64,000 bases of DNA from NCBI GenBank assembly GCA_018608245.1, contig JABAZY010000032.1, positions 1 to 64,000 of the forward strand, written 5' to 3'. The position numbers were made by a program, and so were the translations under genes. Source of the stretch: Alphaproteobacteria bacterium. GTDB lineage: Bacteria > Pseudomonadota > Alphaproteobacteria > Micavibrionales > Micavibrionaceae. This document shows, in pieces, positions 1 through 64,000 of the stretch (the first letter of the stretch is position 1; each line of letters starts with the position of its first letter). The notes under the pieces were generated by a model. That model was not told where the DNA came from. It was given only the letters and a program-made list of their open reading frames with translations, and searched no databases.

Positions 1-257
1 CTGTCTTGGAAGTCGTAAGGTAAGGCTAGTGGTACAGTTTTTAATTGAACTATATCTAGTTGTGGGCAAGCATGCCTAATGCTAGGGAAACGTTGTATAA
101 CACCGCTAGCGACCACGTTCCGAGCATTTTTATATTCGTCCGATGTTGTCTCTGCTTGAGTTAATAAATAATCACCGCCTAATGCACTGGCGGCCAGTGT
201 AAAGCCGATAGCAAGTGAGGTGAAAATAGGTTTTGAAGAATTGTACTTATGAGACAT
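1..257 (-). CDS. Hypothetical exported protein, truncated by window edge (MSHKYNSSKPIFTSLAIGFTLAASALGGDYLL...)
   Basis: Open minus-strand frame from ATG at 257 to the window start; N-terminus looks like a signal peptide. Absent from the ORF track because it runs off the edge. Confidence 0.5.
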   Translation of the reverse strand, partial: MSHKYNSSKPIFTSLAIGFTLAASALGGDYLLTQAETTSDEYKNARNVVASGVIQRFPSIRHACPQLDIVQLKTVPLALPYDFQD

Positions 258-359
258 GACGTAAATTACCCGATTTTCCATATTTTATCAATAAAAAAAT
301 GCATATTACCCATCTTAACTATTTGAAATTCCACAGAGTCATATTATAAGAGACGCGTA

Positions 360-1370
360 ATGATGATTGAGCTTTGGAACATATATGGATTACCGCTTGC
401 CTTTATGCTGATGCATATTGGTATTCTGGTGGGTGCTATTCTGACAGGAGTGGCATATTATACCTATGCGGAACGTAAGGTTTTGGGCGCTATGCAACGT
501 CGTCAGGGGCCTATGACTGTGGGGCCTTTTGGCTTATTACAACCAATTGCCGATGGGATAAAACTACTCTCAAAAGAGATGATTATCCCTGCTAAAGCCA
601 ATAAGCCTGTTTTCATCTTAGCACCGATTATTTTGTTCGTTCTGGCGATTATCGCTTGGGCGGTCATCCCAGTAAACGCCAAATGGGTATTGGCTGACAT
701 TAATGTCGGAATTTTATACTTATTCGCTGTATCCTCTATGGGGGTTTATGGTGTTGTGATGGCTGGTTGGGCATCCAACTCTAAATACGCATTTTTGGGC
801 GGTCTACGCTCTGCCTCGCAAATGGTGTCCTATGAAGTCTCTATGGGCTTGGTTATTGTTTGTGTGTTGCTGTGTGCTGGCTCATTGAACCTAAGCGAGA
901 TTATCTTGGCCGACCGTCCTGCATGGATGCAAATTCTGCTATTTCCGATGCTTATCGTGTTTTTGATCTCAATATTGGCTGAAACAAACCGTGCGCCATT
1001 TGACTTGCCAGAAGGTGAGTCAGAAATTACAGGCGGATTTATGGTTGAATATTCTTCCATGACATTTGCGTTATTCTTCCTTGGTGAATACGCCAATATG
1101 ATCCTGATGAGCGCAATGACAGTTGTTTTATTCCTTGGTGGATGGTTACCGCCATTTGGTATTGATGCATTGGCTGTTGTCCCGGGTGTTATCTGGTTTG
1201 TATTAAAGACATTCTTGGTGATGTTCTTCTTCCTATGGTCTCGTGCGACCTTCCCAAGATATAGATATGATCAATTGATGAGATTGGGGTGGAAGATATT
1301 CTTGCCATTTACCTTGTTCTGGGTTGTATTAACCTCAGGCATCCTCGTTTATTTTAATGCGTTACCATGA
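360..1370 (+). CDS. nuoH: NADH-quinone oxidoreductase subunit H
   Basis: [16 protein letters not shown] and [13 protein letters not shown] motifs. Confidence 0.97.
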
Positions 1371-1603
1371 GCGAAAATGAGAAACTAGAAATATTGCGCG
1401 AAATGAGAGATCGTCAAAAAGAGTCTTTGGCGCTTCAACGTGAGCAATTTGACTATATGAAGTCACAATATGATCGTGTTGAGAAAATAAATGATAAAGC
1501 AGAGAAAATTCAAGATCGTGCTAGTCTAATGTTTAAATTTATGGCGCCGTTGTTCTTTGTGTTAGTCATTATTTTGTTTTATATTTTGTGGCGTTATCTT
1601 TAG
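1367..1603 (+). CDS. Small coiled-coil protein with C-terminal TM anchor, inserted between nuoH and nuoI
   Basis: ATGA overlap with nuoH stop; charged/heptad-like N-terminal part and C-terminal hydrophobic segment [18 protein letters not shown]. Confidence 0.8.
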
Positions 1604-1611
1604 GAATTTAA

Positions 1612-2094
1612 ATGAAAAATTTTATTAATGCATTTTTGTTGACTGAAATTGTGAAGGGCATGGCGCTGACGCTTAAGTACATGTTCTTTATGCCGCGTGT
1701 GACGATTAACTACCCGAACGAGAAGGGGCCAATTTCTCCACGTTTCCGTGGTGAACATGCGTTGCGTCGCTATCCAAACGGCGAAGAGCGTTGTATTGCC
1801 TGTAAATTATGCGAAGCGATTTGCCCTGCGCAAGCCATTACCATTGAGGCTGAGCCTCGCGAAGACGGCGCGCGCCGTACAACACGCTACGATATTGATA
1901 TGGTTAAGTGTATCTATTGCGGTCTATGCGAAGAAGCCTGCCCGGTAGATGCCATTGTCGAAGGGCCAAACTTCGAATTCGCTACCGAAACCCGCGAAGA
2001 GCTTTATTACAATAAAGAAAAACTCCTAGAAAACGGCGACCGTTGGGAAGCTCAAATTGCGTCGAACTTAGCGGCAGATGCGCCTTATCGTTAA
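1612..2094 (+). CDS. nuoI: NADH-quinone oxidoreductase subunit I (two 4Fe-4S motifs)
   Basis: [16 protein letters not shown] and [16 protein letters not shown]. Confidence 0.98.
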
Positions 2095-2885
2095 GCCAAG
2101 CTACATGCTTTTTCAGCGAGCGCATTAATAGCAGCCAAAGTTACGTCGTCACCAGCACGAATGGTACACGTGTTATCTCTATTCATGACAGCATCAATGA
2201 ATCCTAGCTCTAATGCATTCATTGCGGATAACTCTATTAAATCTTTTCGTAGTAAGGCGGACACAAATTCAGAGGATAAATCTAATGGGCTGCTTTCTTT
2301 ATGTTTTCTTATAAACTCATTATCACATAATAAGTCATAAGCTTGAGATATTGGATCTTGAAAATGTATTACTGATTGCCCAAAAGCTATTTTGTTAATG
2401 GAATGTAATTGCATTTTGCTTGAGCGCAATGCATAGCGATGTCCCAATGAACCTGCTGCGGTTAACATATATGCTGAGGAGGATGCCGCAAGGCCAGTAT
2501 TTATTGTCCTAACGATAGGTTTATCTTTAGCTATATTAACAATTTGATAAGCAAGGCTTAAAAGTCCGCCGATAGAATTAATGTAAATATTAGCTTCTTT
2601 ATCAGACGGTAGGTGTTTTAATGCTGATTTGAAACGTTCTCTCTCGCTGATTAAAGATGGGTGAGTTTTTGATCGCTGAACGGGCGTTAAAGACATACGA
2701 GATTTTGCTGATAAGCCTGAGGGTAGGACTATGGGGCTATTTGCATCGTAAACTGCAAAATTATGAGCCAAATATGTGGTGGCTAATAAATGAGACATAA
2801 TATCTTGTTGTACAACAGTGGTTTTATCTCGCTCGAAAGAGGGGAGTGTACTAGTTACATCATTAAATCTTTTAACTTTTGACAT
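2091..2885 (-). CDS. ClpP-like serine peptidase family protein
   Basis: YINSIGG (cf. NSPGG), [15 protein letters not shown] (cf. G.AASM.A..L.AG nucleophile), MQLHS (cf. MIHQP) and [16 protein letters not shown] (cf. MSAEEAKEYGLID.V). Confidence 0.78.
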
Positions 2886-2922
2886 AAGAATTAGTTAGCG
2901 GTTATTTTTCGTTATGTCAATA

Positions 2923-2950
2923 AAAAACCGAGCTTGATTGCCCGGTTTTT
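2923..2950 (-). terminator. Candidate intrinsic terminator after the PagL-like gene
   Basis: AAAAACCG...CGGTTTTT inverted repeat; the minus-strand reading ends in a T-run. Confidence 0.6.
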
Positions 2951-2978
2951 ATGAATGCGTAGAGGGATATTCTTTAAA

Positions 2979-3497
2979 TTAGAACAGGCTATTAATCGGC
3001 ATGTGGTAGTAAACACCGACTGTATCTGCACCTGGGTTATCATCGCCTAGGTCAGCATTTGACATGTGGCTGTAGGATAACGAAACGCGGTTACCTGAGT
3101 AGAATTGGTAAGCCGCTTCAATTTGTGATCTGAACTCAATTGGGTAATCAAGGTCTAAATCACTGCTACCGTCAGTGTATAAACCAACACCCCAACTCGG
3201 TGTGATGATAATGTTATCTGTGGCTTTTAAATCAGCATAAAAACCGCCACCACCCCATAATGTACCTTCGTGAGTTGCTTCAGCACCGATGAAAGGCTTG
3301 ATGATCCATAGTAATGGTGAGCCATCGCGGTATTCGATACGGAAGTCAGTGGCTTCATTGTCTTCAAATACATCATAAACACCGACACCAAGACTTAAAT
3401 ATGATTGGTCAGTTTGCACTGAGCCTGTGTCTTGAGCTAGGGCTGGCGCGCTAAACGCAATTAAAGGTAACGCCAATAGGGATAGTAATTTTTTCAT
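2979..3497 (-). CDS. PagL-like acyloxyacyl hydrolase / lipid A 3-O-deacylase family outer-membrane protein
   Basis: Signal peptide (...APALAQ), beta-barrel-like sequence, PagL-like C-terminal YSHMSNADLGDDNPGADTVGVYY motif. Confidence 0.75.
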   Translation of the reverse strand: MKKLLSLLALPLIAFSAPALAQDTGSVQTDQSYLSLGVGVYDVFEDNEATDFRIEYRDGSPLLWIIKPFIGAEATHEGTLWGGGGFYADLKATDNIIITPSWGVGLYTDGSSDLDLDYPIEFRSQIEAAYQFYSGNRVSLSYSHMSNADLGDDNPGADTVGVYYHMPINSLF

Positions 3498-3717
3498 TTT
3501 ATTTCCTTTGATAATAAAGGTTAGTGGTTAGTAAATCATTTTGAGTATTTAGCTCCGAAGGACTCCGAAGCGAGAAATAGAAATTTCAATAATTATTTTG
3601 AAGCAAAATTAAGAAAAATCAAGCTTGGATATTATAATTTTTTTACTTGTCTAGTCTTGCGTTTAGGCACGTGAAGGATTAAAAGAGCATGTTAAAACAA
3701 TAATGTAGTATTCCATC

Positions 3718-4329
3718 ATGATTGCAGCGATTGCCTTTTATTTATTTGCCTTTATTACAGTTATAAGTGCCGTTATGGTTATATCTGCGCGTAATCCTGT
3801 GCATTCCGTGCTTTTCCTTATCTTGGCGTTCTTTAATGCGTCTGGGCTTTTTGTGCTTTTGGGCGCAGAGTTCATCGCGATGATTTTGGTCATTGTGTAT
3901 GTAGGCGCGGTGGCCGTGCTCTTCTTATTTGTCGTAATGATGCTAGACATCAGTTTTGCCGATTTACGCAAAGGGGCGATGCAATATTTACCCGTGGGTA
4001 TATTTGCAGGGGGCGTGTTGCTTGCTGAGCTAATATTTGTCTTCACTGCTTGGACATTCTCTAGCGACTATAAAGACAATATCGCAGTACCAGCTGTTCC
4101 AGATGCTGAACTGACGAATACAGAAGCTTTAGGGCGTATTCTTTACACAGATTATATCTTTGCGTTTCAGACATCTGGCTTGATCTTGCTTGTCGCAATG
4201 ATTGGCGCGATTGTTCTAACCCACCGCCGTCGTGCTGGTGTACGTAAACAAAGCGTATCAGTTCAACAGGCTAGAACACGTGCAGAATCAATGAGCATTG
4301 AAAAAGTGACTCCAAAGACAGGTATTTAA
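3718..4329 (+). CDS. nuoJ: NADH-quinone oxidoreductase subunit J
   Basis: [51 protein letters not shown]. Confidence 0.97.
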
Positions 4330-4333
4330 GTTC

Positions 4334-4657
4334 ATGGATATGATGTTATTAGAAATAGGCCTTGGCCATTACCTAACCTTAGCGGCGATTTTATTCACGC
4401 TAGGTATTTTTGGTATTTTCTTAAACCGTAAAAACGTCATTATTATTTTGATGTGTATCGAGCTTATGTTACTCGCGGTTAACATTAATTTTGTCGCATT
4501 TTCTGCACATATGGGTGACATGGTCGGGCAGGTATTTGCGCTCTTTGTTTTAACTGTAGCCGCCGCTGAAGCCGCTATTGGGTTGGCTATTTTGGTTGTC
4601 CTATTCAGAACCCGTGGATCAATTGCCGTTGAAGATATTTCAACGATGAAGGGGTAG
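4334..4657 (+). CDS. nuoK: NADH-quinone oxidoreductase subunit K
   Basis: [47 protein letters not shown]. Confidence 0.97.
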
Positions 4658-4668
4658 GACTAAGTATC

Positions 4669-6741
4669 ATGGAAATTTTTGCAGTATTCGCACCGTTGGT
4701 TGGTTTCTTATTTGCGTTTCTATTTGGAAAGCAAATGGGCGACAAAGGCGCGCAAGCCGTAACGTGTTTGCTCTTAATTGCCTCAGCTGTTGCTTCTTGT
4801 TTCTTATTTGTTGAAGTGATTTTTGGCGGTGACGGTCATGGCGCGGCTCGTACGATTAAGCTGATGACTTGGTTTAACTCAGGAGACTTGGCTGTAGATT
4901 GGGCGCTACGCGTTGATCAACTGACCGTCGTGATGATGTGCGTTGTGACGATCGTATCGTCTTGTGTACATGTTTATTCAGTGGGCTATATGAGCCACGA
5001 TGCCTGTAAGGCACGCTTTATGTCTTACTTAAGCTTGTTTACCTTCGCCATGTTGATGCTGGTCACTTCCGATAACTTGGTTCAGCTTTTCTTCGGTTGG
5101 GAAGGGGTTGGTGTTGCGTCTTATCTTTTGATTGGTTTCTGGAACCATAAAGAAAGCGCGAATGCAGCCTCTATCAAAGCCTTCCTCGTTAACCGTGTTG
5201 GTGACTTTGGTCTGGCTTTAGGAATTTTCTCAGCCTTCATGCTATTCGGCTCTGTAGAATTTGATACAATTTTTGAAGATGCGGAGCGTATCTCGATCGA
5301 GAACCCTGAAATGCTGACAATTACTTGTTTGCTTCTATTTATGGGCGCGATGGGTAAATCAGCTCAACTGGGGCTTCATACTTGGCTACCTGATGCGATG
5401 GAAGGGCCAACCCCTGTGTCTGCTCTTATTCATGCGGCGACGATGGTAACGGCGGGTGTTTTCTTGGTGGCACGTATGTCACCTGTGTTTGAATTTGCAC
5501 CAATTGCCTTAATGGTTGTAACGGTTGTTGGTGGTACAACGGCGTTTGTGGCGGCGACGATTGGTATGACCCAATTTGATATTAAGCGTGTGATTGCTTA
5601 TTCAACGATGTCACAGCTCGGTTATATGTTCTTCGCCCTTGGTGTGTCGGCTTATGGCGCGGCGATATTCCATCTAATGACACATGCATTCTTTAAGGCT
5701 TTGTTGTTCTTAGGGGCGGGGTCAGTTATTCACGCTATGTCGGATGAACAAGATATGCGCAAGATGGGTGGAATTTGGAAGAAAATCCCCATGACCTATG
5801 CGCTCATGTGGATAGGCTCGCTCGCGCTTGCTGGTATTCCTTGGTTTGCTGGTTACTATTCTAAGGACATGATTTTGGAATCTGCTTTTGCTGATCATTC
5901 ATGGTTTGGTGATTATGCTTTCTGGATGGGGATAGCTGCGGCGATTATGACAGCGTTCTATTCAGCCAGATTAATCTTTATGACATTCCACGGTAAGCCT
6001 CGTGCAAGCAAAGAAGTGATGGATAATATCCATGAATCTCCACCTGTTATGCTTACGCCACTAATTATTTTGGCGGTGGGTGCTATATTCTCTGGTGGTA
6101 TTTTCTATCAATCATTTGTTGGTGGCGCACATCATGAATCTGCGCACGCAGATGGCGGTAGATATCTGGCTCAACATGCAAGTCTTGATCCTAATCTTGT
6201 AACGCCTCATGCGGGCGATGATAAACATGCGAAGGTTGAAGAAGACGAACATCATGAAAGCGATGAATGGACAAAAGAATCTTTCTGGCAGAAATCATTA
6301 TTTGTACTACCTGAAAATGACACAGTAGAAGCCGCGCATAGTGTTCCTTACTGGGTTAAAAAATTACCAATCGCGATGGGCGTTATTGGATTGTTATTAG
6401 GTTGGTTACTATATAACCGCTTCCCTAGTGTTCCTGCTTTCTTTGCTAAGATTTTCAAGCCGTTCCATGTGTTGTTCTTCAGAAAATGGTTCTTCGATGA
6501 AGTTTATGATTTCTTATTTGTGAAACTTGCGCATATATTTGGGCGTTTATTCTGGGCGACGGACCGAAACGTAGTTGATGGTCTTGGACCTGATGGTGTT
6601 GCTAAAACCTCTCGCGGTATCGCGGGACTATTGAGCAAGTTCCAATCTGGATATGTGTTCCAATACGCGCTGATTATGATGATCGGTCTTATCGGCTTTG
6701 TGACGTGGTTTTTTGTTAAAATGACTTTTGGTGAAGGATAG
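4669..6741 (+). CDS. nuoL: NADH-quinone oxidoreductase subunit L
   Basis: [43 protein letters not shown]. Confidence 0.97.
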
Positions 6742-6743
6742 TC

Positions 6744-8300
6744 TTGATGGTTGATTTACCCCTATTATCATTATTGACGTTCTTGCCGTTATTAGGTGCG
6801 TTCTTTATTTTTATTATTCGTGGAAATGAAGCGACCGTTGCGCGTAATTCAAAACGTGCGGCGTTATATATCACAGTTGTAAACTTCCTTTTGGCTGTCT
6901 ACATGATGGTGAATTTCAATCCAGACACTGCTGACTTTCAATTCGTTGAAAAGCGGGAATGGTTTGGTGCGTTAGGGATCTCATACCACATGGGTATTGA
7001 TGGTATCTCACTGTTCTTGGTTGTACTGGCAGCATTTCTAACGCCAATCTGCATCCTCGCTAGCTGGAATTCAATTAAGACACGCGTTAAGGAATATATG
7101 ATTGCGTTTCTGATTTTAGAAACTTTCATGATCGGAACATTTTGTGCGCTTGATGCGGTTCTGTTCTATATCTTCTTCGAAGGTGTGCTTATTCCAATGT
7201 TCATTATCATTGGTGTTTGGGGTGGTCCACGCCGTGTTTATTCGGCCTATAAATTTTTCCTCTATACATTGCTAGGCTCTGTTTTGATGTTGATTGCGTT
7301 ATTGGCGCTATACATGGAAGCGGGCACAAGTGATATTCCGACTTTGATGGCTAATCCCGTCGCGCTTCAGATGCAAATGTGGTTATGGCTTGCGTTCTTT
7401 GCCAGCTTTGCGGTTAAAATGCCGATGTGGCCTGTCCATACATGGCTACCCGACGCCCACGTGGAGGCACCAACGGCTGGCTCCGTAATTTTGGCGGGTG
7501 TACTGTTGAAAATGGGGGGCTATGGCTTTCTAAGGTTCTCAATTCCAATGTTCCCAGAGGCGACAGAGTTTTTCGCACCAATGGTTTATTGGTTATCAAT
7601 CATTGCTATTATCTACACGTCACTTGTGGCGCTAGTTCAGGAAGACATGAAAAAGCTGATTGCTTATTCTTCCGTGGCTCATATGGGCTTCGTGACGTTG
7701 GGTATCTTTACCGCAACAACTCAAGGCGTTGAGGGTGGTATCTTCCAAATGCTATCTCACGGTGTGATTTCTGCGGCGTTGTTCCTATGTGTTGGGGTTG
7801 TTTATGACCGCCTGCATACGCGTGAGATTTCACGTTATGGCGGCTTGGTCAAAAATATGCCGAAATATGCGACTGTCTTTATGATCTTAATGTTAGCCTC
7901 TGTAGGCTTGCCAGGAACATCTGGCTTTGTTGGAGAATTCCTAACACTTATGGGTGCTTACCAAGTTGATAAAGTAATCGGTGTGCTTGCGACAACAGGG
8001 GTTGTTTTAGGTGCAGCTTACATGTTGGTTCTATATCGTCGCGTGATATTCGGTGCGCAGAAAAATGAAGATGCCGCAAAAATGGGCGACCTTGTGACCC
8101 GCGAATATATTTACTTAGTGCCATTGATTGGACTAATTTTATGGCTTGGAATTGCACCATCATATGTAATGGATCGTGTTGCTCCATCCGCCGCAAAATT
8201 AATAGGTCAATATGAAGCAGGTATCTTAGATGAGGCCGACGGCCCTAAAGAAGCAACCAAGATTAAGGCTGCCAAAAGTGAGGATAAAGGACAAGAGTAA
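6744..8300 (+). CDS. nuoM: NADH-quinone oxidoreductase subunit M
   Basis: [52 protein letters not shown]. Confidence 0.97.
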
Positions 8301-9745
8301 TGAGCGAATTTAATCCAATATCCTTAGCACCTATCTTGCCAGAATTATTCATGGCTGTGGCTGGTATGGTTTTACTAGTGGCAGGTGTATTCCGTGGCAA
8401 TGAAGGCACACGTTTTATTACGTGGGCCACAATTGCGGTTGTTGTTATGGCTGCTTTCGTACTGGCAGGTGAATTACCAACGGGTAAGCCTGTTCTAAAC
8501 GGCATGTTCGTCCTTGATAGCTTTGCATATTATATGAAATATCTGGTGATTACAGGTCTTGTGATCTCGCTTATGCTCTCCATTCAATATCTCGACCAAG
8601 AGAAAATGGCGAAATTTGAATATCCGCTCATCGTTCTATTTGCGGGTATTGGGATGATGTTGATGATCTCTGCCAATGACATGTTGTCATTATATATGGG
8701 GCTAGAGCTTCAATCATTGAGCCTTTATATTTTGGCTGCGATCAGACGTAATCATGTGAGGTCAGCAGAAGCGGGCATGAAATATTTTGTACTGGGGGCT
8801 ATCTCATCAGGAATTCTGCTCTTTGGTATCTCCCTTATTTACGGCTACACAGGAAGCACAAATTTTGAGCTGATCGCGAGTAGCTTAGCTAAGGACGTAT
8901 CTATTGGCGCAGTGCTTGGTTTTGTCTTTGTATTGGCTGGTCTGTCATTCAAAATATCTGCTGTCCCATTCCACATGTGGACGCCCGATGTTTATGAAGG
9001 AGCGCCCACATCAGTCACGGCCTTTTTCGCGATTGTGCCCAAAATTGCGGCACTAGCGTTAATCGTCCGTGTGCTATTCGTACCTTTCGTGGCGTTACAT
9101 GAGCAATGGTTCCAGATGATTTGGTTCTTATCTTTTGCCTCCATGATGGTTGGTGCATTCGCGGCACTTCGTCAGGAAAATATTAAACGCCTTATGGCCT
9201 ATAGCTCGATCGGTAATATGGGCTATGTCTTAATCGGTATCGTGGCTGGCGGTGACGCAGGGATTAGCTCCATGCTAATTTACTTAACTATTTATATGGT
9301 CATGACGGCGGGTGTGTTTGGTATTATCTTATGTATGCGCCTAGAGGGTGTTTCTGTTAATTCAATTTCTGATCTCGCGGGGCTGTCGCAACATCGACCG
9401 TTCTTGGCGTATTCCATGGCGATTTTGATGTTCTCTATGAGTGGTATTCCACCAATGGCTGGGTTCTTCGGTAAATTCATGATTTTCCAAGCAGCGATTG
9501 AGTCTGGTCTCTACACGTTGGCGGTGCTCGGGGTCTTAAGTTCCGTTGTCGCGGCCTATTATTACTTACGTATTATCAAAACCATGTTCTTTGATACGCC
9601 AGCTGAGAAATTTGATACCAATATTGAATTTTCTCGTCGTTTGGTCATTTTGCTGTCAGTACTTCTCACATTAGGTTTCGTATTGTACCCATCACTATTA
9701 ATTGAAACTGCTGAAGTTGCTGTTGGCAGCTTGTTTGATTTTTAA
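8300..9745 (+). CDS. nuoN: NADH-quinone oxidoreductase subunit N
   Basis: GLELQSLSLYILAA, FHMWTPDVYEGAPTSVTAFFAIVPKIAA. Confidence 0.97.
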   Translation: MSEFNPISLAPILPELFMAVAGMVLLVAGVFRGNEGTRFITWATIAVVVMAAFVLAGELPTGKPVLNGMFVLDSFAYYMKYLVITGLVISLMLSIQYLDQEKMAKFEYPLIVLFAGIGMMLMISANDMLSLYMGLELQSLSLYILAAIRRNHVRSAEAGMKYFVLGAISSGILLFGISLIYGYTGSTNFELIASSLAKDVSIGAVLGFVFVLAGLSFKISAVPFHMWTPDVYEGAPTSVTAFFAIVPKIAALALIVRVLFVPFVALHEQWFQMIWFLSFASMMVGAFAALRQENIKRLMAYSSIGNMGYVLIGIVAGGDAGISSMLIYLTIYMVMTAGVFGIILCMRLEGVSVNSISDLAGLSQHRPFLAYSMAILMFSMSGIPPMAGFFGKFMIFQAAIESGLYTLAVLGVLSSVVAAYYYLRIIKTMFFDTPAEKFDTNIEFSRRLVILLSVLLTLGFVLYPSLLIETAEVAVGSLFDF

Positions 9746-9761
9746 CGGTAGGATGGCTTAA

Positions 9762-10541
9762 ATGACTAAGCCCTCAAAAGAAGACGCAACTCCCAATATT
9801 GATTGGCGTGTTTCGGTTTATGAAACCGTTGAAAGCACGCAAACACATGTCTTTGAAAAAGTGGCTGAAGATGAGCCTGAAGGCTTTGTCGTTCAGGGGC
9901 TTCAGCAAGTAGGGGGTAAGGGTCGCCACGGTAATCAATGGACATCACCTATTGGTAATTTATATATGTCGATGTTGCTACGTCCAGACTGCACGATGAT
10001 GCAGGCGGGGGAGATGGCTTTTGTGATTGGCGTTGCACTATCAGAAGCAATGAACCCATACATTGATCCAAATAAGCACAACAAACAGCTGAAATGGCCG
10101 AATGATATCTTGGTCGATGGTTTAAAAATATCAGGCATTTTGATTGAGGCTGATAGCAATGATAAGGGCGGTGTAAATGCACTTGTCGTTGGGATGGGTA
10201 TTAACATTTTTATCGCTCCCGATCTTGCTGTGAGCATCAGTAAAATTAGTGAAAAACCAATCTATATAAATGTATTTCGTGATGAAGTTTTGGCTTCCAT
10301 CAACCGTTGGTATAAGCGTTGGACAGAAAAAGGCTTTGCCCCAATTCGAGATGCTTGGTTAAAACAAGCCTATGGAATCGGCGATGAAATTACGGCACGT
10401 CTGCCGAATGACAAAATTAAAGGTGTGTTTAAATCTATTGATGAACAAGGGGCGTTAATATTAGAAATGCCAGATGGCAGTGATAAAATCATTCACGCCG
10501 CTGATGTTCATTTTGGCCCAAAAGAGCAAAAGAAAAAATAA
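9762..10541 (+). CDS. birA: Biotin--[acetyl-CoA-carboxylase] ligase
   Basis: GKGRHGNQWTSPIGNLYMS, KLWPND-like LKWPNDILVDGLKISGIL. Confidence 0.93.
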   Translation: MTKPSKEDATPNIDWRVSVYETVESTQTHVFEKVAEDEPEGFVVQGLQQVGGKGRHGNQWTSPIGNLYMSMLLRPDCTMMQAGEMAFVIGVALSEAMNPYIDPNKHNKQLKWPNDILVDGLKISGILIEADSNDKGGVNALVVGMGINIFIAPDLAVSISKISEKPIYINVFRDEVLASINRWYKRWTEKGFAPIRDAWLKQAYGIGDEITARLPNDKIKGVFKSIDEQGALILEMPDGSDKIIHAADVHFGPKEQKKK

Positions 10542-11290
10542 TGTTATTAGCCATTGATGCAGGAAATACCAATATAGTTTTTGCCGTGTATAACGGTGAG
10601 GAAAAACTTAATCAATGGCGCGTTGAAACCCATAAGTTATCTAGCGACATATTTTCAGAAATCCAAAGTGATTTTTCTGATATTGATGACGTTATTATTT
10701 GCTCTGTTGTGCCTAAAATAAATGATGCCTTGGTGGAAAATTGTCAGGAATTTTTTAATGTTCAAGCTGATTTTGTGACGCACGAAAACATCGATATTGA
10801 AATTAAAATTGATAAGCCTCAGCAATTGGGAACGGATAGAATGGTTGGCGCGTCTGCCGCTGTTCAATTGTGCAAAACGCCAATTATTGTGGTGGATTTT
10901 GGTACATCGACAAATTTTGATGTGATTGATGCAAAAGGCGCTCATTGCGGTGGTGTCTTGGCAACGGGCGCTAAATTATCTCTATCTGCATTGGAACAGG
11001 CTGCGGCGCAATTGCCTAATATTGAAATTGCCAAACCTCAAAATATCATAGGCACGAATACATTGGATGCGATGCAATCAGGTATCTATTGGGGCTATAT
11101 TGCCATGGTTGAAGGGCTTATTGTTAAAATTAAAACTGAGATGAATGAAGAAAATATATCTGTTGTGGCAACTGGCGGATTAGCGCCGTTATTCGAACAA
11201 GGAACAGATATGTTTGATATTATGGATCAAGACTTGATTATGAAGGGATTACTCCATATGCATAAGGTCATTAAAGGTTTAAAAGGATAA
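10541..11290 (+). CDS. coaX: Type III pantothenate kinase
   Basis: MLLAIDAGNTNIVFAVY, QLGTDRMVGASAAV, VVDFGTSTNFDVID. Confidence 0.95.
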   Translation: MLLAIDAGNTNIVFAVYNGEEKLNQWRVETHKLSSDIFSEIQSDFSDIDDVIICSVVPKINDALVENCQEFFNVQADFVTHENIDIEIKIDKPQQLGTDRMVGASAAVQLCKTPIIVVDFGTSTNFDVIDAKGAHCGGVLATGAKLSLSALEQAAAQLPNIEIAKPQNIIGTNTLDAMQSGIYWGYIAMVEGLIVKIKTEMNEENISVVATGGLAPLFEQGTDMFDIMDQDLIMKGLLHMHKVIKGLKG

Positions 11291-11293
11291 TTA

Positions 11294-12967
11294 ATGACTA
11301 AAAAATATAACCCAGATGAATTACTGTTCGTTCCTTTAGGGGGCGCTGAGCAATTCGGCGCGAACCTGAATGTTTATGGATATAAGGGCAAATGGCTTGC
11401 GGTTGATATGGGTATCGGCTTTGCGGATGAATATTATCCGGGCGTTGATATTCTACTACCTAACCCAAAATTCTTAGAAGCGCATAAAGAAGATATCTGT
11501 GGCCTGATTATTACGCATGCTCACGAAGATCATATTGGTGGTGTGGCACATTTATGGCCACGCTTAAAATGCCCGATTTACTGTACAGAATTCACAGCTA
11601 TCATCTTGAAGAAAAAGATGGCAGAAAATCCAGAATGCCGTGGCGCGAAAATTCATATTATTGATCAACAAACACCTGTAAAAATTGCACCATTTACGTG
11701 TACGTTTTTGCCCGTAACTCATTCTGTGCCGAACACATCATCTATTCTAATCGAAACTGATTTGGGCAATGTGCTTCACAGTGGTGATTGGAACTTAGAT
11801 CCTCGTCCTGTTTTGGGTGATAAAACAGATGAAGCCATATTCAGAAAAATTGGTGATGACGGTGTGTTGGCCTATGTAGGCGATTCAACAAACGCAGGGG
11901 TCAATGGTTTTTCTGGCTCTGAAAGCGATGTGGAAGAGGGGCTTAGCCAAGTCTTTAAAGACCGCAAAGGGCGCATTGTTATTACAATTTTCTCCTCTAA
12001 TATTGGGCGTGTACGCTCTATCTGTAAGGCAGCGGCGGAGAATGATCGTCATGTGGCCGTGCTTGGTCGTTCGCTCCATCGTATGATTGGTGCGGCAACA
12101 GATTGTGGTTATTTGGATGATATTGAAAATTTTATCGAGGAAGAAGATATTGGTCATCTTCCAAATGATAAAGTAGTGATTATCGCGACAGGTTCCCAAG
12201 GTGAGGCACGTGCGCAAGTGGGTAAAATTGCCCGTGGCGATCATAAAAATCTCAAATTAGACCGTGGCGACACCGTTATCTTTTCTTCTCGTGCTATTCC
12301 GGGTAATGAAAAAGAAATCAACTTTGTTCAAAACCGTTTGGCAGGTTCAGGTATCGATGTAATTAATCCTAGAGATACAGAGCATTGCATTCATGTGTCT
12401 GGTCATCCTGCGCGTGATGAAATTAAACTGATGTATGATTGGGTGCGCCCACAAATTGTGGTGCCCGTTCATGGTGAGAAAATCATGTTACAAGATCAAG
12501 CGGAATTGGCACGTAATAGCCAAATCAGCCAAGTGGTTGTTCCCAGTAATGGTACAATGATTAGATTAGCGCCGAACAAGCCAGAAATTATCGACCACGT
12601 GGAAACAGGATTATTAGCGGTTGAGCCAGGGCGGATTATCGCCTCAGGTCACAAAGCAATTTCTGAACGCCGTAAGCTTCAATATTCAGGTACGATGCAT
12701 ATTTCAGTTGTGATTGATCGTAAGTACGAACTTATCGCTGATCCGCAAATCACGACCGTTGGGCTATTTGATGATGATGTTGATGATATCCCAGATTTTG
12801 AAGATGACTTATCAACTGAGATAGAAGACTTGCTTCATAGTCTAAAACGCAGTGGTAAAAAAGATGTTGAGTATTTAGAAGAGCAGGTACGTATCATGGC
12901 AATGCGCTATGTCTTTGACATCCTCCGCATCAAACCAAAAGTTAACGTGCATCTAATGAAAGTATAA
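11294..12967 (+). CDS. rnj: Ribonuclease J
   Basis: ITHAHEDHIGG metallo-beta-lactamase motif, HVSGHPARDEIK, VPVHGEKIML. Confidence 0.95.
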   Translation: MTKKYNPDELLFVPLGGAEQFGANLNVYGYKGKWLAVDMGIGFADEYYPGVDILLPNPKFLEAHKEDICGLIITHAHEDHIGGVAHLWPRLKCPIYCTEFTAIILKKKMAENPECRGAKIHIIDQQTPVKIAPFTCTFLPVTHSVPNTSSILIETDLGNVLHSGDWNLDPRPVLGDKTDEAIFRKIGDDGVLAYVGDSTNAGVNGFSGSESDVEEGLSQVFKDRKGRIVITIFSSNIGRVRSICKAAAENDRHVAVLGRSLHRMIGAATDCGYLDDIENFIEEEDIGHLPNDKVVIIATGSQGEARAQVGKIARGDHKNLKLDRGDTVIFSSRAIPGNEKEINFVQNRLAGSGIDVINPRDTEHCIHVSGHPARDEIKLMYDWVRPQIVVPVHGEKIMLQDQAELARNSQISQVVVPSNGTMIRLAPNKPEIIDHVETGLLAVEPGRIIASGHKAISERRKLQYSGTMHISVVIDRKYELIADPQITTVGLFDDDVDDIPDFEDDLSTEIEDLLHSLKRSGKKDVEYLEEQVRIMAMRYVFDILRIKPKVNVHLMKV

Positions 12968-13160
12968 TGGGTTCCGAAGGAGCTTCTTGAGGCTCTGTTG
13001 GGTATCTTCCATCACCGTGAGTCATAACGGCTTCATTTGCTTCAAAAATTGCTACGGCAATTTCTTGTAGGGTTTCTTTCTCAATAGGACCAATAAAATG
13101 CATTGCAATACCGATAGCGGCTTCAAGAAATCTGTTTGTAATAGAAGGGGTCCTGTTCAT
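12942..13160 (-). CDS. Small hypothetical helical protein; overlaps rnj 3' end by 26 bp
   Basis: 72-aa ORF with AGAGGC-like RBS, directly downstream of a similar minus-strand ORF. Confidence 0.6.
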   Translation of the reverse strand: MNRTPSITNRFLEAAIGIAMHFIGPIEKETLQEIAVAIFEANEAVMTHGDGRYPTEPQEAPSEPIILSLDAR

Positions 13161-13169
13161 TTTATGCCT

Positions 13170-13373
13170 CTAATATAAATGTGGGGAGAATTTGGAAAAT
13201 TTTAAAATATCCGTAACTTCAATAGAGGTATTCTCATAAGATGAATCTTTTACTGAATCTAAGAAAATTTGTGCTAAGTCTACATCGGGATATTCAAACC
13301 TGATGAATAGAGCAACTAATGAACCTAAAACGGCATGTTGTACTCTGTTTCTAGTTGCTTTAGGGTCTTCCAT
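13170..13373 (-). CDS. Small hypothetical helical protein, probable paralog of the adjacent ORF
   Basis: 67-aa ORF; upstream minus-strand TTGACA-17-TAATAA promoter-like sequence; shares a P..(I/A)T.NR...A..G pattern with its neighbour. Confidence 0.6.
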   Translation of the reverse strand: MEDPKATRNRVQHAVLGSLVALFIRFEYPDVDLAQIFLDSVKDSSYENTSIEVTDILKFSKFSPHLY

Positions 13374-13400
13374 AATAAACTTTATTAAACATAAGAAAGA

Positions 13401-13679
13401 ATGTTGTCAATGAATATAGTTACTGCGATTTTGGTCTATTTTTTAGTCTTTTGGACGATTTTGTTTATGGTTTTGCCATGGGAAAATCGTAAGCCAGAGA
13501 CGCTAGAAAAGGGGATGGCGGGAAGCGCGCCAGCTAAGCCACGTATAAAAGAGAAGTTTTTGATTACTTTTGTTATCTCAGGCCTGATTTCTGCCATTAT
13601 TTACTTGCTTATTCATCTGAACCTATTAGATTTTTACGAAATGTCTCGTGAAATGATGAAAGAGGATGGCGTAGAATGA
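13401..13679 (+). CDS. DUF1467 family membrane protein
   Basis: Two-TM protein with GSAPAKPRIKEKFLIT between TMs, at the usual position upstream of proS. Confidence 0.8.
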   Translation: MLSMNIVTAILVYFLVFWTILFMVLPWENRKPETLEKGMAGSAPAKPRIKEKFLITFVISGLISAIIYLLIHLNLLDFYEMSREMMKEDGVE

Positions 13680-14494
13680 AAAAATTATTATTAGCTACAG
13701 GAATAGCCCTTGTTGCAGTGTCTTTGAATGTAAAAGTTTCTGCACAAGAACACTCAGTGGAGTCCAATAAACCAGCAGTTTGTGCTGTCTTACCAAATAT
13801 TAGCGCGATGACAGGTGCTAATGATGTTGTAAATACAGTTGTGCCAGATTCAACTTATGCATCTACGGGGCAACGAGTAACCGTGAAAACAGCGACAGGT
13901 CAAATTGTTGAAGGCGATGTCATTCAAGGTGGTATTTTGTCTACGCAAGGCTCAAATGTTGGACCAACTTATCAAGCGGGTGTGGATGCCTATGGCAGAC
14001 CCGTTGTACCAGCCAATGTTGATCAAGCTTATACGCGCGATGTGATAGGTCAAAATGATAAAGTACGCGTGCCCCTTGAAATGGATTTAGCACAGCGTTT
14101 ATTGACGATGCCACAAGCACAAGGGATTACACTTCAAGCACCTTTAGGTATGTTGGAAGTTTATAAAGATGGTCGTGTGACTTATAACGATCAAGACTGG
14201 ACGTCACCAATTAACAGCTTGTGCGGTCGTCCTCAACGTGTGGTAACAACACCGCAAGTTGTTGAAAACGTTCAAGCACCTATTGTTGCCCCAACAGCGC
14301 CGACGGCACCTGTAGAAGCTACTATGCAAAACATTGTAGAGCCTGTCATGGTTGAACCTTCTGCGCCAGCAACAGTTTCGCCATCAGTTCCATTGGAAAC
14401 AACCGCACCATCCATACAAGCAAGAATACCAGGTACGATTTCTACGAAGGTCATCACAGATAAACCAGAATTATTACAAGGCGGCTCGAACTAA
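13676..14494 (+). CDS. Hypothetical exported protein with Pro/Ala/Thr-rich C-terminal region
   Basis: Signal peptide, ATGA coupling to the upstream ORF, low-complexity P/A/T C-terminus. Confidence 0.8.
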   Translation: MKKLLLATGIALVAVSLNVKVSAQEHSVESNKPAVCAVLPNISAMTGANDVVNTVVPDSTYASTGQRVTVKTATGQIVEGDVIQGGILSTQGSNVGPTYQAGVDAYGRPVVPANVDQAYTRDVIGQNDKVRVPLEMDLAQRLLTMPQAQGITLQAPLGMLEVYKDGRVTYNDQDWTSPINSLCGRPQRVVTTPQVVENVQAPIVAPTAPTAPVEATMQNIVEPVMVEPSAPATVSPSVPLETTAPSIQARIPGTISTKVITDKPELLQGGSN

Positions 14495-15984
14495 TGAACA
14501 AACCAGCTAAACAGCAGCAAGGCCAGAATAACAAGAAGAAGCCAAGAACCGCTATCACGCCAACTCGCGAAGAGGATTTTGCGGAGTGGTATCAGCAGGT
14601 GGTGAAATCGGCTGACTTCGCCGAAAACTCGCCGACGCGTGGGTGTATGATTATCAAGCCGTATGGCTGGGCAATCTGGGAAAAATGCCAAGAAATTTTT
14701 GATAAATGGCTAAAAGATTATGGCGTTGAGAACGCGTCATTCCCATTGCTAATCCCAATGAGCTTTTTCTCACGCGAAGCTGAGCATGTTGAAGGTTTTG
14801 CCAAAGAATGTGCAGTTGTAACCCATCACCGTTTAGAATCTGACGGGAAGGGTGGCTTGCAACCTGCTGAAGATGCGAAGTTGGAAGAGCCTTATGTTGT
14901 GCGCCCAACGTCTGAGACAATTATTGGTGATGCGATGTCACGTTGGATTCAATCCTATCGTGACCTGCCGATGCAATTAAACCAATGGGCGCAAGTGCTT
15001 CGTTGGGAGATGCGAACGCGTCTATTTTTACGTACGGCTGAATTCTTTTGGCATGAAGGGCATAACGCCTTTGAAGATCACAAGGGCGCGGATGATGACT
15101 GCTTACATGTGATGGGGCTATACGAGAAATTCTTCACAGAGCATTTGGCTTTTGATGGTTTCGTTGGTGTGAAAACACCAGAGGAAACATTCCCTGGCGC
15201 GAACCGTACTTATGCATTCGAAGCAATGATGCAAGATGGTAAGGCTCTACAGGCCGCTACTACGCATGATCTAGGCACAACGTTCGCCAAAACATTTAAC
15301 ATCACATATCAAGGGCGTGACGAAAAAGAACATCTTTGTCATACAACCTCATGGGCGTTTAGCACCCGTACCATTGGTGGGTTGATTATGATGCATGCGG
15401 ATGATGATGGTATGATTATGCCGCCACGTATTGCACCACAACAAATCATTATCCTACCGATTGTTAAGGAAGATACAGCCGAAGCGGTTCAAGCGTTCTG
15501 CGCGAAGCTAACCAAAGACCTGAAAGCGAAAGGTTTCCGTGTGAAGTTTGATAACCGTGATATGCGTACACCAGATAAGATGTGGGACGCTGTGAAAAAA
15601 GGTGTGCCTATCCGTGTGGAAATCGGTGCAAGAGAAATGGAAGAAGGTCAGCTAACCTATGTACGCCGTGATATTGGACGTGAGTCAAAAACGACTTTGG
15701 CTGTGGAAGAGTTTGTGGATAAAGCTGAGGGTATTTTAGATGATATCCACGATACTATGTTGGCGCGTACGCGTAAATTCCGTGATGAAAACACGCATGA
15801 TGTGACCTCGATTGATGAAATTGAAGCTTTCTTTAAGGCCGAGAAAATTGGTTTCTTGCGCGCACCAGTTGCCATCCTCGAAGATGACAAATTGGAAGCG
15901 GTGATGAAAGAATACTCACTTTCTACCCGTAACATGCCGAACGCTGATAAAGGCGAAAAAGTTTTAATCGCGAAGGCCTACTAA
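14494..15984 (+). CDS. proS: Prolyl-tRNA synthetase, archaeal/eukaryotic-like (type 3) form
   Basis: REEDFAEWYQQVVKSADFAENSPTRGCMIIKPYGWAIWE, VRPTSETIIGDAMSRWIQSYRDLPMQLNQW, FLRTAEFFWHEGH. Confidence 0.95.
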   Translation: MNKPAKQQQGQNNKKKPRTAITPTREEDFAEWYQQVVKSADFAENSPTRGCMIIKPYGWAIWEKCQEIFDKWLKDYGVENASFPLLIPMSFFSREAEHVEGFAKECAVVTHHRLESDGKGGLQPAEDAKLEEPYVVRPTSETIIGDAMSRWIQSYRDLPMQLNQWAQVLRWEMRTRLFLRTAEFFWHEGHNAFEDHKGADDDCLHVMGLYEKFFTEHLAFDGFVGVKTPEETFPGANRTYAFEAMMQDGKALQAATTHDLGTTFAKTFNITYQGRDEKEHLCHTTSWAFSTRTIGGLIMMHADDDGMIMPPRIAPQQIIILPIVKEDTAEAVQAFCAKLTKDLKAKGFRVKFDNRDMRTPDKMWDAVKKGVPIRVEIGAREMEEGQLTYVRRDIGRESKTTLAVEEFVDKAEGILDDIHDTMLARTRKFRDENTHDVTSIDEIEAFFKAEKIGFLRAPVAILEDDKLEAVMKEYSLSTRNMPNADKGEKVLIAKAY

Positions 15985-15988
15985 AGCA

Positions 15989-17230
15989 ATGTTCTCACCC
16001 TTTGAAAGAATGATGTCATGGCGCTATTTACGTGCCCGTAAGAAAGAGGGCTTTGTCTCTGTTATTGCGGCGTTCTCGTTTCTAGGGATTATGCTTGGCG
16101 TAGCGACATTAATTATTGTCATGTCTGTCATGAACGGTTTCCGTGCAGAACTCGTAGATCGTATCTTAGGGTTAAACGGACACTTAAACGTTTATTCTGA
16201 AACAGGCACGCTGAATAATTATATGTCAGTGGTTGATCGTCTGGAAAAGATTAAGGGCGTAGAATCTGTCCGTCCCATGATTGAAGGGCAGGTGCTTATC
16301 TCCGTCAACGGTGCCGCAAATGGTGCATTGGTACGTGGTCTAAGCCGTGAAGATTTTGCCACCAAACCTCTATTATCTGAGTCCATTACCGCAGGACAAT
16401 TATCCAACTTTGGTGGTCAGAATGTAGCGATTGGCATTAAACTAGCGGAGCGAATGAATTTATCCGTAGGCTCTGACCTCACGCTATTGGCCCCTAAAGG
16501 AAAAGCGACTCCGTTCGGCACTGTGCCACGCTCGGCTAGCTATAAAGTTGGCGTTATCTTTGATGTGGGCATGTACGAATATAACAGCGGTTTCATCTTC
16601 ATGGATTTAACCTCCGCTCAAAAATTCTTTCAACTTCGTAATGCCGTCAATTCTGTCGAGGTCATGACCAAGAATATAACGGTGGCTGATGAAATTAAAG
16701 GCGAAATCATCATCGCAATGGATGGCTATGCGGGTGTCTATGATTGGCGCGATGCCAATAGCTCGTTCCTAAACGCTTTGGCGGTCGAGCGTAACGTTAT
16801 GTTCCTAATCCTAACGTTGATCATTATTGTTGCGGCCTTCAATATTATCTCTTCCATGATTATGCTGGTGAAGGATAAAGGCAAAGATATTGCGATTATG
16901 CGTACAATGGGCGCGACGCAGAAAAATGTGATGAAAATTTTTGTCCTAACAGGCGCTAGTATTGGCTTAGTCGGAACATTTGCAGGGGCATTGCTCGGCA
17001 CCTTATTTGCCCTAAATATTGAAACCATCCGCCAGTTTTTGGAAGGTATCAGTAATACCGAATTATTCGCCGCTGAAATTTACTTCCTCTCCCAACTACC
17101 CGCCGTGGTCAGCTGGGATGAAGTGCTAACCGTCGTTCTAATGGCGTTGGTGCTCTCTATCGGCGCAACTATTTATCCCGCTTGGCGTGCTTCACGTTTA
17201 GATCCAGTGGAGGCGTTGCGTTATGAGTGA
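15989..17230 (+). CDS. lolC: Lipoprotein-releasing ABC transporter permease (LolC/LolE family)
   Basis: FSFLGIMLGVATLIIVMSVMNGFR, KDKGKDIAIMRTMGA, YPAWRASRLDPVEALRYE. Confidence 0.92.
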   Translation: MFSPFERMMSWRYLRARKKEGFVSVIAAFSFLGIMLGVATLIIVMSVMNGFRAELVDRILGLNGHLNVYSETGTLNNYMSVVDRLEKIKGVESVRPMIEGQVLISVNGAANGALVRGLSREDFATKPLLSESITAGQLSNFGGQNVAIGIKLAERMNLSVGSDLTLLAPKGKATPFGTVPRSASYKVGVIFDVGMYEYNSGFIFMDLTSAQKFFQLRNAVNSVEVMTKNITVADEIKGEIIIAMDGYAGVYDWRDANSSFLNALAVERNVMFLILTLIIIVAAFNIISSMIMLVKDKGKDIAIMRTMGATQKNVMKIFVLTGASIGLVGTFAGALLGTLFALNIETIRQFLEGISNTELFAAEIYFLSQLPAVVSWDEVLTVVLMALVLSIGATIYPAWRASRLDPVEALRYE

Positions 17231-17906
17231 TAAAGTTATTCTGTCCACCCATGAATTGTCAAAGACGTATACCCAAGGTAGTGAAAAATTAACTGTTCTT
17301 CATAATGTTGATGTAGCGGTGAAGGCTGGTGAGATTGTAGCTCTTGTCGGGCCAAGTGGTTCAGGTAAATCGACGTTCCTACAAATGGTTGGCCTACTTG
17401 ATAAGCCATCAAAGGGGCAAATCGCAATTAATGGTGAAAACGTAGAGAGCCTGAATGGTCATCAACGCACCCTAAAGCGCCGTGAGTTTATCGGCTTTAT
17501 CTATCAATTCCATTATCTTCTCCCTGAATTCTCAGCTGTTGAAAACGTTATCATTCCGCAAATGATTGCAGGTAAATCTCGTGCGGATTCTCGTGAGCGC
17601 GCAGTAGAATTATTAACCTCCCTTAAAATGGATCACCGTTTAGAACATCGTCCTGCGGCATTATCGGGCGGGGAGCAGCAACGCGTAGCAATTGCCCGTG
17701 CGCTTGCCAATAACCCCAAATTATTACTAGCCGATGAGCCAACAGGAAACCTAGACCCAGAAACATCAGAAACAGTCTTCGAACTGCTAATGAACCTAGT
17801 CCGCGACACAGGCGTCGGCGCCATCATCGCCACCCACAACATGAACATAGCCGAACGCATGGACCGCATCCTAGAACTAAAAAACGGCCGCATTTTGAGC
17901 TATTAA
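17223..17906 (+). CDS. lolD: Lipoprotein-releasing ABC transporter ATPase
   Basis: Walker A GPSGSGKST, ALSGGEQQRVAIARAL signature, LLADEPTGNLDP. Confidence 0.94.
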   Translation: MSDKVILSTHELSKTYTQGSEKLTVLHNVDVAVKAGEIVALVGPSGSGKSTFLQMVGLLDKPSKGQIAINGENVESLNGHQRTLKRREFIGFIYQFHYLLPEFSAVENVIIPQMIAGKSRADSRERAVELLTSLKMDHRLEHRPAALSGGEQQRVAIARALANNPKLLLADEPTGNLDPETSETVFELLMNLVRDTGVGAIIATHNMNIAERMDRILELKNGRILSY

Positions 17907-17907
17907 A

Positions 17908-18555
17908 ATGAAAAAAAATCATTTATTTTCAATATTTATCTTTTTGATTTTAGCAGGATTTTCTCATTCTTCGAATGCTAAATCCGTTAAAGATGATAAA
18001 TATATGTGTGAGCCGCTCTACATGAACGTAGATAGGGTATTCTTTACGTATGAAGAAAAAATTCCAAATACAGTTGATTGGGATCAAGTCACAAATAAAA
18101 TTCAGAAAAAATACGGAAGAATTTATTCGAAAGGGAATATTCCATTTGAATACACAGAAAAATCTGCGGAAGAAATCATAGATAAATTCAAAAATGCGTT
18201 GCACATAAAAATAGTTTATTCGTATGTCGAAGGCACGAGTTTTTCTATTAATCTAGGAACTGAACAGCTGGCCGTTTGGGTTGAAGTGAGGGGGTATAAT
18301 GATGGAAATAATTCTGGTGTTCAGATTGGGGCATTGCCAAAATTTATTAAAAACCCAGTTGTTAGGTTAACAAGTTCACACGCAAGGATGATGGAATACA
18401 CGGCTTGTAGTGTGATTGAATTTTCATCTGATACAAAATGCTCTAATAAAATGCAATATCCTATTAGAGAATTTGAACCTGTGACCGAACAATGCATTCC
18501 GCAACATAAAGATGATATCTTTGAAGATTATCTAAATTCTATAAATGAAAAATAG
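17908..18555 (+). CDS. Hypothetical exported Cys-containing protein
   Basis: Signal peptide MKKNHLFSIFIFLILAGFSHSSNA; four or more Cys in the mature part; starts directly after the lolD stop. Confidence 0.8.
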   Translation: MKKNHLFSIFIFLILAGFSHSSNAKSVKDDKYMCEPLYMNVDRVFFTYEEKIPNTVDWDQVTNKIQKKYGRIYSKGNIPFEYTEKSAEEIIDKFKNALHIKIVYSYVEGTSFSINLGTEQLAVWVEVRGYNDGNNSGVQIGALPKFIKNPVVRLTSSHARMMEYTACSVIEFSSDTKCSNKMQYPIREFEPVTEQCIPQHKDDIFEDYLNSINEK

Positions 18556-18562
18556 TAGATTA

Positions 18563-18775
18563 TTAATCCTTCTCGACTTCTGACGCTAGTTTTAGGACGT
18601 TGTTGCCGTCGTCGCTGTCTATGTAGAGGGCGGGTTCGTCTGATGTGCCGTTTCTGGTAACTTCGCTGCCGTTGATGGTGCGGGCGGTTTTTTCTTCGAA
18701 CTTGCTTTGGACTTTGCCGTGACCGTAGCCCTCGCCCCATTTCCATTTTACTTTGTCAGCTTCATTGTAGCTCAT
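18563..18775 (-). CDS. DUF2945 / hypervirulence-associated TUDOR-domain protein
   Basis: KVKWKWGEGYGHGKVQSKFEEKTARTINGSEVTRNGTSDEPALYIDSDDGNNVLKLASEV. Confidence 0.85.
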   Translation of the reverse strand: MSYNEADKVKWKWGEGYGHGKVQSKFEEKTARTINGSEVTRNGTSDEPALYIDSDDGNNVLKLASEVEKD

Positions 18776-18864
18776 ACGTTAAATCTCCTTATTTGTTGTG
18801 CCTTACTAACGAAAAGGACATAAAAAAAGTTCCTATTGGGGCGTTAATGGTCTAATTATTATCT

Positions 18865-21800
18865 ATGCCTAATCATGCTGAATTTGTTCATTTGCACGTG
18901 CACTCTGCCTATTCTTTGGCGGAAGGGGCGTTGCGTACGAAAGAGATCGTTGAGCTTTGTTCCGCCGATAAAATGCCAGCAGTCGCTATTACGGACACTA
19001 ATAACTTATTCGGCGCATTAGAATTTGCGATGGCGGCGAGCGATAAGGGCGTGCAATCAATCCTTGGCTGTCAGGTCGCCATCGGTGAAGACCGTAAGCA
19101 ATTAGTTCTACTCGTCCAAAATGATGAGGGCTATAAAAACCTCTCTAAATTAGTCAGTGATGCCTATATGGGCGGTGATGGTGTGTCGGCTGTGTCGGCG
19201 CCATTTGAATCCCTCGCTGATTGTAGCGGCGGACTAATCTGTCTATCAGGCGGAACATTAAGCGGTTTTCGCGATGAAAAAGACCTGCTGAAACTAAAAG
19301 AAATTTACGGTGATCGTTTTTACATTGAGCTTCAACGTCATGGTTTGCGTGAAGAAGAAATGCATGAAGAAGCTTTGATCAAAATCGCCTATGACCATGA
19401 CATCCCTCTAGTCGCGACAAATGATTGTTATTTTGCCGATGAAACAATGCATGAAGCCCATGATGCGCTTTTATGTATCGCAGAAGGGCGCTACATCACG
19501 GAGGAAGATCGTCGCCGTGTCACCAAAGAGCACAGCTTCAAATCCCCAAAAGAAATGCAGGAATTATTTTCTGATATTCCAGAGGCGATTAACAATACCC
19601 TCGTGATCGCGCAAAGATGTTCTTACTTACTCAAAGAAATCGCGCCACTCCTGCCACCGTTCGAAACGGAGAGTGGTCGTGACGAATATGAAGAATTAGA
19701 AGCGCAGGTCAAAGAGGGTCTGGAGTGGCGCTTAGATAGTTTTGAAAACCATGCAGAGCGTAAAGATTATTTTGACCGAATGGCGTTTGAATTAGATGTC
19801 ATTAAGGGCATGGGGTTCCCTGGGTACTTCCTCATTTGTGCGGATTTCATTCAATGGGCGAAAGACCATGATATTCCTGTTGGTCCTGGACGTGGTTCTG
19901 GTGCGGGGTCAGTGGTGGCGTGGGCGCTGAAAATTACCGACCTTGACCCGCTGCAGTTTAATTTACTGTTCGAACGGTTCTTGAACCCAGAGCGTATATC
20001 CATGCCCGACTTTGATGTTGATTTCTGCCAAGATCGCCGTGGTGAAGTGATTGACTATGTGCAGGAAAAATATGGACGTGACCGTGTGGCGCAAATTATT
20101 ACTTTTGGTAAATTGCAAGCGCGGGCGGTGGTGCGTGATGTTGGGCGTGTGCTTCAAATGCCATACTTTGCCGTGGATCGCATTTCGAAGATGATTCCGA
20201 ATAATCCTGCTCAGCCAACCACACTCCAAGAAGCCTTGGATGCAGATGCAGATTTCCGCCTTGAAGTTGATAAGGATGATACCTCACGAAAATTAATTGA
20301 TATTGCGCTTAAGCTAGAAGGTTTATTCCGTCATGCCTCAACCCATGCGGCGGGTTTGGTTATTGGTGATAGACCGTTGCATGAGCTTGTGCCGCTCTAT
20401 CGTGATCCACGTTCTGATATGCCCGTGACGCAGTTTAACATGAAATATGTTGAACAAGCGGGGCTAGTGAAGTTCGACTTCTTGGGCTTGAAAACGTTGA
20501 CTGTGGTGCAAAAGTCCGTTGAATTTATCAAGGAAACCAAGGGCGAAGATATCGATGTTTTAAAAATTCCGTTTGATGACCCACAAACATTTGAAATGGT
20601 GGCAAAGGGTGATTGTGTTGGTGTCTTCCAATTAGAGAGTGCAGGTATGCGCGATCTTGGGCGACAAATGAAGCTCTCCGCGTTTGAACAAATTATTGCG
20701 ATGGTTGCGTTATATCGTCCGGGGCCGATGGAGAATATTCCTAAGTACCTAGCTTGTTTGAATGGTGTTGAAGAACGTGACTTTATGCACCCTAAATTAC
20801 AACCCATTCTGGAAGAAACTTACGGCGTGATGATCTATCAGGAGCAGGTTTTGCAAGCGGCGCAAATTCTGGCGGGATATTCTCTTGGCTCCGCGGATTT
20901 ACTTCGTAAAGCGATGGGTAAGAAAATTCAAGCCGTGATGGATGCGGAGCGGGAAAAATTTGTCTCTGGTGCCGTCGAGCATAATCAAATTTCTGAAGAC
21001 ACAGGCAATCATATTTTTGACCAAATCGCGAAATTTGCGGGCTATGGCTTTAACAAGGCTCATTCGGCCTGTTATGCCTTCATCGCTTATCAAACGGCAT
21101 GGCTAAAGGCCAATCATCCGCATGAATTTATGGCGGCGTCTATGACTCTTGATGCGGGGAACACAGATAAATTGAGCGTGTTCAAGCAAGAACTTGATCG
21201 TATGAAAATTCCACTTCTGCAACCTGACATTAATAAGTCAGGGGTGATGTTTCGGGTGGAAACGCATGATGGCATAAAATCTGTCCGTTATGCCTTGGCT
21301 GCGCTAAAAGGTGTGGGTGAAGCGGCGATGGAAAAGATTGTCTCTGAGCGTAGCGAAAACGGCGACTATAAAGACATAAATGATTTCATTAGTCGCCTTG
21401 ACCCCAAAGCGATGAACAAACGTCAGTTTGATGGGCTTATTAGTGCAGGTGCATTTGAATGCTTGCACCCAAGCCGATCTGACATTCATGGCAATATTGA
21501 AATGCTACTGCGCACCGCACAGAGTAACGCAGCGGAGCGGGAGAGTGGACAAGAAAGTTTGTTCAGTGGAGGAGGAGACTCTAGTATTTCTGATATTCCA
21601 CCACTCGCGCCCGTTGAGCCGTGGGATAATTTGGAAACATTGCGTCATGAATTTGACGCTGTCGGGTTTTACCTATCGGCGCATCCGCTAGATTCTCGTG
21701 CGGATCAGCTAAAGACTCTCGGTATGACCAGTGTGGTTGATGTGGCGAAAACATTAGCACGTAAACCCTCCAACCGCCTCAGCATGGCGGGGATTTTAAT

Positions 21801-22257
21801 TCGTAAGCAAGAACGTGTGTCCGCCAAATCAGGCAATAAGTTCGCCTTCCTTCAACTATCAGACTCTACAGGTGTTTATGAAGTGATGATCTTCTCTGAT
21901 ACGCTCGCGCGCTGTCGGGATATGTTAGTCCCGGGAACAGCGTTGATGATTGATGTTGATGCGGAAATGCGTGATGAAGAAATCCGTTATAGCGGGCAAC
22001 GTATCCAACCCCTTGATGAAGCGTTAGCGGGTAAGCTGAGAAATCTAATCATTCACATTGATGCCACAGAACCAGTCCAAAAAATCCATGATGCTATTAA
22101 GGGCACAGGGCAGGGCTTAGTCCAAATCACCCTCCACGCACATCTACCGGCAGGCGACGTCGCCGAAATAGCCCTAAAAGGCAAATGGAACGTGCCTTCA
22201 GACCTTCTCCGCAACCTCGAAAAAACTGCAGGGTTTTTAAAGGCCAATGAGGGCTAA
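18865..22257 (+). CDS. dnaE: DNA polymerase III subunit alpha
   Basis: PHP domain FVHLHVHSAYSLAEGA, GRGSGAGSVVAWAL, PDFDVDFCQDRRGEVI. Confidence 0.98.
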   Translation: MPNHAEFVHLHVHSAYSLAEGALRTKEIVELCSADKMPAVAITDTNNLFGALEFAMAASDKGVQSILGCQVAIGEDRKQLVLLVQNDEGYKNLSKLVSDAYMGGDGVSAVSAPFESLADCSGGLICLSGGTLSGFRDEKDLLKLKEIYGDRFYIELQRHGLREEEMHEEALIKIAYDHDIPLVATNDCYFADETMHEAHDALLCIAEGRYITEEDRRRVTKEHSFKSPKEMQELFSDIPEAINNTLVIAQRCSYLLKEIAPLLPPFETESGRDEYEELEAQVKEGLEWRLDSFENHAERKDYFDRMAFELDVIKGMGFPGYFLICADFIQWAKDHDIPVGPGRGSGAGSVVAWALKITDLDPLQFNLLFERFLNPERISMPDFDVDFCQDRRGEVIDYVQEKYGRDRVAQIITFGKLQARAVVRDVGRVLQMPYFAVDRISKMIPNNPAQPTTLQEALDADADFRLEVDKDDTSRKLIDIALKLEGLFRHASTHAAGLVIGDRPLHELVPLYRDPRSDMPVTQFNMKYVEQAGLVKFDFLGLKTLTVVQKSVEFIKETKGEDIDVLKIPFDDPQTFEMVAKGDCVGVFQLESAGMRDLGRQMKLSAFEQIIAMVALYRPGPMENIPKYLACLNGVEERDFMHPKLQPILEETYGVMIYQEQVLQAAQILAGYSLGSADLLRKAMGKKIQAVMDAEREKFVSGAVEHNQISEDTGNHIFDQIAKFAGYGFNKAHSACYAFIAYQTAWLKANHPHEFMAASMTLDAGNTDKLSVFKQELDRMKIPLLQPDINKSGVMFRVETHDGIKSVRYALAALKGVGEAAMEKIVSERSENGDYKDINDFISRLDPKAMNKRQFDGLISAGAFECLHPSRSDIHGNIEMLLRTAQSNAAERESGQESLFSGGGDSSISDIPPLAPVEPWDNLETLRHEFDAVGFYLSAHPLDSRADQLKTLGMTSVVDVAKTLARKPSNRLSMAGILIRKQERVSAKSGNKFAFLQLSDSTGVYEVMIFSDTLARCRDMLVPGTALMIDVDAEMRDEEIRYSGQRIQPLDEALAGKLRNLIIHIDATEPVQKIHDAIKGTGQGLVQITLHAHLPAGDVAEIALKGKWNVPSDLLRNLEKTAGFLKANEG

Positions 22258-22261
22258 TAAT

Positions 22262-22708
22262 ATGAATAGCAGTTTATGTTTAATTTTTTTACTTTTCTTG
22301 ACTGCGTGCCAAGAAAACAAGGAAGTAAAAGTCCCTTTGGTTTTAGAGGGTGTTTGGCAATTAACTGAAATAGCTGGTAAGCCTGCTCTAAATGGAGAAT
22401 TATGGTTAGAAAGGCCAGAAGTTGTCCATGTTTCTTTGGAACAAAATGGTACGGATATAATTAAAATAAACGGTTATTCTGGCTGTAATGGTTTTGGTCG
22501 TATAATCGAAGCCGGTCAGCCAGAAATGGATAGATATGTAATAGCAAACCAACGCGGTTGTGGAAAAGAGATAGGTAGACAGGAAGCTAACCTGTTACAA
22601 ATACTATCAGGTTACCCAACATTTTCATTTGATGACGATGCAATGACCATAGAAATTACAGGGGAGAACGGGAAAATAGCTCACGGTAGGTTTTTACGTA
22701 AATTATAA
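22262..22708 (+). CDS. META/HslJ-like lipoprotein
   Basis: Lipobox LLFLTAC, GVWQLTEIAG, INGYSGCNGF; start placed at internal Met 22262. Confidence 0.75.
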   Translation: MNSSLCLIFLLFLTACQENKEVKVPLVLEGVWQLTEIAGKPALNGELWLERPEVVHVSLEQNGTDIIKINGYSGCNGFGRIIEAGQPEMDRYVIANQRGCGKEIGRQEANLLQILSGYPTFSFDDDAMTIEITGENGKIAHGRFLRKL

Positions 22709-22819
22709 GAAAAGCACCATAATTTACCCCTGGTTATTTTAAGGATAGTGAAGATTAACCTTATGAAAAAAACTTTATTTCCTTGCAATTCTCTCCTAAA
22801 ACCCATAAAACACCTGTAA

Positions 22820-22887
22820 TTCTTCAATAATGAAGAAAATTCACAGATGCGTTCCTTACCCAGTCTAGTTTACTAGCAAGGCGCATC
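22820..22887 (+). promoter_or_regulatory. Structured rpsB 5' leader (two hairpins), candidate autogenous control element
   Basis: TTCTTCA-ATAA-TGAAGAA (22820-22837) followed by GATGCG/CGCATC (22846-22851/22882-22887) enclosing CCTT/AAGG and CTAG-TTTA-CTAG. Confidence 0.5.
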
Positions 22888-22924
22888 GAGGACATAACTG
22901 GTTGAAATATAAGGAGAAACCATC

Positions 22925-23779
22925 ATGACTATGCCAACATTTACTATGCGCGACCTACTTGAGGCCGGCGTTCACTTTGGTCACCACACACGCCGTTGGA
23001 ACCCAAAAATGCAACAATATATCTTTGGTGTGCGTAATGGCGTTCACATTCTTGATCTACAACAAACTACTCCAATGCTGAGTTCATCATTGCAAGCGAT
23101 GCGTGATATCGTTGCAAAAGGTGGTCGTGTTCTTTTCGTGGGTACAAAACGCCAAGCACAAGATAAAGTAGCCGAAAGCGCGAAGCGTTGTGGTCAGTAC
23201 TATGTTAATCACCGTTGGTTGGGTGGAATGATGACTAACTGGAAGACTATGTCTAAATCAATCAATCGTCTGCGCGACATTGATGATATTTTGGCTAAAG
23301 GTGATGAATCTGGTCTGAAGAAAAAAGAATTATTGATGTTAGAGCGTGAGCGTACAAAGCTTGACCTAGCACTTGGTGGTATCAAAGACATGGGCGGACA
23401 GCCTGATGCGATGTTCATTATTGATGTAAACAAAGAAGATATTGCTGTAACAGAAGCTAATAACCTAGGTATTCCTGTTTTCGGTATCTTGGATTCAAAT
23501 GCAAATCCAGAAGGTGTTGATTTCCCAATTCCAGGGAATGATGATGCGCTACGTGCGATCTCTCTTTACTGTGATCTATTCAGTGACGCTATCCTTGATG
23601 GTCTTCAAGCTGAATTGGGTGCAAAAGGTAAAGATGCCGGTGCAGCCGTTGATGTTAAAGTAAAAGTGAAAGCCCCTAAAGCTGAGAAGCAAGTAGATGC
23701 TAAAGCTGAAGAGCCAAAAGCGGATGCTAAAACTGAAGCTAAAGAAGAAGCGCCTAAAAAAGCGGCTTCAGCTGGTTAA
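22925..23779 (+). CDS. rpsB: 30S ribosomal protein S2
   Basis: [37 protein letters not shown]. Confidence 0.98.
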
Positions 23780-23790
23780 TCACTTGAATG

Positions 23791-23863
23791 GCGTCATCCT
23801 GCGACTTGATCGCAGGATCTCGTGCCAATAATGAAAAGATTCCTGCTTTCGCAGGAAAGACAG
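23791..23863. repeat. REP/MITE-like palindromic repeat in the rpsB-tsf spacer
   Basis: ATCCTGCGA-CTTGA-TCGCAGGAT and TTCCTGC-TTTC-GCAGGAA hairpins with GTC..../....GAC outer ends; reverse reading gives the VFPAKAGI..RDPAI type frame common to such repeats. Confidence 0.65.
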
Positions 23864-23880
23864 AAGTAAAGGAAAATAAA

Positions 23881-24798
23881 ATGACACAAATTACAGCCTC
23901 TATGGTGAAAGAACTTCGTGAGCAATCAGGCGCAGGCATGATGGACGCGAAAAAAGCATTACAAGAAGTTGATGGCGACATGGAAAAAGCGATCGATTAC
24001 TTGCGTACAAAAGGTGTTGCAAAGGCAGAGAAAAAATCTAGCCGTACAGCAGCCGAAGGTCTTGTGGCTATCGTAACGAATGGTACAACAGGCTCTGTTG
24101 TTGAAGTTAACTCAGAAACTGACTTTGTTGCCCGTAACGCAGAATTCCAAGAATTCGTTACTAACGTTGCTAAAAAATCATTAGATATAAATAACATACA
24201 AGAACTTTTAGATGTAGATTATGAAGGAAAACCTGTAAAAGACGTACTGACTTCAAAAATTGCGACTATTGGTGAGCACATGGGCATCCGTCGTGCAGAA
24301 AAAGTTTCTGTGAGTGATGGTGTTGTTTCTGGTTATGTTCATAATGCGGTTGCGCCAAATCTTGGTAAAATCGGTGTGTTGGTTGGTTTGGAATCAACTG
24401 GTGATAAGGGTGCTTTGGAAGCTTTAGGTAAGCAAATTGCAATGCATGTGGCTGCTGCTTTTCCACAATGTCTTGATGCTGCAAGTGCAGACCAAGCGGC
24501 GTTAGAGCGTGAGCGTAACATTATCCGTGAGACAGCTTTAGCTGAAGGAAAGCCTGCTGACATCGTTGAGAAAATGCTTGATGGACGCATGAAGAAATAT
24601 TTGAAAGACATCTGCTTGATGGATCAAATTTTCGTGATTGATGGCGAAACCAGCATTGCTGACCTTGTTAAAAACGCTGAAAAAGACGCAGGCGCACCTG
24701 TTGCCCTTACTTCTTACGCCCGCGTACAGCTTGGCGAAGGTATCGAAAAAGAAGTGGAAGACTTCGCTGCTGAAGTAAATAAAGTCGCCAACGGCTAG
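23881..24798 (+). CDS. tsf: Translation elongation factor Ts (track ORF is N-terminally over-extended into the repeat)
   Basis: MTQITASMVKELREQSGAGMMDAKKALQEVDGDMEKAIDYLRTKG; RBS aaaggaaaataaa. Confidence 0.97.
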   Translation: MTQITASMVKELREQSGAGMMDAKKALQEVDGDMEKAIDYLRTKGVAKAEKKSSRTAAEGLVAIVTNGTTGSVVEVNSETDFVARNAEFQEFVTNVAKKSLDINNIQELLDVDYEGKPVKDVLTSKIATIGEHMGIRRAEKVSVSDGVVSGYVHNAVAPNLGKIGVLVGLESTGDKGALEALGKQIAMHVAAAFPQCLDAASADQAALERERNIIRETALAEGKPADIVEKMLDGRMKKYLKDICLMDQIFVIDGETSIADLVKNAEKDAGAPVALTSYARVQLGEGIEKEVEDFAAEVNKVANG

Positions 24799-24862
24799 GC
24801 CTTTTTAATTTCCTCAGACGCGTAAACGCGTTACGGACGTTAATAACCAGTAATTATTTTAA

Positions 24863-24891
24863 CAGCCACGTTGCATATCAGCGTGGCTGTA
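24863..24891 (+). terminator. Strong hairpin after tsf (possible terminator)
   Basis: ACAGCCACG-N11-CGTGGCTGT; no clear T-run follows. Confidence 0.5.
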
Positions 24892-24931
24892 ACTATATTA
24901 GATAACGAAACATTAAAAAGGGTTCCTCTCT

Positions 24932-25651
24932 ATGGCTGAAAACCACAAATTCAAACGCGTTCTTCTAAAAATGTCTGGTGAAGTGTTAATGGGGGAGCAA
25001 CAATTTGGTCTTGACCCTGCAACGGTTAACCGCGTAGCGGAAGACATTAAGGAAGCGGTTGAGAGTGGTGTTGAGGTTTGTGTTGTTGTCGGAGCTGGTA
25101 ACATCTTCCGCGGTGTATCAGGCGCGGCACAAGGCATGGACAGAACCACAGCCGATTATATGGGCATGTTGGGGATTGTGATTAACGCGCTAGCGCTTCA
25201 AAATGCGCTTGAAAGTATTGAAATCCAAACCCGTGTGATGTCTGCTATCCCAATGTCAGCAATCTGTGAGCCTTATATTCGTCGTAAAGCAATGCGCCAT
25301 ATGCAAAAGGGGCGTGTTGTTATCTTTGCGGCAGGGACTGGTAACCCATATTTCACAACGGATACAGCCGCCGCTCTTCGTGCGTCTGAGATGAACTGTG
25401 ATGCGATGCTAAAAGGTACAAAGGTTGACGGCGTATATAATGCAGATCCTAAAAAAGATAAAACAGCGACACGGTATGACCGTCTAAGCTACATGGACGT
25501 CCTAACCAAAGATTTAAAAGTGATGGATGCGACGGCTATTTCATTAGCACGCGAGAATTCAATTCCGATTTTGGTGTTTTCAATCTTGGAAAAAGGTAAT
25601 TTTGATAAAGCGCTGAAAGGCGAAGGCCCACACACGATTGTGTCGGATTAA
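24932..25651 (+). CDS. pyrH: UMP kinase
   Basis: [49 protein letters not shown]. Confidence 0.97.
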
Positions 25652-25677
25652 TTTAAAAAAGGTAACAGGAGATTAAA

Positions 25678-26217
25678 ATGGATAAGGCAGATTTAACAAA
25701 ACGCATGGATGGTGCGGTTAATAATCTAAAAACAGAATTCTCAGGACTACGTACAGGTCGTGCGTCCACAAGCATGCTAGAGCCTGTTCAGGTTGATGTT
25801 TACGGCTCAAAAATGCCATTGAACCAAGTGGCGACCGTATCTGTGCCAGAACCAAGGCTACTGACAGTTTCTGTTTGGGATGCTGGTAACGCACAAGCGG
25901 TTGATAAAGCTATTCGCGAGTCTGGTTTGGGGCTTAACCCACAAATGGAAGGTGCGATGATCCGTGTGCCAATTCCTGAGTTGAATGAAGAACGTCGTAA
26001 AGACTTAACAAAAGTGGCAGGGCAATATGCTGAAAGCACACGTGTTTCAATCCGTAACATCCGCCGTGACGGTATGGATGATGTGAAAAAAGACAGCGAT
26101 AACTCAGAAGATGACAAAAAACGTCTGTCCGATGAAGTTCAAAAGCTGACGGATGATTACATCAAACAAGTCGATGATATGTTGTCTGACAAAGAAAAAG
26201 ACATCATGACGGTTTAA
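25678..26217 (+). CDS. frr: Ribosome recycling factor
   Basis: [39 protein letters not shown]. Confidence 0.97.
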
Positions 26218-26235
26218 TCCGTCTAAGGATTTGTA

Positions 26236-26712
26236 ATGGGCTTAGTAAATAAAGATTTCACTGTACCAATCAGTCATCAAACAAAAGATTTTTTGTTTGA
26301 TCCATTGACGATCCATGATGTGGTCGAAGATTATGCCAATGTGATGAGTAATATTGACCATTTGCAGGGCACATTCGGTGAATATTCAAATTGGCCATCG
26401 TCTGATTTAACGATGGAACAGAACCTGATTGATTTGGGGTGGCATCATAAAGAATTTCAAAATAAATCATCCTTTGCTTATGTTGTTAGAAATCCTAATA
26501 ACAGTGCGTATTTAGGCTGTTTGTATTTCTACCCATCTTTATCCGACGGGTATGATGTTGATATATATACATGGTTGGTTAAATCAGCTTGTGATGAAAA
26601 TAAGTATGCCCCCTTTTTGAATGAAGTGAAAAATTGGGTGTCGAATAAATGGACCTTTAAAAACCCCAAATATTGTAACGAACGTAAAGAATTAAATGAA
26701 TCAGCAGCCTAA
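26236..26712 (+). CDS. GNAT-fold-like hypothetical protein between frr and uppS
   Basis: FAYVVRNPNNSAYLGCLYFYPSLSDGYDVDIYTWLVKSACD resembles the GNAT core; overlaps the uppS start by 17 bp. Confidence 0.7.
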   Translation: MGLVNKDFTVPISHQTKDFLFDPLTIHDVVEDYANVMSNIDHLQGTFGEYSNWPSSDLTMEQNLIDLGWHHKEFQNKSSFAYVVRNPNNSAYLGCLYFYPSLSDGYDVDIYTWLVKSACDENKYAPFLNEVKNWVSNKWTFKNPKYCNERKELNESAA

Positions 26713-27421
26713 ACATATAGCAATCATCATGGACGGAAATGGCCGTTGGGCGAAGCAACGCTCACTGCCCCGTACGGCTGGACATCAGCAAGGGATTGAG
26801 GCGTGTAAACGCACTGTCCGCGCGGCTGGTGAGCTGGGTATTGAATATATCACGCTCTTTGGCTTTTCGACCGAGAATTGGAGCCGTCCTGCGGATGAAG
26901 TGAATGAGCTTATGCGTTTGCTCCGTATGTATTTACGCTCCGAAACCGCTGAACTTCACCGTAACAATGTGCGTATGCGCATGATCGGTGAGCGTGAACC
27001 ACTCTCTAAGGATATCGTTGAGTTGATTGATAATGCGGAGAAGCTAACGGCTGATAATACAGGGTTAAATCTTACAATCGCCCTTAACTACGGCGGACGT
27101 CGTGACATAATGCTAGCGGCGACAAAGACGGCTGAGTACATGAAAGAGAAGGGGCTTAATCCTGACATTGATTTGATGGAAGAGCATTTTGGATCGCATT
27201 TAATGACCAAAGATATGCCAGACCCTGATATTTTGATCCGCACTAGTGGTGAACAACGTATAAGTAATTTTTTATTGTGGCAATGTGCCTATTCTGAGTT
27301 TATTTTTACTGAAACGCTTTGGCCTGATTTTAAGAAGATCGACCTGGAAGAAGCGATAACAGAATTTGAAGGCCGTGATCGTCGTTATGGAGCGATCAAG
27401 GCGTCTTCTTCAAAAGAGTAG
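26696..27421 (+). CDS. uppS: Isoprenyl transferase (undecaprenyl diphosphate synthase)
   Basis: HIAIIMDGNGRWAKQRSLPRTAGHQ, PDILIRTSGEQRISNFLLWQ. Confidence 0.97.
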   Translation: MNQQPKHIAIIMDGNGRWAKQRSLPRTAGHQQGIEACKRTVRAAGELGIEYITLFGFSTENWSRPADEVNELMRLLRMYLRSETAELHRNNVRMRMIGEREPLSKDIVELIDNAEKLTADNTGLNLTIALNYGGRRDIMLAATKTAEYMKEKGLNPDIDLMEEHFGSHLMTKDMPDPDILIRTSGEQRISNFLLWQCAYSEFIFTETLWPDFKKIDLEEAITEFEGRDRRYGAIKASSSKE

Positions 27422-27430
27422 AAAGCAAAT

Positions 27431-28120
27431 ATGTCAGCTTCACTTAAATTACGCCTGATATCTGGATTTACGCTTGGGCCATTAACACTCGCGATAATGT
27501 GGATCGGCGCTCTGCCATTTCTGGCACTTATGATTGCCGTCTTCGCGCTCGCTATTCATGAATTTCGTGAGATGACTAAATTAAGCCTAAACCCTCTGCG
27601 TGATTTTTTAGTTGGTGGACTATATCTCAGCATCTGTTTCACAGCTTTTATAGCGATGCGCTTGGGTAGTGATTTAGGTGTATTTCTTGTGATAGGCTTA
27701 ATCCTAACAATATGGGCGTGTGATGTCGGCGCTTATTTCTCTGGCAAATTAATTGGTGGCGCACGATTGGCACCTTTGGTTAGCCCTAATAAAACATGGG
27801 CAGGTATGATTGGGGGCGCGATTGCGTCTGGTGTATTGTTAACCACTCTTTTCGTAGGGCTTATGATCTATCTATATGGCGCAGAGAATTTCAGCGTTTC
27901 TAAGAATTTCGCACCAATGGCGAACGTCTTTACGATGGGGGGCTTATTAGCGATTATTGGGCAACTTGGTGACTTGCTTGTCTCTTGGTATAAACGTCAA
28001 GTAGGTGTAAAGGATACAGGTACTATTATCCCTGGGCATGGCGGTATTTTAGACCGTATCGATTCACTATTACTCGCTTCGCCATTTTTCCTAATCTTGT
28101 TAATGTACTTCCTTGGGTAG
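27431..28120 (+). CDS. cdsA: Phosphatidate cytidylyltransferase
   Basis: CDVGAYFSGKLIGGARLAPLVSPNKTWAG, KRQVGVKDTGTIIPGHGGILDRIDSL. Confidence 0.95.
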   Translation: MSASLKLRLISGFTLGPLTLAIMWIGALPFLALMIAVFALAIHEFREMTKLSLNPLRDFLVGGLYLSICFTAFIAMRLGSDLGVFLVIGLILTIWACDVGAYFSGKLIGGARLAPLVSPNKTWAGMIGGAIASGVLLTTLFVGLMIYLYGAENFSVSKNFAPMANVFTMGGLLAIIGQLGDLLVSWYKRQVGVKDTGTIIPGHGGILDRIDSLLLASPFFLILLMYFLG

Positions 28121-28121
28121 T

Positions 28122-29279
28122 ATGAACAGCAAGCGTACCATTAGTATTTTAGGCTCCACTGGGTCTGTTGGGGCCAACACGATCAAGGTCATTGAAAAAC
28201 ACCCTGATCTCTATGATGTTCAAGTTCTTACCGCCAATGAAAATTATAAATTACTAGCGGAACAAGCGAAGGCGTTAAACGCCGCACACGTAGTGATAGC
28301 CGATGCAAAATATTATGATGATCTCAAGCGCGCACTTTCTGACACAGATATAGAAATTCATGCTGGCCAAGAAGCATTACAAGAAATTACTAAAATCCCT
28401 GTTGATTTAACGATGGCGGCAATCGTTGGTATGGCGGGCTTACCGCCTTTATTAAATGCGATTAAACACAGTAATAACGTTGCGATTGCAAACAAAGAAC
28501 CGCTTGTCTCAGCGGGCACGCTCGTCATGGCGCAAGCGTCAAAATACGGTACAACCATTCTACCAGTCGATAGCGAACATAACGCAATCTTCCAAATATT
28601 TGAGCAGAAGAATAGGGATGCCATTGAGCGTATTATCCTAACAGCCTCTGGCGGTCCTTTCCGTGAGATGCCTTTGGCTGATATGGCGACAGTCACAAAA
28701 GAGCAAGCCTTGGCGCACCCTAACTGGACGATGGGCGCAAAAATCTCTATCGACAGCGCAACCATGATGAACAAAGCGTTAGAGATTATCGAAGCGCATA
28801 TATTGTTCGATATGCCCGTGGACAAAATTGACGCTATCATTCACCCGCAGTCAGTTATCCACTCAATGGTGGAATATGCGGATGGGTCGATATTGGCGCA
28901 GATGGGGGCGTCTGATATGTGTACGCCGATTACGAATGTATTAGGCTGGCCAAACCGCATTGCAACCCCTGGGCAAAAGTTAGATATCAAAACTCTCAGT
29001 CAATTAGAGTTCGAAAGCGTTGATGATAAGCGTTTTCCGTTTGTCGCTATGGCCTATGAAGCGGTTAATAAGGGTGGGGCTTACTGTCTTGCAATGAATG
29101 CTGCGAATGAAATAGCCGTTGGTGCTTTTTTAGCTGACAAAATTGCTTTTACGGACATTCATAAAATCGTCACAAAGATAATGGAAAAAGATCATCAAAA
29201 AGCCTTAGAAAATTTGAATGATATAATGGAATACGATAGAGTAACGCGTGAAATTACAGAATCTCTGCTCTCGAGCTAA
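28122..29279 (+). CDS. dxr: 1-deoxy-D-xylulose 5-phosphate reductoisomerase
   Basis: ISILGSTGSVGANTIKVIE, ANKEPLVSAG, PVDSEHNAIFQ. Confidence 0.97.
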   Translation: MNSKRTISILGSTGSVGANTIKVIEKHPDLYDVQVLTANENYKLLAEQAKALNAAHVVIADAKYYDDLKRALSDTDIEIHAGQEALQEITKIPVDLTMAAIVGMAGLPPLLNAIKHSNNVAIANKEPLVSAGTLVMAQASKYGTTILPVDSEHNAIFQIFEQKNRDAIERIILTASGGPFREMPLADMATVTKEQALAHPNWTMGAKISIDSATMMNKALEIIEAHILFDMPVDKIDAIIHPQSVIHSMVEYADGSILAQMGASDMCTPITNVLGWPNRIATPGQKLDIKTLSQLEFESVDDKRFPFVAMAYEAVNKGGAYCLAMNAANEIAVGAFLADKIAFTDIHKIVTKIMEKDHQKALENLNDIMEYDRVTREITESLLSS

Positions 29280-29305
29280 ATTAATATATAAAAGGTATAC
29301 ATCTC

Positions 29306-30715
29306 ATGGATTTTTTAACTGAAACACTCGCTCCAATCGCCAGTAATGCTTGGTTCTTTGGTGTGATTTTTGTGCTTGTTCTAAGTATTTTGGTTTTTGT
29401 TCATGAATGGGGACATTTCATCGTCGCTAAAATGTGTGGCGTTGGTGTTGAAACTTTCTCTATTGGTTTTGGTAAAGAGCTTTTTGGCTGGAACGATAAG
29501 CACGGCACCAGATGGAAATTCTCAATGATCCCACTTGGTGGTTACGTGAAAATGTATGGTGATGTTGATCCTGCAAGTGCTGGGCATACAGAAGGCGTTG
29601 AAGATGCAGATAGTAAAACTGTTCGTCCTTTCACTGAAGAAGAAAAGCAAAAAGCGTTCTTTGCAAAATCTGTTGGGCAACGTGCCGCCGTTGTTGTTGC
29701 GGGGCCTGCTATTAATTTCATCTTCGCGATTATTCTATTGTTTGGGTTGTATGTCACACAAGGACAGCCAATCACACCGCCTATGGCGTCTGCTATTATG
29801 GTCGGCAGTGCCGCAGAAAAAGGCGGTTTTCAACCAAATGACCGCGTGATAGCTATTGATGGCGAAAAGATCAAACGTTTTGAAGAAATTCGTCGTGTTG
29901 TCTCTATTGCGCTCGATACACCTCTGGAGATTACAGTTCTCCGTGATGGTAAAGAAGTTAGCTTCATGGCAACGCCTAAAAAAGAAGAACTCACAGACCG
30001 TTTTGGGTTTACCCATTCACAAGGGTTGCTTGGTGTTCTAGGGCCTAATAATGGCTTGGCGGTTAAAAACATTGTTGAAGTTGATGGTAAGCCAGTTGCA
30101 ACATTGGATCAAAAACGTGATGCGTTATTCGCTATCATGGGGAAAACAGCGCAAGTTAAGATCACACGCGGTATTAATGAAGCGGGCGTTGAAGAATTTG
30201 ATGAACTGATCGTGAAGCCAAATGTTGATTTTAATGATAATCTTCGTGACGTTCAGGAAATGGACAAAGCGGCGCTTATTATCTCAGATGTTAAAAATAA
30301 GACATTCCTACGTGAAGGTGTTTTCCCTTCTATGGGGGCGGCCGTTGGTGAAACTTACAGTATTACCGTTTCGACATTAAAAGCGCTTGGGCAAATGGTG
30401 ACAGGTACGCGTAGTGCTACTGAGCTTGGTGGAATTATCCGTATTGGTGCAATTGCTGGGGATATGGCACAGGCTGGTATGATTGCCATTATAACGTTTA
30501 CGGCACTTCTTTCCATAAACCTTGGCCTTATTAATCTATTTCCAATCCCTATGTTGGATGGCGGACATTTGACCTTTTATGCCATTGAGGCGCTTAAGGG
30601 CAAGCCATTGTCAGAGAGAACGCAAGAATACGCATTTCGCTTCGGTTTTGGGATATTAATTGCTTTGATGCTTTTTGCGAACTTAAATGATTTATACCAA
30701 TTGTTTCTCAAATAA
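29306..30715 (+). CDS. rseP: RIP metalloprotease RseP
   Basis: VHEWGHFIVAK zinc motif, PDZ region, INLFPIPMLDGGHL. Confidence 0.95.
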   Translation: MDFLTETLAPIASNAWFFGVIFVLVLSILVFVHEWGHFIVAKMCGVGVETFSIGFGKELFGWNDKHGTRWKFSMIPLGGYVKMYGDVDPASAGHTEGVEDADSKTVRPFTEEEKQKAFFAKSVGQRAAVVVAGPAINFIFAIILLFGLYVTQGQPITPPMASAIMVGSAAEKGGFQPNDRVIAIDGEKIKRFEEIRRVVSIALDTPLEITVLRDGKEVSFMATPKKEELTDRFGFTHSQGLLGVLGPNNGLAVKNIVEVDGKPVATLDQKRDALFAIMGKTAQVKITRGINEAGVEEFDELIVKPNVDFNDNLRDVQEMDKAALIISDVKNKTFLREGVFPSMGAAVGETYSITVSTLKALGQMVTGTRSATELGGIIRIGAIAGDMAQAGMIAIITFTALLSINLGLINLFPIPMLDGGHLTFYAIEALKGKPLSERTQEYAFRFGFGILIALMLFANLNDLYQLFLK

Positions 30716-30784
30716 AATCTGTTATATTCACGTGTAGGGGCTCGAAATGGCCCTTAAATATGTTAAATAAATAAAGGTCACGTG

Positions 30785-33079
30785 ATGCACTTAAATAACA
30801 GTTTTTTCAAAAGCATTTCTTTTGCGCTCTCAATTATGCTGTCAGTCGTTGTTTTATCGGGGCAAGTATATGGGCAAGCACAACAAGTTGTTCAAGAAAT
30901 TCGTGTTAATGGCGCGCAACGTGTTGAGCCTTCAACGGTGCTTAATTATTTAGGTGTTCAAGTCGGTGATTCAGTTGATCAGGCAAGCTTGAATGAAGCG
31001 CTTAAGAAATTATATAACACAGGTCTATTTGCTGATATTGGGTTGAAACAAGACCGTGGTGTCTTATTTGTTGATGTTGCTGAAAACCCTGTGATTAACG
31101 AAATTGCCTTTGAAGGTAATACAAAAATTAAAGATGCTGAATTAGCCGCAGAAATTTCCTCGCGCTCGCGTCAGGTTTTTACAAAAACCAAAGTCCAAAA
31201 TGACCTATCCCGTATTTATGAAGTATATCGTCGCTCTGGTCGTTTTGCGGCTACCGTTGACCCTAAAATTATTCGTCTAGATCAAAACCGCGTGAACTTA
31301 GTTTTCGAAGTAAATGAAGGTGGCGTGACAAAGATCAAAGGTATTAAATTTGTGGGTAATAGCACGTTTTCTGGTGATCAGTTACGTTCAGAATTGGCAA
31401 CTAAGGAAGATCGTTGGTATCGTTTCTATGCCTCTGATGACCGTTATGACCCAGATAGACTTGAGTATGATAAAGAATTACTTCGCCGTTTTTACCTAAA
31501 AGAAGGTTATGCGGACTTTGAGGTAATTGCTGCAAATACAGAACTAGCTAAAAACCAAGATAACTTCTTTTTAACTTTCACTGTTAATGAAGGACCTCGT
31601 TACAAAATTGGTGATATCGCCATTAATTCTGAGCTACGTGGTTTCGATAGCGAAGTCTTGCGTAAAGATATCGAGATGAAAAAAGGTACTTGGTACGATA
31701 ACACCGAAATTCAAAATACAATTGATAGAATGACTGACACACTCGGCGACGCGCAATATGCGTTCGTGAATGTGCGTCCTAAACTTGACCGTAACCCTGA
31801 CTCTAAGACGATTAACTTAACTTACGAAATTGGTGAATCGCCACGTGTGTTTGTTGAACGTATTAACGTGACAGGAAACGTACGTACAATTGATAAGGTT
31901 ATACGTCGTGAATTTTTGCTTGTTGAGGGAGACCCATTCAACCGTTCTAAATTAGCCCGTTCTGAGCAACGCCTACGTGATCTTGGTTTCTTTGAGGTTG
32001 TATCTGTGAAAACGGCTGCAGGAAGTGCGCCTGATAAGGTGGTTGTAAACGTAGATGTTGTTGAACAATCCACAGGTGAATTATCTGTTGGGGCTGGTTT
32101 CTCTACAAATGATGGTCCATTAGGGGATTTAAGTATTCGTGAGAAAAACTTCCTTGGAAAAGGGCAAGACTTGTTGTTCTCAACAACGGTTGCGGGCGAA
32201 AGAACTCAGTTTAATGCATCTTTCACAGAACCTTACTTCTTAAACCGCGATTTATCTGCAGGTATTGATGCTTTCCACAGCACGCAAGATCTACAAGATG
32301 AAAGCTCGTTTGATAGAACTCAAACAGGTGGTGCGTTGCGTATGGGCTACCCATTGTCAGAAAAATGGCGTCAATCTTGGCGTTACCGCTTTGAGCAAAC
32401 AGATATTCAAGATGTGGCTTCTGACGCATCTCGTTTCATTCTTGATCAAGAAGGTAAACGTTCAACATCTGCTATTTCTCAACGTCTAACATTCGATGAC
32501 CGCGATAGTAAATTGTTCCCAACAGAAGGCTTACACTCATGGCTAGATGTTGAAGGTGCTGGTGTTGGCGGTGATGCCCGTTATGTTTCTGGTAAATTGG
32601 GTAGTAACTACTACATTCCAGTTTATAAAAAAGCAGTTATCCTGAATATCCTTGGTGAAGTAGGTGGTATTGGCGGCTGGGGCGATGAAGACGTCGAAAT
32701 TAACGAGCGTTTTTACCTCGGTGGCACAACATTGCGTGGATTTGAACGCGCAGGGGTTGGTCCACGTGATGGTCTAACAACAGACTCACTTGGTGGTAAT
32801 TTCTTCTACCGTGGAACTGCCGAGTTCTCATTCCCAATTGGTCTGCCAGAAGAGCTAGGCGTGCTTGGTCACACCTTTACTGACTTTGGGTCTCTTTGGG
32901 AAGTTGATGAAACTGGAACAAATATTTTGGATGAAAATAGTATCCGTGCAGCGGCTGGTATTGGTCTATCATGGCGTTCTCCGCTTGGACCAATTCGTTT
33001 CGACTATGCTCAACCATATGCGGATGAAGAATTTGATGAAACAGAATCGTTCCGCTTTAGCTTCGGTACAAGATTCTAA
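30785..33079 (+). CDS. bamA: Outer membrane protein assembly factor BamA
   Basis: POTRA repeats and C-terminal barrel; FYLGGTTLRGFERAGVGPRD; terminal FSFGTRF. Confidence 0.96.
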   Translation: MHLNNSFFKSISFALSIMLSVVVLSGQVYGQAQQVVQEIRVNGAQRVEPSTVLNYLGVQVGDSVDQASLNEALKKLYNTGLFADIGLKQDRGVLFVDVAENPVINEIAFEGNTKIKDAELAAEISSRSRQVFTKTKVQNDLSRIYEVYRRSGRFAATVDPKIIRLDQNRVNLVFEVNEGGVTKIKGIKFVGNSTFSGDQLRSELATKEDRWYRFYASDDRYDPDRLEYDKELLRRFYLKEGYADFEVIAANTELAKNQDNFFLTFTVNEGPRYKIGDIAINSELRGFDSEVLRKDIEMKKGTWYDNTEIQNTIDRMTDTLGDAQYAFVNVRPKLDRNPDSKTINLTYEIGESPRVFVERINVTGNVRTIDKVIRREFLLVEGDPFNRSKLARSEQRLRDLGFFEVVSVKTAAGSAPDKVVVNVDVVEQSTGELSVGAGFSTNDGPLGDLSIREKNFLGKGQDLLFSTTVAGERTQFNASFTEPYFLNRDLSAGIDAFHSTQDLQDESSFDRTQTGGALRMGYPLSEKWRQSWRYRFEQTDIQDVASDASRFILDQEGKRSTSAISQRLTFDDRDSKLFPTEGLHSWLDVEGAGVGGDARYVSGKLGSNYYIPVYKKAVILNILGEVGGIGGWGDEDVEINERFYLGGTTLRGFERAGVGPRDGLTTDSLGGNFFYRGTAEFSFPIGLPEELGVLGHTFTDFGSLWEVDETGTNILDENSIRAAAGIGLSWRSPLGPIRFDYAQPYADEEFDETESFRFSFGTRF

Positions 33080-33102
33080 GGTTATTATTTAAAGGATAGT
33101 TT

Positions 33103-33645
33103 ATGCGTATTTCAGCTTTATTTGTTTGGCTATGTTTAATCATGGTTTTTGTGCAACCTCAAATGGCGAGCGCCCAAAATGTTAAACTTGCGGTTGTCGA
33201 TGTTGAAAAAATGTTGAGTGAATCCAAGGCTGGTAAAAGCATCCAAACGCAACTAACCAACCGCCGTGAATCCTTCCAACAAGAATTTACAACCCGCGAA
33301 AACGACTTGATGAATTCTGAAAAAGACATGGTGAAGAAAAAACAAACTATGTCTGTTGAAGAATTTGCCAATGAGCGTAAAGCCTTTGAAAAACAACTTT
33401 TTGAGACACGTTCATTGTTCCAAAAACGCCGTAATTCATTGGATAAAGGCTTGGGTAATGCTTTAGGGGAGTTGCGTAAGCATATCATTAAAACAACAGC
33501 GGAAATTGCTGAAGAGCAAAACTTCCAAGTGGTTTTAACCCGTGATAGCGTTGTCATTATTGAGAAAGAAATGGATATCACGGATCAAGTGTTGGCGCGT
33601 CTGGATAAAAATATTCAATCTATCAATTTAGATATAGCGAAATAG
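33103..33645 (+). CDS. Skp/OmpH-like periplasmic chaperone
   Basis: Signal peptide, coiled coil, position between bamA and lpxD. Confidence 0.85.
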   Translation: MRISALFVWLCLIMVFVQPQMASAQNVKLAVVDVEKMLSESKAGKSIQTQLTNRRESFQQEFTTRENDLMNSEKDMVKKKQTMSVEEFANERKAFEKQLFETRSLFQKRRNSLDKGLGNALGELRKHIIKTTAEIAEEQNFQVVLTRDSVVIIEKEMDITDQVLARLDKNIQSINLDIAK

Positions 33646-33651
33646 AAAAGA

Positions 33652-34665
33652 ATGGCTGATCCAAAATTCCATACAGTAACGCCACCCAAAACCCTTAAAA
33701 CTATCGCGAATGATTTAGGGTTAGATCTGCAAAATGACTCTGATGGTGCCTATGAAATTAAAGATGTTGCGCCGTTAAAAGATGCTGGTGCTAATGACAT
33801 CACCTTTTTGGATAACCTAAAATATAAAGATGATTTGAAAGTTACCAAAGCAGGAGCCTGCATCATTGCGCCTCAAATGGTTGATCACGCGCCAGAGGGC
33901 TTGCGTTTACTCATCACGAAAAACCCTTACAAATTCTACGCGCTTACGGCGCAAAATTTCTACCCTGACAATTACCCTGCAGCCAATATCTCGGAGCGTG
34001 CTCATGTCCATGAAAGCGCTGAAATTGCTGATGGTTGTGTGATTGAGGTTGGGGTTGTTATTGGTGAGGGCGCAAAGCTAGCTGAAGGTGTCTGGGTTGA
34101 AGCAAATACCGTCATAGGCGCGAATGTAGAAATTGGTGCCAAGACACGTATAGGTGCGAACGTAACCGTTTCTCATGCCATTATTGGTGCTGGCTCACGT
34201 ATTTATACTGGCGCGCGTGTAGGGCAAGATGGTTTTGGTTTTGCCATTGATCTAGCTGGCCATGTCAAAGTACCACAATTAGGACGGGTGATTATTGGTG
34301 ATCATGTTGAAATTGGAGCGAATACTTGTATCGACCGTGGAGCAGGGCCTGATAGCATTATCGGTGATGGTGTTTGGATCGATAATTTGGTTCAAATCGG
34401 TCATAACGTCAAAATTGGACGTGGCTCAGTGATTGTTGCACAAGTGGGTATTGCAGGTAGTGCAGAGCTTGAAGATTTTGTTGTGTGCGCAGGTCAAGTG
34501 GGTATTGCAGGACATTTAAAAATTGGTCAAGGTACTAGGATAGGCGCGCAATCAGGCGTCATTAAGGATATTCCTGCTGGCTCCGAAGTGATAGGGTCAC
34601 CAGCAATACCCTCAAAAGAGTTTTTAAGACAGATCGTTGCGCTAAAGCGTTTGACTAAACGTTAA
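33652..34665 (+). CDS. lpxD: UDP-3-O-acylglucosamine N-acyltransferase
   Basis: Left-handed beta-helix hexapeptides; [26 protein letters not shown]. Confidence 0.95.
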
Positions 34666-34687
34666 TAAATGGAATAAAAATAAGATC

Positions 34688-35164
34688 ATGAGCGAAGAAA
34701 ATACAAAAAGTAAAATTGAACCATTAGACGTCGTCCGTATCATGGAAATGATACCACACCGTTATCCTATTTTATTGGTTGATAGACTAATCGATTATGT
34801 GCCAGGTGAAAGTGCCGTTGGCTTGAAAAACGTGACTATGAATGAACCTCACTTTATGGGGCATTTTCCGGGTATGCCAGTGATGCCAGGGGTTTTAATT
34901 GTTGAAGCTATGGCGCAAACCTCCGCTATTCTTGTGGTGCAAACTTTGGGTAAAGAAGCCGAAAGTAAGGTTGTGTACTTCATGTCTATCGATAGCGCAC
35001 GCTTCCGTAAGCCCGTTGTACCAGGGGATAGCCTGCATATTCATGTAGAGAAGATCCAACAACGCGGTCAAGTTTGGAAGTTCAAGGGCGTCGCCAAGGT
35101 TGGTGATGTTGTTTGTGCTGAGGCTACTTTTGCGGCCATGTTGACTGATCAAGAAGTCGGCTAA
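34688..35164 (+). CDS. fabZ: 3-hydroxyacyl-[ACP] dehydratase FabZ
   Basis: MIPHRYPILLVDRL, HFPGMPVMPGVLIVEAMAQ. Confidence 0.97.
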   Translation: MSEENTKSKIEPLDVVRIMEMIPHRYPILLVDRLIDYVPGESAVGLKNVTMNEPHFMGHFPGMPVMPGVLIVEAMAQTSAILVVQTLGKEAESKVVYFMSIDSARFRKPVVPGDSLHIHVEKIQQRGQVWKFKGVAKVGDVVCAEATFAAMLTDQEVG

Positions 35165-35238
35165 GCCTTTATTTCTCTGTAACATACTGCAAAACAAAGT
35201 GATTTGAATGTTTGCTCCGTGGGCGCTACATTGTGATC

Positions 35239-36042
35239 ATGACAAATTCTAATATACATCCGACTGCAATTATTGAAGAAGGTGCCAAAATTGGTGCTGA
35301 CTGTTCCATTGGCCCTTACTGTATCGTAGGGCCAAACGTGGCGCTTGGTGACAAGGTTGTCCTTAAGGCGCATGTGGTTGTTGATGGCTACACAACGGTT
35401 GGTGAAGGTACTCAAATTTATCCATTCGCTTCAATCGGCATGGCACCTCAAGATCTTAAGTTCAAAGGTGAAAAATCAGAATTGCTCATCGGTAAGAATA
35501 ACACGATCCGTGAGCACGTAACCATGAACCCAGGCACGGCAGCGGGGGCGATGAAAACAGTCGTTGGTGATAATTGCTTATTCATGATGGCGACGCATGT
35601 GGCGCATGACTGTGTCATTGGTGATCGTGTGATCATGGCGAATAACGCAACTTTGGGCGGTCATGTGACCGTTGGTAATAATGTGTTAGTTGGCGGCTTG
35701 GCCGCTGTTCATCAATTTGTACGTATTGGTAACTTCGCCGTTATTGGCGGGATGAGTGGCGTTGAAAGTGATGTTATTCCTTATGGTCGTGTAAAAGGTG
35801 AGCGCGCAAGCTTGGCAGGATTAAATCTTGTTGGTCTAGAACGCGGTGGTTTTGGTAAGGATGAAATTCGCCAAATTCAAAAAGCTTACAAATCAATGTT
35901 TGCTGGTGAAGGTAATCTTGATAAGCGCCTTGATGACTTAGAAAAAGAGTTTTCACAAGATACGCTCGTGTCCCCAATCGTTGAATTTGCACGTACGCGT
36001 GAGAGATTTGGGTTATGTCAGCCACAAAAGAAATCAGCTTAA
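35239..36042 (+). CDS. lpxA: Acyl-ACP--UDP-N-acetylglucosamine O-acyltransferase
   Basis: MTNSNIHPTAIIEEGAKIGADCSIGPYCIVGP; start moved to 35239. Confidence 0.95.
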   Translation: MTNSNIHPTAIIEEGAKIGADCSIGPYCIVGPNVALGDKVVLKAHVVVDGYTTVGEGTQIYPFASIGMAPQDLKFKGEKSELLIGKNNTIREHVTMNPGTAAGAMKTVVGDNCLFMMATHVAHDCVIGDRVIMANNATLGGHVTVGNNVLVGGLAAVHQFVRIGNFAVIGGMSGVESDVIPYGRVKGERASLAGLNLVGLERGGFGKDEIRQIQKAYKSMFAGEGNLDKRLDDLEKEFSQDTLVSPIVEFARTRERFGLCQPQKKSA

Positions 36043-36854
36043 CATCCTTAGGTATTATCGCCGGTAGCGGTGTGCTTCCTAGATTGCTTTTAAATTACTG
36101 TCACGAAAACGGTATAAAGCCCTATGTCGTAGGGTTTACAGGGCAAACCGATCCACAAACAATTATCGGACAAGACTACCTCATGACCCGTATTGGCGCG
36201 TCAAGTAAGACGGTCAAATGGCTTCATGAAAATGGTGTAAAGGATTTGGTTCTAATCGGCGCGATTAAACGTCCGCGCTTATTTGATAGCGTACCCGACT
36301 GGGCAACGTTAAAGTTTTTCATTCAAGTGGGTATTCGGTTAATTAAAAGCCCTGTTGGCGACAGTGATCTTTTAAATATCGCCCGTGAGCTATTAGAAAA
36401 GCAGGGCTTTAAACTTCATGGCGTGCATGAATTCATTAGTGATATTTTAATGCCAGAAGGCGTTTTAGGGCTCGTAAGTCCTGATGAGCAGTCTTTAACG
36501 GATATTAAAACTGGATTTGAAGCATCACAAGAACTCGGCGCGAGTGACATCGGGCAATCTGTTATTATTTTAAATGGCGAAGTCATTGGACGTGAAGATG
36601 CAAATGGCACAAGTGCATTGATAGAGAAACATGGACAGGCTGGCGCTATCCTTGTCAAAAGCTGTAAACCTCAACAGGACAAAGATTTAGACCTACCGAC
36701 AATCGGGCCAGAGACGGTCAAAAGCTGTGCGCATAAAAAAATGGCAGGGATTGTTGGTCATGCAAAGAATACTTTATTTATTGAAGGTGATAAGATAATT
36801 ACAACCGCAAATGATAACGGGTTATTCATTATGGGCGTAACGGGACATGAGTGA
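36015..36854 (+). CDS. lpxI: LpxI family UDP-2,3-diacylglucosamine pyrophosphatase (DUF1009)
   Basis: LGIIAGSGVLPRLL, position between lpxA and lpxB. Confidence 0.92.
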   Translation: MSATKEISLTSLGIIAGSGVLPRLLLNYCHENGIKPYVVGFTGQTDPQTIIGQDYLMTRIGASSKTVKWLHENGVKDLVLIGAIKRPRLFDSVPDWATLKFFIQVGIRLIKSPVGDSDLLNIARELLEKQGFKLHGVHEFISDILMPEGVLGLVSPDEQSLTDIKTGFEASQELGASDIGQSVIILNGEVIGREDANGTSALIEKHGQAGAILVKSCKPQQDKDLDLPTIGPETVKSCAHKKMAGIVGHAKNTLFIEGDKIITTANDNGLFIMGVTGHE

Positions 36855-38031
36855 AGAAGATCAAATACAAGATGGGCAGCACATCTATCTAATTGCAGGC
36901 GAAGCTTCTGGCGATTTTTTAGGTGCGCAATTGATGAAATCTCTCAAAGCCCAAAATCCTGATATACGCTTTTCTGGTATAGGCGGTTCTCTGATGACGT
37001 CGGAAGGACTAGAAAGCCTTTTCCCGATGGAGGAATTATCTGTGATGGGTATCGCAGAAGTCCTGCCTACCTTAGGTCTTATCCTAAAACGTATTAAACA
37101 AACCATTCATAATATCATAGAGTTACAGCCTGATAAGGTCATCACAATTGATGCGCCCGATTTTTCTTTTCGTGTGGTTAAGGGCGTGCGTAAAAAAACG
37201 CGCAAAGGTCAAAATTTACCAAAATTTATCCATTACGTCGCACCAACTGTCTGGGCATGGCGTTCAAAACGCGCAAAGAAAATTGCTCAGTTTTTAGACG
37301 CGCTCATTTGCTTATTTGATTTTGAACCACCATATTTTGAACGCGAAGGGCTAAAAGCTGTGGCTGTTGGACACCCGATGATGGAAAGCGGAGTACTTGA
37401 GGCTTCTGGCGCAGACTACAGAAAATGGACGGGCATTGATAATAATACAAAAATTCTTGGTGTATTTTTTGGCTCACGTAATGGGGAGATAAAACGAGTT
37501 GCGCCAACAATTGTAGCGGCGCTTAAACGTATTATTAAGGAACAGCCTGATATTGAATTGATTATCCTGACACTCCCACATTTGGAAGCGCAAGTGCAAG
37601 AATTACTGGCGGGTATAAAAGTTAGAAAACATATTATTGCGAAACAAAAGATCCAAGATAAATGGGAAATATTCAAAGCATGTGATACGGCGATTGCCGT
37701 TTCTGGCACAGTAGGGCTAGAGCTTGTGGCGGCAAATATACCGCATGTTATTGCGTTTAAAGTTTCTAACTTAACGCATATGATGCTGAAAAGGCTGATA
37801 CGTGTACGTTTTGCGCATTTGACCAATATCATGCTGGATCAGGAAGTTGTTCCTGAATTTTTGCAACAAAAATGCAAACCAAAATTAATTGCGGATCAGA
37901 CCTTAGCTCTTTTGAACGAGGAAGAGGTTAGAAATCAACAATTAGAGCGCTTTCAGGAAGTGCGTAACCGCATAGGTCAAGAAACAGCACCGTCTGAGTT
38001 AGCTGCCAATTTTGTTTTGACTAGCAAATGA
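36847..38031 (+). CDS. lpxB: Lipid-A-disaccharide synthase
   Basis: IYLIAGEASGDFLGAQLMKSLK, GSRNGEIKR. Confidence 0.96.
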   Translation: MSEEDQIQDGQHIYLIAGEASGDFLGAQLMKSLKAQNPDIRFSGIGGSLMTSEGLESLFPMEELSVMGIAEVLPTLGLILKRIKQTIHNIIELQPDKVITIDAPDFSFRVVKGVRKKTRKGQNLPKFIHYVAPTVWAWRSKRAKKIAQFLDALICLFDFEPPYFEREGLKAVAVGHPMMESGVLEASGADYRKWTGIDNNTKILGVFFGSRNGEIKRVAPTIVAALKRIIKEQPDIELIILTLPHLEAQVQELLAGIKVRKHIIAKQKIQDKWEIFKACDTAIAVSGTVGLELVAANIPHVIAFKVSNLTHMMLKRLIRVRFAHLTNIMLDQEVVPEFLQQKCKPKLIADQTLALLNEEEVRNQQLERFQEVRNRIGQETAPSELAANFVLTSK

Positions 38032-38068
38032 CGTATTTACGCAGCTCCTCGGAAGAACGTTAATCTAG

Positions 38069-39409
38069 TTAAGCACTCTTCTTAACCACTTTACGCTTTT
38101 TAACGGGCACATAGGCTCTTGATGGTGCGCCAGTATATAATTGACGCGGACGACCAATACGTAAAGATGGCTCTTCCATCATTTCTTTCCATTGCGAAAT
38201 CCACCCAACAGTTCTTGATACGGCGAATAAAACAGTAAACATTTCTGTTGGGAAGCCCATGGCTTTTAGGATGATGCCAGAATAGAAATCGACATTCGGG
38301 AATAATTTACGATCTTTAAAGTAAGGGTCATTCAATGCGATTTTTTCTAATTCCATCGCTAACTCTAATTGCGGATCATCTTTGATACCTAATTCTTCTA
38401 ACACCTCATGGCAAGACTCACGCATGATCTCGGCGCGTGGGTCATAATTTTTGTAAACACGGTGACCAAAGCCCATCAAACGGAATGGGTCTTCTTTATC
38501 TTTCGCACGTTTAATGAATTCAGGGATATTATCCTTATGCCCAATTTCATTAAGCATTTCTAAAACCATCTGATTGGCACCACCATGTGATGGTCCCCAA
38601 AGGGATGTGATACCAGACGCAATACACGCAAATGGATTTGCACCAGATGAGCCGGCAATACGCACGGTTGACGTTGACGCGTTTTGTTCATGGTCAGCAT
38701 GAAGAATTAAAATACGTTCCATTGCGCGTACAACTGGCGGGCGTAATTTATATTCCTCAGCAGGCACAGAGAAACACATATGCAAGAAATTCTCAGCATA
38801 GCTTAAGTCATTACGTGGATAGACAAAAGGTTGCCCCTTACTATATTTCATCGCCATCGCAGCCAAGGTAGGGATCTTTGCGACCAAACGATGCGCCGAA
38901 ATCATACGTTGTTCTGGGTCATTAATATCAAGCGAGTCATGATAAAATGCAGACATCGCGCCAACAACACCACACATAATAGCCATCGGATGTGCATCAC
39001 GACGGAAGCCCTGATAAATACTTTTAATTTGCTCATGTACCATCGTGTGGTTGGTGATGTGGTAAGTAAACTCATCAAGCTCAGCTTGCGTTGGTAATTC
39101 ACCATTAATCAATAAATAACACACTTCTAAGTAACTACTCTTAACGGCAAGTTCTTTGATGTCATATCCACGATGCATCAAAATACCTTCTTCACCATCA
39201 ATGTAAGTCAGACGAGATTTACAGCTACCCGTCGCCGTGAAGCTTGGGTCTAATGTAAAGTAACCAGTCTGTGCATGAAGCTTACGTATATCAATACAAT
39301 GTGGGCCATAAGTACCTTCAACAATTGGTAACTCACAGCTTTCGCCTGTTTCATTATTGGTCAGCGTAAAAGTTTTTTGTGAACTATTGTCGTTTGATTT
39401 TTTGCTCAT
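38069..39409 (-). CDS. gltA: Citrate synthase
   Basis: [46 protein letters not shown]. Confidence 0.97.
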
Positions 39410-39507
39410 GAGATTGCCTTATGATGTGTATGTGGGGGCGTCTGAAAACGACGCCTTAAGAGTGCAATTAATATAGTCTTTTTTAGGCTTTAGATCAAAT
39501 GGAGATA

Positions 39508-40932
39508 CTAACCAATATGTTGAATAGCTTTCTGGATGCGCGCGCATACCTCATCTTTACCCAAAATCTCAACCGCTTCAAATAGAGAAGGTGATTTATC
39601 AGTGCCCGTTAAGGCTGCACGTAAAGGCATCATAACCTTGCCCAATTTTCCATCTGCATGGGCGTTGGCGAACTCACGGCAACCTTCTTCAATGGCATCG
39701 TGGGTGAAGGGTGATATATTTTTCATGGCACTAAGCAAACCTTCTAAAACAGGCTTAGCGTCAGCATTCAAATGCTTCTCACCTTTTTCGGTATAAGCAA
39801 TCTTATCCGCATCAACCAAATAGAAAATACTCTCGGAAGCTAATTCCACAAGTGTTTTCGAGCGATCTTTTAAACCATCCATGCCTGCTTGTAATCGTGC
39901 TAAACCAATTTCACTGATGATCATGTCATGACCCGTTTGCAAGAAGGGCGCAACCAAATCAATTAAACGGTCATTATCTGCTTCTTTCATGTAATGCGCA
40001 TTGATAGATTCTAGCTTCACATAATCAAACTTCGCAGCAGATTTATTGACGCCTTTTAAATCAAATAATTTCACAGCTTCCTCCGTAGAGAAGAATTCCT
40101 GATCGCCATGTCCCCAACCAAGGCGAAGCAGGTAGTTCATGACAGATTCAGGCAAATACCCTAATTGCTGAAATTCCTGAACACTAACCGCACCATGACG
40201 CTTAGATAGCTTCGCACCATCTGCACCATGTATAAGCGGTAAATGCGCGTAAGTTGGCTGATCCCAGCCTAGCGCATCGTAAATAACATTCTGACGGAAA
40301 GTATTGTTAAGGTGATCATCACCACGAATAACATGCGTTATACCCATATCATGATCATCAACAATAACCGCCAGCATATAAGTCGGCGTGCCATCACTAC
40401 GTAGAATAATTAAATCATCAAGCGTTGAATTATCAACAATGACCTCGCCTTGCACCTCATCATTAATAACGCTTTTACCCTCAAGCGGTGCTTTCACACG
40501 GATAACAGGCTTTACGCCTGCTGGCGCATCTTCTGCGGGGCGGTCGCGCCAACGTCGGTCATAACTCGCGCTACGTCCTTCGGCTTTTGCGCTATCACGC
40601 ATTCCTTGTAATTCTTCAGGCGTGCAGTAACAATAATAAGCTTGTCCGTTTTTAACCATTTCATTGGCAACATCGATATGTCTTTGACGGTTTTCATATT
40701 GTGACTCTGGTTCGTTATCGTAATCTAAAGACAGCCATTTCAAACTTTCCTTGATAACCTCAACCGCTTCATCATTGTGACGCTCGCGGTCTGTATCCTC
40801 GATACGGATCAAGAATTTCCCTTCGCAATGGCGTGCGTAAAGCCAGTTAAACAGGGCCGTGCGGGCATTACCAATATGCATCATACCTGTTGGGGAAGGG
40901 GGGAAGCGTGTTACTACATCATTCTTGGTCAT
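39508..40932 (-). CDS. gltX: Glutamate--tRNA ligase
   Basis: RFPPSPTGMMHIGNARTALFNW, GAKLSKRHGA. Confidence 0.97.
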   Translation of the reverse strand: MTKNDVVTRFPPSPTGMMHIGNARTALFNWLYARHCEGKFLIRIEDTDRERHNDEAVEVIKESLKWLSLDYDNEPESQYENRQRHIDVANEMVKNGQAYYCYCTPEELQGMRDSAKAEGRSASYDRRWRDRPAEDAPAGVKPVIRVKAPLEGKSVINDEVQGEVIVDNSTLDDLIILRSDGTPTYMLAVIVDDHDMGITHVIRGDDHLNNTFRQNVIYDALGWDQPTYAHLPLIHGADGAKLSKRHGAVSVQEFQQLGYLPESVMNYLLRLGWGHGDQEFFSTEEAVKLFDLKGVNKSAAKFDYVKLESINAHYMKEADNDRLIDLVAPFLQTGHDMIISEIGLARLQAGMDGLKDRSKTLVELASESIFYLVDADKIAYTEKGEKHLNADAKPVLEGLLSAMKNISPFTHDAIEEGCREFANAHADGKLGKVMMPLRAALTGTDKSPSLFEAVEILGKDEVCARIQKAIQHIG

Positions 40933-41008
40933 TGATATCTCTATTACATTCTATTGTATTTCACTCTGTTTTAATTCATCTTGAAAGACCAAATTAAAGG
41001 AACAGATT

Positions 41009-43066
41009 TTGAAAGTTATTGCAGAAGGCATCATAGAGGAATTTGCGCGACAGAAAAATAGCTTATTTCTGTGGATGCCTGTTTTCTTTGGGGTAGGGAT
41101 AGGTATTTATTTTGGCTTAAAATTTGAACCACCTATGACCCTATCTATTGGCGCATTCATAGCGAGTATTATTCCAGCAATTATGCTCTGGAAAGCCCAA
41201 GAACGATCAGATTTTTTCAAAATTGGCTTTTTTGCAAGTTTAGCCGTGGCACTTATTATTGCAGGTTTCTTAACGGCGCAGGTGCGCGCACATAATGCCT
41301 ACACACCCATGCTCACTAAGAAAATTAAAACTGTTGGCTTAACAGGCACCATTGATCGTATTGAAAAGTTGGAGGGCAATAATGGCAGTCGCATTACTTT
41401 TAAAAATTTGGAGATAGAGCGTATAACACCAGAAAAAACCCCAAAGAAAATTAGGCTGAAAGTACGCAAAGATGAAGGGCTTATTGTTGGTACACGCATA
41501 AAATTACTGGCGGGACTAAACCCTGCGTCTGGCCCCATAACCCCTGGTGCATTTGATTTTCAGCGTATGTCGTATTTCAAAGGGATAGGCGCTGTTGGTT
41601 TTTCTTGCACTCAACCTGAAATATTAGAAATGCCTACTGAGAAGGGTTTTCAGCTCGCTTTGAAAAACTTACGTAAGAAGATCATTGATAAAATTGCCAC
41701 TCATACAGAGGTGCCTTCACAAAGTGTTGTAACGGCGCTCATGACAGGAGAACGAAGCGCTATTTCTGACGAAGACCGTGATGCTATGCGTGCGTCAGGC
41801 TTGGCGCATTTGCTGGCGATCTCGGGGATGCATGTTGGGATGGTTGCAGGGATATTATTTTTCTTTAGCCGTTTATTGTTGGCGTTTTCACCAAGATTAG
41901 CTCTAAATTATCCCATCAAAAAATACGCAGCCCTGTTTGCGCTGATGGGCGCAATTTTTTATACGCTCATTGTTGGCGCAACTATTCCCACACAACGTGC
42001 CTTGATGATGACAGGCCTAGTGTTAATTGCCATCATGGTCGATAGAACGGCTTTCTCTCTGCGTTTAGTCGCACTATCAGCTTTTGTGATTTTAATAATA
42101 TCACCCGAAAGCCTTGTGTCTGTGAGTTTTCAGATGTCCTATGCCGCCGTGGTCGCGCTAATTTGTTTCTATGACTACATCCGTCCTTTTTGGGTGGCGC
42201 TACACCGAAAATCTAACATGCTACGGCGCGGGCTTTTATATATGGCGGGGGTGTTATTGACGACTATCATTGCTGGTGGCGCGACAGGATTATTTTCACT
42301 CTATCATTTTCAGAATTATGCAGTGTGGGGCATCTTATCCAATATGGTGGCCGTGCCGATCATGGCCTTCATCATCATGCCTACGGCGGTGTTATCTTAT
42401 CTACTTATGCCGTTTGGGTTGGAAGGTTTAATTTTACCAATCACCGAGTGGGGCGTCACATGGGTTTTGGCATCCGCGCATTGGACTGCTAATCTTGATG
42501 GTGCTTTATTGCTCGTGCCAACGTGGCCTCATTGGATATTCATTGGGATGACAGTGTCATCGCTATTTTTTATTCTATGGCAGGGGCGTTGGCGGTTTGC
42601 AGGGCTTGGTATTTTTGTGATTTTCTTTGGGTTAGCTTTATTCTCACGTCAGCCAGATATTCAAGTCACAGGCAGTAGTGATTTGGTTGTGATCAGAGAT
42701 GTTCAAGGCGACTTGTTATTTTCAAATGGACGTAAAGAACGCTACGCCGCCGAGAATATGTTACGCCGGAACGGCCAAACTAAATCAGATAAAAAAAGTT
42801 TTCCCAAACAGGGCGCAAAAAATAATACGCCTCTAAGTTGTGATACTTACGGCTGTCGCGGTGTTATTAAAGACATGAAAGTGGCCATTAGTTACGATAA
42901 TCAAAGCTGGCGTGAAGATTGTAACTGGGCAGATATCGTTATAGCCAAAAACCCAGTGCCCTACAAAAAATGCAAAGCCTCAACCGTCATCGACTTCTTC
43001 GATCTCTGGCGCGAAGGCGGACATGCGCTTTGGTTGTCTGATAAAAAAACACCGCCCAAAATTTAA
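41009..43066 (+). CDS. comEC: ComEC/Rec2 family DNA uptake protein (TTG start)
   Basis: LAHLLAISGMHVGMVAG, competence domain, multiple TMs. Confidence 0.92.
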   Translation: MKVIAEGIIEEFARQKNSLFLWMPVFFGVGIGIYFGLKFEPPMTLSIGAFIASIIPAIMLWKAQERSDFFKIGFFASLAVALIIAGFLTAQVRAHNAYTPMLTKKIKTVGLTGTIDRIEKLEGNNGSRITFKNLEIERITPEKTPKKIRLKVRKDEGLIVGTRIKLLAGLNPASGPITPGAFDFQRMSYFKGIGAVGFSCTQPEILEMPTEKGFQLALKNLRKKIIDKIATHTEVPSQSVVTALMTGERSAISDEDRDAMRASGLAHLLAISGMHVGMVAGILFFFSRLLLAFSPRLALNYPIKKYAALFALMGAIFYTLIVGATIPTQRALMMTGLVLIAIMVDRTAFSLRLVALSAFVILIISPESLVSVSFQMSYAAVVALICFYDYIRPFWVALHRKSNMLRRGLLYMAGVLLTTIIAGGATGLFSLYHFQNYAVWGILSNMVAVPIMAFIIMPTAVLSYLLMPFGLEGLILPITEWGVTWVLASAHWTANLDGALLLVPTWPHWIFIGMTVSSLFFILWQGRWRFAGLGIFVIFFGLALFSRQPDIQVTGSSDLVVIRDVQGDLLFSNGRKERYAAENMLRRNGQTKSDKKSFPKQGAKNNTPLSCDTYGCRGVIKDMKVAISYDNQSWREDCNWADIVIAKNPVPYKKCKASTVIDFFDLWREGGHALWLSDKKTPPKI

Positions 43067-43146
43067 ACAGTAGAAGCCGTTCGAGGACAACGCCTTTGGG
43101 CCCAAACATCAGCCAACAGTAAGAAAGCTAATAAGAAGAAAGAGGA

Positions 43147-43824
43147 TTAGTGATAGGTACGCATTAAGTTTACGAGCTTGCCCTGAATTTGAACTTGGTC
43201 AGCTCTATAAACTTGCTCTGTGAATTCGTCATTTTCGGGTACTAAAATAACTTTACCATTTTCACGACGAAGACGTTTTAAGGTTACTTCTTCATCATCG
43301 ACAAGGGCTACAATAATTTCACCGTCATTGGCGTGTTCACATTTTTTAATGATGACTGTGTCACCATCATGAATACCTGCGTTGATCATTGATTCACCAT
43401 CAACTTCCAATGCGTAATGTTCACCACCGCCTATAAAGCCAAGAGGCAAATCGACCGCACCATTTTCATCTCTAATTGCTTCAATCGGTGACCCAGCCGC
43501 AATGCGCCCATATAAGGGGATTGATTGTGTTTGAGCGGCGGCAATCAATTGTTGCGTTGCTTTTGACGCAGAGGCCACATCTGATTTATCACTTGAATTT
43601 GGTGAATAACCTTCAGGAAGACGTTTCACTTCTAATGCACGGGCTCGGTGCGGTAAACGCTCTAAATAACCACGTTCTACAAGCGCTGTAATCAAACGGT
43701 GAATACCTGATTTAGATTTTAGACCCAAGGCCACACGCATTTCATCAAAAGAGGGGGCAACTTCGCCCTCCTGCATACGTTCATGAATCAGCAATAATAA
43801 GTCACGTTGTTTGCGTGTTAGCAT
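43147..43824 (-). CDS. lexA: LexA repressor
   Basis: MLTRKQRDLLLLIHERM HTH, S24 peptidase LEVDGESMINAGIHDGDTVIIKK. Confidence 0.97.
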   Translation of the reverse strand: MLTRKQRDLLLLIHERMQEGEVAPSFDEMRVALGLKSKSGIHRLITALVERGYLERLPHRARALEVKRLPEGYSPNSSDKSDVASASKATQQLIAAAQTQSIPLYGRIAAGSPIEAIRDENGAVDLPLGFIGGGEHYALEVDGESMINAGIHDGDTVIIKKCEHANDGEIIVALVDDEEVTLKRLRRENGKVILVPENDEFTEQVYRADQVQIQGKLVNLMRTYH

Positions 43825-43864
43825 AATAATAAATTCCCATTAATTGGCGCATGTTATGCGCTTT

Positions 43865-43890
43865 GTTCATCTATAGTTCTACTTAAGTTC
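43865..43890 (-). promoter_or_regulatory. Triple GTTC-N7-GTTC-N7-GTTC LexA box upstream of lexA
   Basis: GTTC at 43865, 43876 and 43887 with exact 7-nt spacers; within the lexA promoter region. Confidence 0.85.
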
Positions 43891-43912
43891 TTCTTATGTG
43901 TCAATTATTTTT

Positions 43913-44695
43913 TTAAATATTTCCGAGAAGGGCGCGTGTTGCTTCTTCAATATCGCCCTGACGCATCAAGCTTTCACCCACTAGAAAAGCAGCAAAGCCA
44001 GCGCTTTGAAAGGTTTTGATATCGTCATTATTGTGCAAACCGCTTTCCGCAACTTTTAAAATATTAGCAGGCATTTCTTGAGCAATATCTAAGCCTGTTT
44101 GTAAATTTACGTCGAGTGTTTTCAGGTTGCGGTTATTCACACCAACCATTTTTGGATTGAGCGCCAAGGCACGCTCTAGCTCGTCTGCGTCATGCACTTC
44201 AAAGAGTGCGTCCATGCCAAAGTCATTAGCTAAAGCATAAAATTCTTGAGCCTGCAAATCTGATAAATGCGCCATAATTAGTAAAATACAATCTGCGCCT
44301 AACGCCCGTGATTCAATAATTTGATAAGGATCAACCATAAAGTCTTTTCGTAACATTGGAAGCACCACAGATTCTTTAACGGCGGTGAAATAATCATCTG
44401 TTCCTTGAAAATAAGGCTTATCTGTTAAAACTGATAAACAAGCAGCACCAGCGCTTTCGTAGGATTTGGCAATGGCAACGGGGTCAAAATCTTCACGAAT
44501 GATACCTTTGCTTGGTGAGGCTTTTTTTACTTCTGCAATGAGTGCAGGATTCTTTTTATTTAACGCACTGATAAAACCACGCGGGGCTTCTTGTGTTTTG
44601 GCTAGCGCTTCAATATCCGCCAAAGACTTTAAAGCTTTTTGCTTTGCCACATGATCTTTCTTATCATCACAAATTTTTTCAAGAACGCTACTCAT
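43913..44695 (-). CDS. trpC: Indole-3-glycerol phosphate synthase
   Basis: LIAEVKKASPSKGIIREDFDP, VGVNNRNLKTLDV. Confidence 0.97.
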   Translation of the reverse strand: MSSVLEKICDDKKDHVAKQKALKSLADIEALAKTQEAPRGFISALNKKNPALIAEVKKASPSKGIIREDFDPVAIAKSYESAGAACLSVLTDKPYFQGTDDYFTAVKESVVLPMLRKDFMVDPYQIIESRALGADCILLIMAHLSDLQAQEFYALANDFGMDALFEVHDADELERALALNPKMVGVNNRNLKTLDVNLQTGLDIAQEMPANILKVAESGLHNNDDIKTFQSAGFAAFLVGESLMRQGDIEEATRALLGNI

Positions 44696-45704
44696 TCGTC
44701 ATCTCAATATATTGTTGTAAGATTTGTTTGGCTTTACCGCTATCGATTACATCTGATGCTATTTCAACACCTTCTAATAAGCCGGATGCTTTACCATGTA
44801 TGTTAAGAACAGCAGATGCATTAGCCAAAACAATATCGCGGTAAGCGCTGTGTTTGCTATTTAATAGGCCTGTTAAAGCTTTCGCATTTTCTTCTGCTTC
44901 ACCACCTTTTAAGTCATCAATGGCGGCAATAGGTAAGCCAAAATCACTTGGGCTAATTGTTTTTTCTGTGATTGTACCATCTTCTGAAAGTATGGCTATT
45001 TGGGTGTCTGTGGTGGTTGTTATTTCATCTAACCCGTCATTACCGTAAACAATCCAAGCGCTTTTTGTGCCAAGGTTTTTTAATACTTGCGCCATTGGTT
45101 GAAGCAATTTCGGGTCATAAACGCCAATGAGCTGATATTGCGCCTCAGCAGGGTTTGCAAGCGGGCCTAATAGATTGAAGATCGTTCTAAATCCTAGTTT
45201 CTTACGGATAGGGCCAACATGTCTCATCGCTTGATGATGCTGTGGTGCCATTAAGAAACAGAAATTAATGCCAGCTAAGGCGCGCTCTAAAATATCATGT
45301 GAGGCTTCTAAATTAACGCCTAACGCCTCTAATACATCAGCCGCACCAGATTTGGAGCTAGCGGCGCGGTTGCCATGTTTTGCAATAGGCACATCGCATG
45401 CCGCACATACAAGAGCCACGGCTGTTGATATATTATATGTCCCAACACCATCACCCCCTGTGCCACAACAATCAAGCGAATTTGCGGGCGCTTTTATGCC
45501 GGATGACATGTCACGAAGAACGCGCGCAGCCCCCGTGATTTCATCTACGGTAACATCACGTTTTGACATTTCAGTGAGTAGTTTTGTGATTTGATCTTCG
45601 CTTGCGTCGCCACTCATAATAAATTGAATGGTCGCGTACATGTCTGCCTCAAGTAAGGTTGATCCTTGCAAAACTTTATCTAAATTTTGGTTGAAGTCGT
45701 TCAT
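44688..45704 (-). CDS. trpD: Anthranilate phosphoribosyltransferase
   Basis: DCCGTGGDGVGTYNISTAVALVCAACDVPIAKHGNRAASSKSGAADVLEALG. Confidence 0.97.
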   Translation of the reverse strand: MNDFNQNLDKVLQGSTLLEADMYATIQFIMSGDASEDQITKLLTEMSKRDVTVDEITGAARVLRDMSSGIKAPANSLDCCGTGGDGVGTYNISTAVALVCAACDVPIAKHGNRAASSKSGAADVLEALGVNLEASHDILERALAGINFCFLMAPQHHQAMRHVGPIRKKLGFRTIFNLLGPLANPAEAQYQLIGVYDPKLLQPMAQVLKNLGTKSAWIVYGNDGLDEITTTTDTQIAILSEDGTITEKTISPSDFGLPIAAIDDLKGGEAEENAKALTGLLNSKHSAYRDIVLANASAVLNIHGKASGLLEGVEIASDVIDSGKAKQILQQYIEMTNE

Positions 45705-45711
45705 GGCTCAA

Positions 45712-46281
45712 TCAAATTAAATTTATAAAATTCTCAAGCATCTTATGACCGTGATCGGTGGCGATGCTTTCGGGGTGAAATTGAACACTGTGAAGTGGCT
45801 TTGCTTTATGTTGTAAGCCCATAATCAAACCATCTTCTGTTTCCGCAGTGATTTCTAATGTATCAGGCAAAGTTTCTTTCTCGACTATTAATGAGTGATA
45901 GCGCGTTGCTTCAAATGGTGATGGCAATCCTTTAAAGACGCTTTTTTCTTCATGGATAATAGGGGAGGTTTTGCCATGCACTGGTTTTGGCGCGCGGATG
46001 ATTTTGCCTCCACAAGCTTGTCCAATGGATTGCAATCCCAAACAAACACCAAATAAAGGCATATCACGCACAATCGCTTCTTTGATTAATTCTAAGCAAA
46101 TACCTGATTGGTCGGGCGTACCTGGTCCTGGTGAAATTAATATGCCCTTAGGCTTAAGGTCAAAAACTTCATCAACGGTAATTTTGTCATTACGGTATAC
46201 TTGCGTATCAACCTCAAGGTCGCCCAAATACTGAACGAGGTTATATGTAAAACTGTCATAATTATCAATGAACAAAATCAT
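45712..46281 (-). CDS. trpG: Anthranilate synthase glutamine amidotransferase component
   Basis: [39 protein letters not shown]. Confidence 0.96.
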
Positions 46282-46333
46282 GGGTATATGTTATGCCTCG
46301 CGCCTAGACGAAAGGCAAGAGGGTTGATAGCAT

Positions 46334-47866
46334 TTGCATATGAGATTCTTTAAAATGCTACCGACAGCACCCTATTTAAAATTCATCGTTATCGCATTGG
46401 TATTGATGGTTGTCTTCGATCAATTTGTTTTTGGCGGAAAACGCTCTTATATTGATAAAATTAAGAACGATTACTACGCTGAAAAAGCGGAGGAAGAGCG
46501 CCTTATACAAGCCCAATTACCGCCACAAGTTGTTTTTCCTGAAGAAGGTGAGTATTTTGAAGCCCCTTCAGAAGGTGATTTGACGACAGTTGTTGAAATG
46601 ACTGTAGATGAAATTCTACCAAATGATCCAACAGCGCAGGAGAAACTAGCGGGTGCAGAGCTTGCAGGCATTGAAATTGTCGAAGAAAAACCAGCGGAAC
46701 TACAGCCTGCCTTGGTTAACACAAATGATAATATTGGTACGGTGATGGAACAATCTCTATTGATGGAAGAGTTCTCAGAATCAGCAGGCTTTAAAATTCC
46801 AGAACCTGACGCATTGGCAGGTAAACCAGTGACAAAAAAAATAATAAAAATAGAAGAAGTTAAACAGGACATTACCGACGAAAAAGAAGCTATTGCGTCT
46901 GTTATAAAACCGCAGCTTAAGCCATCTGTACCGGCGAATGCACCGCGTGGCAATGATTTCTTTGCGCCAAACGCTGAAAAGAAAATGACATCGACAAAGC
47001 CTAGAAATAACGGTCAACGTCCTAAGATTGCGATTGTTATTGATGATATGGGGATGAATGTAAGGCAAAGCAAATCCGCGCTTCAACTACCTTCCGAAGT
47101 GACTTTTGCGTTCCTACCTTATGCCGATAGCGCGCGTGAATTATCTGCAAAGGCGCAAGGTGAGGGGCATGAAACAATTGTTCATATCCCAATGGAGGCG
47201 ATGGATTCGGGCATAAATTTAGGCGCTATGGCACTTCGCTCTGGTATGAGCAAGGAAGAATTTGACCGTGAATTTGATAAAATCGCAGGTAGCTTTGAAG
47301 GTTATGTGGGCATGAATAACCACATGGGAAGCCGCCTAACCCAAGACCGTCAGGCAATGGGGATTTTCATGGCAGAGCTTAAAAAACGTAATCTATATTT
47401 CCTTGATTCAAGAACAATTCATACGTCAGTGGCCGATGATGTAGCGGGGGCATACGGTGTGCCACACGTCCAACGTGATGTCTTTATTGATCATGACGAA
47501 AGCACTGCTGGCGTAAGAGCATCGCTTAAGAAGCTAGAGAAGCAAGCTCTTGAGAATGGACAAGCTGTTGCGATTGGTCATCCAAAAGCTATTACGATGA
47601 AAGAGCTGAAACAATGGATTCCTACGCTTGAGAAAAAAGGCATTGATCTTGTACCAGTTAGTCGTCTAACGAATGCAGGTGACGTTAAAAAGTTTGAGCG
47701 TCCAACGGTGACAACCTCAGATGTAATTGTTGCGCCAGCGCCTATTGTTATTGGTGGAGGGGCAGTTGAACAAGTGACCTTAAACGGTACTAACCCTGCG
47801 GCTGGACCTTCTCCTAGTTCTTTCTCGATAGAGCGTGTTGAATCGAATCTTCGGCCGCTTGAATAA
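46334..47866 (+). CDS. Divergent polysaccharide deacetylase family protein (YibQ/DUF610-like)
   Basis: PKIAIVIDDMGMNVRQSKSAL, N-terminal TM, GYVGMNNHMGSRLT, FLDSRTI. Confidence 0.88.
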   Translation: MHMRFFKMLPTAPYLKFIVIALVLMVVFDQFVFGGKRSYIDKIKNDYYAEKAEEERLIQAQLPPQVVFPEEGEYFEAPSEGDLTTVVEMTVDEILPNDPTAQEKLAGAELAGIEIVEEKPAELQPALVNTNDNIGTVMEQSLLMEEFSESAGFKIPEPDALAGKPVTKKIIKIEEVKQDITDEKEAIASVIKPQLKPSVPANAPRGNDFFAPNAEKKMTSTKPRNNGQRPKIAIVIDDMGMNVRQSKSALQLPSEVTFAFLPYADSARELSAKAQGEGHETIVHIPMEAMDSGINLGAMALRSGMSKEEFDREFDKIAGSFEGYVGMNNHMGSRLTQDRQAMGIFMAELKKRNLYFLDSRTIHTSVADDVAGAYGVPHVQRDVFIDHDESTAGVRASLKKLEKQALENGQAVAIGHPKAITMKELKQWIPTLEKKGIDLVPVSRLTNAGDVKKFERPTVTTSDVIVAPAPIVIGGGAVEQVTLNGTNPAAGPSPSSFSIERVESNLRPLE

Positions 47867-49337
47867 CAGCCTTGGCTTTATTACAGCTTTCTTGATATTC
47901 AAATTCTGGATCACTATCGGCGACAACACCACCGCCTGCTTGAACGTAAACTTTACCGTCTTTAACAAGGGCTGTGCGTAAAGCAATACAGGTATCAATT
48001 TCGCCATTACCGTTAAAATACCCTACACAACCACCATAAGTGCCTCGACGTGTTGGTTCTAACTCATCAATGATTTCCATGGCGCGTATCTTTGGTGCAC
48101 CACTGACTGTTCCAGCAGGGAAGCCAGAGAATAGAGCGTCTAGCGCATCCATGCTTTCTTTTAACGTGCCAATGACATTAGAAACAATATGCATGACGTG
48201 TGAATAATATTCGACCGTGAATTGATCTGTGACCTCAACCGTGCCTGTTTCAACCACGCGACCAATGTCATTACGACCTAAATCCAATAACATTAAATGC
48301 TCTGCGCGTTCTTTCGGGTCAGCCAGTAATTCTTCCATCAATGCTTTGTCTTCTGTTGCATCCTTACCGCGTTTACGCGTGCCGGCAATGGGACGAATAG
48401 TCACAACATTATCCCGCAAGCGCACCAATATTTCTGGGCTAGAACCAACAAGGGAGAAACCTTTAAAGTTGATATAGAACAAAAACGGTGAGGGGTTCAA
48501 CCTACGTAGAGATCTATATAAATCAAAAGGAGGTAAATCATAATCCATGCTAAAGCGTTGTGACGGTACCACCTGAAAAATGTCACCCGCATTAATATAC
48601 TTAACCGCTCGCTCTACCATGCCGTGAAAATCTTCGCGCTTCATATTACATTGAACATTTAACGGCACGCTTAACCCTGTCTTATGATCCAGTAGCGATA
48701 AGTCAATCGGCTTGAATAATTCGTCATAGATAACTTTAATGCGCTCTAAGCCCTGCTCATAAGTCTTTTTAGGGTCTGTGTCACTGTTCTTGGCGTGCGC
48801 CCGAACAGGGGTTGTAATGCACATCATGCTCTTAACATTGTCAAAAATAACCATAATGGTTGGACGCATTAAAATGCTCTCAGGAAGCCCTAAATCATTT
48901 GGGTTTGTGTCAGGAATATCTTCCACTAACCTAATAGCATCATACCCTATATAGCCAAACATTCCTGATGACCCCAAAGGTGGGACCGTCTCATCAACCA
49001 CATCAATATTGCAGTCTTTAATATGGTTACGCAGTGACGTTAATGGCTCAACATCTTTTTGTGTTTTCAGCTGATCATCTTCTGGCGCACCAACGTGAAC
49101 GCCCTCAGAATCATAGCGCCATAACAAATCAGGGTTTAACCCAATCGCCGAATAACGCCCAAGCACAGCACCACCCTCTACAGACTCCAACAAAAGGCTA
49201 TAAGGTTTTTCTTTCGATAATTTTAAAAAGGCAGAAACGGGCGTTTCAAGATCTGCTGGAATCCATTGCCACAATAGCTGGCTTTTGCCTGCATCAAAAT
49301 GCGCTTTAAAATCATCATATGAAGGTTGAACGCTCAT
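47814..49337 (-). CDS. trpE: Anthranilate synthase component I
   Basis: PSPFLFYINFKGFSLVGSSPEILVR, PIAGTRKRG, GTVSGAPKIRAMEII. Confidence 0.96.
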   Translation of the reverse strand: MSVQPSYDDFKAHFDAGKSQLLWQWIPADLETPVSAFLKLSKEKPYSLLLESVEGGAVLGRYSAIGLNPDLLWRYDSEGVHVGAPEDDQLKTQKDVEPLTSLRNHIKDCNIDVVDETVPPLGSSGMFGYIGYDAIRLVEDIPDTNPNDLGLPESILMRPTIMVIFDNVKSMMCITTPVRAHAKNSDTDPKKTYEQGLERIKVIYDELFKPIDLSLLDHKTGLSVPLNVQCNMKREDFHGMVERAVKYINAGDIFQVVPSQRFSMDYDLPPFDLYRSLRRLNPSPFLFYINFKGFSLVGSSPEILVRLRDNVVTIRPIAGTRKRGKDATEDKALMEELLADPKERAEHLMLLDLGRNDIGRVVETGTVEVTDQFTVEYYSHVMHIVSNVIGTLKESMDALDALFSGFPAGTVSGAPKIRAMEIIDELEPTRRGTYGGCVGYFNGNGEIDTCIALRTALVKDGKVYVQAGGGVVADSDPEFEYQESCNKAKAVIQAAEDSIQHALSRKN

Positions 49338-49343
49338 AGTGAT

Positions 49344-51251
49344 TTAGTTCGCAACAGGTGCGCCGTATAGAGATTTCAACAGACGATCATTTACTTTCAC
49401 ATTATAACGCTCACTCATTGCATTAATATATTGCGCCATAATCTCTTGCTGAAGTCCAACAGACTCTTGTTCAATAATGCTATCAATTTGTGCATCTGTA
49501 ACTTTGGTTTCGTCAGGTAAACTCACATTTGTTACTTCGCCAATCATATAGCCATCTTTGACTTTAATCATTATTGGTTCATTTGATTGAGCCGTAAAGA
49601 TCTGACGCTTCACCGTTTCATCTATTGGCGCTTTGGCTTCTGCTTCACGAATAATTTTATTGTAAGATTTTTTCGCGATGCTAATTTCTTTTGATAAACT
49701 GGATAAGTCAGTGTCACCTTTTAACTTCGCAAAAGCTTCTTCCGCACGTAATTTATTGGCGGCGCGTTGTTGATCTCCAATCCAGCGTTTTTTAAGGTCA
49801 GCCTTTACACTTTCATAGGGTTTATAACTAACTTCAGTCACATTATCGACACGAACAGTCACGAAGCGCCCATCATCTAATTCCATGATAGGGGCACTTT
49901 CACCTGTGTTTAAATCAAACGCTGCTTCCAAAATTTGCGACTGATCATTGCCGTAATTGGTAAATAAGTTTTTAGCATTAAGGCCAATACCCGCCATGGT
50001 GAAATCTTTAAGTTCTTCGGTGGTTAAACCCATATCAGCAACAATAGCTTCCAATTCTTCTCCAGAGGCTAAACGGTCATCTAACATGTTCGCAGAATTT
50101 TCCAACTCTTCCATTAACCTTGTTTGCATCAAGTCTTCTTTAAGGGTTTTCTTAACATCGTCAAACGGCTCAATACCTGCTTCTTTGATGCTTTTCAGCT
50201 TCATAACGTGCCAGCCAAGAGGGGACTCGACAGGCTCAATAACATCGCCTGCTTGAGCATCAAAAATAGCATCGGCTAATTCATCCAACAAATCACTTTC
50301 AGCAAAGTTATTTGCCCCAAGGTATGCTGTGTTTTTACCTGTAACATCTGTCACGGCTTGTTCAATCGTTTGCCCAGCATTGATTTTCTCAATAGTTTTC
50401 ACTGCTTCAGCTTCGGTGCTTAGAACTGCTTGCTCAACATTTCTTTTCTCTGGTTTACGGTATAATTCAATATCATCTTCGTAAATTTCTTTTAGCTCTT
50501 CATCAGAAATTTTCAGATTGCCCTGAACCATTTCTCTCTTAAGTGTAGCAACCGTCACACTACGACGCTCAGGAATCATAAAGTTATTTTTCAATGTTTC
50601 ATAGAAGTCAGTTAAGTTCTCTTCCGTTGGCGCGGGCAAATCTTTGACGCCTGTATCATCTAGAGTGATAGCCACAAAATCACGGCTTTCATTTTTATAT
50701 AGATATAAATCTTTCGCCTGTTTTCTTGATATCTGACTAACACCACCCACAAGCGCATTTTGAAATAATGTGCTACGCATTTCCTGACGGATTGCGTTAA
50801 TGAATTGTGTTTCTGAAATCCCTTGCGCACGAAGAACTTGATGTAACGCTTCCTTCTTACTTTGACCTTCTTGAACCAGTGGCTCAGACAAGGTAGAGAT
50901 TTGCTTCGCTAAAGTGTTATCACCAATGACCAACCCTAAACGTTGTGCTTCTTGGTTTAAAATACGCATTTGAATTTCACTGTTCAGCACTTGGTTCACC
51001 ATCCCAAAACGATACGCATCTTGTGGGGTGATTTGCTGAGCGGCTAATACACGGCGTAATGTTTGATCAAACTGGACACTGCTGACTTTGATATTTTTAC
51101 CTTTGGCGACATAATTATTGGATACGCCACCTCCGCTGAAAAACCCACCGACATCGGTTAGGACTAATCCAGCAACGGCCAAAACCATGGCACCCATAAG
51201 TATAAATTTCAATGAACCAGATTTGGCTCCATCGCGCATTTGACGCAGCAT
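49344..51251 (-). CDS. ppiD: SurA N-terminal/PpiD-like peptidyl-prolyl isomerase
   Basis: MLRQMRDGAKSGSLKFILMGAMVLAVAGLVL N-terminal TM, parvulin domain; start moved to 51251. Confidence 0.9.
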   Translation of the reverse strand: MLRQMRDGAKSGSLKFILMGAMVLAVAGLVLTDVGGFFSGGGVSNNYVAKGKNIKVSSVQFDQTLRRVLAAQQITPQDAYRFGMVNQVLNSEIQMRILNQEAQRLGLVIGDNTLAKQISTLSEPLVQEGQSKKEALHQVLRAQGISETQFINAIRQEMRSTLFQNALVGGVSQISRKQAKDLYLYKNESRDFVAITLDDTGVKDLPAPTEENLTDFYETLKNNFMIPERRSVTVATLKREMVQGNLKISDEELKEIYEDDIELYRKPEKRNVEQAVLSTEAEAVKTIEKINAGQTIEQAVTDVTGKNTAYLGANNFAESDLLDELADAIFDAQAGDVIEPVESPLGWHVMKLKSIKEAGIEPFDDVKKTLKEDLMQTRLMEELENSANMLDDRLASGEELEAIVADMGLTTEELKDFTMAGIGLNAKNLFTNYGNDQSQILEAAFDLNTGESAPIMELDDGRFVTVRVDNVTEVSYKPYESVKADLKKRWIGDQQRAANKLRAEEAFAKLKGDTDLSSLSKEISIAKKSYNKIIREAEAKAPIDETVKRQIFTAQSNEPIMIKVKDGYMIGEVTNVSLPDETKVTDAQIDSIIEQESVGLQQEIMAQYINAMSERYNVKVNDRLLKSLYGAPVAN

Positions 51252-51336
51252 ATTATATTCCTCTTTTAAAAAATAATCTAAGGCACTATAAGGAGTACAG
51301 AGTTTTAGAGCAACATCTGATAAAGGTTTAACCAAC

Positions 51337-52080
51337 ATGAAAAATTTAATAGCGGGTAATTGGAAAATGAACGGGTCTGTGGAAATGGCGAAATCGCTAG
51401 CTTCTGCTATCTCAGGTGGAGTGAGAGATCATGGTGCTTTACTAGAGAAAAATGACTTTCTTGTATGCCCGACAGACCTGCATATCTCAACCGTATCACC
51501 GCTTTTGAAGAATATCTCCTTGGGCGCACAAGATTGTTCACCTTTTGAAGTAGGCGCCTTCACAGGTGATGTATCAGCCCAAATGTTAAATGATATGGGC
51601 TGTTCTCACGTTATCTTGGGACATTCAGAGCGTCGCCAATATTACGCTGAAAGCAACATGATGATTAAACAAAAAGCTGTAATGGCGAATGAAAATAGTC
51701 TGATTACGATCATTTGTGTTGGTGAAACCGAAGAAGAGCGTGAACAAGGCGTTCAAAACGACGTTGTATCAAAGCAACTATCCGAATCTATCCCTGATTC
51801 CGCTAACGCCGAAAATACAGTCATCGCCTATGAGCCCGTTTGGGCCATCGGCACAGGAAAAGTCGCAACAATCGAAGATATTACGTCAATGCACGAACAT
51901 ATCCGCAGAACATTAGCCACCAGATTTTCTGATAGTCGCGGTATGCGTATTCTTTACGGCGGTTCAGTCAAACCAGCCAACGCCGCAGAAATCTTCGCCG
52001 TAGAAAACGTCAATGGCGCCCTTATAGGCGGCGCCTCCCTCAAAGCCGAAGACTTTATCGGTATCGCTGAGGCGAGCTAG
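51337..52080 (+). CDS. tpiA: Triosephosphate isomerase
   Basis: GNWKMNG, ILGHSERRQYYAES, AYEPVWAIGTGKVA, YGGSVKPANAAEI. Confidence 0.97.
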   Translation: MKNLIAGNWKMNGSVEMAKSLASAISGGVRDHGALLEKNDFLVCPTDLHISTVSPLLKNISLGAQDCSPFEVGAFTGDVSAQMLNDMGCSHVILGHSERRQYYAESNMMIKQKAVMANENSLITIICVGETEEEREQGVQNDVVSKQLSESIPDSANAENTVIAYEPVWAIGTGKVATIEDITSMHEHIRRTLATRFSDSRGMRILYGGSVKPANAAEIFAVENVNGALIGGASLKAEDFIGIAEAS

Positions 52081-52161
52081 AAGCGGAAAACTATAAAAAA
52101 TTGCGTGACTTTAGCGTTTAACAGCGTTAAAACACGGGTAAATTATTTTTAAGGAAACACT

Positions 52162-52548
52162 ATGGAACTTGTCGTACTTGTTATTCACTTACTTTTGGCT
52201 TTAGGTATTATTGGGCTTGTGTTGTTGCAACGCTCTGAAGGTGGTGGTCTGGGGATCGGTGGCGGTTCTGGTGGTATGGGTAGTTTTGCGACGGCTGGTT
52301 CAACAGCAAACGCGCTTACACGTGCCACAGCATTTTGTGCTGCAGGTTTCTTTTGTACTAGTTTAACTTTGGCTGTTTTAGCTGGCGGTCATTCAAATCA
52401 GAAAAGTTTGTTAGAAACTTTAGATAATCCTCCAGCAATAGTTGACACAATGGACGAAACAGGCGATAACAAACTCCCGAAAGCGCAAGGTAATTCTGAA
52501 ACGTCTACGGACACTTCAAAAACACCTTTAGCTCCAATATCAGAGTAA
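52162..52548 (+). CDS. secG: Preprotein translocase subunit SecG
   Basis: LGIIGLVLLQRSEGGGLGIGGGSGGMGSF...TRATAFCAAGFF. Confidence 0.93.
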   Translation: MELVVLVIHLLLALGIIGLVLLQRSEGGGLGIGGGSGGMGSFATAGSTANALTRATAFCAAGFFCTSLTLAVLAGGHSNQKSLLETLDNPPAIVDTMDETGDNKLPKAQGNSETSTDTSKTPLAPISE

Positions 52549-52560
52549 CTTAGCCCTGTT

Positions 52561-54262
<1,702 letters not shown>

Positions 54263-54320
54263 TTTATTAGTAAAAGATAAATTTGACATATTGCCATAAT
54301 AATATTATGTATAGTGAATT

Positions 54321-54986
54321 ATGCAAGATATCATCATTAAAGCTAAGCGATTCAATTCAAATGTATCTTATGCAGGATTAATTTTGCCAGATGGCTTTGA
54401 TGAACCGTCTATGGCTGACAATTATCGTTTTGATAGCCCTCATAAAATTGGTGATATTGATCTAAAAGATGCCTTTGATGACCGTGCTTTTGCAAAAAAA
54501 GGATTTCATAAGATAGCGATCAAACGCCCAAGTGAAACATTTTGTCGATTGCCTAAGGGGTTATCCCAATTTAGAGAATTTGTTCAAAAGGCAACTGATT
54601 ACGATGCGCAACATAGTCCGTTATTTCCCTTTAAAAGAGCAGTGTTAGTGGTAAGAGCCTTTGATGGCTATCGTGAGCAACCCGAACAACCAATGCATTT
54701 TGACCCTTACCTTGAGAAACCTGATGGGCGTATAGAAAATCTTTATTCTGTGGCTAATCGTTTAGGGACGGAATATGCATTAAACGATAATCCAGGCCCA
54801 AGTGAAATAGAATCAGTTTTTGATTATGATATTAATATGTTTTCGATGAGATGTTTACATCGGCAACCAGTTATCTCAGTAAGGTTTACACGCGTTTTTG
54901 CAGCTGTTTCATTCAAATTAAGCGAGGATGAACTTATTGAAGTTGAACAAAAATTTGGCTTAAGCCCCAGAGCTCTAGCCTTATAA
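54321..54986 (+). CDS. Hypothetical protein, possible Fe(II)/2OG-oxygenase-like
   Basis: 221-aa ORF with own TTGACA-type promoter; HFD and H-x7-R motif arrangement. Confidence 0.75.
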   Translation: MQDIIIKAKRFNSNVSYAGLILPDGFDEPSMADNYRFDSPHKIGDIDLKDAFDDRAFAKKGFHKIAIKRPSETFCRLPKGLSQFREFVQKATDYDAQHSPLFPFKRAVLVVRAFDGYREQPEQPMHFDPYLEKPDGRIENLYSVANRLGTEYALNDNPGPSEIESVFDYDINMFSMRCLHRQPVISVRFTRVFAAVSFKLSEDELIEVEQKFGLSPRALAL

Positions 54987-55897
<911 letters not shown>

Positions 55898-55898
<1 letters not shown>

Positions 55899-55963
55899 TG
55901 AAAAGACTTATTAGTATTTTATTGTTATGTGGGGGTGCATTTTTCTATTTTTACAAGATATGA
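55898..55963 (+). CDS. 21-aa hydrophobic mini-ORF (MKRLISILLLCGGAFFYFYKI)
   Basis: TAATG overlap with kdsA stop; resembles the N-terminus of the next ORF (MKNIIIIFMVVAAGFYGFKKF). Confidence 0.35.
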
Positions 55964-55993
55964 TAAACTAAGGATTGAAGGAAAGATAAGCTA

Positions 55994-56302
55994 ATGAAAA
56001 ATATAATTATTATTTTTATGGTCGTCGCAGCAGGATTCTACGGTTTTAAAAAATTTGACGTGATGGGTAAATCTTGCGAAGCGGATAAAATTAACGCTCA
56101 AGTTGAGAAAAGACTTGCGAAAGCAGACGTATTGAGAGAAGGGCGCGTTATTCTGAGACACGTCAGTGAATATATTAGATTAGATAAAATTCCTGCTTCT
56201 AAAAGAGACGAAACAATTAGGGCAAATTTTGAGCTAAATATTCGTAAAGAAAGAGCATGTAGCGTATCGCAGGCTCTAACACAGCGCGCCATACCACAAT
56301 AG
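55994..56302 (+). CDS. Small exported/anchored protein with one 62-residue Cys-to-Cys module
   Basis: CEADKINAQVEKR...NIRKERACSVS after an N-terminal hydrophobic segment. Confidence 0.75.
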   Translation: MKNIIIIFMVVAAGFYGFKKFDVMGKSCEADKINAQVEKRLAKADVLREGRVILRHVSEYIRLDKIPASKRDETIRANFELNIRKERACSVSQALTQRAIPQ

Positions 56303-56327
56303 AAATTCTGAGGGGAATGCTATTAAT

Positions 56328-56939
56328 ATGAAAAAATATTTGGTTATATTGATGTTACTTATGCCTATCACTGCGCAGGCTAATGACGACCCGTGTGTTC
56401 CAGACAGCATTAATGCTGAGGTTGAGGTAAGATATACCGATTTGTTCAAATCTACTGAAGGCATTGAAATGCTTCATAAGGTCAATAAGCGCATAGATAC
56501 AGGCGATATTAACAAAGATGGAGCTAAAATACTTCTGAAAAAAGAACTGGAAATGACTATTCGTAAAGAGCATGATTGCGCAGTTTCATACAATATGAAA
56601 GATAAGCTAAAAGAAGTTGAGGCTATGGAGAAGGCCGAAGAAGAGGCGCTTAGAACTGCTTGTGCCCCCGATCTTTATGTTATTAAGTCTCGTGCAAAAT
56701 ATGAAGCTTATAAAACCGATCCTGCTTATGCTGACTTTGAAAAACAAGTGTACGAGCAAGTCACAAAAGACACCCCATCTACGGCACTTAAGACTTTTGA
56801 CAAAAACTGGGAAAACTCAGAAATGCGTAAGAATGTCGTTATAGCCGTCTTTGACATGGGGCTTCGTGAAGCTGATGAATGTTCAAACGCCGCCGTTCCT
56901 GTTTCTAATGTCATCCTCGAAATGTTGAAAGAAGAGTAA
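56328..56939 (+). CDS. Periplasmic paralog with two Cys-to-Cys modules
   Basis: Signal peptide; CVPDSINAEVEVR...TIRKEHDCAVS and CAPDLYVIKSRAKY...LREADEC. Confidence 0.8.
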   Translation: MKKYLVILMLLMPITAQANDDPCVPDSINAEVEVRYTDLFKSTEGIEMLHKVNKRIDTGDINKDGAKILLKKELEMTIRKEHDCAVSYNMKDKLKEVEAMEKAEEEALRTACAPDLYVIKSRAKYEAYKTDPAYADFEKQVYEQVTKDTPSTALKTFDKNWENSEMRKNVVIAVFDMGLREADECSNAAVPVSNVILEMLKEE

Positions 56940-57001
56940 TTTCAGCTATTCCGTTTAAACGCGCTTCATGTTAAAAATATTCTGAAAAATTTTATATTTA
57001 G

Positions 57002-58330
<1,329 letters not shown>

Positions 58331-58334
58331 GTTA

Positions 58335-58363
58335 GTTTCAGGCTTCGTAAAAAAGCCTGAAAC
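58335..58363. terminator. 11-bp hairpin after eno
   Basis: GTTTCAGGCTT-N7-AAGCCTGAAAC between converging genes. Confidence 0.6.
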
Positions 58364-58384
58364 TTAATGATAAATAATACAGTA

Positions 58385-58870
58385 TTATTGTAATTGTGGC
58401 CCTTCATTTGCGCCTGGTGTTACAGCATCTCTCATCTGTCCTGCATCTCCACGGAAGTCGATGTCAGGCAGAATAGATTGAGGTTTAAATGTTACGCGAT
58501 GGTGGTAAGTGTTTACATTGACACCTTCTAATTGCTCAGCGAAGTAAGTAACATTGTCGGATAGGCCAAGAAAGTGTTTCTTAAAATCATTAGCGCCAGT
58601 TTTACAAGTTACCTCAAGTTGTGAGCTTTGATCTTCTATGCTACAGCGACCTTCTATTGTCAGCATATAAGTGTCGGTTATGCCATTATAAAAGATAACA
58701 CGTCGATCGATTTCAAAGTTATCAGCCGCCTTGGATAGGTTATGAGAGGCCACTGTGGCATCGTCATTACATCCTGTTAAGCCCATTACACTAGCGGCTA
58801 GAACTAAGGGCATGGCTGCTTTTTTCCAATTTGTGTCAGTATTAAAAGTGTTTTTTATTGTGTTAATCAT
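58385..58870 (-). CDS. Phage-type beta-sandwich lipoprotein
   Basis: Lipobox LTGC; VASHNLSKAADNFEIDRRVIFYNGITDTYMLTIEGRCS...VTCKTGANDFKKHFLGLSDNVTYFAEQLEGVNVNTYHHRVTFKPQSILPDIDFR. Confidence 0.75.
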   Translation of the reverse strand: MINTIKNTFNTDTNWKKAAMPLVLAASVMGLTGCNDDATVASHNLSKAADNFEIDRRVIFYNGITDTYMLTIEGRCSIEDQSSQLEVTCKTGANDFKKHFLGLSDNVTYFAEQLEGVNVNTYHHRVTFKPQSILPDIDFRGDAGQMRDAVTPGANEGPQLQ

Positions 58871-59109
58871 CGTTTATTTCCTTCTTTGATTTAGGTTGCA
58901 AAAAGGCTTTGTAAAAGCGTGGCTTTCACAATTTTTTTTGCGTTGAGGTCATGAGAATTTCTGCGAATAATACGCATTCTCAATGTTTTAGTAGGTGTTT
59001 GGATTTTATTATTGCCGTTTACATCACATCGCTATAGGCGCGACAAAGCCTATGCCAAAAGAAAATGCTGACATGGAAATGTTGCCTATAAGATTTGTGC
59101 TAAGGTACG

Positions 59110-59180
59110 AAACTTTTATAAAGTTACATACTATAAACGGCTACCGCCCTCGGTAGTGATCCGGTATGTAAATAAAGTTT
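59110..59180 (+). ncRNA. Candidate structured RNA between eno and ftsB
   Basis: Nested stems AAACTTT/AAAGTTT, ACATAC/GTATGT, CGG/CCG, CTACCG-CCCT-CGGTAG. Confidence 0.4.
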
Positions 59181-59533
59181 AAAATAAAAAGCATGTTATT
59201 ATGTTCTCCCAATAGAGTTTTATAACACCCTGAACTTCTATAATCGCTATTGTGGTAACTTTTTACAATATGGCAACAATATGGTCAAGCGTTTTTTGTT
59301 TATCTAGCCATGCATAAAATGCAGTCCTTGTTTTTGTGTGTAGATGGGCATGGTTTTTAAGTCTCGATAATTAATATCTAATAACTTTAAAAACAGGGGT
59401 GTAAAACTGAAGAGAGAAGATATTGTCTCTAAATGCAATATTTTTAAAAAGCTGAATCATTAGAATCACTTAAACACTCTTGTTCCTCTTTTGTCTCTTT
59501 TTAACCGATTGATTCAATTAAGTTTTTTTACGT

Positions 59534-59555
59534 TTATCCATTGACCTGTGGATAA
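59534..59555 (+). promoter_or_regulatory. Inverted DnaA-box pair in the ftsB promoter region
   Basis: TTATCCATT (59534-59542) and TGTGGATAA (59547-59555, exact consensus in reverse), around a TTGACC -35-like hexamer. Confidence 0.5.
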
Positions 59556-59575
59556 CTTTATGATTCTATAGAGAT

Positions 59576-59893
59576 ATGAAGAGCTTAATTGAAAAACGTC
59601 ACATTCTCCGCCAAAACATGATGGCCGTCATGGGATTCATCCTGTGCTTCTATTTTTGCTACCATCTTGTGTCTGGCCCGCGTGGGTATTTGCGTCTTCT
59701 ATCGCTCGATAATCAAATTACTCAACAAAGCACTGTGTTGTCTGGCGTTACAGCTGAGCGTGAATCGGTTGAAACCAAAGTAACGATGATGCGCCCAGGC
59801 TCAGTGAACCGTGATTTACTCGAAGAGCGTGTGCGTTATGTATTAGGTTACCGTCAAGCTGGTGAAGTATTTTTACTACAAAGTAGCCAATAG
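59576..59893 (+). CDS. ftsB: FtsB/DivIC-like septum formation initiator
   Basis: N-terminal TM, GPRGYLRLLSLDNQITQQ coiled coil, LLEERVRYVLGYRQAGE. Confidence 0.85.
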   Translation: MKSLIEKRHILRQNMMAVMGFILCFYFCYHLVSGPRGYLRLLSLDNQITQQSTVLSGVTAERESVETKVTMMRPGSVNRDLLEERVRYVLGYRQAGEVFLLQSSQ

Positions 59894-60064
59894 ATACATT
59901 TTATTCTCCATTAATATCAATGGCTTATCAAATAATTGCATTTACCTGTGATTAAAACACCCTTTTTTCCTTCCCTGTGTAGGCGCAAAAGTGTAATTAG
60001 AAGGCTTGTGCAGACTTAACGGTTGTCTGTTCATATGTGTGTAAATAACAAAGAGGGTAAATTT

Positions 60065-61099
60065 TTGGCTTCAACATCCAAGAATAAAAGCGCTTCAAAA
60101 AAGAAGCCAAATCTAAAGGCTGTTTCAAACAGTGCTTCTAATCCTACGTTAGAAGAAATGAAAAAATTATACCGCGAAATGCTATTGATCCGTCGCTTTG
60201 AAGAAAAAGCGGGGCAGCTCTATGGTATGGGTTTGATTGGTGGCTTTTGTCACCTCTATATTGGGCAAGAAGCGGTTGTGACGGGTATTAACTCCGTCCA
60301 AGAAACACAAGATTCAGTCATCACAACCTATCGTGACCACGCCCATATGCTGGCCTGTGGTATGGAAGCACGCGGTATAATGGCGGAGCTAACGGGTCGT
60401 GAAGGCGGCTACTCTCGTGGTAAAGGTGGCTCAATGCATATGTTCTCCAAAGAGAAACTATTCTTTGGTGGTCACGGTATTGTTGGTGCGTCTACCTCTA
60501 TAGGAACAGGTTTGGGTTTCTCTCATAAGTACCGAGAAGATAACGGCGTTTGTATCGCCTATATGGGCGATGGCTCTGCGAACCAAGGGCAGGTGGCTGA
60601 GTGTTACAACATGGCCGCCCTTTGGAAACTGCCAGTGCTCTATGTGATTGAAAATAACAAATATGGTATGGGTACGTCCACCGCCCGCCACGCGGCTGGA
60701 CAACTATATGCTCGTGGTGCTGGTTACGGTATTCCTGGTGAACAAGTGGACGGCATGGATGTCTTTGCGGTTCAAGCAGCGGCACGTCAGGCGCTTGATT
60801 ATGTGCGCTCTGGTAACGGGCCATATATCCTTGAGGTGATGACCTATCGTTACCGTGGCCACTCAATGTCCGACCCTGCGAATTACCGTACCAAGGACGA
60901 AGTCGAAGAACGCAAAGGCAACGATCCTATAGCCAAGCTTAAAAGCATGATGGCAGATCAAGACGTCAGCGAAGACGACATCAAATCAATCGACAAAGAA
61001 ATCAAAGCGATCGTCAAAGACTCCGCCGAATTCTCCCAAGAATCCCCCGAACTCCCCCCAGAAGAACTCTGGACAGACGTATTGGTGGAGGTTGAGTGA
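60065..61099 (+). CDS. pdhA: Pyruvate dehydrogenase E1 component subunit alpha (TTG start with RBS preferred over track ATG at 60023)
   Basis: MLLIRRFEEKAGQLYGMGLIGGFCHLYIGQEAV, TPP motif GDGSANQGQVAECYNMAALWKLPVLYVIENN. Confidence 0.95.
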   Translation: MASTSKNKSASKKKPNLKAVSNSASNPTLEEMKKLYREMLLIRRFEEKAGQLYGMGLIGGFCHLYIGQEAVVTGINSVQETQDSVITTYRDHAHMLACGMEARGIMAELTGREGGYSRGKGGSMHMFSKEKLFFGGHGIVGASTSIGTGLGFSHKYREDNGVCIAYMGDGSANQGQVAECYNMAALWKLPVLYVIENNKYGMGTSTARHAAGQLYARGAGYGIPGEQVDGMDVFAVQAAARQALDYVRSGNGPYILEVMTYRYRGHSMSDPANYRTKDEVEERKGNDPIAKLKSMMADQDVSEDDIKSIDKEIKAIVKDSAEFSQESPELPPEELWTDVLVEVE

Positions 61100-61100
61100 T

Positions 61101-61403
61101 ATGACTCTAACATTTTTAAAAGATGATGAAGTTTTATCAGGAAAGGCTGTGGTTTATTCTGACACGTTAATGAGCTTAATAATTCATGCAAAAGATAATG
61201 GTGGTAACATTAGGTGTATTGTTTCTGGAGAAGCTGTGGGTGATAATTACAATGATGATCAATTGCCGATTCCTAATGACAATACTTTAAATGATTTGAA
61301 AGAAATTTTTATTGAACTGTATGAAAAGCATCAATTTTCAGAACCTAAAGATAGTTTTTCTGGGAAAGATTTAATTTTAACTAATAAAAATTTTAGTGGG
61401 TAA
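61101..61403 (+). CDS. DUF1488-like small protein inserted between pdhA and pdhB
   Basis: MTLTFLKDDEVLSGKAVVYSDTLMSLIIHAKDNGGNIRCIVSGEAVGD; starts 2 nt after the pdhA stop. Confidence 0.6.
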   Translation: MTLTFLKDDEVLSGKAVVYSDTLMSLIIHAKDNGGNIRCIVSGEAVGDNYNDDQLPIPNDNTLNDLKEIFIELYEKHQFSEPKDSFSGKDLILTNKNFSG

Positions 61404-61406
61404 GTA

Positions 61407-62834
61407 ATGACAATAGAAATTTTAATGCCGGCCTTATCGCCGACGATGACTGAAGGTAATTTGGCGAAATGGGTCAAGAAAGAGGGCGACACCGTGGAAG
61501 CGGGTGACGTCATTGCCGAAATCGAAACCGACAAAGCTACCATGGAAGTCGAAGCTGTTGATGAAGGCACAATCGGTAAAATCCTAATTGAAGAAGGCAC
61601 AGAAAACGTCGCCGTCAATACACCTATAGCTATCCTGTTAGAAGAAGGCGAAAGTGCGGATGATATTGGTGCGGCCTCAAGCGCGCCAGCCCCAGCACAA
61701 TCTGCACCAGCAGAATCTGTGTCTGTAACAATGTCTACAGAGGTGGCTTCACAACCATCAGGCGCAAATATTGAAAACCGCGATATCTTATACGCCCAAG
61801 GCCACGTGATTGAGCCACCCGTTTATGACGAGGCGCCCTTCATGGCCTCCACAAAAATAATGACCGTCCGTGAAGCATTGCGTGAAGGCATGAGTGAGGA
61901 AATGCGCGCCGACAACGACATCTTCATGATGGGTGAGGAAATCGCCGAGTATAACGGCGCGTATAAAGTTACCCAAGGTATGCTGGATGAATTTGGCGAT
62001 AAACGTATCATCGATACGCCCATCACCGAGCATGGTTTTGCGGGTATGGGCGTTGGTGCCGCGATGAACGGCCTCAAGCCTATTGTTGAGTTCATGACCT
62101 TCAACTTTGCCATGCAAGCGATTGACCACATCATCAACTCAGCCGCTAAAACGCTATACATGGCAGGCGGACAGCTTGGCTGTCCTATCGTCTTCCGTGG
62201 ACCAAATGGCTCAGCTTCTCGTGTGGGTGCGCAACATTCACAGTGCTATGCCTCATGGTATGCGCATGTGCCTGGTCTAAAAGTCGTCTCCCCATGGAGC
62301 GCCGCTGATGCCAAAGGCTTAATGAAATCAGCTATCCGTGATCCTAACCCAATCGTATTCTTGGAAAACGAACTTATGTATGGCCAAAGTTTCGAAGTCC
62401 CAACCGATGATGATTACACCATTCCCTTAGGGCGCGCGAAAATCGAACGCGAAGGCTCAGATGTTACAATCGTTGCTTTCTCTATCATGGTAGGACGTGC
62501 TTTAGAAGCGGCTGAGAAATTAGCAGAGCAGGGCATTGACGCGGAAGTCATCAACCTCCGCACAATCCGCCCACTGGATCGCTACACAATTCTTGAAAGC
62601 GTCAAAAAGACCAACCGCATCGTGTCATGCGAAGAAGGTTGGGGCTTTGCAGGTATAGGCTCAGAAATTGCTGCGCTTATCGGCGAACATGCCTTTGATT
62701 ATCTGGACGCACCATTAAAGCGCGTCTGCGCCGCCGATGTGCCATTACCATACGCCGCAGGCCTAGAGCAGCTCGCCGTGCCGCAAACGGATCAAATTAT
62801 CCACGCAGCAAAAGAGGTTTGTTATGTTGACTGA
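61407..62834 (+). CDS. pdhB: Pyruvate dehydrogenase E1 beta subunit with N-terminal lipoyl domain
   Basis: [15 protein letters not shown] lipoyl motif; [33 protein letters not shown]. Confidence 0.96.
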
Positions 62835-62843
62835 TAGCTTAAG

Positions 62844-63011
62844 TTATAGAAGTTCAAATCTTCTGGCGGCTTTACGCTCACTTTTAGTGAGCGTGTTTGG
62901 GCTACTAAGGGCATCAGGACCTTTTCTATCAACTCGGGCTGATACCGCGGCATGTTTTTTTCTTAAGGCTGTTTCTCTTCGCCCCGCTTTACGTCTTGGA
63001 TTATGTTTCAT
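62844..63011 (-). CDS. 55-aa highly basic ORF, not in supplied track
   Basis: MKHNPRRKAGRRETALRKKHAAVSARVDRKGPDALSSPNTLTKSERKAARRFELL; promoter-like TTGACA at 63068-63063 upstream. Confidence 0.6.
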   Translation of the reverse strand: MKHNPRRKAGRRETALRKKHAAVSARVDRKGPDALSSPNTLTKSERKAARRFELL

Positions 63012-63057
63012 ACTTTACAACTTTCAAAATATTTTGAAAAAAATATATAATCATGGT

Positions 63058-63083
63058 TATTCTGTCAATAGAATGAGTTCTAT
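63058..63083 (-). promoter_or_regulatory. Palindromic operator plus -35 of the 55-aa ORF (copy 1)
   Basis: TATTCTGTCAATAGA repeat; ATAGAA-TGAG-TTCTAT palindrome abutting minus-strand TTGACA. Confidence 0.6.
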
Positions 63084-63085
63084 AA

Positions 63086-63147
63086 CAGCTCGCTGTGCCG
63101 CAAACAGATCAAATTATCCATGCGGCAAAGGAGGTCTGTTATGTTGA
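63086..63147 (+). pseudogene. Duplicated remnant of the pdhB 3' end
   Basis: 62-nt match to 62769-62830 with 6 differences, all synonymous in the pdhB frame. Confidence 0.9.
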
Positions 63148-63151
63148 TTCA

Positions 63152-63493
63152 TTATGCAACAGCTGAGTCAGGATTTGCTGGCGTTAAAGGTGTGCCCGGT
63201 CCTGCTGGTGCCTCGAATTTACCGTCAAATAAATGTTCAATTGCAAGATTTTCAAGATTCGTAAGTACGATTTGTTGTTTAGTTGGGTGCGTATTTGTTG
63301 GTAAACCGCGTAAAACATTTGAATTCATTTCATCACTTAAGCCTGTTGCTTCTTTGGCAGCTAGGCGTCCCGTTAAAGCGGTACTGACGATGCTATCAAA
63401 GTTTGTTGGCTTATCAGCTACCCTAAAATCGTGTATAAAGTTTAAAACATCTTGTGCGATCTCTAATTTAGGCGCCTTAACTTTTTTAGCCAT
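63152..63493 (-). CDS. Hypothetical 113-aa protein between pdhB and pdhC
   Basis: MAKKVKAPKLEIAQDVLNFIHDF...; RBS AGAAAGAGGA; start placed at 63493 rather than the track's 63568. Confidence 0.75.
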   Translation of the reverse strand: MAKKVKAPKLEIAQDVLNFIHDFRVADKPTNFDSIVSTALTGRLAAKEATGLSDEMNSNVLRGLPTNTHPTKQQIVLTNLENLAIEHLFDGKFEAPAGPGTPLTPANPDSAVA

Positions 63494-63557
63494 AACTCGT
63501 CCTCTTTCTAATTTACTTAATAAAAATAATAATTTTCGGAAAATACATAACAAAAAG

Positions 63558-63584
63558 TATTCTGTCAATAGAGATAGCTCTATT
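63558..63584 (-). promoter_or_regulatory. Palindromic operator plus -35 of the 113-aa ORF (copy 2)
   Basis: Identical 15-mer TATTCTGTCAATAGA; AATAGAG-ATAG-CTCTATT palindrome abutting minus-strand TTGACA. Confidence 0.6.
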
Positions 63585-63619
63585 TTCTTGAAAGGGTGTT
63601 ACAGATGGGCGTTGTAAGT

Positions 63620-63829
63620 TTAAGAATCGGCGTTAAGGCATTTCCAGCAAACGCAATCATTAAGGGCATTAATTTTTACCGTATTAAGATTACTGGCCAA
63701 CTTTTGTGGAATAGGAGCATTAGTGGCAAGTTGGTAAGTTGTCCTGAAATCTTGCAATATAGGTTCGGCTTCTTTGCCAAAATGCGCTCTGATTTCGGAT
63801 TCAATTTCCCAAACTTCTGGACTATTCAT
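63620..63829 (-). CDS. Hypothetical 69-aa protein
   Basis: Consensus RBS AGGAGG 8-9 nt before ATG; TTGCAT-17-TATCTT promoter-like sequence. Confidence 0.7.
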
Positions 63830-63905
63830 AGTAATACGCCTCCTAAATCGTTATGTAATATTAAAAAGATACAACTATTATCTCATTTATGCAAGAGGGT
63901 CACTT

Positions 63906-64000
63906 ATGCCTATTAAAATTCTAATGCCTGCCTTATCACCGACGATGACCGAAGGGAATTTAGCCAAATGGCATAAATCTGAAGGGGATAGCGTTGAAGC
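63906..64000 (+). CDS. pdhC: Pyruvate dehydrogenase E2 (dihydrolipoamide acetyltransferase), N-terminal fragment
   Basis: [31 protein letters not shown] lipoyl-domain start, cut by window end. Confidence 0.9.

Follow-up and report, generated by a model that had tools for sequence, protein, structure and literature searches.

Paired palindromes at predicted minus-strand promoters as probable parts of a duplicated module in an insert between pdhB and pdhC of a Micavibrio-like bacterium

Why should a palindrome recur, 500 bp apart and each time beside a minus-strand promoter motif, inside an operon that is read from the other strand? The window analysed here, a 64,000-nt stretch of DNA, belongs to an uncultured, Micavibrio-like alphaproteobacterium (2.02 Mb, 72 contigs) and ends in the genes for pyruvate dehydrogenase subunits; its kinship with Micavibrio is taken from the named genomes in which the closest pdhB occurs. 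The 15-mer TATTCTGTCAATAGA occurs in it at 63058-63072 and again at 63558-63572, and the two copies extend into two 16-bp dyads (Table 1); repeat, dyads and spacing are exactly as an earlier note on this DNA had described them. That note read the pair as a shared operator or a conserved hairpin acting on two small genes. We argue instead that each palindrome would be the upstream end of one copy of a minus-strand promoter, one per module, and that two such modules would lie side by side in an insert between pdhB and pdhC, once an overlapping pair. Repeats, an insert, a duplicated pdhB tail, minus-strand genes that recur at this junction in relatives and an open plus strand come together here, and this surrounding frame, which the note had missed, appears to hold the wider finding: orphans on the opposite strand combined with an open operon strand.

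Table 1. Features at the pdhB-pdhC junction of the window, in order of position.
Feature	Position	Strand	Description
pdhB	61407..62834	plus	pyruvate dehydrogenase E1 beta, N-terminal lipoyl domain; Pfam Transket_pyr, Transketolase_C, Biotin_lipoyl
Tail copy 1	62763-62835	plus	pdhB 3' end; holds AAAGAGG and the ATG of relay ORF1
Relay ORF1	62824..63147	plus	107 aa; from within the pdhB stop overlap into tail copy 2
55-aa ORF, module A	62844..63011	minus	codon score -0.05, ambiguous
Promoter 1 (predicted)	63040..63068	minus	TTGACA-17-TATTTT (consensus scan)
Dyad 1	63068-63083		ATAGAATGAGTTCTAT; ATAGAA-TGAG-TTCTAT; adjoins/overlaps -35 of promoter 1; DNA fold z -3.1
Tail copy 2	63080..63152	plus	73 nt, 86% to copy 1; carries AAAGGAGG and ATG 63141
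Relay ORF2	63141..63617	plus	158 aa; shares 7 nt with ORF1, 13 nt with ORF3
113-aa orphan gene, module B	63152..63493	minus	RBS GAGGA; end flush with tail copy 2
Promoter 2 (predicted)	63540..63568	minus	TTGACA-17-TATTTT (consensus scan)
Dyad 2	63568-63583		ATAGAGATAGCTCTAT; ATAGAG-ATAG-CTCTAT; adjoins/overlaps -35 of promoter 2; DNA fold z -2.8
Relay ORF3	63605..63916	plus	103 aa; runs 11 nt into pdhC, in the ancestral stop frame of pdhB (ATGCCTATTAA)
69-aa ORF	63620..63829	minus	RBS AGGAGG; codon score 0.02; coding status uncertain
pdhC start (E2)	63906..64000	plus	SD AAGAGGG

Without the second tail copy, the insert has a longest exact repeat of 15 nt (shuffles: mean 9.9, maximum 14, 0/200) and a best 26-mer match of 22/26 (shuffle maximum 20, 0/200), and since both exceed all 200 shuffles, the local repeat is not a product of chance. 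The proposed minus-strand TTGACA with its -10 was borne out at both copies by a consensus scan, with an identical 17-nt spacer and with the dyad at an equivalent place on the -35; transcription would start from both. The compensatory exchange of an A-T for a G-C pair, on which the note had laid weight, is present in an ungapped alignment of the two copies, in which 4 of 26 positions differ, but it is weak evidence: it concerns a single pair, a gapped alignment explains the same divergence by one substitution and two indels, and a complementary outcome has a probability of about one third once both sides differ. A conserved RNA hairpin is unlikely, as the dyad precedes the predicted start, 62700-64000 yielded no terminator-like site, and no Rfam covariance model matched at E 0.1. 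The region also holds, at 62869-62887 and shortly 3' of pdhB, a perfect hairpin (CGCTCAC-TTTTA-GTGAGCG) that lacks a T-run. Exact matches in viral contigs (37), none of them followed by GAATA and none with TATTTT at 17 nt, were taken as chance.

Does the palindrome then mark a regulon? The full site, searched with up to two mismatches, is found in four places of the 2.02-Mb genome, and the exact site only at the two known copies. The dyad alone, with up to one mismatch, has 30 further genomic places against 28 for a reversed-pattern control, and the other 141 genomes of the order, across which no conservation of the dyad was found, yield three scattered single-mismatch matches, one per genome, which is about the control level. 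The dedicated regulator with a regulon is thereby lost: a genome-wide search gave two exact sites at one locus, with one-mismatch matches at control level, and thus the absence of other genomic occurrences which the note itself had named as half of what would speak against its claim. What survives of the note's reading is a pair of like minus-strand promoters, predicted from sequence, each with a dyad at its -35 and one of them preceding a gene-like ORF. A dispersed palindromic repeat of the REP or Rickettsia palindromic element type was rejected on the strength of there being two genomic copies only.

What remains of the operator is local. The dyad could be bound by a repressor of its own, for which the 113-aa protein is a candidate, and both minus-strand genes could be controlled jointly in this way; for this speak the dyads' position, touching the -35 of both predicted promoters at an equivalent place and hence suited to affect RNA polymerase, the preservation of both arms while the centre diverges, and a single-strand fold z of about -3 for both dyads. 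However, the genome has just these two sites, the one co-varying pair is lost in the indel alignment, and the 113-aa protein is without a recognisable DNA-binding domain, its single-sequence structure model (pLDDT 48) being too poor for structure comparison. We consider this model unlikely, and that the dyad is a putative local repressor-binding site at all, rather than sequence inherited around the -35, is doubtful to nearly the same degree. On the sequence as it stands, the pair of palindromes is better explained by a local module, present twice, to which the duplicated end of pdhB also belongs.

The two small genes which the note had placed behind these promoters have fared differently. The 113-aa ORF, situated between two genes that directly overlap in relatives, has gene-like codon usage (score 0.20; genes 0.27+-0.10, out of frame about -0.3 to -0.4) and a protein-like amino-acid score of 0.12, whereas the codon usage of the 55-aa ORF is ambiguous, and the latter found neither relatives in 58 genomes nor a match in Pfam. 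The 113-aa protein has no relatives in 58 and then 142 genomes, nor in phages or viral contigs, no Pfam or PADLOC match and an insignificant match in PHROG. The 69-aa ORF, for which no relatives were obtained at E<0.01, is possibly a truncated third minus-strand gene. From its place within the pdh operon, the minus-strand gene would supply a protein specific to the lineage.

The history of the junction is best read from its neighbours. Five genomes of the same genus have an 11-nt overlap of pdhB and pdhC (TATGCCNATTAA), while 1071 nt lie between the two genes in the window; by this comparison, an insert of ~1.07 kb splits a formerly overlapping pair. (A 107-nt direct repeat of 75% identity, 61395-61501 and 63894-64000, corresponds to where the lipoyl domains of pdhB and pdhC begin and is expected for paralogous domains.) From pdhB onwards, the order is tail 1, 55-aa ORF, promoter 1 with dyad 1, tail 2, which directly adjoins this dyad, 113-aa gene, promoter 2 with dyad 2, 69-aa ORF and pdhC. 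A module thus consists of a pdhB tail with SD and ATG, a minus-strand ORF and a promoter with its dyad; two are collinear and a remnant follows. The ends of the modules match at ~86% (tail 86%, promoter repeat 22/26) and the interiors do not align, for which reason the 55-aa and 113-aa modules were rejected as diverged copies of one gene. Within 63087-63148, the pdhB-coding part, the tail copies differ at seven positions, all seven of them synonymous third-position transitions, and because the differences are synonymous only, both copies have probably diverged as functional pdhB ends, for example in different strains; the simplest reading would be that one of them arrived from another strain. 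The tail test showed a second pdhB tail at none of the other junctions to which it was applied, though G012 has a short tail-like CATAAAGAGGTTTGTTATG between its insert and pdhC.

Along the plus strand, the insert is tiled by three relay ORFs, each of which starts on one stop and ends on the next start. The overlaps from pdhB through relay ORF1, ORF2 and ORF3 to pdhC measure 11, 7, 13 and 11 nt, so that every step shows the stop/start overlap or distance below ~20 nt that characterizes coupled pairs, and each relay start has a purine-rich, SD-like sequence upstream, two of these SDs being those of the pdhB tail copies. The codon and amino-acid composition of the relay ORFs is antisense-like, which makes it unlikely that they are ordinary genes. 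The three stop-free stretches which suffice to cover the insert are exceptional for antisense sequence: antisense segments of equal length from the window need 9.1 stretches on average and never fewer than four (tiling by three in 0/959, the segments overlapping), shuffles need at least seven, and real coding strands 3.2.

The same junction in relatives extends this observation. In six inserts (G001, G003, G007, G019, HKST23, G012), the frame that ends at the stop overlapping the ATG of pdhC runs through the insert without a single stop, against 5.7 to 10.7 stops per insert expected from base composition. Six of 15 inserts are open in this way against 0.24 expected (P 1.5e-8, a value that ignores shared ancestry and GC differences and applies to a frame chosen post hoc). 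As the antisense of genes is depleted of stops in one register (3.7% vs ~5.8%), the null for openness was taken from antisense stretches of this one genome's genes in the worst register. On the other side, nine of the 15 inserts are not open in the pdhC-start frame, nor is that of G076, a sixteenth, which makes ten of 16, and the insert of G032 needs four stretches though its minus-strand gene is orthologous to that of G001. A further candidate, repeat D3 as a constrained plus-strand peptide, was dropped: its mismatches by codon position, 5, 4 and 7, are uninformative.

In many genomes of the family, pdhB and pdhC are separated by 200-1800 nt, and many of these junctions carry small minus-strand ORFs convergent with pdhB; several carry plus-strand genes resembling those of secreted proteins. 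The minus-strand orphan genes at the relatives' junctions are unrelated to those of the window, and two small families of them recur at the junction between genera. The proteins of G001 and G032 are 42% identical over 174 aa, partly across the overlap with pdhB, and without this part still 38% (E 2e-25), with a weaker relative located at the pdh junction of G076; those of G019 and G035 match at E 4e-7. When the G001 and G019 proteins were searched for in 142 genomes, every match lay at a pdh junction. Profile comparison of the 113-aa protein with both families was negative, and by this measure it belongs to neither and remains an orphan. Among single junctions, L195 (G035) has a 1.8-kb insert with four tandem minus-strand ORFs (107, 123, 77 and 165 aa) in an array-like arrangement. 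L025, L052, L045, L047 and L033 have plus-strand secreted-protein-like genes (~145-180 aa), the ends of which overlap the start of pdhC in L025, L045 and L052. The minus-strand ORF of 217 aa in L034 (G034) resembles, by eye, a uracil phosphoribosyltransferase.

Taken together, these features suggest a junction akin to a noncontiguous operon, in which the plus strand is kept translatable for the coupling of pdhB to pdhC. Ribosomes would be handed from PdhB to PdhC via the relay ORFs, which we suppose to be translated, and the pdh mRNA would be read by ribosomes throughout the insert. We give this reading as a whole an even chance; that openness reflects selection for coupling, and not for escape from Rho or something else, is our conjecture. 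Counting against it, pdhC has an SD of its own, so that coupling may not be needed, and the 55-aa ORF is not clearly coding. More tentative still, and somewhat against the balance of probability, is the generalization that pdhB-pdhC in Micavibrio-like bacteria is a site at which opposite-strand orphans come and go, while selection keeps the relay ORFs readable, one stretch of DNA being a gene when read one way and a translated bridge when read the other.

A plainer history would do without coupling: two alleles of one variable junction were joined in tandem by recombination, the promoters are unregulated, and openness stems from codon bias and chance. The common ends and unrelated interiors of the modules, the purely synonymous divergence of the tails and the stop-poor antisense register all suit such a duplication, which we nevertheless hold to be improbable, about as much so as the repressor, since the openness exceeds the antisense null both in the window and across relatives, and since it is the frame running into the pdhC start that is open in all six inserts free of stops. 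The reverse assignment, with ordinary operon genes on the plus strand and their shadows on the minus strand, is very unlikely: SDs are present, neighbours are overlapped, and L025, L052, L045 and L047 do carry plus-strand secreted-protein-like genes at the junction, but the usage of the relay ORFs is antisense-like, the minus-strand ORFs of 113 aa, of G019 and of HKST23 are protein-like, and it is the minus-strand proteins that are conserved between genera. Equally hard to credit is a chimeric contig joining two strain versions of the junction, for although the tail copies resemble alleles of two strains, the genome is in 72 contigs and its named relatives are mostly metagenome bins, the joint of dyad 1 and tail copy 2 has ~3 nt of common sequence, too short for a k-mer join, and inserts at pdhB-pdhC occur independently in many other genomes.

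What was taken for a two-site regulon is thus recast as the duplication of a local module. Were the bridging of pdhB and pdhC by the relay ORFs true, an operon of coupled genes could tolerate an opposite-strand gene by translating otherwise meaningless antisense frames, a function would be found for antisense ORFs that annotation discards, and there would be a testable rule on where orphan genes can settle in operons. How does the junction compare with known systems? With a repressor-operator pair at a sigma-70 promoter it shares a dyad that meets the -35, here of two promoters; it differs in having two sites only, with no further ones in the genome and no regulator gene identified. Closer is the noncontiguous operon menE-menC-MW1733-ytkD-MW1731 of Staphylococcus aureus, in which an opposite-strand gene lies within the operon and the antisense pairs with an internal untranslated region (PMC7154746). 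In both cases, a gene of opposite orientation sits between operon genes and its mRNA would be antisense to that of the operon; in contrast to the staphylococcal case, the operon strand here could, judging from its sequence, be translated throughout the insert, and unrelated genes take the opposite-strand place in different species. Generally, overlapping stop/start pairs couple translation, and an intergenic distance of ~20 nt nearly abolishes coupling in E. coli and Haloferax (PMC10666635). The pdh junction resembles such termination-reinitiation pairs in its start/stop overlaps, which the relay ORFs retain, and in the neighbouring operon genes for subunits of one complex; what sets it apart is that the overlap would here be kept by interposed ORFs which are without gene-like composition and antisense to other ORFs.
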